DNA of 64,000 nt from Costus lasius (taxonomy: Eukaryota > Streptophyta > Magnoliopsida > Zingiberales > Costaceae), in the NCBI GenBank assembly GCA_027563935.2, contig JANVAS020000239.1, positions 434,001 to 498,000 of the forward strand. The letters are read 5' to 3'. Position 1 is the stretch's first letter, and every line of letters starts with the position of its first letter. The translations under genes and the position numbers were made by a program. Below are positions 1-64,000 of this stretch, piece by piece. Below the pieces are notes generated by a model that did not search any database, was not told the origin of the DNA, and was given only the letters and a program-made list of their open reading frames with translations.

Positions 1-690
1 GCACGCTAAACCATCTAAGAGCAAGCTACCACGAAGCAATAAAACTTACTGATCATGGGCTAGTTCTGCATGGTGTTAGCCATCTCTTGGGCGGAGTTGA
101 GCACTCGGTTGTGGTAATGTTCCATTGGTGGATTGTGTGGCAGTGCTCGAGCAATGGATGACATGTTGAGGGGGTGCATGGACTCCGTTGTGGCCGAGGA
201 TGGGCTCACAATACCCATAAAGCGGTCTGGAGAATGGGAGGACCGTTGTGAGCGCCGAACCTCATGAAGAACTAGACCCATATACGTTTTCAAAGCCTTC
301 ATGGCCTGGCCCTGTTCACATTCACGACCGTGAATGGGACATGCAGAGTCTATCGAAGCTGTCATGGCCTGGCCGTGCATCTTGTCATGGGTCTGATCGC
401 CAGTTGCCAATTCCGCTGAGATATTCACGGGTGGATCATGGGCAAGCGCTGGGACGGTGATTTCCATCGTGGAGATCATGGCCTAGCTGTGCATCTGGTC
501 ACAGGCGTGATGGGGTGGGCATCACGGTTTGAGGAATGGCCGTGCTTTCTTTCATGCGATGGGTGGACCATGTCACAGCCGTGATCTCCTTCACAGCCTT
601 GCCGTGTTTGGTGGTGTAGATGTCTATTTGGCCTAAAATTTTTGGTGTAGCCTCCTTGGACCCTGCGGAGTCTTCCCAGGTGTCTTCCAA
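1..690. other. Unassigned repeat-like DNA
   Basis: No convincing gene. The reading frames here lack recognisable domains. Short degenerate phrases recur (catggcctggccgtgcat-like near 300, 362 and 478, and cgtgat/atcacg words), so this looks like decayed repetitive DNA. It adjoins the Copia-B leader scrap and may be part of the same old insertion, but I cannot classify it. Confidence 0.3.
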
Positions 691-694
691 GGGT

Positions 695-962
695 GTTTGG
701 TCATACCCAATGGCTCCTATGACTCTGTGAACGTGCCTTCACAAGGAAATTCGTTGGCCCTGGACATAATGGTTAGGATAGACTTGACAAGTTTTTCATA
801 TGTGGTGGCCACATGATGGAACTCTAGAGGCAGCATTGAGAGGTTAGGGTTTCATCCAGCCCTTGCTGGACATGAAATGCCTAGACTGTCTCAATAAAGG
901 GAATTGCCAAGTGTAATCGGCTACTGTGCCCACCTTAAGAAGCATGAGTCACTTTATGCATG
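695..962 (+). mobile_element. Copia-B leader fragment
   Basis: This stretch aligns by eye with the non-coding leaders of the Copia-B copies at 43704-43960 (plus) and 48240-48490 (minus). Shared stretches are the 'aaggaaat..ttggccctgg.cataa' block, the 'ggacatgaaatgc..agactgtct' block and 'gggaattgcc'. It ends abruptly at about 962, where gypsy RNase H coding sequence begins. No coding sequence is included. Confidence 0.7.
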
Positions 963-1095
963 GAGGATTACATTTGGAGACACTATTTGTATGGGCAAAC
1001 ATTTGAGATCTACACCGATCACAAGAGCTTAAAGTATATATTCACTCAAAAGGAGTTGAACATGAGGCAGAGGAGATGGATAGAGTTATTGAAAG
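963..1095 (+). pseudogene. G1 RNase H, first segment
   Basis: The frame containing TGG AGA CAC TAT at about 975 reads [35 protein letters not shown], the gypsy RNase H signature (TDHKSL, then N.RQ.RW.E.L). The upstream part of the domain and the RT are missing because of the breakpoint near 963. The frame resumes after the inserted LTR at 3015 with DYDCTIHY, exactly the continuation expected for gypsy polyproteins. Decayed and not functional. Confidence 0.8.
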
Positions 1096-3009
1096 TGTTA
1101 TACCTTGAATTATTTTTATTTATTTAATTATTTATTTAAATTTTAAATTTAAATTTCAGAATCCTAAATCCTCTCCGTAAAATCTCTCCCGAATCCTATT
1201 CTAATTAACCCTAAACTCCCTCTAAACTCTCCCTATAAATAAAACCCTTATTTCCCCTAATCTTCCACTTAATCCACCAATTGATTCCTCACAGTTCCTC
1301 ACGAGCGCCGAAAACCCGCCTCTGTTTTCTTTCTCTGCAACCTGCTTCGCTCACGTATCTTCCGGCAACGAACGAGACAGCGGTCATCTTCTCTTCCGGC
1401 GGCATCAGGAAGGAGCGCCGGTGACTCCTTGGTCCGGCGGCATCAGGAACGAGCGCCGAAAACCCTTCTCTTTTCCCTTGCAGGCATCGTCGACTTGTTT
1501 CTTCCGGCAAATCTTCTTCTCCAGGCGGCGACGAGTCTGGTCAGAACTCGGGCTCGGGCATCGACTCTAGCATCCCTCACCGGCGGCGACCTCTCCTCTT
1601 CCCTTTCCCGGTGCTGGCGACCGGTCTTTCCCGTCCAACGCTGCTCCTTTCCATTGAGCGTCGGCGGCGTTTCCTGTGACGCGAACGAATACGAACGAGC
1701 GAAGGTTCGCATGCGGTGTTCGTCCGCGTGAGTTTCTGTTTCGGCAAAGGTAAGTTTTAATTATTTATTTATTTTATTAATGCCCTAAACAGAAGGAACC
1801 CTAATTGTATAATTATATTCTTATGGTTAGGGTAGATTTGAGAATATTAATTGATGTAATTAAGAGTTAAAGACATGAGTAGGAGATTGATGCATACTAT
1901 ATAGAAATTAAGGATGTTATAAATTCATGGGTAATAACATAGCTGCTATTCATTTTAATTCCAGTTGAGAAAAGGAAATATTTGGGCTTTCAGAGTGAAT
2001 CCAGGATTTCAGCGTCTGAGGTAGGAATCTTTCCCCTACCATTGTTACGGTGTCAAATTCATATGTAGATAGACATTGACACCTTATCTTTTAAACTATT
2101 CTGATTGATTTGCTTCTAATTTCGGTAGACTTCATTACCTTATTATTTGTGCATATTTGGCTTCGTTATCATATGATTATCACGGATGCATTGTGAGTAT
2201 GTTGATTTGTTTCTGATATATCTGTTGGAAAAATTCTGAGTAATTATGAACCATGTAAATAAATTGAGATGTTATACTGTTATTATGTCATGGCATGCAT
2301 AAGACCTCTGACCTGGTGATTTATCACCAGTGGCCTGTTTATCTCAGTTATAGTTCTGATTATATCAAACTATCTGTTTGCCGGTTAGGGCACCGCCAGT
2401 TGTCTTTGGACAATACTACGGATGTCAGTGTTGGACGCAACACCCGGGCTGTTTAAGACAGCCGTTCCATCGTGTGAGCTGACGGTGGAAACACTCTGAG
2501 AACGAGTGTGGCTCTTAATTGAGATATGTGGCCAAGCTTGATGATTTACACGACAACCTTATGTTGAGTTATTTTGTTGTATTATCAGTTCCTGACATGT
2601 AGTGTAGTTTCTGTTATTGCAATTTCATATTAATTGAACATGCATCATCTTTTGATTCCTATTTAGCATTTTCGCTAACTCCCCTTGTTTCTCCTCTAGG
2701 TACCGAGTTTGCGTCTGGGAGAGATAGAGTAGATAGCTAGTTACCCACCGGAGTTAGAGTATCATCAAGTGTTCTTTGCTCAATACTTTTCTGATTTATT
2801 CTATTCTTTCAGTTGAATTAATTGCATAGACTGTAGTTTATAAGTTTTGTAACTGGATGTAGTTGATCTCAAAGGATTGCAAAATGTTGGACTTGAGATT
2901 ATTAGTTAATAAAATTTTTATAGCATTTGTGTTCTTTGGTTCCTATTAATATTGTTACTCCCTGGGAACCCTGAGTTAGGGATAGCCGGCTTCCCGCCGG
3001 GGCGTGACA
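1096..3009 (+). mobile_element. Gypsy-type solo LTR inside G1 RNase H
   Basis: A 1914-bp block starting TGTTATACC and ending GGGGCGTGACA interrupts the RNase H frame. Flanking 5-mers are gaaag (1091-1095) and gatag (3010-3014), a target duplication with one change; deleting the block plus one copy restores the ELLK-DYDC reading. A TATA box TATAAATAAA at 1234-1243 supports plus orientation. A perfect hairpin, CTGGTGA-TTTA-TCACCAG, lies at 2313-2330. No internal region or primer site follows, so it is a solo LTR. It is not the same family as the G1 LTR. Confidence 0.8.
1234..1243 (+). promoter_or_regulatory. TATA box of the solo gypsy LTR
   Basis: TATAAATAAA lies after a C-rich stretch, the usual place for the U3 core promoter of a plant LTR. 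Transcription would start roughly 30 bp downstream. Seen by motif only. Confidence 0.5.
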
Positions 3010-3014
3010 GATAG

Positions 3015-4665
3015 ACTATGATTGCACCATTCATTATCAGTCAGGTAAAGCTAATGTGGTAGCATATGCACTTAGTAGGAAGTCTTCAACCATAATAGCA
3101 TCATTAATGGTGAAACAATGGCAATTACTTGAAGAATTCAGTGCCTTGAGCCTTACAGTGATCAAACATGGGCCAAAGGTATTACTTGCTTCTTATAGGA
3201 TTGAATCTGATTTTCTTCAACAAATTAAGAATGGACAACTTCAGGATCTGAGTCTAATGCAACTTAGAGAAGATAGTGTAAATGGATTGAGGAAGGACTT
3301 TTGCATGAGAGGGGATGACATTTTGAGTTTCAAGGATAGAATATGTGTTCCTAAGGATTCCGAAATTAAGGCCAGCATATTGTAAGAATCTCACAACTCA
3401 AAGTATTCTATTCACCCAGGCAGCACTAAAATGTATCAAGACTTAAGGAAAACCTTTTGGTGGAGTGGTATGAAGAATGATATTGCATAGTATGTTTCCA
3501 AATGTTTAGCATGTCAATTGGTTAAGGCTGAACTTCAAAGACCGGGTGGCTTACTTCAACCTTTGAGGGTACCTGAATGGAAATGGGAAAGCATTGGAAT
3601 GAATTTTGTTTCAGGATTGCCTAAGACTTCTAGAAATGATGATGCTATTTGGGTTATCATTGATAGGTTGACAAAATTTGCACATTTCTTGCCCATCAAA
3701 ATGACATACTCACTTCATAAACTCTCTAGTATGTATATAAATGAAATAGTGAGATTGCATGGTGTTCCAGCTGAGATTGTATCTGATAGAGATTCAAGAT
3801 TCCTTTCTAGATTTTGGAAGAGACTACAAGAAGCTTTGGGAACTAAACTCAAATTTAGCACAGCTTATCATCCTCAAACAGACGGGCAATCAGAAAGAAC
3901 CATTCAGACTCTTGAAGATTTGCCAAGGGCTTACACATGGATTGGAAGGGTCAGTGGGATAAGGATCTTGCTCTTATTGAATTCACCTGCAATAACAGCT
4001 TTCATTCAAGTATTCAAATGGCTCCTTATGAAGCTTTGTATGTGAGGAAGTATAGGACTCCTATTTGTTGGGAAGAGGTTGGTGATAGAAGACTCTTAAG
4101 CCCAGATGCAGTGCAGGAGACCACTGAGAAAATACATGTGATAAAGGATAAACTAAAAGTAGCTCAAAGCCGCCAAAAGAGTTATGCAGACAATAGAAGA
4201 AGGGAACTTAAGTTTCAAGTCAGTGATCATGTTTTTGTAAAGATTTCTCCTTCTAAAGGTGTTATGAGGTTTGGGAAGAAGGGGAAGCTAAGCCCAAGAT
4301 TTATTGGACCTTTTGAAATTCTTGAAAGGGTTGGCTCGGTTTCTTATAGAATTGCTTTACTACTATCCTTGGTTCATGTTCATAATGTATTCCATGTTTC
4401 CATGTTGAGGAAGTATCATCATGATCCATCGCATGTCATTGAGCATGAGCCTATTCAGATTGAAGAAGACCTATCTTATGTTGAAAGACCCATAAGAATT
4501 GTGGATAGGAAGGAAAAGATCTTGAGAAACCGGGTTATACCACTTGTGAAGGTTATTTGGCAACATCACTCAATTGAAGAGCCAACTTGGGAATTAGAGG
4601 CAGATATGAAAAAAATCCATCCATATCTTTTTGATAATCAAGGTAATGCAACTTTAGGGGACTAA
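3015..4665 (+). pseudogene. G1 RNase H end, integrase and chromodomain-like tail
   Basis: Reading resumes with DYDCTIHYQSGKANVV and ALSRK (end of RNase H). The integrase follows: a zinc-binding region with SIHPG and C-x2-C (CLAC near 3510), then the core. The first catalytic Asp, normally in MDF.GLP, is Asn here (MNFVSGLP). The second Asp (VSDRD) and the Glu (TDGQSERT) are present. The C-terminal end carries GKLSPRFIGPFEI and a chromodomain-like segment (VIWQHHSIEEPTWE) of the kind seen in chromoviruses. In-frame stops lie at 3383-3385 and 3488-3490, and a frameshift at about 3920-3937 moves the rest to another frame (3937-4665). The copy is dead. Confidence 0.85.
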
Positions 4666-4671
4666 AGCTCT

Positions 4672-4687
4672 TTTGAGGAGGGAGAGA
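4672..4687 (+). other. G1 polypurine tract
   Basis: A purine-rich run (ttttgaggagggagaga) lies directly before the TG that opens the 3' LTR, the position of the plus-strand primer in LTR retrotransposons. Confidence 0.7.
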
Positions 4688-5044
4688 TGTAATACCCTAA
4701 AATTTATGAACCCCTTATGATGGTATGCCAATAATGAATTTAGTAAATCATATCCCTTGCTTAATTAAGCATGCTTGAAATCTTGAAATTTTTGTAGAGT
4801 GAGGATGGTATCTTGGTACTATGGGCTTAAATCTCCTTGTTGGAGTCTTAAGGGGTATTTTTGGAAACAACATACCAACTAAGCCTTGAGAGTGATATTT
4901 TTGTAAAGCAAAATCATGAAGGGGGCTGGTCACGCTTTTGCTGGGATAAGCTCTAGTTCAGCCGCCAACAAGAGGATGGGATTGGAGAAGGACTTTCAAC
5001 ACCTTTAGGCAAGTAATCTTGCTCTTCGTTTTAATAAATCTAGT
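4688..5044 (+). repeat. G1 3' LTR, first piece
   Basis: Starts TGTAATACCC just after the purine tract and stops where element N inserted; the target duplication ctagt is at 5040-5044 and 20859-20863. It continues at 20864. Confidence 0.75.
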
Positions 5045-6011
5045 TGATGTAGGAACATCTTTAAGAACTTAATTATGTTTATTTTCCTCTTATTTTGTTA
5101 GGACTAGCTTAGGATTATTTTCTTAAATCTGTTTTTATTTTCCTAGTTAATGTATTAGGTTGCAATTAGTTTAGATTTTATTTCTCATGTTTGTTAGGAT
5201 TAGCTAAGTAAAGTCAAGGATTACTATCACAACAACCAAGTCAACATCAAGCTTCAATGGACTAATTAAGTCAATTTCAGTCAACAAGCAACGTTGCATA
5301 CAGATCAAGTTCAACGTCAAGTTGCCACCTCAATCCAAATCAATATTCAGCCTTCAAAAAAAGAAGCAGTCATGATTATATTGCAAAGGCCAGCCACCAA
5401 TTTTGACCTTCAACTCGTGAAGGAACCAAATATTGGATTCCAATGTACAGCCGCAAGTTTTGACATTGCCAGCCAATGCATGCAGCCTCCACACATCAGC
5501 CAACGTCAATTTGGAGAGGAATCCAGCCAACCTCCGCACACCAGGTAAGAGCAACAGCTTGCATACACGTGCAGCCATCAAGATAATCGACCACGTCTCA
5601 ATTACAATCCAGCCCCGGATTTGAAAGTTCGAAAGTTATTTTCAACCAGCTGCAGACAACTTTCCAGCAAGACACGTCTTCCGCCTGCAAGCTTTCTCTT
5701 TACGCCATATCTGAAGCAAATCCTGCCACCAGCTACTTGACTCCAATATCTTTTATGTTCTCGATGCAAAATTTTACTTCATAGCCGTTTGCAGCTTGGC
5801 TATATTATGTAAAACATTCCAGGTTGAATAGGAGTTAAGAAGAATATTTTTGGAAAAAAAACCTTTGGGTTGTTCATCTTCCTCCTTGGGAGGTTAGGTT
5901 TAGGGTTATGTAGTTCTCCTCTTCCCCCTTAGCCTGCTAAGCTAAGGGTTTCTTCTCTTCTCCTCTCCTCTTCTCTTCTTCTTCTCTTCTCTAAACTTCC
6001 GTCCTGCGTCA
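5045..6011 (+). repeat. N 5' LTR
   Basis: Near-identical to 19892-20858. AT-rich first third, then a run of caa/cag-rich sequence, ending in a pyrimidine-rich tract (tcttctcctctcc) before CTGCGTCA. An 84-codon frame occurs in both LTRs simply because they are copies; it is not supported as a gene. Confidence 0.9.
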
Positions 6012-6012
6012 G

Positions 6013-6024
6013 TGGTATCAGAGC
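6013..6024 (+). other. N primer-binding site
   Basis: TGGTATCAGAGC starts one base after the LTR and matches the complement of the 3' end of initiator tRNA-Met. Confidence 0.85.
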
Positions 6025-6490
6025 GAACAATGGGCAACTCTTGTCTGCCCATGGCAATCCGTCTTCATGCTTGTTCATCACCGGAGTTGGGCACCTGGTT
6101 CTTTTCAGAACCCACGTCCAACGATGAAGGTCTTGCTCACAGCAACTCCCATGCCGCATGAAGAGCAGCTTCTTTAACCATTCGAACGACAATCATGGTG
6201 CGCCCACCTCCTCCACTTGCTCGCCGGCGTTCGTTCCCGAGCTGTAGTCGCCTGGTTCTTTTCAGAACCCACGGCTCGGCAATGAAGGACTGCTTCCATC
6301 GCTGTCCCTTGTCTCTGTCACCATCTCACGAACGAGCAACGAGCTGCGCCCAATCTCATCAGCGGCACCTCCATCGGCGTCTAACCTTCTCACCAGTATT
6401 CACCCCTTCTCCGACAGGCAATTGACAACCGGCGCCGATACTGTCTCCCTAGCCTCGTCGTCTGCTTGGTTTTTTTCAGAACCCGCGGAC
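6025..6490 (+). repeat. N interior, left part: hairpin-bounded tandem repeats
   Basis: No coding domain. The palindromic phrase GGTTCTTTTCAGAACC (6-bp stem, TTTC loop) occurs at 6097-6112 and 6254-6269, with a mutated copy at 6468-6483. A further copy lies at 17501-17516. After E1 is removed, the last three are spaced about 214 and 224 bp apart and the sequence between them repeats (caccatctcacgaacgagca; gcgc.gatactgtc; cgtcgtctgcttgg). Interrupted by E1 at 6490. Confidence 0.7.
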
Positions 6491-8177
6491 TGAAAGTCCC
6501 CTAACAAGGGGGAAGCGAAACCCTAATAGGCGCATATGGAGGTTTACATGCAGCGGAAGGGGTTTCTAGGGATCGAATGCATGATATATGATCAACTTTC
6601 TAAATTAACCGAAATAGAATGGTAGCGACTCATACCATGGCCATCGCTTAGATGGTGTCTAGGAAGAAGAGAGAACGATGGGGTTCTCCTCCAAAGCGCC
6701 ACACACAAGATGATCGATGGCTTGCTCCTTGGACGCTCCTTGTGCTAGCAAGGTTCTCCAAGTGACCTTGTCGTGTGAGAAGGGATGAAGAAGATGAGAT
6801 CAACACTTGGCGATTCTTCCTTGTCGTCAAAAACTTCTCCCACTAGAATGCTCCCAAGCAAACACACGAGAAGAGAGGGGCGACAACAATAGGCGTGAAG
6901 AGGTGAGGCGTGGTCACGTATGTGATCATGCTTTCTAAAAATAGAAAGCCACTCCTCAACATGCGATCAAGGGTTTTTCCCAATCGCATATTTCTCTTAC
7001 CTTGAACCGTGCGCTCACATGATGAGCTGGTTCAATTTTGGTTTGGTTCAAAGACCAATTAACCCAAGCCATTAGTCCAGATCACATTAAACCCTAAGGT
7101 TCTTGATCTGACCGTTGATCTCTTGATGCTCCTGATCTCACCGATCTAGCATCCATTCTCTCAATCGAAGCTTACCGATCTCAAGCCCTAATCAATCAAA
7201 CATGATCAGACCATATCTCACTCACAATCAGAGATTAAATCCCTTTAAACTGAACCTAAACAATTCAGTCCACACGATCTGACTTAAGTAAGCCATATCA
7301 TCAAATTGTGCGACCCTGAGGGTTTCCTTTAAATGTCGGTAACGATAACTTACGTCATCACGATCAGTGAGGGGTATCTAGCAACACATCACTGTCTCCC
7401 GATATAAAAGAAAGAGTCTTCCAAGACTACACCCAAACCACAGCACAAGTGTGAATCAAACTCACAAGGCATACATGATTCCTTTGCCACTGGATGTTCT
7501 TATTGGACATGCCTGTCAAGCTTGTAACTCCAATATGATGAGCATGATTAGATCAGATGAACATAGTCACCTGGGTATGGCCATACACTTTCTCAATCAT
7601 CTCATCCAGGGGGCCCCCTTTTGAACATCACACTCCAATCAAGGAGATTGCAATCCTTTGTCTATCACTAGTGCCCTAACATGACTCATGATCATCATCC
7701 AAGATAGTCTATAATCATTATGTTTCAAATGATATTGAACTACCTCAAAACAATGACAATCATCATTTAGAAACACAAGTGATCTCAAGTCAGAGGACAT
7801 GTGCCACTTGTTGCAATCAAGGATTATTCACATTGTGACAAGCAATTGAATATCCTAGTAGGGTCTGTCCAGTACATCCAATGTACCCATGAGTCTACAT
7901 CTTATTTCATGCTCGAAGCATCCTATAAGATTAGAATACATATTAGTCTCAATCATATCAAGGCTGTCTCATGTTCACCAAGATATCTCGACTAAGGACA
8001 AAAGTGCATGTCAGCCTAGCTGAACAGCTTTGAGACATTATTCAGAAGCACATGTATTGCAGCAGACAATGTAACAAACTGAATAACAACTATTGCCTTT
8101 ATAAACATAAGAGTTTATACATGATACTGTTACAATCCCAAGGCCTCAAACATTAGCCTTAAGGGCATACCCCAACA
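6491..8177 (-). repeat. E1 3' LTR
   Basis: In plus coordinates it begins tgaaagtcccc and ends ..ccccaaca, the reverse of TGTTGGGG..GGGGACTTTCA. It holds a TATA-like TTTATATC (minus, about 7402-7409) and the paired hairpins at 7344-7394. Confidence 0.93.
7344..7394 (-). promoter_or_regulatory. LTR twin-hairpin motif (E1 3' LTR)
   Basis: On the minus strand: CAGTGA-[TGTGTTGCTAGATACCCC]-TCACTG, then GATGAC-GTAA-GTTATC. The second stem has a G.U pair in place of A-U and keeps a GNRA loop. Confidence 0.65.
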
Positions 8178-8194
8178 ATCTCCCACTTGCACTT
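8178..8194 (-). other. E1 polypurine tract
   Basis: Minus-strand reading aagtgcaagtgggagat ends directly at the 3' LTR. The same tract precedes the E2 and E3 3' LTRs. Confidence 0.75.
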
Positions 8195-8197
8195 AAT

Positions 8198-9895
8198 CTA
8201 ATGGTTGAGAAATCTCAAACCCATATTATTACAGTGCTTCTCATGCTTCTGCTGCGCCAGAGGCTTGGTAAGCGGGTCTGCCAGATTGTCATCTGTATGA
8301 ACCTTGCAGACTTTGATCTCGCCACGATCAATGATCTCCCGGATCAAGTGAAACCGTCTCTGTATGTGCTTGGACTTCTGGTGCGACCGTGGTTCCTTTG
8401 CTTGTGCGATTGCTCCAGTGTTATCACATAAGATAACCAAAGGATCTGCACTTGAAGGAACAACACCAAGTTCTCTCATGAAATTACAAATCCACACTGC
8501 CTCCTTGGATGCTTCTGAGGCTGCAACATACTCGGCTTCAGTTGTGGAATCAGCAACGATAGACTGTTTGAAACTCTTCCACACCACTGCTCCTCCATTC
8601 AAGCTAAAAACATAGCCTGATTGCGATCGGAAATCAACCTGGTCAGACTGGAATGAAGCATCAGTATATCCTTCAATACTGAGTTCTTCCTGACCACCAT
8701 ATATCAAGAACATATCTTTGGTCCTCCGAAGATATTTTAATATGTTCTTGACTGCAATCCAGTGCGCCTGACCTGGATTACTTTGGAATTGACTGGTCAC
8801 GCTTAACCCATAAGCTACGTCTGGGCGAGTACACAACATCGCATACATAATGGACCCAATAGCCGAAGCATAAGGCGTATTGTCCATTTCATCTTTCTCA
8901 GTCTGTGTTTGTGGACACTGACTCTTCGAAAGATTCAGACCATGTCTGACTGGAAGATATCCTCTTTTAGAATTCTCTAAATGAAATCTCTCCAGGACTT
9001 TATCGATGTAAGTACTCTGGCACAGCCCGAGAAGCCTCTTAGATCTATCCCTGTAGATCTTCACACCTAATACATAGGCTGCTTCTCCTAAATCTTTCAT
9101 CTGGAAACATTTCCTTAACCATGCCTTAACAACATGCAGTTCAGGAATATCATTTCCAATGATTAAGATATCATCGACGTAGAGGACTAGGAAAGTAATT
9201 ACGCTCCCACTAAACCTCTTATATACACACGGGTCATCTTCATTCTTGATGAAACCAAATTCACTGATTGATTCATCAAAACAAATATTCCAGCTTCTTG
9301 ATGCTTGTTTAAGTCCATAAATGGACTTCTTTAACTTGCATATTTTATGACGATCTGATGGATTTGTGAAACCTTCAGGTTGTGTTATATACACATCCTC
9401 CTGCAAATTTCCATTAAGGAAAGCAGTCTTCACATCCATTTGCCAGATCTCATAATCATAATATGCAGCTATCGCGAGAAGAATCCGAATAGACTTAAAC
9501 ATAGCTACAGGTGAGAAAGTTTCATCATAATCTATCCCGTAGATTTGTTTGAAACCTTTCGCAACTAGCCTGCCTTTATAGGTAACCACGTTACCATCCA
9601 TGTCAATCTTCTTCTTGAAGATCCATTTACAGCCTATAGGGATAACTCCCGGAGGCGGATCAACCAAATCCCAAAATTGGTTATCTGACATGGAGTCCAT
9701 TTCGGCTCGCATAGCTTCAAGCCATCTAGCTGAGTCCGGTCCACTGACCGCATCCGCATAAGTGAGGGGTTCATCATTATCAATGATGTAGACTCCGTCA
9801 TAGCGCTCAGGCTGTCGACGGATCCTTCCCGATCTTCGCGGTTCCAGTGATATCTGAGCCTCAGATTGTTCAGTAACCTGTTCTACCTGCTCAGG
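8198..9895 (-). pseudogene. E1 copia polyprotein, RT and RNase H part
   Basis: The downstream half of the single gag-pol frame. It includes the linker (PRRSGRIRRQPERYDG), the copia RT (WIFKKKID, AKGF.Q..GIDYDETFSPV, QMDVKTAFLNG, YVDDIL catalytic motif) and RNase H (GYTDASF, ADSTTEAEY, CDNTGAIA), ending in RFLNH and a stop at 8198-8200. The frame is open up to 9895, where the solo LTR splits it from the gag-integrase half; the two halves join in frame at Pro-Glu once one tcagg copy is removed. No stop or frameshift seen, so only the insertion disables it. Confidence 0.92.
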
Positions 9896-11591
9896 TGTTG
9901 GGGTATGCCCTTAAGGCTAATGTTTGAGGCCTTGGGAATGTATCAGTATCATGTAATAAACTCTTATGTTTATAAAGGCATGGTTGTTATTCAGTTTGTT
10001 ACATTGTCTGCTGCAATAAGTGTACTTCTGAATAATGTCTCAAATGCTGTTCAGCTAGGCTGACATGCAGTTAAGTCCTTAGTCGAGATATCTTGGTGAA
10101 CATGAGACAGCCTTGATATGATTGAGACTAATATGTGCTCTAATCTTATAGGATGCTTCGAGCATGGAATAAGATGTAGACTCATGAGTACATTGGATGT
10201 ACTGGACAGACCCTACTAGGATATTCAATTGCTTGTCACAATATGAATAATCCTTGAATGCGACAAGTGGCACATTTCCTCTGACTTGAGATCACTTGTG
10301 TTTTCTAAATGATGATTGTCATCGTTTTGAGGTAGTTCAATATCATTTGAAACATAATGATTATAGACTATCTTGGATGGTGAGCTTGAATCAGGTTAGG
10401 GCACTAGTGATAGATAAAGGATTGCCGTCTCCTTAAGTGGAGTGTGATGTTCTAAAGGGCCCCCCTGGATGAGATGATTGAGAAAGTGTATGGCCATACC
10501 CAGATGACTATGTTCATCTGATCTAATCATGCTCATCATATTGGAGCTACAAGCTTGACACGCTTGTCCAATAAGAACATCCAGTGGCAAAGGAAATATG
10601 CATGCCTTGCGAATTGGTTTCACACTTGTGCTGTGGTTTGGGTGTAGTCTTGGAAGACTCTTTCCTTTATATCGGGAGACAGTGATGTGTTGCTAGATAC
10701 CCCTCACTGATCGTGATGACGTAAGTTATCGTTACCGACATTTAAAGGAAACCCTTAGGGTCGCACAAATTGATGATATGGCTTACTTAAGTCAGATCGT
10801 GTGGACTGAATTATTTGGGTTCAGTTTAAAGGGATTTAATCTCTGGTTGTAAGTGAGATCTGGTCTGATCATGTTTGATTGATTAGGGCTTGAGATCGGT
10901 AAGCTTTGATCGAGAGATTGGATGCTAGATCGGTGAGATCAGGAGCATCAAGAGATGAACGGTTAGATCTGGAGCCTTAGGGTTTAAATAAGATCTAGAC
11001 TGGATCGCTTGGCTTGGTTGGTTCTTGAACCGAACCAAATTGAACCGGCTCATTATATGAGCGCATGGTTCAAAGGGAGATGGCGTGGTGATTCGTTCAC
11101 TTGGCGTGAACGTGTGAGCGAATTGTGGTTTCTATTTTTAGAAACCATGATCTCCACTTGGAGATCTCTCATGTTCGAATAGGGATATCCTATTCTCGCT
11201 TGGCTCCCTATCGTGACTTCTCTCTCTCGACACTTTTGTGTGTGGCGGCGCTTGAAGCTACTGAGGAGGAGGATTCGGCCAAGAAGGATCAACATCTCCA
11301 TCCCTTTCATTCGACAAGGACCCTTTGAAGGGCTTTGCTAGCACAAAGGCTTCAAAGGAGTGAGCGCATCGATCTTCTTGTGTGCGTCAACTTTGGAGAA
11401 GGTTCATTTGCGCCTTTGCTTCCAAGGCACCATCAAACCGATGGCTATGGTATGAGTTCTTCTTCATCCATTCAATCATTTAAAAGTTAATTATATGACA
11501 TATAAAGATCTCTTGAAACCCTAGCTTCCCATGCGAAATTATTGTTATGCGCCACCATTAGGGTTTCCCGCCTTAGGTTAGGGGACTCTCA
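9896..11591 (+). mobile_element. Copia-A solo LTR within E1
   Basis: Starts TGTTGGGGTATG, ends GGGGACTCTCA, 1696 bp, with perfect duplication tcagg at 9891-9895 and 11592-11596. No internal sequence remains, so it arose by LTR-LTR recombination after insertion. It lies opposite to its host E1 in the integrase-RT linker. Confidence 0.93.
10680..10730 (+). promoter_or_regulatory. LTR twin-hairpin motif (solo LTR 9896)
   Basis: CAGTGA-18-nt loop-TCACTG at 10680-10709, then GATGAC-GTAA-GTTATC at 10715-10730. Confidence 0.65.
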
Positions 11592-13783
11592 TCAGGCTCA
11601 TCCAACTGTACTTGACTACTTTGTCCTTCCTCTGGATTCTCATCCAGCTGTATTTCTCTCCCACTGGCCTCTTGCAGAAGAAACTCCTTCTCAAGAAAAA
11701 TGGCCGTCCGAGCAACAAATACCTTGTTCTCTTTGGGATCGTAGAAATAATAACCCTTAGTTTCCTTAGGGTAACCGACAAAGATACATTTGTCAGATCT
11801 GCTCTCTAGTTTCCCAGAGGCGAGCTTTTTGACATAAGCCTCGCAGCCCCAGATCCTGATAAATGTCAAGCTCGGCTGTTTCCCATACCATAACTCATAT
11901 GGGGTCTTTGAAACTGCCTTGGATGGCACTCGGTTTAGTACCTTTGCAGCTGTTTCCAGTGCAAATCCCCAAAAGGAGTAAGGTAGAGTAGCCTGACTCA
12001 TCATAGAACGAACCATATCAAGTAACGTTCTATTTCTCCTCTCGGACACACCATTCCATTGCGGTGTTCCTGGCGGAGTGAGCTGTGAGATAATCCCACA
12101 TTCCTTCAGATAGTCAGTAAACTCATGACTTAGGTATTCTCCACCTCGATCAGAAAGAAGTGCCTTGATATTTCGGCCTAGCTGATTCTGTACTTCATTC
12201 TTGAACTCTTTGAACTTGTCAAAAGATTCACTTTTATGTCTCATTAAATAGACATACCCATATCTACTGAAATCATCAGTAAAGGTAATGAAGTATTGAT
12301 AGCCACCTCTGGCATGTTTACTAAATGGCCCACACACATCACTGTGTATAAGGTCAAGTAAACCTGAAGCCCTTTGACCTTTATTAGAAAAAGGAGACTT
12401 CGTCATTTTGCCTATTAAACAAGCTTTGCATGTATCAATCTCCTCATAGGAGAATGATCCCAGCAGTCCATGATCATGCAACCGCTTAATGCGCTTCTTG
12501 TTAATATGGCCTAAACGACTATGCCATAGCAAGGTGCTGTCATCAGCATATTTGGCTTTCTTATTATCAATGTTTTGTATAGAACATTCCATGTCCAACA
12601 TGAATAACCCATTGTTAATTGACCCAGTAGCATAAACAATATTATCTAAAGATAAAACACACTTTGAAATATTGTATTCAAAGGAAAACCCTTTCCTGAC
12701 AAGAGCAGGAATAGAGATAATATTCTTGGTAATGCTAGGAACAAAATAACAATTGTTTAATTCTAATACAAGTCCAGATGGTAATGAGATGTAATATTCT
12801 CCTACAGCAACAGCAGCAACCCGTGCCCCGTTTCCAACTCGTAGGTCCACCTCATGCTGTCCCACCTGTCTTCTTCTCTTGAGTTCCTGTACATTTGAAC
12901 AAATGTGAACTCCACATGCAGTGTCTAATACCCATGTTATTACAGAAGAAGAAAACATGACCTCAGTCACATAAATACCTAAGCCAGAAGCGATGCTTCC
13001 CTTCTTGTCTCCTTGGAGCGCTTTACAGTCCTTTTTCCAGTGACCCAGCTGGCCACAGTGGAAACATCTGTACTCCTTCGACCGCTTAACCTTCTGTTTC
13101 AGAGCCTTATTGTAGTTCTTGACTGGGGCTTTGCCCTTCTTCCCCTTCTTCTTGTTCCTTGAAGGAAACATTAAGACAGAGGTTGAAGGCTTTCCCTTCA
13201 GAGTCTCCTCAGTAGTCAAGAGCATATTCAGCAACTCTGCCGGAGTACAATCGATTTTGTTCATATTAAAGTTAATAATGAACGCATCGAAAGAAGGCGG
13301 TAGAGACTGCAGAATAATATCTACAGCAAGCTCCTGATTGATGGTGTGTCCCAGTTTCTCTAGAGCCTCCTTGTGCCCAATCATCTTGAGCACGTGAGCT
13401 CCCACTGGACTCCCTTCAGCCAGTTTGCTCTGAAAGAACAGCTTAGTCAAATTGTAGTGCTCAGTCCTCGCCTGTGCAGCATATAGCATCTTGAGGTTTG
13501 CTATAATTTCTATAGCAGACATATCCTCATGCTGACGCTGCAGCGGTGGCGTCATAGACGCTAGCATCAGGCAAGCGACATCAATGCTATCATTGACATG
13601 CTTTTCATAGGCTTCCCGAACCGCCCTTGCGGTGTTCGGAGCGGGTTGAGGCAGTATCGCCGTCTCGAGGACATACAGTTTCCTCTCTGCCTTAAGAACA
13701 ATCTTAAGGTGTCCGTACCAGTCTGAGAAGTTTGGCCCAGCAAACTTCTCCCTTTCCAGTAGGGATCGCACATTGAAGTTCAT
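11592..13783 (-). pseudogene. E1 copia polyprotein, gag-protease-integrase part
   Basis: Starts MNFNVRSLLEREKF at 13783. The order is gag capsid (about residues 1-235), basic linker, CCHC zinc knuckle CFHCGQLGHWKKDC, protease (WVLDTACG), pre-integrase HHCC (LWHSRLGHIN..C..C) and integrase with the DDE residues in SDVCGPF, SDRGGEY and NGVSERRNRT. It runs without a stop into the inserted LTR. Joined to 8198-9890 the frame is 1294 codons, the same length as in E2. Confidence 0.93.
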
Positions 13784-13877
13784 GGTGTTCGATGCTGCAG
13801 GTATCTACAACAATGCAAGAACAGCAAGGTCAGTATCATTGTTAAGAATCAATCAGGACTTAAGAATGATTATTTTT

Positions 13878-13943
13878 CTCACTATTTTATCTGACTGAAA
13901 AATCCATTAAAACAGTCCGAAAGAGTATCACTCTTTTAGTGAG
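13878..13943 (-). ncRNA. Three-way-junction-like leader fold (E1)
   Basis: On the minus strand: CTCACTA closing strand, hairpin AAAGAGT-GAT-ACTCTTT, hairpin GACTG..CAGTC, then TAGTGAG. All three stems pair perfectly. It ends about 95 nt before the gag start. Confidence 0.6.
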
Positions 13944-15311
13944 ATGGGATCCAGATTTCATACTTGGTCTCCGCGTCCCGCTCAGGCGAGATAAGATGCA
14001 CAGAGAGTACAAGCACTAATTTCTGGTAGGCTGTCACAGCCAATCGCCAACCCATTGCGATTCCCCTTCATCTGGGCAATCCAGCAGACTGTGCCAACTG
14101 AGTTGGTACAACACAGTCTCTGATCCCTCAGATGGCTGCCTCTATATAGCTAACATATGCCCCATATGTAGCCTACATGGTCAAGCGGACCTGACCTACT
14201 CCCTGGACCACCACGTGCTATGCTGAGCAACGAGAAGCGATAAATCCCTTCTCTGTAACACGCAGGTGTAATCCCGCACTGTCTGAAGATAGATGGACGT
14301 GCCCACTGAGTGGGTACAACACGGCTCCAACGATAGTCAGAACAGTGAGGTTTCGCGTCAGAAGGCTTTCGAGCTTGATATTTTAGCGTTGGATTTTAAC
14401 GGTCTTTTATCTTCTTACTATCAGGCAAATCCTATGGCTATAGCAGAAGATAAATAACTCATGCAATTCTAATTATTAAACAATAAATAGAAAGCATGCT
14501 GATCTTATGTGGTAAAAGCCCATTAAGCCTAAGTAAGACCTTAACCTAACTTAAGTCTTCACTTGCTTTTCTTCATGGGGCTTTTGCTTCTCATCTGGCC
14601 CAACCCGGGCCCAAGCGCCCACTGCAGCTCAGGTGCGCCCACCAGGGAAAATGCGCCTGTCCCAGAGTCGAACCCTGGACCTCCCACCTGGTCAGGCCAC
14701 TGCTGCATGCGCCTCTGCCAAGTGTGCTCTGTGCTCTTGTCTGATTAAATTACAAATTAATCTATCTAGACAAGATTGACTCGCAGGTCAATTACACTTT
14801 ATAAATTAAATAAAATGTGATGCGCAGATCACAATAAAAATTAATTTACAAAATTTAACCAGGCTCGCAGGCCCCAGCACAGCACACATTAATTAGGCGT
14901 CCCACATAAGATTAAATAAACAAGCATATGCTTACAATCAACATGTGATCCATTCTTGAAAATAAAATTTTTGAAAAACCCATTGGCATCAATTTTATTT
15001 TCCTTATGTGTCCTACTACCTTACAACGGTCCATTAATAGGGATCCACTCATCAGACCTAGTCAGATCCACTACCCTTGCATGCACCAAGTCCTAACTGA
15101 CTTGAGTCGACCCAGTGGTCAACTATGCATGCGCTAGGGCTGAACAATCTACATGAGTTTTGGCAAGCGGGTGTGACCCCGGGCCTAACTCATGCGTGTT
15201 CACTGGTTGTCTCAACCAGACCTCGCTACACGCCTGTGATGCAGTCGACCTATAGCCACCACATGCTTGCGCATAGGTGCCATCTGGTCGACCCATCTAG
15301 GCTGTCAGATG

Positions 15312-15323
15312 GTCTGATCAGAC
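15312..15323. promoter_or_regulatory. 12-nt perfect palindrome (E1 leader)
   Basis: GTCTGATCAGAC is fully self-complementary and lies about 283 nt from the primer site. Candidate RNA dimer-initiation site; see the matching finding. Confidence 0.55.
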
Positions 15324-15594
15324 TAGTTGGATCTTAACTAGAGATGACTTCAACCCTACTAACCCGTCTAAGGACTTATAGCAGGCGCCACTTAGATCTA
15401 AGGTGAGTCGCGCAAGTAAAGAAGTTTTTGAGAAAAACTAAATGGATGCGCCAACTAGATACATGCGCTAATGATAAAAATCATACATCATGTAGTTTTC
15501 TCATGAATAACTTTCGCATGTAGTTTAGATCTAAGGTGTTGCGCAAACATGGATCACTAAAGTTAAGCAATCATACAAACATGCATATAAACTT

Positions 15595-15606
15595 GCTCTG
15601 ATACCA
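15595..15606 (-). other. E1 primer-binding site
   Basis: gctctgatacca reads TGGTATCAGAGC on the minus strand, two bases from the 5' LTR: initiator tRNA-Met primer. Confidence 0.9.
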
Positions 15607-15608
15607 AT

Positions 15609-17294
15609 TGAAAGTCCCCTAACAAGGGGGAAGCGAAACCCTAATAGGCGCATATGAGGTTTACATGCAGCGGAAGGGGTTTCTAGGGATCGAATGCATG
15701 ATATATGATCAACTTTCTAAATTAACCGAAATAGAATGGTAGCGACTCATACCATGGCCATCGCTTAGATGGTGTCTAGGAAGAAGAGAGAACGATGGGG
15801 TTCTCCTCCAAAGCGCCACACACAAGATGATCGATGGCTTGCTCCTTGGACGCTCCTTGTGCTAGCAAGGTTCTCCAAGTGACCTTGTCGTGTGAGAAGG
15901 GATGAAGAAGATGAGATCCACACTTGGCGATTCTTCCTTGTCGTCAAAAACTTCTCCCACTAGAATGCTCCCAAGCAATCACACGAGAAGAGAGGGGCGA
16001 CAACAATAGGCGTGAAGAGGTGAGGCGTGGTCACGTATGTGATCATGCTTTCTAAAAATAGAAAGCCACTCCTCAACATGCGATCAAGGGTTTTTCCCAA
16101 TCGCATATTTCTCTTAACTTGAACCGTGCGCTCACATGATGAGCTGGTTCAATTTTGGTTTGGTTCAAAGACCAATTAACCCAAGCCATTAGTCCAGATC
16201 ACATTAAACCCTAAGGTTCTTGATCTGACCGTTGATCTCTTGATGCTCCTGATCTCACCGATCTAGCATCCATTCTCTCAATCGAAGCTTACCGATCTCA
16301 AGCCCTAATCAATCAAACATGATCAGACCATATCTCACTCACAATCAGAGATTAAATCCCTTTAAACTGAACCTAAACAATTCAGTCCACACGATCTGAC
16401 TTAAGTAAGCCATATCATCAAATTGTGCGACCCTGAGGGTTTCCTTTAAATGTCGGTAACGATAACTTACGTCATCACGATCAGTGAGGGGTATCTAGCA
16501 ACACATCACTGTCTCCCGATATAAAAGAAAGAGTCTTCCAAGACTACACCCAAACCACAGCACAAGTGTGAATCAAACTCACAAGGCATACATGATTCCT
16601 TTGCCACTGGATGTTCTTATTGGACAAGCCTGTCAAGCTTGTAACTCCAATATGATGAGCATGATTAGATCAGATGAACATAGTCACCTGTGTATGGCCA
16701 TACACTTTCTCAATCATCTCATCCAGGGGGCCCCCTTTTGAACATCACACTCCAATCAAGGAGATGGCAATCCTTTGTCTATCACTAGTGCCCTAACATG
16801 ACTCATGATCATCATCCAAGATAGTCTATAATCATTATGTTTCAAATGATATTGAACTACCTCAAAACAATGACAATCATCATTTAGAAACACAAGTGAT
16901 CTCAAGTCAGAGGACATGTGCCACTTGTTGCAATCAAGGATTATTCACATTGTGACAAGCAATTGAATATCCTAGTAGGGTCTGTCCAGTACATCCAATG
17001 TACCCATGAGTCTACATCTTATTTCATGCTCGAAGCATCCTATAAGATTAGAATACATATTAGTCTCAATCATATCAAGGCTGTCTCATGTTCACCAAGA
17101 TATCTCGACTAAGGACAAAAGTGCATGTCAGCCTAGCTGAACAGCTTTGAGACATTATTCAGAAGCACATGTATTGCAGCAGACAATGTAACAAACTGAA
17201 TAACAACTATTGCCTTTATAAACATAAGAGTTTATACATGATACTGTTACAATCCCAAGGCCTCAAACATTAGCCTTAAGGGCATACCCCAACA
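15609..17294 (-). repeat. E1 5' LTR
   Basis: 1686 bp, about 99.6% identical by eye to the E1 3' LTR. Differences seen include atggagg/atgagg, caacac/ccacac, aaacac/aatcac and ttacct/ttaact. Ends ccccaaca before the cggac duplication. Confidence 0.93.
16461..16511 (-). promoter_or_regulatory. LTR twin-hairpin motif (E1 5' LTR)
   Basis: Same two stems as in the E1 3' LTR: 18-nt-loop hairpin at 16482-16511 and GNRA (GTAA) hairpin at 16461-16476, minus strand. Confidence 0.65.
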
Positions 17295-17531
17295 CGGACG
17301 ACACGGGTTACAAATATTCCCTTCCACCATAGCCCTCTATTTCTGCCACCATCTCACGAACGAGCAACAAGCTGCGCTAGGTCTCAGGCTCCTTCCGCCC
17401 TACTCAGTTGCATCGTCTCTTCCAACATTGCCCAGCCTCCTCGCCGGCAACCTACTCCTTCCGGCGCTGATACTGTCGTCCCAATCTGCGTCGTCTGCTT
17501 GGTTCTTTTCAGAACCCGTGGACGACACAGG
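17295..17531 (+). repeat. N interior, middle part
   Basis: Continues N after E1. It repeats the block seen at 6254-6490 (caccatctcacgaacgagca; gcgctgatactgtc) and ends with another GGTTCTTTTCAGAACC palindrome at 17501-17516. No gene. The solo LTR at 17532 interrupts it. Confidence 0.7.
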
Positions 17532-19209
17532 TGTTGGGGTATGCCCTTAAGGCTAATGTTTGAGGCCTTGGGATTGTATTAGTATCATGTAATAAACTCT
17601 TATGTTTATAAGGGCATGGTTGTTATTCAGGTTGTTACCTTGTCTGCTGTAATAAGTGTACTACTGAATAATGTCTCAAAGCTGTTCAGCTAGGCTGACA
17701 TGCAATAATGTCCTTAGTCGATATATCTTGGTGAACATGAGACAGCCTTGATATGGTTAAGACTAATATGTGTTCTAATCTTATAGGATGCTTCGAGCAT
17801 GGAATAAGATGTAGACTCATGGGTACATTGGATGTACTGGACTGACCCTACTAGGATATTCAATTGCTTGTCACAATGTGAATAATCCTTGATTGTAACA
17901 AGTGGCACATTTCCTCTGACTTGAGATCACTTGTGTTTTCTAAATGATGATTGTCATTGTTTTGAGGTAGTTCAATATCATTTGAAACATAATGATTATA
18001 GACTATCTTGGATGGTGAGCTTGAGTCAGGTTAGGGCACTAGTGATAGATATAGGATTGCCGTCTCCTTGTTTAAGGAGTGTGATGTTCTAAAGGGGCCC
18101 CCCTGGATGAGATGATTGAGAAAGTGTATGGCCATACCCAGGTGACTCTGTTCATCTGATCTAATCATGCTCATCATATTGGAGTTACAAGCTTGACAGG
18201 CTTGTCCAATAAGAACATCCAGTGGCAAAGGAAACATGTATGCCTTGTGAAGTTGATTCACACTTGTGCTGTGGTTTGGGTGTAGTCTTGGAAGACTCTT
18301 TCCTTTATATCGGGAGACAGTGATGTGTTGCTAGATACCCCTCACTGATCGTGATAACGTGAGTTATCGTTACCGACATTTAAAGGAAACCCTCAGGGTC
18401 GCACAATTTGATGATATGACTTACTTAAGTCAGATCGTGTGGACTGAATTGTTCATGTTCAGTTTAAAGGGAATTAATCTCTGATTGTAAGCGAGATCTG
18501 GTCTGATCATGTTTGATTGATTAGGGCTTGAGATCGGTAAGCTTCGATCGAGAGAATGGATGCTAGATCGGTGAGATCAGGAGCATCAAAGAGATGAACG
18601 GTCAGATCTGGAGCCTTAGGGTTTAATTGAGATCTAGACCAAGTGGCTTGGGTTATTTGGCATTTGAACCGAATCAAATTAAACCAGCTCATGGATGAGC
18701 GCTTGGTTCAAATCTAGAACAAGTTGCGATTGGGGTAAAACTTCATGGTCGCATGAAGAGGTGGTTTATTATTTTTAGAAGCCACTTTCACACGCCTCAC
18801 GTCGCCACATTGCTCTCTCCTTTTCTTGTGCCCCGCCTCTTCCTCTCGTCAAGAGAGAACTCTCGTATGTGAGAAGGTGGACGAAAAGAAAGAAGGAGAC
18901 TCTCGCCAAGCAACTCTCCATCCCTTCCATTCGATCAAGGACGCCTTTGGAACCTTGCTAGCACAAGGAGCACCAAGGAAGTGAGTGCATTCTCATCTTG
19001 TGTGCGCATCCTCTGGAGAAGATCTCTTTTGGTCTTTGATTTCAAGACATCGTCCAAGCGATGGCAATGGTGAGAACTTTTCTTATCTATTCAAGTTTTG
19101 ATAGTTGATCGTATAATGCATGCTATCCGATTCTATGAAACCCTAGTATCCGCTGCCCATGTTTTTATTTGCGCCACTTTAGGGTTTCGCCCCCCTTATG
19201 CAACCTTCA
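17532..19209 (+). mobile_element. Copia-A solo LTR within N
   Basis: 1678 bp from TGTTGGGGTATG to ..ACCTTCA, with perfect duplication acagg at 17527-17531 and 19210-19214. No primer site follows, so it is a solo LTR. Confidence 0.93.
18318..18368 (+). promoter_or_regulatory. LTR twin-hairpin motif (solo LTR 17532)
   Basis: CAGTGA-18-nt loop-TCACTG at 18318-18347, then GATAAC-GTGA-GTTATC at 18353-18368. Confidence 0.65.
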
Positions 19210-19877
19210 ACAGGTTGCGTGATTCTCCTCGTCCACCTCAAAGAACTCCTGACCCCGCCGGCCGATCAACTTCCAACTGTGTCCACGCCATCTCCTCCAG
19301 CAGTCAATCCTGTGGTCAGAAGCATCCGATCATCTGACCCGTGGATCGTCGGAAATCGCAGATCTCGTCGACACGCTCATTCTGTGAAAATTTCCCTGTC
19401 CGGCACCCATCAACGAAGAACTCATGATCCGGTTGGCTGATGAAGCTTAAATTCCACATGCACCTCCTTCTCCGTTCAGAGAACCCGTGGCCGGAAGGAT
19501 CTTATAATCCGACCATGGGATCGCCGGAAGCGGAAGATTTTGTCGGCGCCCCTGTTTTGCTTCAACACACCCTGTTTCGCTGGGTTTGTCAGCTCCGACT
19601 ACTTTCGCCGCCTCACCACGCCAACCATCACCGATTCCTTTTCCTTCCTTCACCGAAAGGGAGCTCGCCATCTTCTCCCACGTCTGTCGCCAACGAATCC
19701 TGCCGCTCAGCCGCCAGCCACCGCCGCCGATTCACGCTTCGCTTCATGCATGCGTCACGCGCGGTTGAGACGCGTGGAAAAAAAAAAAAAAGCTGAGCAA
19801 AAAAAAAAAAAAAAAAAAATGCTTTGACTATTTTGACATGCAGGTTCCAATTTGTTTCACCAGGAGGTGAAAATTTT
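19210..19877 (+). other. N interior, right part
   Basis: GC-richer non-coding remainder of N, including a degenerate copy of the hairpin phrase (ccgttcagagaaccc near 19473) and A runs at 19779-19820. Overlapping frames of 60-118 codons have no recognisable domain, and I do not call them. Confidence 0.5.
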
Positions 19878-19891
19878 AAAGAGGAAAAATC
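19878..19891 (+). other. N polypurine tract
   Basis: aaagaggaaaaatc lies directly before the N 3' LTR. Confidence 0.65.
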
Positions 19892-20858
19892 TGATGTAGG
19901 AACATCTTTAAGAACTTAATTATGTTTATTTTCCTCTTATTTTGTTAGGACTAGCTTAGGATTATTTTCTTAAATCTGTTTTTATTTTCCTAGTTAATGT
20001 ATTAGGTTGCAATTAGTTTAGATTTTATTTCTCATGTTTGTTAGGATTAGCTAAGTAAAGTCAAGGATTACTATCACAACAACCAAGTCAACATCAAGCT
20101 TCAATGGACTAATTAAGTCAATTTCAGTCAACAAGCAACGTTGCATACAGATCAAGTTCAACGTCAAGTTGCCACCTCAATCCAAATCAATATTCAGCCT
20201 TCAAAAAAAGAAGCAGTCATGATTATATTGCAAAGGCCAGCCACCAATTTTGACCTTCAACTCGTGAAGGAACCAAATATTGGATTCCAATGTACAGCCG
20301 CAAGTTTTGACATTGCCAGCCAATGCATGCAGCCTCCACACATCAGCCAACGTCAATTTGGAGAGGAATCCAGCCAACCTCCGCACACCAGGTAAGAGCA
20401 ACAGCTTGCATACACGTGCAGCCATCAAGATAATCGACCACGTCTCAATTACAATCCAGCCCCGGATTTGAAAGTTCAAAAGTTATTTTCAACCAGCTGC
20501 AGACAACTTTCCAGCAAGACACGTCTTCCGCCTGCAAGCTTTCTCTTTACGCCATATCTGAAGCAAATCCTGCCACCAGCTACTTGACTCCAATATCTTT
20601 TATGTTCTCGATGCAAAATTTTACTTCATAGCCGTTTGCAGCTTGGCTATATTATGTAAAACATTCCAGGTTGAATAGGAGTTAAGAAGAATATTTTTGG
20701 AAAAAAAACCTTTGGGTTGTTCATCTTCCTCCTTGGGAGGTTAGGTTTAGGGTTATGTAGTTCTCCTCTTCCCCCTTAGCCTGCTAAGCTAAGGGTTTCT
20801 TCTCTTCTCCTCTCCTCTTCTCTTCTTCTTCTCTTCTCTAAACTTCCGTCCTGCGTCA
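19892..20858 (+). repeat. N 3' LTR
   Basis: 967 bp, essentially identical to 5045-6011, followed by the duplicated target ctagt. Confidence 0.92.
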
Positions 20859-20981
20859 CTAGTTCTTCCCTTCATATTCTAGATAACTTAATGTCCTTGT
20901 GTCTTATGATTCTGATTTGGATCTTAGATCTTGTGTTTTCTGTTCTATGGAGTCGAATCTGAAAATGCGTGATGATTATGA
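20859..20981 (+). repeat. G1 3' LTR, second piece
   Basis: Host sequence between N and E2: ctagt is the N duplication and tatga at 20977-20981 is the E2 duplication. No gene. Confidence 0.7.
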
Positions 20982-21753
20982 TGTTGGGGTATGCCCTTAA
21001 GGCTAATGTTTGAGGCCTTTGGGATTGTATCAGTATCATGTAATAAACTTTTGTGTTTATAAAGGCATGGTTATTATTCAGGTTGTTACCTTGTCTGCAG
21101 TAATAAGTGTACTACTGAATAATGTCTCAAAGCTGTTCAGCTAGGCTGACATGCTATAAAGTCCTTAGTCGAGATATCTTGGTGAACATGAGACAGCCTT
21201 GATATGATTGAGACTAATATGTGTTCTAATCTTATAGGATGCTTCGAGCATGGAATAAGATGTAGACTCATGGGTACATTGGATGTACTGGACAGACCCT
21301 ACTAGGATATTCCATTGCTTGTCACAATGTGAATAATCCTTGTTTGCATCAAGTGGCACATGTCCTTTGACTTGAGATCACTTGTATTTCTAAATGATGA
21401 ATGTCATTATTTTGAGGTAGTTCAATATCATTTGAGAGATAATGGTTATAGACTATCTTGGATAATGATCATGAGTCAGGTTCGGATACTAGTGATAGAT
21501 AAAGGATTGCCGTCTCCTTGTGGAAGGAGTGTGGTGTTCTAAAGGGGCCCCCCTTATATGAGATGATTGAGAAAGTGTATGGCCATACCCAGATGACTAT
21601 GTTCATCTGATCTAATCATGCTCATCATATTGGAGCTACAAGTTTGACACACTTGTCCAATAAGAACATCCAGTGGCAAAGGAAGCATGTATGCCTTGTG
21701 AAATGATTCACACTTGTGCTGTGGTTTGGGTGTAGTCTTGGAAGACTCTTTCC

Positions 21754-21760
21754 TTTATAT
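21754..21760 (+). promoter_or_regulatory. TATA-like box in Copia-A LTR
   Basis: TTTATAT follows the conserved agtcttggaagactctttcc block in the Copia-A LTRs (E3's 3' LTR reads ccattatat). A start about 30 bp downstream would fall within the twin-hairpin motif, so this motif may mark the U3/R boundary. Confidence 0.45.
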
Positions 21761-21767
21761 CGGGAGA

Positions 21768-21818
21768 CAGTGATGTGTTGCTAGATACCCCTCACTGATT
21801 GTGATAACGTGAGTTATC
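21768..21818 (+). promoter_or_regulatory. LTR twin-hairpin motif (E2 5' LTR)
   Basis: Hairpin 1 is CAGTGA (21768-21773), loop TGTGTTGCTAGATACCCC, TCACTG (21792-21797). Hairpin 2 is GATAAC (21803-21808), loop GTGA, GTTATC (21813-21818). Reference copy for the LTR structure described in the findings. Confidence 0.7.
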
Positions 21819-22726
21819 GTTACCGACATTTAAAGGAAACCCTTAGGGTCGCACAATTTGATGATATGGCTTACTTAAGTCAGATCGTGTGGACTGAATT
21901 GTTTTGGTTCAGTTTAAAGGGATTTAAACTCTGATTATAAGTGAGATCTGGTCTGATCATGTTTGATTGATTAGGGCTTGAGATCGGTAAGCTTCGATCG
22001 AGAGTGTTGATGTTAGATCGGAAAGATCAGGAACATCAAGAGGTGAATGGTCAGATCTAGAACCTTAGGGTTTATTTTGATCTGGACTAAAAGCTTGGGC
22101 TGATTTCGGTTTGGTCATTGAACCATACACTTGTGAACCGGCTCATGGTTGAGCGCTTGGTTCAATTAGAGTGAGATAAGCGTTTGGTTCACTTCATGTG
22201 AACGCTCAAACGCTTGAATGCTTAAATGCATAAACGTTTGCGCATGCTAATTTTGGAAAGTCCAAAAAGGTAACGCATGTTCGGTTGGCTAAGCGTTGGA
22301 TTCACTCTTTGCTCCTCTCTCTCTCGCTTGACGACATCTTGGTGTGGACGAGAAGAAGTCTTGGAGAGAAGCTCGGCAAGTCTAGAGATCAGCTCTCCTT
22401 CCCTTTCCATACGAAAAAGGCCCTTGAAGAACCTTGCTAGCACAAGGATCTCCAAGGAGTAAGCACATCACCTTGTGTGCGTCGACTAGGGAGAAGATCC
22501 CTTTCGGTCTTTGCTTCCAAGATACCATCCATATGATGGCAATGGTATGAATCTTGTCTCATGATTTCAATCTAATGAGTTGATCATATATATCATGCAA
22601 CCGATTCTTGATGCCCTAATTTCCGCCCATGCAAAAGTGTTCTACATGCATGTATTAGGGTTTTGCGCCCCCCTCTTGAAAGGGGTTTTATCCGCTTGCG
22701 CTCCCCCTTGAAGGGGACTCTTCAAT

Positions 22727-22737
22727 TGGTATCAGAG
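22727..22737 (+). other. E2 primer-binding site
   Basis: TGGTATCAGAG, two bases after the LTR; initiator tRNA-Met complement. Confidence 0.92.
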
Positions 22738-23066
22738 GGGGTTATGCATGAATCTTATGATTGCTTTAGTGATCCATGTTTGCGCCATTTTTGTAGATCT
22801 ATCATCACCATGAATACATGCTAGTCATTAGATGTTGGCGCATGATTGATATCACATGTTTGCGCTAATGGATAGATCTAATGTCAACATGCGAAACTAC
22901 ATGTTATTACTTGTATGATTCTTGGCGCATGTTTCTTGATGGCGCTTGTTGAATGTCTTTGTAAAATTCATTACATCTTGCGCGCCTCACTAGATCTAAG
23001 TGGCGCCTACTATAAACCCTTAGATGGGTTGATGGGGTTGAAGTCACCTCTAAGTTATATCCACTA

Positions 23067-23078
23067 GTCTGATCAGAC
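23067..23078. promoter_or_regulatory. 12-nt perfect palindrome (E2 leader)
   Basis: GTCTGATCAGAC, 340 nt after the primer site; identical in all five Copia-A leaders. Confidence 0.55.
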
Positions 23079-24337
23079 CATCTGACAGCCTAGATGGATC
23101 GACCAGATGGCATCTGTGCGCAAGCACGAGGTGGCCATAGGTCGATTGCATCTGAGGCGTGTAGCGAGGTCTGGTTGAGATAACTCAGTGAACACACATG
23201 AGTTAGGCCCGGGGTCACACCCGCTTGCCAGAACTCATGAGGGTTGTTCAGCCCTTGGCGCATGCATGGTTGACCATTAGGTCAACTCGAGTCAGTTAGG
23301 ACTTGGTGCATGCAAGGGCAGAGGATCTGACTAGTTGGATGAGTGGATCCCTATCAATGGACCATTGTAAGGTTGTAGGGCTTATAAGAAAATTAAAATT
23401 GATGCCAATGGGGTTTTCAAAATTTTTATTTTCTTTGTAATGGATCACATGTTGATTGAATGATGCCATGATGCTTGTTTATTTCATCTTATGTGGGTTG
23501 CCCTATTGTGTGCTGTGCTGGGGCCTGCGTGCCTGGAATTAAACTTGTAAATTAATTTGTATTGTGATCTGCGAATCACATTCGTAATTAATTGATTGTA
23601 TAATTGACCTGTGAGTCAAACTTGTCTAGATAGATCAAATTGTATTTGATTAGACAAGAGCACAAAGGCACACATCCTAGAGGGGCATTCAGCTGGTGGC
23701 GCACCTGAGGTGCTCTTGGCGCTAGGGCCCTGGGTTGGACCAGATGAGATGCAAAAATCCCAAGAAGAGCAAGTGAAGACTTAAGTATCTTAAGGTCTTA
23801 CTTAGGCTTTGGGCTTTTACCACATAAGATCCATGCTTTCTTTTTATTGCTTATATAATTAGAACTGCATGAGTTTATCTTCTGCTATCACCGTAGGAAT
23901 TGCATGATAGTGAAGAAGATAAAAGACCGTTAAAATCCAACGCTAACATATCAAGCTCGTAAGCCTTCTGACGCGAAACCTCACTGTTCTGATTATCGTT
24001 GGAGCCGTGTTGTACCCACTCAGTGGGCACGTCCATCTATCTTCAGATGGTGCGGGATTTCACCTGCGTGTTACAGAGAAGGGATTTATCGCTTCTCGTT
24101 GCTCAGCATAGCACGTGGTGGTCCAGGGAGTAGGTCGGGTCAGCTTGACCATGTAGGCTACATATGTGGCGCATATGGTAGCGCATGGAGGCAGCCATCT
24201 GTGGGATCAGAGACTGTGTTGTACCAACTCAGTTGGCACAGTCTGCTGGATTGCCCAGATGAAGGGGAATCGCACGGGTTGGCGATTGGCTGGGATAGCC
24301 TACTAGAAATTAATGCTTGTCATCTCTGTGCATCTTA

Positions 24338-24353
24338 TCTCGCCTGAGCGGGA
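24338..24353 (+). ncRNA. Leader stem-loop TCTCGC-CTGA-GCGGGA
   Basis: 6-bp stem (one G.U) with a CTGA loop. The Copia-B counterpart TCCCAC-CCTC-GTGGGA (minus strand near 48235) keeps the stem with a G-C to A-U exchange. Confidence 0.5.
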
Positions 24354-24385
24354 CGCGGAGACCAAGTATGAAATCTGGATCCCAT

Positions 24386-24450
24386 CTCACTAAAAGAGTG
24401 TTACTCTTTCGGACTGTTTACTGGATTTTTCAGTCAGATAAAATAGTGAG
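24386..24450 (+). ncRNA. Three-way-junction-like leader fold (E2)
   Basis: Closing stem CTCACTA 24386-24392 with TAGTGAG 24444-24450. Arm A is AAAGAGT 24393-24399, loop GTT, ACTCTTT 24403-24409. Arm B is GACTG 24412-24416 with CAGTC 24431-24435. All stems pair fully; gag starts 95 nt downstream. Confidence 0.65.
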
Positions 24451-24545
24451 AAAAAGAATCTTTCTTAAGTCCTGGATTGATTCTGAACATTGATACTGAC
24501 CTTGCTGTTCTTGCATTGTTGTAGATTCCTGCAGCAACGAACACC

Positions 24546-27500
24546 ATGAGCTTCAATGTGCGATCCCTACTGGAAAGGGAGAAGTTTGCTGGGCCGAACT
24601 TCTCTGACTGGTTCGGACACCTTAAGATCGTTCTTAAGGCAGAGAGGAAACTGTATGTCCTTGAGACGGCAGTGCCGCCTCAACCCGCTGCGAACGCCGC
24701 AAGGGCGGTTCGTGAAGCCTATGAAAAGCATGTCAATGATAGCATTGATGTCGCTTGCCTGATGCTAGCGTCTATGATGCCACCGCTGCAGCGTCAGCAT
24801 GAGGATATGTCGGCTATAGAAATTATAGCGAACCTCAAGATGCTGTATGCTGCACAGGCGAGGACAGAACGCTATAATCTGACGAAGCTCTTCTTTCAGA
24901 GCAAACTGGCTGAAGGGAGCCCAGTTGGAGCTCACGTGCTCAAGATGATTGGGCACAAGGAGGCTCTAGAAAAACTGGGGCATACCATTAACCAGGAGCT
25001 AGCTGTAGACATAATTCTGCAGTCTCTCCCGCCCTCTTTCGATGCGTTCATTATTAACTTTAATATGAACAAAATCGATTGTACTCCGGCAGAGCTGCTG
25101 AATATGCTCTTGACTACTGAGGAAACTCTGAAGGGAAAGCCTTCAACCTCTGTCTTACTGGTTCTTTCTAGGAACAAGAAGAAGGGGAAGAAGGGCAAGG
25201 CCCCTGTCAAGAACTACAGTAAGGCTCTGAAACAGAAGGAGAAGCGGTCGAAGGACAACAGGTGTTTCCACTGTGGCCAGCTGGGTCACTGGAAAAAGGA
25301 CTGTAAAGCGCTCCAAGGAGATAAGAGGGGAAGCATCGCTTCTGGCTCAGGTATATACGTGACGGAAGTCATGGTTTCATCTTCTTCTATTTCATGGGTG
25401 TTGGACACTGCATGTGGAGTTCACATTTGTTCAAATGTACAGGAACTCAAGAGAAGAAGGCAGGTGGGACAGCATGAGGTAGACCTACGCGTTGGAAATG
25501 GGGCATGGGTTGCTGCTGTTGCTGTAGGAGACTATTTCATTTCTTTACCATCTGGCATTGTACTGGAATTAAACAATTGTTATTTTGTACCGAGTATCAC
25601 TAAAAATATTATCTCTATTCCTGCTCTTGTCAGGAAAGGATTTGCCTTTGAATGCAATATTTCAAAGTGTGTTTTATCTTGTGATAATATTGTTTATGCA
25701 ACTGGTTCAATTAACAATGGGTTATTCATGTTGGACATGGAATATTCCATACAAAACATTGATAATAAGAAAGCCAAGTATGCTGATGACAGCACCTTGC
25801 TATGGCATAGTCGTTTAGGCCATATTAACAAGAAGCGCATTAAGCGGTTGCATGATCATGGACTGCTGGGATCATTCTCCTATGAGGAGATTGATACATG
25901 CAAAGCTTGTTTGATGGGTAAAATGACGAAGTCACCTTTTCCTAATAAAGGTCAAAGGGCTTCAGGTTTACTTGACCTCATACATAGTGATGTGTGTGGG
26001 CCATTTAGTAAACATGCCAGAGGTGGCTATCAGTACTTCATTACCTTTACTGATGATTTCAGTAGGTATGGGTATGTCTATCTGATGAGACATAAAAGTG
26101 AATCTTTTGACAAGTTCAAAGAGTTCAAGAATGAAGTACAGAATCAGCTAGGCCGAAATATCAAGGCACTTCGCTCAGATCGAGGTGGAGAATACCTAAG
26201 TCGAGAGTTTACTGACTATCTGAAGGAGTGTGGGATTATCTCACAGCTCACTCGACCAGGAACACCGCAATGGAATGGTGTGTCCGAGAGGAGAAATAGA
26301 ACGTTACTTGATATGGTTCGTTCTATGATGAGTCAGGCTACTCTTCCATACTCCTTTTGGGGTTTTGCACTGGAAACAGCTGCAAAGGTACTAAACCGAG
26401 TGCCATCCAAGGCAGTTTCTAAGACGCCATATGAGTTATGGTATGGGAAACAGCCAAGCTTGACATTTATCAGGATCTGGGGTTGCGAGGCTTATGTCAA
26501 AAAGCTCGCCTCTGGGAAACTGGAGAGCAGATCTGAGAAATGTATTTTTGTCGGGTACCCTACGGAAACTAAGGGTTATTATTTCTACGATCCCAAAGAG
26601 AACAAGGTATTTGTTGCTCGGACGGCCATATTTCTTGAGAAGGAATTTCTTCTGCAAGAGGCTAGTGGGAGAGAAATAAAGCTGGATGAGAATCCAGATG
26701 AAGGACAAAGTAGTTAAGCGCAGTTGGATGAGCCAGAGCCAGTGGATCAGGTTATTGAACAACCTGAGGCTCAGATATCACGGGAACCGCGTAGATCGGG
26801 AAGGATCCGTCGACAGCCTGAGCGCTATGACGGAGTCTACATCATTGATAATGATGAACCCCTCACTTATGCGGATGCGGTCAGTGGACCGGAGTCAGCT
26901 AGATGGCTTGATGCTATGCGAGCCGAGATGGACTCCATGTCAGATAACCAAGTCTGGGATTTGGTTGATCCGCCTCCGGGAGTAATCCCTATAGGCTGTA
27001 AATGGATCTTCAAGAAGAAGATTGACATGGATGGTAACGTGGTTACCTATAAAGGCAGGCTAGTTGCGAAAGGATTCAAACAAATCTACGGGATAGATTA
27101 TGATGAAACTTTCTCACCTGTAGCCATGTTTAAGTTTATTCGGATTCTTTTCTCGATAGCTGCATATTACGATTATGAGATCTGGCAGATGGATGTGAAA
27201 ACAGCTTTCTTTAATGGAAATCTGGACGAGGATGTGTATATGACACAACCTGAAGGTTTCACTAATCCATCAGATCGTCATAAAATATGCAAGTTAAAGA
27301 AGTCCATTTATGGACTGAAACAAGCATCTAGAAGCTGGAATATTCATTTTGATGAATCAATGTCTGAGTTTGGTTTCATCAAGAACGAGGATGACCCGTG
27401 TGTATATAAGAGGTTTAGTGGGAGCGTGATTACATTCCTAGTCCTCTACGTCGATGATATCTTAATCATTGGAAATGATATTCCTGAACTGCATGCTGTT

Positions 27501-28430
27501 AAAGCATGGTTAGGAAAATGTTTCCAGATGAAAGATCTAGGAGAAGCAGCCTATGTACTAGGTGTGAAGATCTACAGGGATAGATCTAAGAGGCTTCTCG
27601 GGCTGTGCCAGAGTACTTACATCGATAATGTCCTGGAGAGATTCCATTTAGAGAATTCTAAAAGAGGATATCTTCCAGTCAGACATGGTCTGAATCTTTC
27701 AAGGAGTCAGTGTCCACAAACACAGACTGAGAAAGATGAAATGGACAATACGACTTATGCTTCGGCTATTGGGTCCATTATGTATGCGATATTGTGTACT
27801 CGCCCTGACGTCGCTTACGGGTTAAGCGTGACCAGTCGATTCCAAAGTAATCCAGGTGTGGCGCACTGGATTGCAGTCAAGAACATTTTAAAATATCTGC
27901 GGAGGACCAAAGATATGTTCTTGGTATATGGTGGTCAGGAAGAACTCAGTATTGAAGGATATACTGACGCTTCGTTCCAGTCGGACCAGGATGATTTCCG
28001 ATCGCAATCAGGCTATGTTTTTAGCTTGAATGGTGGAGCAGTGGTGTGGAAAAGTTTCAAACAGTCAATTGTTGCTGATTCCACAATAGAAGCCGAGTAT
28101 GTTGCAGCCTCGGAAGCATCCAAGGAGGCAGTGTGGATTCGTAAGTTCGTGAGAGAACTTGGTGTCGTTCCTTCGAGTGCAGATCCTTTGGTTATCTTCT
28201 GTGATAACACTGGAGCAATCGCACAAGCAAAGGAACCACGGTCGCACCAGAAGTCCAAGTACATACAGAGACGGTTTCACTTGATCCGGGAGATCATTGA
28301 TCGAGGCGAGATCAAAATATGCAAGGTTCATACATATGACAATCTGGCAGACCCGCTTACCAAGCCACTGGCGCAGCAGAAGCATGAGAAGCACTGTAAT
28401 AAAATGGGTTTGAGATTTCTCAACCATTAG
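24546..28430 (+). pseudogene. E2 copia gag-pol polyprotein with one stop
   Basis: One frame of 1294 codons, broken only by TAA at 26715-26717 where related copies have CAA (a C-to-T change). Order: gag capsid 1-235; zinc knuckle CFHCGQLGHWKKDC at 240-253; protease with Asp287 in WVLDTACG; pre-integrase His421, His426, Cys452, Cys455; integrase Asp482, Asp545, Glu581 (DD35E spacing). After the stop come the linker, RT with YVDD at about residues 968-971, and RNase H (GYTDASF, DSTIEAEY, CDNTGAIA), ending RFLNH. All catalytic residues I can check are present. The stop separates Gag-PR-IN from RT-RH, so this copy could supply Gag and integrase but not RT unless read through. Confidence 0.94.
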
Positions 28431-28433
28431 ATT

Positions 28434-28450
28434 AAGTGCAAGTGGGAGAT
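28434..28450 (+). other. E2 polypurine tract
   Basis: aagtgcaagtgggagat immediately before the 3' LTR, just past the polyprotein stop. Confidence 0.8.
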
Positions 28451-30192
28451 TGTTGGGGTATGCCCTTAAGGCTAATGTTTGAGGCCTTTGGGATTGTATC
28501 AGTATCATGTAATAAACTTTTGTGTTTATAAAGGCATGGTTATTATTCAGGTTGTTACCTTGTCTGCAGTAATAAGTGTACTACTGAATAATGTCTCAAA
28601 GCTGTTCAGCTAGGCTGACATGCTATAAAGTCCTTAGTCAAGATATCTTGGTGAACATGAGACAGCCTTGATATGATTGAGACTAATATGTGTTCTAATC
28701 TTATAGGATGCTTCGAGCATGGAATAAGATGTAGACTCATGGGTACATTGGATGTACTGGACAGACCCTACTAGGATATTCCATTGCTTGTCACTATGTG
28801 AATAATCCTTGTTTGCATCAAGTGGCACATGTCCTTTGACTTGAGATCACTTGTATTTCTAAATGATGAATGTCATTATTTTGAGGTAGTTCAATATCAT
28901 TTGAGAGATAATGGTTATAGACTATCTTGGATAATGATCATGAGTCAGGTTCGGATACTAGTGATAGATAAAGGATTGCCGTCTCCTTGTGGAAGGAGTG
29001 TGGTGTTCTAAAGGGGCCCCCTTATATGAGATGATTGAGAAAGTGTATGGCCATACCCAGATGACTATGTTCATCTGATCTAATCATGCTCATCATATTG
29101 GAGCTACAAGTTTGACACACTTGTCCAATAAGAACATCCAGTGGCAAAGGAAGCATGTATGCCTTGTGAAATGATTCACACTTGTGCTGTGGTTTGGGTG
29201 TAGTCTTGGAAGACTCTTTCCTTTATATCGGGAGACAGTGATGTGTTGCTAGATACCCCTCACTGATTGTGATAACGTGAGTTATCGTTACCGACATTTA
29301 AAGGAAACCCTTAGGGTCGCACAATTTGATGATATGGCTTACTTAAGTCAGATCGTGTGGACTGAATTGTTTTGGTTCAGTTTAAAGGGATTTAAACTCT
29401 GATTATAAGTGAGATCTGGTCTGATCATGTTTGATTGATTAGGGCTTGAGATCGGTAAGCTTCGATCGAGAGTGTTGATGTTAGATCGGAAAGATCAGGA
29501 ACATCAAGAGGTGAATGGTCAGATCTAGAACCTTAGGGTTTATTTTGATCTGGACTAAAAGCTTGGGCTGATTTCGGTTTGGTCATTGAACCATACACTT
29601 GTGAACCGGCTCATGGTTGAGCGCTTGGTTCAATTAGAGTGAGATAAGCGTTTGGTTCACTTCATGTGAACGCTCAAACGCTTGAACGCTTAAATGCATA
29701 AACGTTTGCGCATGCTAATTTTGGAAAGTCCAAAAAGGTAACGCATGTTCGGTTGGCTAAGCGTTGGATTCACTCTTTGCTCCTCTCTCTCTCGCTTGAC
29801 GACATCTTGGTGTGGACGAGAAGAAGTCTTGGAGAGAAGCTCGGCAAGTCTAGAGATCAGCTCTCCTTCCCTTTCCATACGAAAAAGGCCCTTGAAGAAC
29901 CTTGCTAGCACAAGGATCTCCAAGGAGTAAGCACATCACCTTGTGTGCGTCGACTAGGGAGAAGATCCCTTTCGGTCTTTGCTTCCAAGATACCATCCAT
30001 ATGATGGCAATGGTATGAATCTTGTCTCATGATTTCAATCTAATGAGTTGATCATATATATCATGCAACCGATTCTTGATGCCCTAATTTCCGCCCATGC
30101 AAAAGTGTTCTACATGCATGTATTAGGGTTTTGCGCCCCCCTCTTGAAAGGGGTTTTATCCGCTTGCGCTCCCCCTTGAAGGGGACTCTTCA
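28451..30192 (+). repeat. E2 3' LTR
   Basis: 1742 bp. Against the 5' LTR I see tcgaga/tcaaga, cacaat/cactat, a one-base C-run difference, and gaatgc/gaacgc. Ends CTTCA before tatga. Confidence 0.95.
29236..29286 (+). promoter_or_regulatory. LTR twin-hairpin motif (E2 3' LTR)
   Basis: Identical stems and loops to the E2 5' LTR. Confidence 0.65.
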
Positions 30193-32341
30193 TATGAAAT
30201 GTTGGTTCCGCTGAGATTGTAGTCGCTTGCCTGACCTTGCTCTGAGTTAACCCCAATATCTCATGACCTATCAATCCAAATCGCACGAAACAAATTTTGT
30301 ATGAAACTAGATTCATTCCACTTTAATTTGAATGTGATATCGACCATATCCGAGCTCTATTCATGTTTCAATCTGTATTGTTATCTACCCGTACAAAATC
30401 AGTTTTCTGGAAATCTGGATTTCGACCTTTATGTATTAGAACCATCATATCTCCCTAGATATAACTCGAGCTCATGTCAAATCAGTTTTATTAGAACGTA
30501 GACTCGAAGGGCTTCATTTTGACTACTATATCGCCTATTTTTGGTTAGTTATTGGATCTGAAATATGTGTCGCAATTCTGATTTATGAATCTGTTTTCTG
30601 AAAATCTAAAATCCTGACCTTTCTATGTTCGAACACCCATACCTCCCTGGGTATAACTTAAAATCAGACCAATTCAGTTCTATTGGAAAGTAGATTCAAA
30701 TGGCTTCATTTTGAATATCATATTGTCTATTTTAGGTTACTTACTCGGTCTGAAACATGTGTTGCAAATATAACATATGAATCTGTTTTCTGAAAATCTA
30801 AAAATCCAGACCTTTCTGTGTTCGAACCCCCATATCTCACTGACTACAACTCGAAATCTTGTACAATCAGGTTCATTGGAACCTAGACTCAAAAAGCTTC
30901 ATTTTGATTACCATATTGACTAGTTTTGGTTAGGTATTCAAACTAAATTATATGTTGAAATCTGATAATATGAATCTGCTATGTTTGGTTAATTGCTTGC
31001 CACTAAAGTTGTATTGTGCTTTGAGCTTCAATTTATTTTGGGAGCAACCTGATCTATATGAAACCGGTTTCCCTATGCCTTAACTTGTGGCTTTGAACTC
31101 ATGGTATGAACACTAGCACTTTATGTGGAACTTATGTCCCGGCCCTAAAAATCTCATTATCAATGTAATGCTTATCTCCTATGACAATTGGTATATTCAA
31201 TGACTGAGGTTATATGTTATGCTCAACCTCTTTGCCATAGTGCTCTTCTTATGAAAGTTATATTGTGGGGAGAATTTGAGTGAACCCAAATGAGAGATTT
31301 GTGGATGGATGTGGAGCAAAGTGCCACACCCCTAAAAAGGTTGGGGTCACCTCTTTAATCCCTCCATTCAAAGGAATTGTTTGGAGCAAAGTGCCACACC
31401 CCTAAAAAGGTGGGGGCCACCTCTTGAGTCCCACTTCTCATATGGTAGTTGGAAGCAAAGTGCTACATGGAGCAAAGTGCCACACCCCTAAAAAGGTGGG
31501 GGCCACCTCTTGAATTCATGGGAGCCACCGCTTGAATCCCACTATCTATTTGTATGAAGAGCCCTAAGATGCTCTAGCTAGCTTTGGTTTGCTCTCTCTC
31601 CTAACGAGGATGGGTTCAACTTCTAGACGTGGAAGGAATTATGAATTTTGATTGTCTCCCCCACATTTATGATCTATGACTATTCATGACATGAATGCAC
31701 CCCTGTGCTCAATAATGATCAATGACTAATTGTGACTCAAATGTCTCATCCATGGGGAATATGTTACTATCTTGCTTTCCTTACCCAAATTATGTGCTCA
31801 AGGGAATTATGTTGTTCTTCATTATTGTGATATTGTGTTGACTATTTCGTTGATATGTTTATCCTCTTTAGTTCGTTTCCCTTGGTCTTTGGGTTTACTT
31901 GTTGGGCAATTTATGCTTATTCTTGCTTGCACTAACCCTTATTGCAGATTAGCTTGGCTATGCATTGTGGGCAGAAGTATGAAATTTGGAAGCTCATTTT
32001 GGAATTTTGGCTAAAACATATAATTTTGTAATCTTGGAAACATTGTATGTTCCATAAAAGACTTGTATTAAGGAGTGGTATTGTGACTTGTTGTGATGAA
32101 AATATTTCTAGTTTTGAAATTTATTACAATGGTCTATGTTGATAGTATGTTTAGCTCTCGGATTTTGGATTGTATGACTTTACTTTGCTTTTGGGTAAAA
32201 GACTTTGAAAGAATGGATATTGTTCTGTTGCAACTTAGATGATGACATTTTAACATATGTTTTGTTGTTCAAGGCATTATATCTTGATTTTGATTGTCGA
32301 TCCTCGTGAAAATTATATATATGATTTTTCTATATAGGATT
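30193..32341 (+). repeat. G1 3' LTR, third piece, with tandem repeats
   Basis: Host LTR between E2 and E3. About 30295-30990 holds four diverged units of roughly 192 bp (landmark gcttcatttt at 30511, 30703, 30896). Three copies of a 44-bp unit (ggagcaaagtgccacacccc..) start at 31313, 31383 and 31469, each ending in the stem AGGTGG/CCACCT or a variant. No coding domain; the 80-codon frame near 31772 is not supported. Confidence 0.75.
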
Positions 32342-34022
32342 TGTTGGGGTATGCCCTTAAGGCTAATGTTTGAGGCCTTGGGATTATTTCAGTTTCGTGT
32401 ATAAACTCTATGTTTATAAAGGCAATGGTTGTTATTCAGGTTGTTACAGTATCTGCTCCAATGTGTATACTTCTGAATAATGTCTCAATGCTGTTCAGCT
32501 TGGCTGACATGCAGTATTGTCCTTAGTCGAGATATCTTGGTGAACATGAGACAGCCTTGATATGATTGAGACTAATATGTGTTCTAATCTTATAGGATGC
32601 TTCGAGCATGGAATAAGATGTAGACTCATGGGTACATTGGATGTACTGGACAGACCCTACATAGGATATTCAATTGCTTGTCACAATGTGAATAATCCTT
32701 ATATGCAAACAAGTGGCATATTTCCTCTGACTTGAGATCACTTGTGTTTCTAAATGATGATTGGCATTGTTTTGAGGTAGTTCAATATCATTTGAAACAT
32801 AATGGTTATAGACTATCTTGGATAATGAACATGAGTCATGTTATGGCACTAGTGATAGATATAGGATTGCCGTCTCCTAGTTTGGAGTGTGATGTTCTAT
32901 AGGGGCCCCCTGGATGAGATGATTGAGAAAGTGTATGGCCATACCTGGATGACTATGTTTCATCTGATCTAATCATTCTCATCATATTGGAATTACAGGC
33001 TTGACACGCTTGTCCAATAAGAACATCCAGTGGCAAAGGAAACACATATGTCAAGTGACTTGGGTTCACACTTGTGCTGTGGTTTGGGTGTAGTCTTGGA
33101 AGACTCTTTCCTTTATATCGGGAGACAGTGATGTGTTGCTAGATACCCCTCACTGATCGTGATAACGTAAGTTATCGTTACCGACATTTAAAGGAAACCC
33201 TTAGGGTCGCACAATTTGATGATATGGCTTACTTATGTCAGATTGTGTGGACTGAATTGTCTTGGTTCAGTTTAAAGGAGTTTAAACTCTGATTGTAAGT
33301 GAGATCTGGTCTGATCATGTTTGATTGATTAGGGCTTGAGATCGGTAAGCTTCGATCGAGAGAATTGATGCTAGATCGGTGAGATCAAGAGCATCAAGAG
33401 ATGAATGGTTAGATCTTGATCCTTATGGTTTAATTTGATCTAGACCAAGGCTTGGCTTAATTTGGTCCTTGAACCAAATCCAATTGAACCAGCTCATCAA
33501 GTGAGTGCATGGTTCAATGGGAGAGGAAAATGCGATGGTTCACTTGGAGTGAACGCATGAACGCATGATGTTAGTGGCTTGCTATTTTTGGAAGTCTTGT
33601 TTCCAAAATAGAGAGCATGCCTCTACATTCGTGGGTGCATCTCTTTTCGCCCGACGCCTCTTCCTCTCGACGCCTCTCTCTCGTGTGAGAGTTCTTCACG
33701 CAAAGGAGAAGAGAACAAAGCCAAGAGATTTTATCTCAATCTCCTTCATGCGATCAGGAGACCTTGGAGCTTTGCTAGCACAAGGAACGCCAAGGGAGTA
33801 GTCATCTTCACCTTGTGTGAGTCACCTTTGGAGGAGAGCCGCTCGCCCTCTTCTTCCAAGACGCCATCCAAGAAATGGCATTGGTATGATTCCCTTCTTG
33901 ATCTATACAAATCTTTAAGTTGATCTATGTTCATACATGCGATCCTAGAAATCCTATGATTCCGCCCATGCAAGTTTTTATATGCGCATGTTTAGGGTTT
34001 CGCCCCCTTTAGGGAACTTTCA
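32342..34022 (+). repeat. E3 5' LTR
   Basis: TGTTGGGG..GGAACTTTCA; carries the TATA-like box and the twin hairpin (33126-33176). Confidence 0.94.
33126..33176 (+). promoter_or_regulatory. LTR twin-hairpin motif (E3 5' LTR)
   Basis: 18-nt-loop hairpin, then GATAAC-GTAA-GTTATC. Confidence 0.65.
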
Positions 34023-34024
34023 AT

Positions 34025-34037
34025 TGGTATCAGAGCC
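34025..34037 (+). other. E3 primer-binding site
   Basis: TGGTATCAGAGCC, two bases after the LTR; initiator tRNA-Met complement. Confidence 0.92.
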
Positions 34038-35005
34038 AGTTGATGTATGATCATACGATTGCTTGTTTTTGTGATCCTTATTTGCGCTTAAGACTAGATC
34101 TAATGGTTATAGTCATGCGAAACTACATGCTTATTTTCGAATTTAGATGTATGTTGGCGCATGTCTCTAAGTTGGCGCTTGTAGTTTTTCTTCAAAACAT
34201 TACTTGCGCGCCCCTCATTAGATCTAAGCGCCTACTTGAAAAACTTAGACGGGTTATTAGGGTTGAAGTCATCGTCCAGTCTAGACCCGACAGTCTGATC
34301 AGACCATCTGACAGCCTAGATGGGTCGACCAGATGGCACCTATGCGCAAGCATGAGGTGGCTATTGGTCGACTGCTGAAAGGCGTGTAGCGATGTCTGAT
34401 TGTGACAACCAGTGAACGCTCATGATTAAGGCCCGGGGTCACACCCGCTTGCCTAAACTCATGAGGGACGTTCAGCCCTTCACGCATGCAATGTTGACCA
34501 TGAGGTCGACTCAAGTCGGTTATGACTTGGTGCATGCAAGGGCAGTGGGTCTGACTAGGTATGATGAGTGGATCCCTATTAATGGACCGTTGTAAGGTAG
34601 TAGGGCACATAAGGAAATAAAATGAAGCCAATGGGTTTTTCGAAAATTTTATTTTCTTGATTGGATCACTTGATGTTTGTATAACATGATGATTGTTTAT
34701 TTAATCTTATGTGGGCTGCCCAATTTAATGTGTGCTGTGCTAGGGCCTGCGTGCCTGGATGTTTATTGTAAATTATTATTGTGATCTGCGCATCACATTT
34801 TAATTAATTTATAAAGTGCAATTGACCTGTGAGTCAATCATGTCTAGATAGATTAAATTGTAATTTAATCAGACATGAGCACAGAGCACACATGGCAGAG
34901 GCGCATGCAGCAAGTGGCTTCACTAGTGGGAGGTCTAGGGTTCGACTCTAGGACAGGCGCATTTTACCTGGTGGGCGCACCTGAGCTGCAATGGGCGCTT
35001 GGGCC
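34038..35005 (+). other. E3 leader, first part
   Basis: Includes the 12-nt palindrome at 34293-34304 and the tRNA-like block: A box TGGCAGAGGCG at 34893-34903 and B box GGTTCGACTCT at 34939-34949. Interrupted at 35005 by a solo LTR; gggcc (35001-35005) is the target duplication. Confidence 0.75.
34893..34949 (+). promoter_or_regulatory. tRNA-like A box and B box in Copia-A leader
   Basis: TGGCAGAGGCG fits the A-box consensus TRGYNNANNNG. GGTTCGACTCT fits the B box (GGTTCGANTCC) at all but the last base, 46 bp away as in a tRNA or SINE head. Related blocks occur in E1 and E4 (minus) and, with a weaker B box (GGTTTGACCCT), in E5 near 62036-62095. It does not fold into a full tRNA. Confidence 0.45.
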
Positions 35006-36690
35006 TGAAGAAACCCCTTTCGAGAGGGGGGGGGGGGCGCAAACCCTAATACCATGCACTTAAAAACTTTTGCATGAGCGGAAGTAGGGTTAAGGATCGC
35101 ATATATGATTGAATGATCAACTTAAAACTATGATTGAATGAAAGCGATTCATACCATAGCCATGAAGAAGACGTTGCCTTGGAAGCAAAGAGTCAATTGC
35201 TTCTTCTCCAAAGGGAATCGCACACAAGAGGATGATGGCAAACTCTTTGTCGCTCCTTGTGCTAGCAAGGCTCCAAAGAATCCTTGATCGAATTGTGAGG
35301 GATGAAGATCTTGATCTTTCTTTGGCCGAATCCTCCTCTAAACTCCAAGCGTCGTCACACACCACACGAGTTGAGAGAGGAAGTGATGGATAGGCGAGAA
35401 TAGCATGCTCTATTCGAACGTGAGAGTGTTCTCTCTTTGGAGATCGTGGTTACTAAAAATAGCCACCACTCTCGCTTCAATGTTCACGTTAAGTGAACAA
35501 GTCGCCAAGTCATGAACCAAGCGCTCATTCCATGAGCCGGTTCATTTCGGTTTGGTCCAAGACCAATCAAGCCAATGATCTAGTCTAGATCTCAAATAAA
35601 CCCTAAGGTTCCCGATCTAACCGTCGATCTCCTTGATGCCCCTGATCTAACCGATCTGGCATCTATTCTCTCGATCGAAGCTTACCGATCTCAAGCCCTA
35701 ATCAATCAAACATGATCAGACCAGATCTCACTCACAATCAGAGATTAAATCCCTTTAAACTGAACCTGAACAATTCAGTCCACACGATCTGACTTAAGTA
35801 AGCCATATCATCAAATTGTGCGACCCTGAGGGTTTCCTTTAAATGTCGGTAACGATAATTCTCATTATCACGATCAGTGAGGGGTATCTAGCAACACATC
35901 ACTGTCTCCCGATATAAAGGAAAGAGTCTTCCAAGACTACACCCAAACCACAGCACAAGTGTGAATCATTTCACAAAGCATACATATTTCCTTTGCCACT
36001 GGATGTTCTTATTGGACAAGCCTGTCAAGCTCGTAACTCCAATATGATGAGCATGATTAGATCAGATGAACATAGTCACCTGGGTATGGCCATACACTTT
36101 TCTCAATCATCTCATCCAGGGGGCCCCTTTAGAACATCACACTCCTTCAACAAGGAGACGGCAATCCTATGTCTATCACTAGTGCTCTAACCTGACTCAA
36201 GCTCACCATCCAAGATAGTCTATAATCATTATGTTTCAAATGATATTGAACCATCTCAAAACAATGACAATCATCATTTAGAAAACACAAGTGATCTCAA
36301 GTCAGAGGAAATGTGCCACTTGTCTTAATCAAGGAACATTCACATTGTGACAAACAATTGAACATCCTAGTAGGGTCTGTCCAGTACATCCAATGTACCC
36401 ATGAGTCTACATCTTATTCCATGCTCGAAGCATCCTATAAGATTAGAACACATATTAGTCTTATCCATATCAAGGCTGTCTCATGTTCACCAAGATATAT
36501 CGACTAAGGACATAATAGCATGTCAGCTCAGCTGAACAGCTTTGAGACATTATTCAGAAGAACATATATTGCAGCAGACAATGTAAACAACTGAATAATA
36601 ACCATGCCTTTATAAACATAACAGTTTATTACATGATACACATACATTCCCACAGGCCTCAAACATTAGCCTTAAGGGCATACCCCAACA
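35006..36690 (-). mobile_element. Copia-A solo LTR within E3 leader
   Basis: 1685 bp, in plus coordinates TGAAGAAACCCC..CCCCAACA, with perfect duplication gggcc (35001-35005, 36691-36695). A run of 12 G near 35026 lies close to its end. No internal region remains. Confidence 0.93.
35854..35904 (-). promoter_or_regulatory. LTR twin-hairpin motif with compensated pair
   Basis: On the minus strand, hairpin 2 is GATAAT-GAGA-ATTATC. The loop-closing C-G pair of other copies is replaced by U-A, and the loop is a different GNRA (GAGA). Hairpin 1 is unchanged. Confidence 0.7.
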
Positions 36691-37515
36691 GGGCCCGGGT
36701 TGGGCCAGAGGAAATGCTAAAGACCCATGAAGAGCTCAGGTGAAGACTTAAGTTATTTAAGGTCTTACTTAGGGTTAATGGGCTTTTACCACATAAGATC
36801 ATCATGCTTTTAATTTACTGTTTCAGTAATTTAGTAACTGCATGATTTATTCTTCTGCTATCACCATAGGATTTGAATGATAGTATGAAGATAAAAGGAC
36901 CGTTAAAATCCAACATTAAATATCAAGCACGATAGCCTTCTGACGCGAAACCTCACTGTTCTGACTATCGTTGAGGCTGTGTTGTACCCACTCAGTGGGC
37001 ACGCCCATCTATCTTCAGACGGTGTGTGATTACACCTGCGTGTTACAGAGAAGGGATTTATCGCTTCTCGTTGCTCAGCATAGCACGTGGTGGTCCAGGG
37101 AGTAGGTCAGGTCAGCTTGACCATGTAGGCTACATATTGAGCATATGGTAGCTATATGGAGGCAGCCATCTGTGGGATCAGAGACTGTGTTGTACCAACT
37201 CAGTTGGCATAGTTTGCTGGATTGCCCAGATGAAGGGGAATCGCACGGGTTGGCGATTGGCAGGGAATGCCTACCAGAGATTAGTGCTTGTACTCTCTGT
37301 GCATCTTATCTCGCCTGAGCGGGACGCGGAGACCAAGTATGAAATCTGGATCCCATCTCACTAAAAGAGTTTTACTCTTTCGGGCTGTTTTGCTGGATTT
37401 TTCAGCCAGATAAAATAGTGAGAAAAGAATCATTCTTAAGTCCTGAATTGATTCTAACATTGATACTGACCTTGCTGTTCTTGCATTGTTGTAGATTACT
37501 GCAGCAACGAACACC
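36691..37515 (+). other. E3 leader, second part
   Basis: Resumes the leader: odd palindromes CCCACTCAGTGGG (near 36988) and CCAACTCAGTTGG (near 37196), the TCTCGC-CTGA-GCGGGA stem (near 37309) and the junction fold at 37357-37422. Confidence 0.75.
37357..37422 (+). ncRNA. Three-way-junction-like leader fold (E3)
   Basis: CTCACTA/TAGTGAG; AAAGAGT-TTT-ACTCTTT; arm B is GGCTG (37383-37387) with CAGCC (37403-37407), a G-C pair where E1 and E2 have A-U. Confidence 0.65.
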
Positions 37516-40500
37516 ACAGCGTTCAATGTGCGATCCCTACTGGAAAGGGAGAAGTTTGCTGGGCCAAACTTCTCAGACTGGTACGGACACCTTAAGATTG
37601 TTCTTAAGGCTGAGAGGAAACTGTATGTCCTCGAGACGGCTATACCGCCTCAACCCGCTGCGAACGCCGCAAGGGCGGTTCGGGAAGCTTATGAAAAGCA
37701 TGTCAATGATAGCATTGATGTCGCTTGCCTTATGCTAGCATCTATGACGCCACAGCTTCAGCGTCAGCATGAGGATTTATCTGCTATAGAAATTATAGCA
37801 AACCTCAAGATGCTGTATGCTGCACAGGCAAGGACTGAACGCTATAACTTGACGAAACTTTTCTTTCAGAGCAAACTGACTGAAGGGTGTCCAGTGGGAG
37901 CTCACGTACTCAAGATGATTGGGTACAAGGAGGCTCTAGAGAAACTGGGACACACCATCAATCAGGAGCTTGTTGTAGACATCATCCTGCAGTCTCTCCC
38001 GGCCTCTTTCGATCCATTCATCATTAATTTTAATATGAACAAGATCGACTGTACGCCAGCAGAGTTACTGAACAAGCTCTTGACTACAGAGCAGACTCAG
38101 TCTCATGAGAAGGGAACGCCTTCATCCTCTGTCCTAATGGTTCCTTTTAGGAACAAGAAGAAGGGGAAGAAGGGCAAAGCCCCTCTCAAGAGCTACAACA
38201 AGGCTCTGAAACAAAAGGTAAAGCGGTCGAAGTAATACAGATGTTTCCATTGTGGCCAGCTGGGTCACTGGAAAAAGGACTGTAAAGCGCTCCAAGGAGA
38301 CAAGAAGGGAAGCAACTCTTTCGCTTCTGGCTCAGGTATTTACGTGACTGAAGTCATGGTTTTTTCTTCTATTTCATGGGTGTTGGACACTGCATGTGGA
38401 GTTCACATTTGTTCAAATGTACAGGAATTCAAGAGAAGAAGATAGGTGGGACAGCATGAGGTGGACCTACGAGTAGGAAACGAGGCACGGGTTGCTGCTG
38501 TTGCTGTAGGAGTTTATCACATCTCTTTACCATCTGGTCTTGTATTAGAACTGGACAATTGTTATTTTGTACCGAGCATAACTAAGAATATTATCTCTAT
38601 TCCTGCTCTTGTCAGGAAAGGGTTTTCCTTTGAATGCAAGATTTCAAAGTGTTATATTTCTTTTGATAGTATTGTTTATGCTACCGGGTCAATTAACAAT
38701 GGGTTATTCATGTTGGACATGGAATGTTCTATACAACAAATTGATATTAAGAAAGCCAAGTATGCTGATGACAGCACCTTGCTATGGCATAGTCGTTTAG
38801 GCCATATTAACAAGAAGCGCATTAAGCGGTTGCATGATCATGGACTGCTGGGATCATTCTCCTATGAGGAGCTTGATACATGCAAAGCTTGTTTAATGGG
38901 AAAAATGACGAAGTCTCCTTTTTCCAACAAAGGTCAAAGGGCTTCAGGTTTACTTGACCTCATTCACAGTGATGTGTGTGGGCCATTTAGTAAACATGTC
39001 AGAGGTGGCTATTCATACTTCATTACCTTTACTGATGATTTCAGTAGGTATGGTTATGTCTATCTAATGAGACATAAGAGTGAATCTTTTGACAAGTTCA
39101 AAGAGTTCAAGAATGAAGTACAGAATCAGCTAGGCCGAAATATCAAGGCACTTCGCTCAGATCGAGGTGGAGAATACTTGAGTCATGAGTTTACTGACTA
39201 TCTGAAGGAGTGTGGGATTATCTCACAGCTCACTCCGCCAGGAACACCACAATGGAATGGTGTGTCCGAGAGGAGAAATAGAACCTTACTGGATATGGTT
39301 CGTTCTATGATGAGTCAGGCTACTCTACCTTACTCCTTTTGGGGATTTGCACTGGAAACAGCTGCAAAGGTACTAAACCGAGTGCCATCCAAGGCCGTTT
39401 CAAATACTCCATATGAGTTATGGTATGGGAAACAGCCGAGCTTGACTTTTATTAAGATCTGGGGTTGCGAGGCTTATGTCAAAAAGCTCGCCTCTGGGAA
39501 ACTAGAGAGCAGATCTGAGAAATGTATCTTTGTCGGTTACCCTAAAGAAACTAAGGGTTATTATTTCTACGATCCCAAAGAGAACAAAGTATTTGTTGCT
39601 CGGACGGCTATTTTTCTTGAGAAAGAATTTCTTCTGCAAGAAGCCAGTGGGAGAGAAATAAAGCTGGATGAGAATCCAGAAGAAGGACAAAGTAGTCAAG
39701 CACAGTTGGATGAGCCTGAGCCAGTAGATCAGGTTACTGAACAACCTGAGGCTCAGATATCATAGGAACTGCGAAGATCGGGAAGGATCCGTCGACAGCC
39801 TGAGCGCTATGACGGAGTCTACATCATTAATGATGAACCCCTCACTTATGCGGATGCGGTCAGTGGACCGGAATCAGCAAGATGGCTTGAAGCTATGCGA
39901 GCCGAGATGGACTCCATGTCAGATAACCAAGTTTGGGATTTGGTTGATCCGCCTCCGGGAGTAATCCCTATAGGCTGTAAATGGATCTTCAAGAAGAAGA
40001 TTGACATGGATGGTAACGTGGTTACCTATAAAGGCAGGCTAGTTGCGAAAGGTTTCAAACAAATCTACGGGATAGATTATGATGAAACTTTCTCTCCTGT
40101 AGCCATGTTCAAGTCTATTCGGATAATTCTTGCGATAGCGGCATATTATGATTATGAGATTTGGCAGATGGATGTGAAGACCGCTTTCCTTAATGGAAAA
40201 TTAGAAGAGGATGTGTATATGACACAACCTGAAGGTTTCACTAATCCATCGGATCGTCATAAAATATGCAAATTAAAGAAGTCCATTTATGGACTTAAAC
40301 AAGCATCAAGAAGCTGGAATATTCGTTTTGATGAATCAATCTGTGAATTTGGTTTCATCAAGAATGAAGATGACCCGTGTGTATATAAGAGGTTTAGTGG
40401 GAGCATGATTACTTTCCTAGTCCTCTACGTCGATGATATCTTGATCATTGGAAACGATATTCCTGAACTACATGCGGTTAAGGCATGGTTAAGAAAATGT

Positions 40501-41409
40501 TTCCAGATGAAAGATTTAGGAGAAGCAGCCTATGTATTAGGTGTGAAGATCTACAGAGATAGATCAAAGAGGCTTCTCAGGCTGTACCAGAGTACTTACA
40601 TCGATCAAGTCCTGGAGAGATTCCATTTAGAAAATTCTAAAAGAGGATATCTTCCAGTCAGACATGGTCTGAATCTTTCAAAGAGTCAGTGTCCACAAAC
40701 ACAGACTGAGAAAGATGAAATGGACAATACGCCTTATGCTTCGGCTATTGGGTCCATTATGTATGCGATGTTGTGAACTCGCCCAGACGTCGCTTACGGG
40801 TTAAGCATGACCAGTCGATTCCAAAGTAATCCAGGTAAGGCACACTGGATTGCGGTCAAGAACATTTTGAAATATCTTTGGAGGACCAAAGATATGTTCT
40901 TGATATATGGAGGTCAGGAAGAACTCAGTATTCAAGGATATACTGACGCTTCGTTCCAATCTGACCAGGATGATTTCCGATCGCAATCAGGCTATGTTTT
41001 TAGCTTCAATGGAGGAGCAGTGGTGTGGAAAAGTTTCAAACAGTCAATTGTTGCTGATTCCACAACAGAAGCCGAGTATGTTGCAGCCTCAGAAGCATCT
41101 AAGGAGGCAGTGTGGATTCGTAAGTTCGTTCAGGAACTTGGTGTTGTTCCTTCGAGTGCAGATCCTTTGGTTATCTTCTGTGATAACACTGGAGCAATAG
41201 CACAGGCAAAGGAACCACGGTCGCACCAGAAGTCCAAGCACATACAGAGAAGGTTTCACTTGATCCGGGAGATCATTGATCGTGGCGAGATCAAAGTCTG
41301 CAAGGTTCATACAGATGACAATCTGGCTGACCCGCTTACAAAGCCTCTGGCGCAGCAGAAGCATGTGAAGCACTGTAATAATATGGGTTTGAGATTTCTC
41401 AACCATTAG
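37516..41409 (+). pseudogene. E3 copia gag-pol polyprotein, decayed
   Basis: Collinear with E2 with no frameshift. The start ATG has become ACA at 37516-37518 (the next in-frame ATG is well inside gag). Stops are TAA 38233-38235 just before the zinc knuckle, TAG 38443-38445 after the protease motif, TAG 39763-39765 in the integrase-RT linker, and TGA 40774-40776 in the RT/RNase H junction region. Two tracts differ by in-frame insertion from E2 (SHEKG-like in gag; NSF after the knuckle). Zinc knuckle, DTACG, DDE and YVDDIL motifs remain readable. Not able to make a full polyprotein. Confidence 0.93.
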
Positions 41410-41412
41410 ATT

Positions 41413-41429
41413 AAGTGCAAGTGGGAGAT
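41413..41429 (+). other. E3 polypurine tract
   Basis: aagtgcaagtgggagat before the 3' LTR. Confidence 0.78.
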
Positions 41430-43110
41430 TGTTGGGGTATGCCCTTAAGGCTAATGTTTGAGGCCTTGGGATTATTTCAGTTTCGTGTATAAACTCTATG
41501 TTTATAAAGGCAATGGTTGTTATTCAGGTTGTTACAGTATCTGCTCCAATATGTATACTTCTGAATAATGTCTCAATGCTGTTCAGCTTGGCTGACATGC
41601 AGTATTGTCCTTAGTCGAGATATCTTGGTGAACATGAGACAACCTTGATATGATTGAGACTAATATGTGTTCTAATCTTATAGGATGCTTCGAGCATGGA
41701 ATAAGATGTAGACTCATGGGTACATTGGATGTACTGGACAGACCCTACTTAGGATATTCAATTGCTTGTCACAATGTGAATAATCCTTATATGCAAACAA
41801 GTGGCATATTTCCTCTGACTTGAGATCACTTGTGTTTCTAAATGATGATTGGCATTGTTTTGAGGTAGTTCAATATCATTTGAAACATAATGGTTATAGA
41901 CTATCTTGGATAATGAACATGAGTCATGTTAGGGCACTAGTGATAGATATAGGATTGCCGTCTCCTAGTTTGGAGTGTGATGTTCTATAGGGGCCCCCTG
42001 GATGAGATGATTGAGAAAGTGTATGGCTATACCTGGATGACTATGTTTCATCTGATCTAATCATTCTCATCATATTGGAATTACAGGCTTGACACGCTTG
42101 TCCAATAAGAACATCCAGTGGCAAAGGAAACACATATGTCAAGTGACTTGGGTTCACACTTGTGCTATGGTTTGGGTGTAGTCTTGGAAGACTCTTTCCA
42201 TTATATCGGGAGACAGTGATGTGTTGCTAGATACCCCTCACTGATCGTGATAATGTAAGTTATCGTTACCGACATTTAAAGGAAACCCTTAGGGTCGCAC
42301 AATTTGATGATATGGCTTACTTATGTCAGATCGTGTGGACTGAATTGTTTTGGTTCAGTTTAAAGGAGTTTAAACTCTGATTGTAAGTGAGATCTGGTAT
42401 GATCATGTTTGATTGATTAGGGCTTGAGATCGGTAAGCTTCGATCGAGAGAATTGATGCTAGATCGGTGAGATCAAGAGCATCAAGAGATGAATGGTTAG
42501 ATCTTGATCCTTATGGTTTAATTTGATCTAGACCAAGGCTTGGCTTAATTTGGTCCTTGAACCAAATCCAATTGAACCAGCTCATCAAGTGAGCGCATGG
42601 TTCAATGGGAGAGGAAAATGCGATGGTTCACTTGGAGTGAACGCATGAACGCATGATGTTAGTGGCTTGCTATTTTTGGAAGTCATGTTTCCAACATAGA
42701 GAGCACGCCTCTACATTCGTGGGTGCATCTCTTTTCGCCCGACGCCTCTTCCTCTCGACGCCTCTCTCTCGTGTGAGAGTTCTTCACGCAAAGGAGAAGA
42801 GAACAAAGCCAAGAGATTTTATCTCAATCTCCTTCACGCGATCAGGAGACCTTGGAGCTTTGCTAGCACAAGGAACGCCAAGGGAGTAGTCATCTTCACC
42901 TTGTGTGCGTCACCTTTGGAGGAGAGCCGCTCGCCCTCTTCTTCCAAGACGCCATCCAAGAAATGGCATTGGTATGATTCCCTTCTTGATCTATACAAAT
43001 CTTTAAGTTGATCTATGTTCATACATGCGATCCTAGAAATCCTATGATTCCGCCCATGCAAGTTTTTATATGCGCATGTTTAGGGTTTCGCCCCCTTTAG
43101 GGAACTTTCA
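41430..43110 (+). repeat. E3 3' LTR
   Basis: 1681 bp, about 99% identical by eye to the 5' LTR. Confidence 0.94.
42214..42264 (+). promoter_or_regulatory. LTR twin-hairpin motif (E3 3' LTR)
   Basis: Hairpin 2 is GATAAT-GTAA-GTTATC, where C-to-T leaves a U.G pair. Hairpin 1 is intact. Confidence 0.65.
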
Positions 43111-43137
43111 GGACTGTTATTATCTAAGGGTGTGACG
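43111..43137 (+). repeat. G1 3' LTR end
   Basis: ggact (E3 duplication) then gttattatctaagggtgtgac, resembling the usual gypsy LTR end TGTGACA. The exact end is uncertain by a base or two because G1 has no 5' LTR here. Confidence 0.5.
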
Positions 43138-44002
43138 GTGGCGCCCCTTGATTGGCCGAACTCTAGGAGGCGCCTAAGGTTTGCGAGCTAGCAAGGGCAG
43201 AGGAGAGTGTTGGCCGAACCCTAGGAGGAGCCTAGGGTTTGCGTGCTAACACAGGTGGAGCATGAAACCTTGGCAGCACACCGAGGGTTGAAGCAGGACC
43301 CTGAAGCACTTAGAGCAAGGAGCTGACGGCTTAGAGCATGAGCGGGTCACTTGGAGCTCTAGAGATGCTAGGTGTCGAGTCTAGGTCTAGGGGCTTGTTT
43401 CCTTTGTCTGGGCTATAATCATATCATCATTTACTGCTTTTGTTGTCATGCTCTGATTGTTTTATTTTATGTTATCACTATAGGGTGCATGCCTGTAATG
43501 TTAGACATAAGATAAAACAAATGTGGTATGACACCACCCAAACCCTCACAAAATTATATCAAGTCCCGTTCCCACTTTCTGACGCGTAGCCCTCGTCAAA
43601 CTATCGATCGATGGTGATGTGCACTATTTCCCACCCCGTAGGACACACCCATCTATCTTTAGGAGGCGTGTGGTGACAAAAATTTCCCAATCTGGTTAAA
43701 ACTCTAGATGTGCCTTTCGCAAGGAAATTGTTGGCCCTGGGCATAACGGTCAGGTCGGACTTGACTGGAACTTCCATATGTGGTTTATCCACATGATGAA
43801 AGTTTCTAGAAGCAGCCTCAAGAAGTTAGAACTTCGTGCTGTATCCAGCCCTCGTTGGACACGAAGTGTCTAAACTGTCTTAAGAAGGGGAATTGCCTAG
43901 TTGCAATTGGCTAGCGTGCCTACCTTGAGATACATGCGTCACCTCGTGCAGTACATCCCGTCCTCGCAGGACGCGGGGCCGTGTGAGGAACAAGGATCCC
44001 AT

Positions 44003-44070
44003 CTCACTTTGGAAATTTTGTGGTTTCCCGGATTGACATGAGAGGGTTGTCAGTCAGATAAAATAGTGAG
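44003..44070 (+). ncRNA. Three-way-junction-like fold (Copia-B, plus copy)
   Basis: CTCACT with AGTGAG closes two arms: GGAAA..TTTCC (44011-44015, 44024-44028) and ATTGAC..GTCAGT (one G.U). The arms differ in sequence from Copia-A but keep the layout. Confidence 0.5.
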
Positions 44071-44150
44071 AAACAATCATTTATTTCAAGTCCAGATTAA
44101 ATGATTGAAATGTGGTACTAATCTTCATGTCTTTGTTATAGATCATCTCT

Positions 44151-44387
44151 ATGAACAATAGCGGATTAAAACTACGATCTGTCCTTTGGGAGGACAAGTT
44201 GGACTGGTGTCGAAACTTGAGGGGTGACCCCAAGCTCGAGAGCTACAAAAGGCATGAAGGAAAGGGTTACTTCTTCAGGCTTATGTATTTACGTGGTTGA
44301 AGTTAACCTATCTACTTCAAACACATGGGTACTTGATACCGCATATGGTGTGCATATTTGTACAAGTATGCAAGGGCTCAAATGAAG
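44151..44387 (+). pseudogene. Copia-B gag-protease, internally deleted
   Basis: Opens with MNNSGLKLRSVL, like the minus copy. After about 25 codons most of the capsid and the zinc knuckle are missing, and it rejoins in another frame at SSGLCIYVVEVNLSTS..TWVLDTAYGVHIC, the protease region. A stop follows at TGA in ctcaaatgaag (near 44382). Dead remnant. Confidence 0.7.
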
Positions 44388-44429
44388 TAGGTGTAGGGAA
44401 ACCCCGGGGATATTTTATAAAATTTCAGA

Positions 44430-44576
44430 GATGCAAATACATGTATCAAATTTTGGTGAAGGGTGCCTTTGTCATTTTCCCTGATAAACAAGGCTCACGT
44501 GTATCAAATTCCTCCAAGGAGCTTGAATCTAACAACCCATTTGCATGTAGTTGTTAAATGTGATTCTTGTTTATAT
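44430..44576 (-). pseudogene. Copia-B pre-integrase remnant
   Basis: Read on the minus strand after the solo LTR: a degraded HANGLLDS..LEEFDTREPCLSGKMTKAPF, matching the Copia-A segment HDHGLL..EEIDTC.ACLMGKMTKSPF. The first Cys of the zinc pair has become Arg, and there are stops. It continues the LWHCRLAHI reading from 46743-46775. Confidence 0.65.
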
Positions 44577-46742
44577 TGTTAGGGAATACCGGGTGTAATT
44601 TAAAATTTTGCAGTCCCAGGACGCAGCGGAAGAATCATTACACCCGAAACATATTCCTGTCCCAAGGATCCATGCGAGAGAGAAAACACAAGGATGTGTT
44701 AGAGATGTACCTCTTTTGCTTGTCGAGATGTTGAAGCCATGTTGAAGGCGCCCAAGTGTTCGCTCTCTACAAGTATCCACGCATCGACCGTCTCAACGTT
44801 CCTCCCTTCCACGCTCGGTGCTAGCCTCGGGAAGAGAATCAAGCCTTATCACTCTCTTCAAATCTTGCGCCACCTCCAAGGTAGAAGCGCCAAGAAGAGA
44901 TGAGGAAGAGGATGATGCGCCAAGTACTTCCTTCCTCTTCTTTACATGCGCCACCTTCAAGCAAGATGCGCCTATGGCCAAGGAATGAAGAGGTCTTGTG
45001 GCAAGGAGAGCCACCAAGCACTAAGAGTCCTTGTGCCAAGAAGAGAGGGAGAAGATGAAGAACTTGCGGTTCCAATGAAGAAGGAGAATGTGCTCCTTGA
45101 TGAAGAAGGAGAGCTCCAAGCTCTCAAGTTGTCGCCACCCTAAGCTTCCAATTCTCTCCAAGAGATGTCGCCACCATGCCCTTCTCCAAGTTACATCAAG
45201 AGGTGAAGAAGGAGAAGAAGGCTTGCGGCTTCAAGGAGGAAGAAGGGTTGCGCCACCTTCAAGTTGTCACCCTTTGCCCTTGCTCACGCCTCTCTATATG
45301 TGTTCACTCCTCTAAGGAGTTAACCTCTTTTTAGTGGGCGACTAGGGTCTTATTTATAAGGGCAAGAGGTGGTTTAGGGAGGGCTAAGATCATGCCAAGT
45401 GGGCGGCTAGGATGAAGGAGGTTTGTGGCAAGGAAAGTCTCCAAGACTTTTCCATAAACCTCATTCAACCTATCCTTATTAGCCCTATAGCCATATCAGC
45501 CCAAGAGATGCCTTAAAGGCATGCATTCCATCCTTGGAAGAAGGGCTAGGCGCCCTTTACTTCCATAGTGAAGCAAAGGCGCCTCCCTCACCCCATTATG
45601 CCCATTTAGCCTTTAATCTCTTCATGACAACTTATTATTGGGCCTCATTGGATAATGAGCTAGCCCAAACTTCATGGTATGGGTTGATTAAGCCATTGGA
45701 TCCAATCCAATGCAACCCTAATCCAAATGTGACCAATCTAGGTCAATTTCGGGTCAACCTGCCAAAAATGAAGTTTGGCTCCATTAACTTTCTTCCAACT
45801 CATCAGGCCCATTGGCGCTGATGAAATCTTCCAAATGGATCCAAGTTATCCAATAACTTGATCCTAAGGCTTCTAATTAAAGCAACGTCAAGAGTCTATT
45901 GCGTGTGACCCCGTAGGATCCATATGACGATGGCAATGATGTAAACATCATAAATAGTGAGGGGTATCTAGCAACACATCACTACTACCCATGTCATAGG
46001 ACATAAGTCATTATGGCAACAACTCCTAACAAGCAACGAGGATTCCCATTGCATTATAGATCCCTTTGCCTAAGCTGATATCCTATCATTGGATTAGTCT
46101 CAAGTTTATCAATCCAATGCATTGGTCATGACTCAACAAGTGTGGCCACACATTCCTGTCATGCACTAATAAGGTGGGGCGCCCCGAGTGGATATCATGC
46201 TTCCAATAAGGAAGGGGCAAATCCTACTATTGGTCATCCATGTCTCTACGTGACTTATGACATGCCCAATGACAGTCGTTTTGATCTCCCAATTACGAAG
46301 AGACGTAAGACTGTATCAAAGCATTCCCATCATCAAATCTAGACATGAATACCTCAAGTCTAAGGATCAATGCAAACCTCTTGCATGTGAGATTGACTTG
46401 TTGACTAGACAAGTCAATCCTCACGGTGGATCACTCTAGTGCATCCAATGCACCTGTATGTCTGCGTTACTGTGCCCCACACCTAACCAGCCCATACACC
46501 AGTCTCACATGTACCAAAGCCGTCCCATATCTGCTAAGGTACCTTGTCTGGGAATAGCTTATGAGAATGGATCCAATCCAAACTCCTGGGACATTATTTA
46601 TGCAACTCAATACATCAACGCAGGTAGAGAAGTCTGCATAATAACGACCATGCCTATGTAAAGAGTAATAGTTCTATCAAAGTACATTCAAACAATGCCT
46701 GACCATGTCCATACATTGGTCTTTACGGCATATACACCAACA
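44577..46742 (-). mobile_element. Solo LTR of a Copia-A-related family
   Basis: 2166 bp, in plus coordinates TGTTAGGGAATACC..CACCAACA, flanked by perfect duplication tatat (44572-44576, 46743-46747). On its own strand it starts TGTTGGTGTATATGCC, resembling Copia-A TGTTGGGGTATGCCC. It shares the 18-nt loop and twin hairpin (45936-45984) and a ..gggtc.cac..aat block. Frames inside it (60-98 codons) lack domains. It could be the LTR of Copia-B itself, but nothing here links them directly. Confidence 0.85.
45936..45984 (-). promoter_or_regulatory. LTR twin-hairpin motif, diverged family
   Basis: On the minus strand: TAGTGA-[same 18-nt loop]-TCACTA, then ATGATG-TTTA-CATCAT. The outer pair of hairpin 1 is U-A instead of C-G, and hairpin 2 has an unrelated stem of the same length, yet both pair perfectly. 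Confidence 0.7.
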
Positions 46743-48053
46743 TATATGGGCTAATCGACAATGCCATAGGAAAGCACCAACTGAACCACTCAGTTTGGTT
46801 CTTTTATTATTTATGTTACAAATAGAGTTATCCATGTCTTACACATATAGACCATTGCACAAAGTACCCTTCCCATAGAACATATTTGCAAATGAAAAAG
46901 AACAAGAGTTCTTATTTATTTCAAACCTAATTCCCTTCTTTGCCTAGCAAAGAATGGATATAATATTCTTAGTAAGCGAAGGTACATAATAGCAATTATC
47001 TAACTCTAATAGAAGTCCAGAAGGCAGGGAGAGAGTCAAAACTCCTATAGCAACAGTAGCAACCTGTGCCCCGTTTCCAACTCGTAGGTCAATCTCTCTA
47101 GCCCACACCGTTCTACTTTTCTTGAGCCCCTGCATATTTGTACAAATATGAGCTCCACATGCGGTATCCAATACCCATGACATAGAAGTAGAAAGATTGA
47201 CTTCTGTAACATAAATACCTGAGTTTGAAGCTAAGGCCAAGCCTTTCTTCTCCTCATTCTGAAGTTGCTTGCAGTCCCTCCTCCAATGTCCCTGCTAGCC
47301 ACAGTGGAAGCACCTCTGGTCCTTTGACTTCTTTGCCTTTTTCTTCAGTGTTTTGGTAGGACCCTTGGCACCGCCCTTGGCTTGTGCCTTTCCCTTTTTC
47401 TTCATCTTCTTGACCGAAGGGACCAAAAGAACAGAATTAGGTTTGGTCTTTACCATCTCACGCTCGGCTGTCTGGAGCATATTCAACAGTTCCTCTTGTG
47501 TGCACTCAATCCAGTTCATGTTGAAATTTATGATAAATGGACTAAAGCTAGGGGGCAGGGAATGCAGAATAAGATCTACAACCAGCTCGTTATCTATGGT
47601 GTGTCCCAGTCTCCTGAGATGATCCACGTTCCCAATCAGCTTGAGAACATGGGGTCTCACTGGTGCACCCTCAGATAACTTACACCGAAAGACTGCTCTG
47701 GCGTTGTCAAATCTCTCAGTTCTGGCCTGAGCTTCGAACATCTGTTTCAAATGAGTTATCATCTGAAAAGCGTTCTGCTCCTCATATTGCACCTGATGTT
47801 CAGGTGCCATAGTGGCCAGCCTGAGACATGCTACCTCCATAGAGTCGTCCTGATGCTTTCTAAAAGCATCCCTGTCTGCCACTCGGGCATTAGGTGCAGG
47901 AGCCGGAGGAAAAGGTTGCTCAAGGACATACAGCTTCTTTTCGAGCTTGAGGACTATCCTCAAGTTCTGATCCTAGTCCATAAAGTTGGTTCCAACCAAC
48001 TTATCCTTATCAAGGAGTGATCGCAGTGACAATCCACTATTGTTCGTTGCCAT
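46743..48053 (-). pseudogene. Copia-B gag-protease polyprotein, broken
   Basis: Starts MATNNSGLSLRSLLDKDKL at 48053. An early stop (TAG, 47973-47975) replaces the Trp of the DW motif. Gag continues (RIVLKLEKKLYVLEQP.., VIGN.., INFNMNWIECTQEELLNML) to CFHCG. Another stop interrupts the zinc knuckle at about 47295-47297 before QGHW. The protease region reads SWVLDTACGAHIC; a stop follows KNIISILC at 46944-46946, after which AKKGIRFEINKNSCSF and LWHCRLAHI are still readable to the solo LTR. About 50% similar to Copia-A gag by eye. Confidence 0.85.
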
Positions 48054-48716
48054 TGTTCTACAACAATCAAGAAACAGCATATTAGTACGACTTTAAATCA
48101 TTTAAACTGGACTTATTTTAAATGATTATATCTCCCACTATTTTAATCGAATTGACAACCCACAAAGTCAATCAGGAAGTTTAAGACTTCCTAGTGAGAT
48201 GGGATCCTTGTTCCGCATGAGGCTTCGCGTCCCACGAGGGTGGGATGAGATGCACAAAGTAACCCATGCTTCCTAAGGTGGGCACGCCTGCCGATTGCTC
48301 CAAGCAATTCCCCTTATTGAGACAGTCTAAGCATTTCATGTCCAGCGAGGGCTAGATATAGCATGAAACCCTAACCTCTCAACGATGCCTCTAGAGCTCC
48401 ACCATATGCCAAACATATGTGAAAATCTAGTCAAGTCCATTCCTAACCGTTATGCCCAGGGCCAATGAGTTTCCTTGCGAAGGCGCGCCCGATTAAAACG
48501 AACTGGGGAAACCATTGCCACCACGCAGTTTCTAAAGATAAGTGGGTGTGTCCCACGAGGGTGGGAAATAGTTCACAACACCACTGATCGATAGCTTAGT
48601 GAGGGCTACGCTACGCGTTTGAAGGCTACTAGACTTGATATTTATTTATGAGGGTTTTTGAGGTCTCATCAGTTTTATCTTATGTCTAACATTACAGGCA
48701 TGCAATCCTATAGTGA
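48054..48716 (-). other. Copia-B leader (minus copy)
   Basis: Non-coding leader matching 43470-44150 and 695-962. It contains TCCCAC-CCTC-GTGGGA stems near 48235 and 48565 and the junction fold 48134-48198. Truncated at 48716 by the next LTR. Confidence 0.75.
48134..48198 (-). ncRNA. Three-way-junction-like fold (Copia-B, minus copy)
   Basis: On the minus strand: CTCACT(A) with TAGTGGG (one G.U), arm A AGGAAGT-CTTAA-ACTTCCT, arm B ATTGAC..GTCAAT. The arms pair perfectly though their sequence differs from Copia-A. Confidence 0.6.
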
Positions 48717-50561
48717 TGACACCAAAATATGTAGTATATTTTGTATCATTTTAGATACATTTTCATGCTAAATTGAAGATTTTTTGCTTGTTTTTATGTG
48801 GAATTCATCAAATATTGCAAAGTCTATTCCTATTTTGGTTTTTCATGATTTTCAGGCAAAAAAGGCACTATTTTGGGCGTTTTTAAGCAAAATTAAAGAC
48901 ATGGAAGAATTACCATGATCAAGAGAAGGTCACACAAGAATTTTCACGTAAATCGAGGCAAAGAACCAAAATACGGCAGTGCCGTAAGCCATTTTACGGT
49001 ACCGTATTTCTGCGGCTACCGTATCATCAAGAACACGGCCGTATTTTGGTGATTTTCCAAACAAAAAGTTTTTTTGATTTTACGGCACTGCCGTAAGAAT
49101 TTACACGGCCGTATTTTCTAGCGCTTCAGACCAAAGAGTTCACCAGATTTTACGGCACTACCGTAAGGGATTTCACGGGCCGTATTTTCCACTCGTTTAC
49201 GAACAGAGAGTTTAGCCAATTTTACGGCACTAATCGTAAACCATTTATGATGCCGTAATTCCCAAACGACATCAGATCAGAAGCTTCAACCGATTTTACG
49301 GCACCGCCGTAACATATTACACCGCCGTAATTTCCAGTCAAAACGCGAGTTTTTCGGCCCAAAAATTGTGAAGGCCATAACATTTGATCCAGAGCTCCAA
49401 ATTTAGATCCGAAAGTTGCTGCAGCTTCATCTTTAAGAGGAGAAGGCGTATGAAGTGGAAAAAAAGGAACTTTTATCCAGTATCGAGGAAGAAATTGCCA
49501 GAGAGGCAGCTAGGGTTTGGCCCCCTGCCGAGAGGCGTAGAGGGCACCTTAGGCCATGATTCTCACTCAGAGGCTTTGCCTAGAGGAGAGAAAGATGCCA
49601 CAGAAGTTTCAAAGCATTTGTTGTCTGATCGGAGGAGGAATCAACAAAACAGCGGTGACAGCGCTGTTCATCACGAAATTACGGGTGTAATTTACATTAC
49701 ACCCGTGTTGTAACGTTGTTTTTTTTTCTCCTTCTCTGATTTCTAATTGTTCTAAACTATGATTCATTGTATTTTTTCCTCCTTGCAAGCTTAACACTCT
49801 TTTGGGACATGGGGTGTAATCCCCTTGATTCTTAATGATTAGATAACTCTTCTATTTTCGTCATGATAATTTTTGCTATGATAATTTTACTTTTGTGATG
49901 GATTGTGCTTAGACTCTCTATAAGTCGATGTTACTAATTATGTTTTTAGAGTTTTCGCAATGAGACTGAAAGGTGATTTGCTTGAGAACTTGGAACCCTA
50001 GAATTGCATGTTAGGATCCCTTCCTTAGGTTAGATCTAATTTGATCTGTTCTAGAAAATTAATTGCCATGATTATAAAATGAATCTATAGATCGAGTCTA
50101 TTTGTCAAACGTGGAGATCTTGTGCGAAAGCAAGGATCAGAACATTGGAGATCCATGAGTAAAACTAGTGTAGGGACTCGGATACACGAAAGTGATCCTT
50201 GAGACTCCACTAGAGATTATCAACCTAGAATTTGAATGCACGAAAGTGATCTTTGAATTCTCTGATTGATGATTTACTTATCTTTAGCCTGGGATAAATC
50301 TTGCGCGAAAGTGAGGATTTATCTCTGCGTGGTTATCTGCTCGAAAGTGAGATAATCCTTTTATGAAGTAAATTAGGTCTTTATTTTAGCAAGATTTGAT
50401 TGACGAACCTTTTATGTATCTAATCATTGAAGTTAAGGTGGATGAAACCCAAGTCCCAATTCATCTCTCTGATAATCCTTTTGTGGTAATTAACAATAAG
50501 GTCTCTGTGGATCGATATTTTTATTACTTCGATAATTCCGTGCACTTGCAGAATCCTATCA
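48717..50561 (+). repeat. Tat/Athila-like gypsy LTR
   Basis: Starts TGACACCAAAATATG and ends ..AATCCTATCA, followed at once by agtttTTGGCGCCGTTGTCGGGGA, the tRNA-Asp-type primer site typical of plant Tat/Athila gypsy elements. 1845 bp. It contains palindromic tandem repeats (48969-49330). The rest of the element after the primer region is missing. A right-hand target duplication cannot be tested. Confidence 0.7.
48969..49330 (+). repeat. Tandem palindromic 'TTTTACGGC' repeats
   Basis: About five diverged units spaced 70-74 bp (anchors 49076, 49146, 49218, 49292, with an earlier unit at 48969). Each carries TTACGGC-ACT-GCCGTAA or a variant, followed by acggccgtattt. The stem is perfect in the units at 49076 and 49292. 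Confidence 0.8.
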
Positions 50562-50742
50562 AGTTTTTGGCGCCGTTGTCGGGGATTAGTCCAAGGTACA
50601 CGCGTGCCAGAGTTGTAGTGTTCCCTTTCGGGCTATCAAGTTTTTGGTGCCGTTGCCGGGGATTAGTCCAAGGTACACGCATGCCAGACTTGTAGTGTTC
50701 CCTTTCGGGCTATCAAGTTTTTGGCGCCGTTGCCAGGGGTGT
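50556..50742 (+). repeat. Triplicated primer-binding region
   Basis: A 77-bp unit (ctatcaagtttttgg..gggattagtcc..) repeats from 50556, 50633 and 50710. Primer-like sites: TGGCGCCGTTGTCGGGGA at 50568-50585, TGGTGCCGTTGCCGGGGA at 50645-50662, TGGCGCCGTTGCCAGGGG at 50722-50739. Each differs by about one or two bases from the plant tRNA-Asp 3' end complement. Confidence 0.85.
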
Positions 50743-50759
50743 AAGATCCAAGGATCTTA

Positions 50760-53605
50760 AGTCCTGGTAAGTATTATTTTGATTTAAATAAAATCATTGA
50801 CTGTGGATATTACGTTAAGCAGTATTGAAGGTTAATTAACTAGCTTATTGGATATTAATTAACTAGCTTATTGATTGTTAATTTGTAATTAATTGATTTG
50901 AGTTTGTTGATTGTTAATTTGTAATTAATTAATTAGAATTTATTGATTATTAATTTGTAATTAATTAAATAGACCTTATTGGAGGTTAATTAAATCCTTA
51001 TTGGATTTTCGTTTAAGTGAATGGTTAATGGTTAGTTAATGGTTAAATTAATTAGTTAATTATGAGTTATTGGGTTTGCGCTAATTGGGTTTAAAATTCA
51101 AATTTATTAGTTAAATGGGTTAAACCCTTTTGAATTAATTGGTTAGCGGGTTAAACATTAAAAACCGAAATTTAAATTTTTAAGGGGTTTAGCGACTAGG
51201 GTAAAGAGGTTGGCGTTTTTGTTGGCTTGGAAGAACCTTGGGCGACGGCTTGAAAGAACTTGGCGATTTCCTTGAAGGCTTGGACGATCTTCTTCTTCCT
51301 TCTTCCTTGGCCGGCATTCTTGGGTGCTTGTTGGCGTCTATCTAGAAGGATTTCAAGCCCTTAGACGGTTTGTTGTGGAGGATTTTTCACCTTAGTGTCC
51401 ACGGTTAAGAGGTGAGTGGGGTGTCTATTCGATTCTATTTATTTGGTTGTGTTAGATGATACATGTAATTGTTTGAAAACTTTACCATGTAAACCGAAAC
51501 TCAAGACTTCACCATATTGAAAACCGAATTTTTGCAAGGGTGTATATAGCATGAAAAACCGGAATTTTGTAAAGGTGTATATCTCATGAAAACCGAAACT
51601 TGTAGCTTGAAATTTAAGGTATTTTTATAGGGAATTTTGGTAGCATTAAATCATTGATTTTTGAGTATGAAATTCTTGTTAACTAGGTATTTTATAGGGA
51701 ATTTTGGTAACATTAAATCATTGATTTTTGGTAGCATGAAAATCTTGTTAACTAAGGTTAATATTTTAAGTAGATATTATGTTTGAAACCGTGGGCTTCA
51801 TGTGATGTTTTGTGAACCAGATTGTAAGAACATGGATTTTAATCTTATGTTGATTTTTATGGATGCCCTAATAAATGCTAATAATATTATAAGAATCATG
51901 TTTGTTTATTTATGACCATGAATCTTGGTTTGAGAAATTTGGGTGATAACTTAGCAAGGCTACACTGAACTGATCAGCATGAAACCTAAGGACTACACTA
52001 CATTATGTGATTTTTGAATATTATGTGATTATGTGATTTTTGAATATTATGTGATTATGTGATTTTTGAATATTATGTGGTTATGTGATTTTTGAATATT
52101 ATGTGGTTATGTGATTTTTGAATAGTATGTGGTTATGTGATTTCAAATATTATGTGTTGTGATCATGGAATGGTTAGGACTGAGGCTAAGTGTAACTGTG
52201 TACTCGAGGGGATAGTCTATATGTGATATGTTAAGGGTTTGAATTTCAGCCCTGTATTGTGATATGTGAGGGGGTTGTTGTTCAGCCTGCCTGATGTGAT
52301 TATTGTGATAAAAGAGGGGGTTGTTGTTCAGCCTGCCTGTTGTGATTATTGTGATGACTATCCTAGAGTCTAGTTGACACTTAGGAGTCCACCGTTGTGA
52401 AATAAGATATAAGATGTGTCTATTGTTGTCCAGTAGGAACCCTTTGGGAGAACGAGTGATATAAGACGCAAAGTGCCATGTCTTGGTCGGACAGGGGCCA
52501 CCTCTTGATGTCGTCACTCTTAGAACGCTTAGATTTTTGTGTTATGGGGTGATCGTAGAGCAAAGTGCCACGTCGTGAACTGGCGGGGGCCACCTCTTGA
52601 ATCTACACACCGTCCATCTATATGTTGCATGTGATTTGCAGGCTTCTCCCAGTGCTTAGGCCAAAGCCGGGTTAGACCATAATGGTCACTACTGAATATG
52701 CTGGACAACTAGGTTAATTAAGTGGTTGGTGTGTTTAGTTGGTTTAGAGTATAACTCTAGAACCTTGGTTACTCTGTAGTGATAATTATGTGATGTTTTA
52801 GCAGTGTACATCTGACTGTTTTATATGAATTCTGTTCTTTAAGTTTGTCATATGTTGACATGATATTCTGTTAAATGTTTTTAAAATAATCTGCATATAT
52901 TTTTGAGTGTATGTTATGGATGGTCGATTTAGACTATCCACTCACTGGGCTGTGTAGCTCACCCCTCATTATTTTCAGGTGTAGAGCAGGAGCGCATTTC
53001 CAGTTAGCATTTTATATGAATATCGTGATATGCCAGTTGAATGAATAAGGCTTTTGTGCTTAATTACTGGGGCCGGTTGTGGCCGAATTATATGAACTTG
53101 TGTTGCCAGTTGTGGCCAAACTATGTGAACTTGTGTTGCCAGTTATGGCAGTTTGATATTCTGGTTTTTGTGTCACCGCGGGCTTTGGCCTGGTTTCGGT
53201 GTGGTATCATTGAATAAATTTATAGAATCGACATTGTGGTTTTGTTTCTAAGTTCGAGTCGATTTATATTTGTGTAATCGGATTTGATATAAATGTGAAC
53301 TTGCATATGTCTAGTGCAAGTATTGCCTGGTGGCAGGTACCTTTATGTGATTATGGATTTTATGGATTTTATACGGATTTGATATAACTGTTGCCTTGCA
53401 TATGTCTAGTGCAAGGATTGCGTGGTGGCAGGTACATTTATGAAATTTGTGTTTCGTGTGTTTTATGTATGGATTCTTGAAAATTTTCAGATCGGGTTTT
53501 CCTGAACTTGGTTTTACCTAGCATGTGCATCGATCTTGTATGATAACATCCTGTTTCTCTGTGATTTGTGATCCTTGATTGGGGTTAAGATAACGGGATG
53601 TGACA
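50760..53605 (+). repeat. Gypsy G2 5' LTR (left end uncertain)
   Basis: Ends GATGTGACA at 53605, two or three bases before a primer site. The left end is not certain; AT-rich attaatta sequence starts about 50760. Internal repeats: 51618-51750 (two units of about 76 bp), 52007-52158 (26-bp units), 52268-52360 (46-bp duplication), 53300-53435 (95-bp duplication with stem CTTGCA/TGCAAG). It also carries two copies of the gcaaagtgccac..gggggccacctcttga phrase (52469, 52557) found in the G1 LTR. Confidence 0.6.
52007..52158 (+). repeat. 26-bp minisatellite
   Basis: Unit close to gtgatttttgaatattatgtggttat, about five to six copies in tandem with few differences. Confidence 0.8.
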
Positions 53606-53608
53606 GAA

Positions 53609-53619
53609 TGGTATCAGAG
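53609..53619 (+). other. G2 primer-binding site
   Basis: TGGTATCAGAG shortly after the LTR end: initiator tRNA-Met complement. Confidence 0.85.
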
Positions 53620-53731
53620 GAGTTGGCTAGCTAAAACTTAGTTCGGGGGAAAACATGTTTGTGTATTGCTAGACACCTGATAGGTTTATGTTTGATTTCC
53701 TTACTGTGGTATGTGTGTGTAGGAACTTAAG

Positions 53732-54748
53732 ATGGTGCGAACTAGAGGAAATGCTAGCGGCGAGGATGAGCAGAGTCCGAATTTCTCAAGGGCTATTGAG
53801 GCTCTGACAGGCATGGTACAGCAACAGGGTGCCATGATAGAGAGGCAAGCTCAGATGCTGCAGCAGCAACAGACTCAGCATCAAGAAGCGCAACAGCAGC
53901 TCTTGCAGCAATTGACTCAGGAGAGATCCCAGACTACTACTCGAGGGGTGGGGACTGACTCTCAGGAGGACGCTCACAGGCGCTATGCCTCACTTGTGAG
54001 TGAATTCCAGAAACTGGGTCCTAGCTCTTTTTATGGGGGCTCAGAATCAAGTACGGCAGAGAACTGGCAGTTGGTTTTGGACAAGATTTTCCAAGTCATG
54101 CGTTGCTCAGATGAGGACAAGCTGTGTCTGGCCACCTATATGATGCGTGGTGACGCAGATGAGTGGTGGAAGGGCGTGGTGAGGCTTGCTGAAGAAAGAC
54201 ATGAAACAGTAGATTGGCCCTTTTTCTTGTCTCAATTTAATGAGAAGTACTTCCCCGATAGCTTGGTGGAGGACCGAGAGGTGGAATTTATTCATCTGGA
54301 GCAGGGTGATATGACTGTGGACCAGTATGAGTTACGGTTCACTAAGTTGGGAAAGTATGCCCCTCACCTGATAAACACTGAAAAGAGGAGGGCTACCAAG
54401 TTTCTCAGAGGTCTCAGATGGGACATTCGGGAGCAGGTTGGTGCTCAGCACTTGGAGACTTATGTTGAGACTGTTGGGAGAGCACGCACCATTGAGAGGT
54501 ACATATCTGAGAGGAGTTCTAGTGTGGCCGTGATGGTGGTTCCTGCAGCTGAGGCGGCGGCTCCTCAGTATGGTAATGGCGGCAAGGGTAAGAAGTACCC
54601 TAGACATAAGGACTACAAGAAGAGCAGGTATAAGCCTTACTCTTACAAGGCACCGCAGCAGTCCAGGGATGCACCGCAGCAGTTCAGGGATACCAGGGAT
54701 GTAAAGAGCAGTATCACAGAGGACCGGAATTGTAATTATTGTGGGCTC
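53732..54748 (+). pseudogene. G2 gypsy gag, truncated
   Basis: Begins MVRTRGNASGEDEQ 113 bp after the primer site. A Gln-rich coiled-coil-like stretch occupies about residues 30-70. The retrotransposon gag (capsid) domain spans about 85-240 (LGPSSFYGGSE..AENW, LATYMMRGDADEWWKG, FNEKYFPDS, FIHLEQGDMTVDQYE..FTKLGKYAPHL, KFLRGLRWDIREQV). A basic tail follows, then the start of a zinc knuckle CNYCG. The frame crosses at about 54749 into reversed Copia-A sequence and stops at 54766. The protein would lack a complete knuckle and all of pol. The gag part itself has no stop. Confidence 0.88.
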
Positions 54749-54749
54749 A

Positions 54750-57666
54750 AGATATCATCGACGTAGAGGACTAGGAAAGTAATCACGCTCCCACTAAACC
54801 TCTTATATACACACGGGTCATCTTCGTTCTTGATGAAACCAAATTCAGTGACTGATTCATCAAAACGAATATTCCAGCTTCTTGATGCTTGTTTAAGTCC
54901 ATAAATAGACTTCTTTAATTTGCATATTTTATGACGATCTGATGGATTAGTGAAACCCTCAGGTTGTGTCATATACACATCCTCATCCAGATTTCCATTA
55001 AGGAAAGCCATTTTCACATCCATTTGCCAGATCTCATAATCGAAATATGCTGCTATCGCGAAAAGAATCCGAATAGACTTAAACATGGCTACAGGTGAGA
55101 AAGTTTCATCATAATCTATCCCGTAGATTTGTTTGAAACCTTTCGCAACTAGCCTGCCTTTATAGGTAACCACGTTACCATCCATGTCAATCTTCTTCTT
55201 GAAGATCCATTTGCAGCCTATAGGGATTACTCCCGGAGGCGGATCAACCAAATCCCAGACTTGGTTATCTGACATGGAGTCCATCTCGGCGCGCATAGCT
55301 TCAAGCCATCTAGCTGACTCCGGTCCACTGACCGCATCCGCATAAGTGAGGGGTTCATCATTATCAATGATGTAGACTCCGTCATAGCGCTCAGGCTGTC
55401 GACGAATCCTTCCCGATCTTCGCGGTTCCCGTGATATCTGAGCCTCAGGTTGTTCAATAACCTGTTCTACCGGCTCAGGCTCATCCAAATTTGCTTGACT
55501 ACTTTGTCCTTCCTCTGGATTCTCATCCAGCTTTATCTCTCTCCCAATGGCCTCTTGCAGAAGAAACTCCTTCTCAAGAAATATGGCCGTCCGAGCAACA
55601 AACACCTTGTTCTCTTTGGGATCGTAGAAATAATAACCCTTAGTTTCCTTAGGGTAACCGACAAAGATACATTTCTCAGATTTGCTCTCTAGTTTCCCAG
55701 AGGCGAGCTTTTTGACATAAGCCTCGCAGCCCCAGATCCTGATAAATGTCAAGCTCGGCTGTTTCCCATACCATAACTCATATGGCGTCTTTCAAACTGC
55801 CTTGGATGGCACTCGGTTTAGTACCTTTGCAGCTGTCTCCAGTGCAAATCCCCAAAAGGAATAAGGTAGAGTAGCCTGACTCATCATAGAACGAACCATA
55901 TCAAGTAGGGTTCGGTTCCTCCTCTCGGACACACCATTCCATTGCGGTGTTCCTGGCGGAGTGAGCTGTGAGATAATCCCACACTCCTTCAGATAGTCAG
56001 TAAACGCATGACTCAAGTATTCTCCACCTCGATCAGAACGAAGTGCCTTGATATTTCAGCCTAGCTGATTTTGTACTTCATTCTTGAACTCTTTGAACTT
56101 GTCAAAAGAGTCACTTTTATGTCTCATCAGATAGACATAACCATACCTACTGAAATCATCAGTAAAGGTAATGAAGTACTGATAGCCACCTCTGGCATGT
56201 TTACTAAATGGCCCACACACATCACTGTGTATAAGGTCAAGTAAACCTGAAGCCCTTTGACCTTTGTTAGGAAAAGGTGACTTCGTCATTTTACCCATTA
56301 AACAAGCCTTGCATGTATCAATCTCCTCATAGGAGAATGATCCCAGCAGTCCATTATCATGCAACCGCTTAATGCGTTTCTCGTTAATATGGCCTAAACG
56401 ACTATGCCATAGCAAGGTGCTGTCATCAGCATACTTGGCTTTCTTAATATCAATATTTTGTATAGAACATTCCATGTCTAACATGAATAACCCATTGTTA
56501 ATTGAACCAGTAGCATAAACAATATTATCAAGAGAAAGAACACACTTTGAAATATTGCATTTAAAGGAAAATCCCTTCCTGACAAGAGCAGGAATGGAGA
56601 TAATATTCTTAGTAATGCTGGGAACAAAGTAACAATTGTTTAGGTCTAATACAAGCCCAGATGGCAAAGAGATGAAATAGTCTCCTACAGCAACAGCAGC
56701 AACCCGTGCCCCGTTTCCAACTCGTAGGTCCACCTCATGCTGTCCCACCTGTCTTCTTCTCTTGAGTTCCTATACATTTGAACAAATGTGAACTCCACAT
56801 GCAGTGTCCAACACCCATGATATAGAAGAAGATGATATCATGACTTCAGTCACAAATATACCTGAGCCAGAAGCGATGCTTCCCTTCTTGTCTCCTTGGA
56901 GCGCTTTACAGTCCTTTTTCCAGTGACCTAGCTGGCCACAGTGGAAACACCTGTATTCCTTTGACCGCTTAACTTTTTGCTTCAGAGCCTTGCTGTAACT
57001 CTTGACAGGGGCCTTGCCCTTCTTCCCCTTCTTCTTGTTCCTAGAAGGAACCATTAAGACAGAGGTCGAAGGCTTTCCCTTCAGAGTCTCCTCAGTAGTC
57101 AAGAGCATATTCAGCAGCTCTGCCGGAGTACAGTCGATTTTGTTCATATTAAAGTTAATGATGAACGCATCGAAAGAGGGCGGGAGAGACTGCAGAATAA
57201 TGTCTACAGCAAGCTCCTGATTGATGGTATGCCCCAGTTTCTCTAGAGCCTCCTTGTGCCCAATCATCTTGAGCACGTGAGCTCCCACTGGGCACCCTTC
57301 AGCCAGTTTGCTCTGAAAGAACAGCTTAGTCAAATTATAGCGCTCAGTCCTCGCCTGTGCAGCATACAGCATCTTGAGGTTTGCTATAATTTGTATAGCA
57401 GACATATCCTCATGCTGACGCTGCAGCGGTGGCGTCATAGACGCTAGCATCAGGCAAGCGACATCAATGCTATCATTGACGTGCTTTTCATAAGCTTCAC
57501 GAACCGCCCTTGCGGCGTTCACAGCGGGTTGAGGCGGCGCAGCCGTCTCGAGGACATATAGTTTCCTCTCTGCCATAAGAACGATCTTAAGGTGTCCGAA
57601 CAAGTCTGAGAAGTTTGGCCCAGCAAACTTCTCCCTTTCCAGTAGGGATCGCACATTGAAGCTCAT
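54750..57666 (-). pseudogene. E4 copia polyprotein, gag to mid-RT
   Basis: Starts MSFNVRSLLEREKF at 57666. Zinc knuckle, WVLDTACG, HHCC, SDVCGPF and NGVSERRNRT are readable. Stops: TAG 56770-56772 after the protease motif, TGA 56056-56058 (CGA in other copies) in the integrase core, TGA 55792-55794 in the integrase C-terminal part. No frameshift. The last RT residues are YVDDIL, after which the reading enters G2. Two of three stops are C-to-T changes relative to E2, as expected for methylated, silenced DNA. Confidence 0.92.
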
Positions 57667-59447
57667 GGTGTTCGTTGCTGCAGGAATCTACAACAATGCA
57701 AGAACAGCAAGGTCAGTATCAATGTAGAGAATCAATCCAGGACTTAAGAAAGATTCTTTTCTCACTATTTTATCTGGCTGAAAAATCCAGAAAAAATAGC
57801 CCAAAAGAGTAGAACTCTTTTAGTGAGATGGGATCCAGATTTCATACTTGGTCTCCGCGTCCCGCTCAGGCGAGATAAGATGCACAGAGAGTACAAGCAC
57901 TAATCTCTGGTAGGCTGTCCCAGCCAATCGCCAACCCGTGCGATTCCCCTTCATCTGGGCAATCCAGCTGACTGTGCCAACTGAGTTGGTACAACACAGT
58001 CTCTGACCCCACAGATGGCTGCCTCCATGCGCTACCATATGCGCCACATATGTAGCCTACATGGTCAAGCTGACCCGACCTACTCCCTGGACCACCACGT
58101 GCTATGCTGAGCAACGAGAAGTGATAAATCCCTTCTCTGTAACACGCAGGTGTAATCCAGCACCATCTGAAGATAGATGGACGTGCCCACTGAGTGGGTA
58201 CAACACGGCTCCAACGATAATCAGAACAGTGAGGTTTCGCGTCAGAAGGCTTATGAGCTTGATATTTTAGCGTTGGATTTTAACGGTCTTTTATCTTCTT
58301 CACTATCATGCAATTCCTATGGTGATAGCAGAAGATAAATAAATCATGCTGTTCTACTTATATAAACAATAAAAGAAAGCATGGATCTTATGTGGTAAAA
58401 GCCCATAGCCTAAGTAAGACCTTAATTAATTTAAGTCTTCACTTGCTTTTCTTCATGGGACTTTTGCTGCTCATTTGGCCCAATCCAGGGCCCAAGCGCC
58501 ATCTGCAGCTCAGGTGCGCCCACCAGGAATATGCGCCTGTCCCAGAGTCGAACCCTGGACCTCCCACCTGGTCAAGCCACTGCTGCATGCGCCTCTGCCA
58601 AGTGTGCTTTGTGCTCTTGTCTGATTAACTTACAAATTAATCTATCTAGACAAGATTGACACGCAGGTCAATTACACTTTATAAATTTAAATACAATGTG
58701 ATACGCAGATCACAATAATTAATTTACAACTTTAATACAGGCACGCAGGCCCCAGCACAGCACACATTTAACATGGGCAGCCCACATAAGAATAAATAAA
58801 CATACATATGGCATCAATCAACATGCGATCCAACCATGAAAATAAAAGTTTTGAAAAACCCCATTGGCATCAATTTTATTTTCCTTATATGCCCTTACTA
58901 CCTTACAACGGTCCATTACTAGGGATCCACTCATCATTTCTAGTTAGATCCACTACCCTTACATGCACCAAGTCCTAACTGATTTGAGTCGACCAAATGG
59001 TCAACTATGCATGCGCTAGGGCTGAACGACCACAATGAGGTCTGGCAAGCGGGTGTGACCCCGGGCATAACTCATGTGCGTTCAAGGTTGTCTCAATCAG
59101 ACATCGCTACACGCCTGTCTGCAGTCGACCTATAGCCACCTCATGCTTGCGCACAGGTGCTATGTGGTCAACCCATCTAGGCTGTCAGATGGTCTGATCA
59201 GACTATTTGGATCTAACCTAGATGATGACTTCAATCCTAATAACCCATCTAAGGGTTTACAGTAAGGCCTTAGATCTAATGAGAGGCGCGCATGTGAAGT
59301 AGTTTTTGAAGAAAACAACTATGCGCCAATCAACAACAAACAAATACAAGTATTTTCGCATATGAAAACTTATCATGTATTTTACGCATGTTATGAAGAT
59401 CTAAGCATACATGGATCACAAAGCAATCATATGAACATATAAAACCG
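57667..59447 (-). other. E4 leader
   Basis: Copia-A leader with junction fold 57761-57827, odd palindromes near 57980 and 58190, tRNA-like block near 58545-58605 (B box GGTTCGACTCT, A box TGGCAGAGGCG on the minus strand) and the 12-nt palindrome at 59192-59203. Confidence 0.75.
57761..57827 (-). ncRNA. Three-way-junction-like fold (E4)
   Basis: Closing stem CTCACTA/TAGTGAG and arm A AAAGAGT-TCT-ACTCTTT intact. Arm B GGCTA/CAGCC has one mismatch, plausible in this decayed copy. Confidence 0.55.
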
Positions 59448-59459
59448 CCTCTGATACCA
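59448..59459 (-). other. E4 primer-binding site
   Basis: ctctgatacca read on the minus strand gives TGGTATCAGAG beside the LTR end. Confidence 0.85.
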
Positions 59460-59461
59460 AT

Positions 59462-59483
59462 TGTGAGTCCCCTAACCTTAGGG
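59462..59483 (-). repeat. E4 5' LTR stub
   Basis: tgtgagtcccctaaccttaggg is the reverse of a Copia-A LTR end (..GGGGACTCACA). taggg (59479-59483) is the presumed left target duplication of E5. Confidence 0.8.
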
Positions 59484-61156
59484 TGTTGGGGTATGCCCTT
59501 AAGGCTAATGTTTGAGGCCTTGGGATTGTAATAGTATCATGTATAAACTCTTATGTTTATAAAGGCATGGTTGTTATTCAGGTTGTTATATTGTCTGCTG
59601 CAATAATTGTACTTCTGAATAATGTCTCAAAGCTGTTCAGCTAGGCTGACATGCTGTTAAGTCCTTAGTCGATATATCTTGGTGAACATGAGACAGCCTT
59701 GATATGGTTAAGACTAATATGTGTTCTAATCATATAGGATGCTTCGAGCATGGAATAAGATGTAGACTCATGGGTACATTGGATGTACTGGACAGACCCT
59801 ACTAGGTTATTAAATTGGTTGTCACAATGTGAATAATCCTTGAATGCGACAAGTGGCACATTTCCTTTGGCTTGAGATCACTTGTGTTTTCTAAATGATG
59901 ATTGTCATTGTTTTGAGGTAGTTCAATATCATTTGAAACATAATGATTATAGACTATCTTGGATGGTGAGCTTGAATCAGGTTAGGGCACTAGTGATAGA
60001 TATAGGATTGCCGTCTCCTTAATTGGAGTGTGATGTTCTAAAGGGGCCCCCTGGATGAGATGATTGAGAAAGTGTATGGCCATACCCAGGTGACTGTGTT
60101 CATCTGTTCTAATCATACTTATCATATTGGAGCTACAAGCTTGACACGCTTGTCCAATAAGGACATCCAGTGGCAAAGGAAAGATGCATGCCTTGTGAGT
60201 TGGATTCACACTTGTGCTGTGGTTTGGGTGTAGTCTTGGAAGACTCTTTCCTTTATATCGGGAGACAGTGATGTGTTGCTAGATACCCCTCACTGATCGT
60301 GATAACGTAAGTTATCGTTACCGACATTTAAAGGAAACCCTCAGGGTCGCACAATTTGATGATATGGCTTACTTAAGTCAGATCGTGTGGACTGAATTAT
60401 TCAGGTTCAGTTTAAAGGGATTTAATCTCTGATTGTAAGTGAGATCTGGTCTGATCATGTTTGATTGATTAGGGCTTGAGATCGGTAAGCTTCGATCAAG
60501 AGAATGGATGCTAGATCGGTAAGATCAGGGGCATCAAGAGATGAACGGTTAGATCTGGAACCTTAGAGTTTATTATGATCTAGACCAAATTGCTTGGGTT
60601 AATTGGTCTTTGAACCAAACCAAATTGAACCAGCTCATCATGTGAGCGTATGGTTCAAGTGAAGAGGTTTTTGCGATTGGGATAAACTCATGGTCACATG
60701 TGGAGGAGTGGTTTTCTATTTTTAGAAAACATGATCACTACGTGACCACAACTCACGCCTTCCTCTCGCCCTCTTGTCGTCTCTTGTTTTTCGTGTTCTT
60801 ACACTCTTTTGCGAGAGAAGAAGGTGGACGACATTGGTGAAAGTTTCGGCCAAGCAAAATTCTTCTCATCCCTTTCACTCGACAAGGACTCCTTAGAACC
60901 TTGCTAGCACAAGGAGCACTAAGGGAGTAGGCGACATCGTTTGTGTGCGGTACCTTAGGAGGAAAGCTCTCTTGCGATCTTCTTCCAAAGCTCCATCAAA
61001 GCGATGGCCATGGTATGAATCTTCTCTGATCTATACTAGTTCATGAAAGTTGATCATATGTCATGCAAAAGGTCATGAGAAACCCTTGCTTCCGCTTGAA
61101 TATTTATTGTTATGCGCCTATATATGGGTTTCGCTCCCCCTTGAAGGGGACTTTCA
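59484..61156 (+). repeat. E5 5' LTR
   Basis: 1673 bp, TGTTGGGG..GGGGACTTTCA. Confidence 0.94.
60266..60316 (+). promoter_or_regulatory. LTR twin-hairpin motif (E5)
   Basis: 18-nt-loop hairpin, then GATAAC-GTAA-GTTATC. Confidence 0.65.
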
Positions 61157-61158
61157 AT

Positions 61159-61169
61159 TGGTATCAGAG
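61159..61169 (+). other. E5 primer-binding site
   Basis: TGGTATCAGAG two bases after the LTR: initiator tRNA-Met complement. Confidence 0.92.
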
Positions 61170-62971
61170 GATGCGGTTCTTGCTTGTTCATATGTTTGCT
61201 TTCTTTGTGATCCTATGTATAGATCTATATGTTACATGCGAGAGTTGTGATAAGAGAATGTTACTGCTTGTGAGAGATGTTTTTCTCCTAGGCGCATGTA
61301 TTTCTTCTAGGCGCATATTGTATGTTTTCTCAAAAACTGATATTACATGCGCGACTCATTATAGATCTAAGGCCCTGCTTTAAACCCTTAGACGGGTTAT
61401 TAGGGTTGAAGTCATCCCCTAGGTTAGATCCAGACAGTCTGATCAGACCATCTGACAGCCTTGATGGGTTGACCAGATAGCACCTGTGCATAAGCACCTG
61501 GTGGCTATAGGTCGACTGCAGACAGGCGTGTAGCGATGTCTGGTTGAGACAACTAATGAACGCACATGAGTTAGGCCCGGGGTCACACCCGCTTGCCAGA
61601 CCTCACAGTGGTCGTTCAGCCCTGGCGTATGCATAGTTGACCACTGGGTCGACTCAAGTCAGTTAGGACTTGGTGCATGCAAGGGCAGTGGATCTGACTA
61701 GGTTGGATGAGTGGATCCCTAGTAATGGACCGTTGTAAGGTTGTAGGGCAAATAAGGAAATTAAAATTGATGCCTATGGGGTTTTCGAAATTTAATTTCA
61801 TGATTGGATCACATGTTGATTGATGCCTATGTATGTTTATTTATTCTTATGTGGGCTGCCCATGTTAATTGTGTGCTGTGCTGGGGCCTGCGTGCCTGGA
61901 AATTAAAGTTGTAAATTAATTATTGTGATCTGCGTATCACATTGTATTTAATTTATAAAGTGTAATTGACCTGCGTGTCAATCTTGTCTAGATAGATTAA
62001 TTTGTAAGTTAATCAGACAAGAGCATAGAGCACACTTGGCAGAGGCGCATGCAGCAGTGGCTTGACCAGGTGGGAGGTCTAGGGTTTGACCCTAGGACAG
62101 GCGCATTTTCCCTGGTGGGCGCACCTAAGCTGCAGTTGGCGCTTGGGCCCTGGTTTGGGCCAGATGAGCAGCAAAAGACCCATGAAGAAAAGCAAGTGAA
62201 GACTTAAGTTGATTAAGGTCTTACTTAGGCTATGGGCTTTTACCACATAAGATCCATGCTTTCTTTTATTGTGTAAATAAGTAGAACAGCATGATTTATT
62301 TATCTTCTGCTATCACCATAGGAATTGCATGATAGTGAAGAAGATAAAAGACCGTTAAAATCCAACGCTAAAATATCAAGCTCGTATGCCTTCTGACGCG
62401 AAACCTCACTGTTCTGATTATCGTTGGAGCCGTGTTGTACCCACTCAGTGGGCACGTCCATCTATCTTCAGACGGTGCGGGATTACACCTGCGTGTTACA
62501 GAGAAGGGATTTATCGCTTCTCGTTGCTCAGCATAGCACGTGGTGGTCCAGGGAGTAGGTCGGGTCAGCTTGACCATGTAGGCTACATATGTGGCGCATA
62601 TGGTAGCGCATGGAGGCAGCCATCTGTGGGGTCAGAGATTGTGTTGTACCAACTCAGTTGGCACAGTCTGCTGGATTGCCCAGATGAAGGGGAATCGCAC
62701 GGGTTGGCGATTGGCAGTCATTGCCTACCAGAAATTAGTGCTTGTACTCTCTGTGCATCTTATCTCGCCTGAGCGGGACGCGGAGACCAAGTATGAAATC
62801 TGGATCCCATCTCGCTAAAAGAGTTCTACTCTTTCGGGCTGTTTTGCTGGATTTTTCAGCCAGATAAAATAGTGAGAAAAAGGATCATTCTTAAGTCCTG
62901 AATTGATTCTTTACATTGATACTGACCTTGCTGTTCTTGCATTGTTGTAGATACCTGCAGCAACGAACACC
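61170..62971 (+). other. E5 leader
   Basis: 12-nt palindrome 61437-61448, tRNA-like block 62036-62095 with a weakened B box, odd palindromes near 62440 and 62650, and junction fold 62811-62876. Short frames here are not supported. Confidence 0.75.
62811..62876 (+). ncRNA. Three-way-junction-like fold (E5)
   Basis: CTCGCTA with TAGTGAG (A-U replaced by G.U), arm A AAAGAGT-TCT-ACTCTTT, arm B GGCTG/CAGCC. Confidence 0.6.
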
Positions 62972-64000
62972 ATGAGCTTCAATGTGCGATCCCTACTGGA
63001 AAGGGAGAAGTTTGCTGGGCCGAACTTCTCAGACTGGTTCGGACACCTTAAGATTGTTCTTAAGGCAGAGAGGAAACTGTATGTCCTCGAGATGGCTATA
63101 CCGCCTCAACCCGCTCCGAACGCCGCAAGGGCGGTTCAGGATGCTTATGAAAAGCACGTCAATGATAGCATTGATGTCGCTTGCCTGATGCTAGCGTCTA
63201 TGACGCCACCGCTGCAGCGTCAGCATGAGGATATGTCTGCTATAGACATGATAGCAAACCTCAAGATGCTGTATGCTGCACAGGCGAGGACAGAACGCTA
63301 TAATTTGACAAAGCTGTTCTTTCAGAGCAAACTGGCTGAAGGGAGCCCAGTGGGGGCTCACGTGCTCAAGATGATTGGGCACAAGGAGGCTCTAGAGAAA
63401 CTGGGGCATACCATCAACCAGGAGCTTGCTGTAGACATCATTCTGCAGTCTCTCCCGCCCTCTTTCGATGCGTTCATTATTAACTTTAATATGAACAAAA
63501 TCGATTGTACTCCGGCAGAGCTGCTGAATATGCTCTTGACTACTGAGGAGACTCTGAAGGGAAAGCCTTCGACCTCTGTCTTAATGGTTCCTTCTAGGAA
63601 CAAGAAGAAGGGGAAGAAGGGCAAGGCCCCTGTCAAGAGTTACAGCAAGGCTCTGAAGCAAAAAGTTAAGCGGTCAAAGGAATACAGATGTTTCCACTGT
63701 GGCCAGCTGGGTCACTGGAAAAAGGACTGTAAAGCACTCCAAGGAGACAAGAGGGGAAGCATCGCTTCTGGCTCAGGTATTTACGTGACGGAAGTCATGG
63801 TTTTATCTTCTTCTATTTCATGGGTGTTGGACACTGCATGTGGAGTTCACATTTGTTCAAATGTGCAGGAACTCAAGAGAAGAAGGCAGGTGGGACAGCA
63901 TGAGGTGGACCTACGAGTTGGAAACGGGGCACGGGTTGCTGCTGTTGCTGTAGGAGACTATTTCATCTCTTTGCCATCTGGAATTGTATTAGAACTGAAC
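62972..64000 (+). CDS. E5 copia gag-protease, open to window end
   Basis: ATG at 62972 (MSFNVRSLLEREKF) in the context gaacaccATGagc shared with E2. 343 codons without a stop reach base 64000: gag capsid, basic linker, zinc knuckle CFHCGQLGHWKKDC at about 240-253, protease WVLDTACGVHIC, then the region before the pre-integrase domain. Gag forms the particle and the protease cleaves the polyprotein. Since E1 keeps an open frame and E5 shows no defect so far, E5 could be a coding-competent copy, but integrase, RT and RNase H lie outside. Confidence 0.85.
   Translation, partial: MSFNVRSLLEREKFAGPNFSDWFGHLKIVLKAERKLYVLEMAIPPQPAPNAARAVQDAYEKHVNDSIDVACLMLASMTPPLQRQHEDMSAIDMIANLKMLYAAQARTERYNLTKLFFQSKLAEGSPVGAHVLKMIGHKEALEKLGHTINQELAVDIILQSLPPSFDAFIINFNMNKIDCTPAELLNMLLTTEETLKGKPSTSVLMVPSRNKKKGKKGKAPVKSYSKALKQKVKRSKEYRCFHCGQLGHWKKDCKALQGDKRGSIASGSGIYVTEVMVLSSSISWVLDTACGVHICSNVQELKRRRQVGQHEVDLRVGNGARVAAVAVGDYFISLPSGIVLELN

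Follow-up and report, generated by a model that had tools for sequence, protein, structure and literature searches.

Our present results describe a compact RNA structure in the leader of an abundant Copia retrotransposon of Costus lasius. Within the window, by which we mean the whole stretch of 64,000 nucleotides that was analysed, the copy at 24.4k (E2) contains a fold of two hairpins, 67 nt long and closed by an 8-bp stem, at 24385-24451 of the forward strand, with the gag start 94 nt downstream. Comparison of copies strongly supports it as a conserved structure of the sense-strand RNA. A predicted 3' splice site separates it from gag, and we propose that the fold may be a signal for packaging or dimerisation that only the unspliced, genomic RNA carries. 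We favour this reading on sequence grounds, giving it somewhat less than an even chance.

The window contains nested Copia elements. The order of their domains (gag, zinc knuckle, integrase, reverse transcriptase; Pfam) is that of Copia and, together with the primer site, places them in this superfamily. Their LTRs measure about 1.7 kb, and the primer site, TGGTATCAGAG, is presumably of the initiator-methionine tRNA type. The two LTRs of the 24.4k copy share 99.8% identity over 1743 nt, and this copy is therefore young. Protein relatives, mostly named as plant proteins, show 45-61% identity among the 120 matches listed out of 507. The window has other features too: at 30424-30996, about 230 nt 3' of the 3' LTR of the 24.4k element, a unit of about 190 nt is repeated three times in tandem, the copies being 70-78% alike; irregular tandem repeats around TTACGGC...GCCGTAAAA occupy about 49030-49340 of the reverse strand, upstream of copy B2; and an open reading frame of 344 amino acids at 53732-54766 looks, by eye, like the gag protein of another element, probably of Ty3 type. 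The parts of the 24.4k element referred to below are the following.

22727-22737, forward strand: primer-binding-site motif TGGTATCAGAG, start of a leader that runs 1819 nt to gag and contains 50 ATGs
23894-24384, forward strand: remaining conserved leader domain 5' of the junction, with three similar hairpins (alignment of A and B copies and consensus fold)
24385-24451, forward strand: junction, copy E2, with closing stem P1 at 24385-24392/24444-24451 (sequence, folding and covariation over 55 distinct copies)
24393-24399/24403-24409, forward strand: arm P2 of E2
24412-24416/24431-24435, forward strand: arm P3 of E2
24436-24443, forward strand: A-rich junction segment of E2
24455-24484, forward strand: hairpin P4, directly 3' of the junction (from two alignments)
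24494-24524, forward strand: predicted 3' splice site of E2, with branch point TACTGAC at 24494-24500, pyrimidine-rich tract and TTGTAG ending at 24524 (rank 5)
24546-26717, forward strand: gag with the beginning of pol (Pfam: Retrotran_gag_2, CCHC zinc knuckle, Pol_BBD and integrase)

In P1, UCUCACUA pairs with UAGUGAGA. Inside it stand P2, of 7 bp, and P3, of 5 bp in A copies and 7-8 bp in B copies. The segment after P3 ends in AAAA in 54 of 55 aligned copies and is followed by the 3' strand of P1 and then by P4. An unpaired GGRU occurs in the P3 loop of 49 of the 55, and the loop of P4 carries AAGTCC in A and B copies and AAGGCC in most C and D copies. Pairing between these two loops (a kissing pair) was considered and fails in C and D on inspection by eye. 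The A-type copies could form an alternative P3 (GCUGGA/UUCAGC type) at 24412-24443 that competes with P3, possibly as a two-state arm.

An earlier note, made from the sequence alone, had described an inverted repeat closing two arms; both were found where it placed them in all seven window copies, six of which lie outside the 24.4k element. Numbered by position, the A copies are E1 at 13.9k (reverse), E2 at 24.4k (forward), E3 at 37.4k (forward), E4 at 57.8k (reverse) and E5 at 62.8k (forward).

13830-13946, reverse strand: copy E1, junction and P4; predicted 3' splice site AG at 13805
37354-37469, forward strand: copy E3, junction and P4; predicted 3' splice site AG at 37494; no longer has the ATG of gag
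44000-44121, forward strand: copy B1, junction and P4; predicted 3' splice site AG at 44141 (rank 14)
48082-48201, reverse strand: copy B2, junction and P4; predicted 3' splice site AG at 48058 (rank 7)
57713-57830, reverse strand: copy E4, junction and P4; one mismatch at the end of P3; predicted 3' splice site AG at 57688
62808-62925, forward strand: copy E5, junction and P4; a G.U pair in P1; predicted 3' splice site AG at 62950

The variants that the same note had pointed out among the A copies are real: the G.U pair in the closing stem of E5, the single mismatch of the old copy E4, which falls in arm B (P3), and the change of arm B from GACTG/CAGTC to GGCTG/CAGCC. The arms it quoted for both Copia-B copies hold for the one at 48.1k but not for that at 44.0k, whose arms are GGAAAUU/GGUUUCC and GAUUGACA/UGUCAGUC and whose closing stem has 7 bp. 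It had also counted two copia families. There are indeed several carriers, but two is too few: the fold occurs in no fewer than four types of sequence (A, B1, B2 and C), as well as in a family with broken gag (D).

The fold is very frequent in the 1.28-Gb genome. The pattern CATCTCACTN{35,65}AAAATAGTGAGA gave 30,542 matches (15277+15265) and its reversed control none; a second pattern, which excludes the main A type, gave 6,131 (2994+3137; reversed control 0+1), and the two overlap in part (L056, for example, is in both). For comparison, 87 junctions were collected, all from this one genome, of which 68 are distinct (46 non-A and 22 A). The alignment A3 contains 55 of these 68, namely 43 of the 46 non-A and 12 of the 22 A copies; L105, L109, L125 and ten A copies were excluded before any pair was counted. 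L105 and L125 have deletions 3' of the junction and are without the splice site. The earlier note had not recognised the fold, and Rfam gave no match to it: the whole window gave no match at the gathering score, and at E<=1 the stretch 22700-24600 gave a single match elsewhere in the leader (mir-2944, E 0.76). In viral contigs, a search with Gag detected no relatives, and the stem pattern matched 55 contigs, none with a tblastn match to the gag-integrase or reverse transcriptase pieces.

The decisive evidence for the fold, judged from sequence, is comparative and not the stability of single copies. Unconstrained folding of the seven window copies yields z-scores of -2.5 to -4.2. When P1 is forced and only the interior is shuffled, the z-scores are only -0.4 to -1.3, with 45-137 of 400 shuffles equally stable; 2-14 of 400 are equally stable and also contain two hairpins of at least 5 bp. 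The minimum-energy fold favours the alternative arm B in four of the five A copies (E2-E5), and in the same four when P1 is forced; where formed, this alternative is also compatible with the A-type change GACTG/CAGTC to GGCTG/CAGCC. Because P1-forced shuffles fold comparably and the alternative P3 can absorb the A-type change, neither lone sequences nor that change alone prove much. A loose pattern run on the window matched six of the seven copies against none expected, missing E5, in which one base is changed.

In the 55 distinct copies, standard pairs that differ on both sides occur at P2 pairs 1, 2 and 4-7, P3 pairs 1-4 and 7, and P4 pairs 1-3, 5 and 11. P4 pair 1 pairs in 26 of 55 copies and P4 pair 11 in 34 of 43, and both were left out of the count, with P4 pairs 2, 3 and 5 retained; P2 pair 7 and P3 pair 7 each pair in 40 of 55. 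P1 does not covary and hardly varies, since the search patterns fixed it. Changes per column amount to 3.43 in P2/P3, only slightly below the 3.89 of unpaired positions, and to 0.38 in P1. As a null model, the observed substitutions were placed randomly along a FastTree tree, with columns either equal or weighted by rate (600 runs each). Standard pairing in P2/P3 reaches 91.0%, against null means of 56-58% and maxima of 77-79%, and 109 cells are changed on both sides, against about 20 on average in the null runs and at most 81 and 68; neither value was attained in any of the 600 runs of either version. Changes on both sides occur in 11 of the 14 P2/P3 pairs (null mean 6.2-6.3), a number equalled in 1 and 3 of 600 runs. 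Within P1-P3, 100 G.U cells stand against 25 A.C cells, as expected if the sense RNA folds.

The MAFFT register between families was off by one base in places and was set by hand for each family; the tool count was therefore also run on the untouched alignment. There, 89.6% of cells are paired, against 34-50% when partners are slid by 1-3 columns, and 86 cells are changed on both sides, against a shuffled mean of 30 (0/500). Two of the five measures are not unusual in this alignment: the number of both-side-changed pairs (12 against 10.1; 92/500) and the number of pair types (31 against 32.6; 441/500). The earlier note had called for R-scape; in a G-test modelled on R-scape, with the null taken from the tree, one of 27 pairs passes (P2 pair 5), P3 pair 4 has an E value of 0.09 and the rest fail, in our opinion because most change lies on few deep branches. 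The covariance model it had likewise suggested does find the seven window copies (E 1.2e-15 to 6e-28), but six of them are training rows and the seventh shares the junction sequence of a training row. One extra match in the window has an E value of 3.7, and the best match among the 55 viral contigs that hit the stem pattern by chance has 0.47.

Between P4 and gag, all seven window copies carry TACTGAC or TACTAAT, a pyrimidine-rich stretch, and TTGTAG or TTATAG. The branch point, pyrimidine-rich tract and AG of a spliceosomal 3' end are thus present, as judged from the sequence and a plant consensus that was not fitted to these sequences; scored by this consensus, the predicted acceptors of the seven copies rank 1-5, 7 and 14 among the 8426 AGs on both window strands. 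A strict form of the motif was found in 74 of the 87 collected copies. Four of the 13 misses lack the site (two D copies, L105 and L125); the others differ from it at single bases or are not covered by the strict form. In the copies printed, the acceptor adjoins the ATG in C, precedes it by 4 nt in B2 and mostly by 21 nt in A; the motif is present in other families too. Counted from the junction in up to 12 printed copies per family, the branch-point motif starts 40-45 nt on, with a single exception, and the end of the AG lies at 70-75 nt.

The leader between primer site and gag is rich in upstream ATGs in other copies as well: 16 other leaders, of 1452-1803 nt, have 38-56 each, and for the other 15 of the 31 rows listed, which include two from the window, the stretch begins only at a word resembling the primer site within the leader. 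A leader intron that contains the fold and ends before gag is likely from these sequences; it would explain both the acceptor-like site and the dozens of upstream ATGs. Scoring for a splice donor in the leader and LTR gave several GT candidates, none convincing across families. CAA|GTATGA at 24366 occurs in 4 of 4 leaders, yet is absent from the B2 leaders scored; TCG|GTAAGC at 21987 occurs in 10 of 10 LTRs and is likewise absent from the scored B2 leaders, the B2 LTR scoring having covered about 110 nt. As another acceptor, TATCACYATAG near 23894 scored poorly (ranks 642-1920 for the three sites listed out of five). A genome pattern for spliced retrocopies, estimated to detect about one third of possible exon ends, gave two matches, both nested LTR insertions. 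At two loci, L086:1505 and L087:1525, the end of an inverted LTR directly adjoins the predicted acceptor, at its last base or the base that follows; the pattern by which they were found favours junctions of this kind.

Some further features of the leader were observed. Detectable homology between leaders begins at TATCACYATAGG (23894, 43463 and 48729), and 5' of there B1 and B2 have no blastn similarity to each other. A second primer-site-like word, TGGGATCAGAG, lies at 24202 inside the 24.4k leader and also inside that of the 37.2k element, with similar words in other A copies. The three similar hairpins 5' of the junction (24010-24362 in A, 43700-44000 in B1, and in L056/L116) have loops that by eye are CCCUCG-like in B, C and D copies and ACUCAGU or CUGAG in A copies; such repeated hairpins could be protein sites.

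For the gag-broken family D, the sequence CTCACTAAGGAAATCTGGTGATTTCNCGATCGAC occurs in 39 copies (17+22) in the genome, and 12 copies (L116, L117 and L136-L145) were aligned. In all 12, branch point and tract are missing through a common gap of about 30 nt, which leaves a GTAG-like word whose identity with the old acceptor AG depends on gap placement, and a 10-nt deletion, also common to all, shifts the gag frame; the junction and P4 are present. A pattern joining the 3' end of P1 to the D gag deletion gave 64 matches (25+39) on many contigs, including C1-C9. From its sequences, D seems to have multiplied after the loss of gag expression and splice signals. Both D search patterns contain part of the fold, so that copies without it would be missed and its retention is partly a matter of ascertainment. 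No selection on the fold was seen within the 12 D copies: the unforced junction half and P4 diverge by 0.052, against 0.061 in the adjoining dead gag. Among D windows of the same length, 5 of 76 diverge as little as the fold (mean 0.14), but these windows reach into poorly aligned sequence. As a non-autonomous family, D resembles barley BARE2.

What we infer about splicing, Gag binding and a role in packaging can be put as follows. The fold would act in cis in the RNA of a plant Copia retrotransposon that is present in very many copies; P1-P3 and P4 would form in the sense RNA, close to where the predicted leader intron ends. Splicing to the acceptor before gag would remove the fold, P4 and dozens of upstream ATGs and yield the gag-pol mRNA. 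Since the strong 3' splice site separates fold from gag, a spliced gag mRNA would be without the fold. The unspliced RNA would retain fold and P4 and be recognised by Gag, possibly through contact of its zinc knuckle with the GGRU loop, which is conserved and unpaired; dimerisation or packaging of this RNA as the genome would follow. A more specific version, possible but doubtful, is that leader splicing separates two RNA pools, a gag-pol mRNA with short leader and an unspliced genome marked by an intron-only packaging junction, and that D is packaged in trans. If this is true, the gag-broken relatives that lack splice signals and keep the junction amount to a built-in mapping experiment.

Several other functions have to be weighed. 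That the fold has none, being chance hairpins inherited by descent in a young repeat family, would agree with the many comparable shuffles of P1-forced single copies, the recent relationship of most copies and the weak G-test; it is contradicted by the tree-aware null, in which pairing and compensated cells were each at 0/600 in both versions, and by the viral contigs that match the stem alone and do not fit the covariance model, and we regard it as very improbable. It is rather unlikely that the fold and P4 instead control splicing, setting the ratio of spliced to unspliced RNA at the adjoining 3' splice site, for example by masking upstream AGs or slowing the use of the branch point. The near-constant spacing of junction, branch point and AG would suit such control; the lack of a convincing donor in leader and LTR argues against it, as does D, in which junction and P4 are present although branch point and tract are gone, allowing for the partly ascertained retention.

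The earlier note had offered a packaging signal or an internal translation element, and of these packaging fits best. An IRES or ribosome shunt that takes ribosomes past the upstream ATGs to gag on unspliced RNA would account for a structured leader with 38-56 such ATGs and for the position just 5' of gag, and leaders of this kind in plant pararetroviruses bring together a shunt, a splice donor and the signal for packaging (PMC5902531). The strong 3' splice site between the element and the ATG weakens it, and so does the presence of the element in gag-broken D (found through the fold itself); a translational role therefore appears distinctly unlikely. The same evidence for a cis role in unspliced RNA that speaks for packaging would also serve an element for export or reverse transcription, by analogy with RTE and MTE of mouse LTR elements, which are structured export elements (PMC12786077); we consider this unlikely, with no particular observation against it. 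Packaging or dimerisation is the reading we retain.

The fold is of interest for the question of how plant LTR retrotransposons distinguish their genomic RNA from mRNA: it is compact, it covaries, its copies number tens of thousands, and it has a predicted acceptor beside it and natural relatives with broken gag. Among the titles and abstract openings searched, with most subscription journals outside their scope, none described an intron in the leader of a plant Copia element or a structure for its packaging. The available portion of a Sirevirus paper likewise describes neither a leader intron nor a gag-proximal leader structure (PMC2829016), and a 2025 review, in the part available, has plant LTR elements generally without introns, with exceptions that include Ogre and EVADE (PMC12786077). 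As far as the accessible text goes, splicing in EVADE and in sunflower elements yields different mRNAs of plant LTR elements (PMC12786077, PMC7730604). EVADE splicing drops the protease domain to give a short gag RNA, unlike the leader splicing proposed here (PMC12786077), and the sunflower introns are not placed in the leader in that text (PMC7730604).

A parallel outside plants is retroviral Psi, which like the present fold is structured leader RNA just 5' of gag. Psi is present only in unspliced RNA, as the fold would be if the predicted leader intron is spliced. Psi lies 3' of the splice donor, and retroviral gag is translated from unspliced RNA. Here, unlike in retroviruses, the predicted acceptor precedes gag, and the spliced RNA would encode Gag. 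Ty1, a member of the Copia superfamily, offers a second comparison. It is also an LTR retrotransposon with structured 5' RNA bound by Gag, but what the available part of the source describes is a pseudoknot and palindromes near the 5' end of the RNA and a proposed packaging region at +230-580 (PMC8396678). The leader of cauliflower mosaic virus (CaMV) is, as here, long, structured and provided with many upstream ORFs; it includes a splice donor as well as a packaging signal to which the coat protein binds. It differs in forming one large stem-loop with a ribosome shunt, and the accessible text mentions no three-way junction beside an acceptor before the first gene (PMC5902531). Among plant Copia elements, barley BARE1/BARE2 keeps separate RNA pools for translation and packaging, and part of its transcripts are spliced (PMC3735527). 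The available portion of that source describes no leader RNA structure for BARE, and the BARE intron, 104 nt at the gag/protease border, is unlike the leader intron predicted here. The BARE2 subfamily, whose gag start has been lost, relies on packaging in trans, in which it is comparable to the D family described here (PMC3735527).
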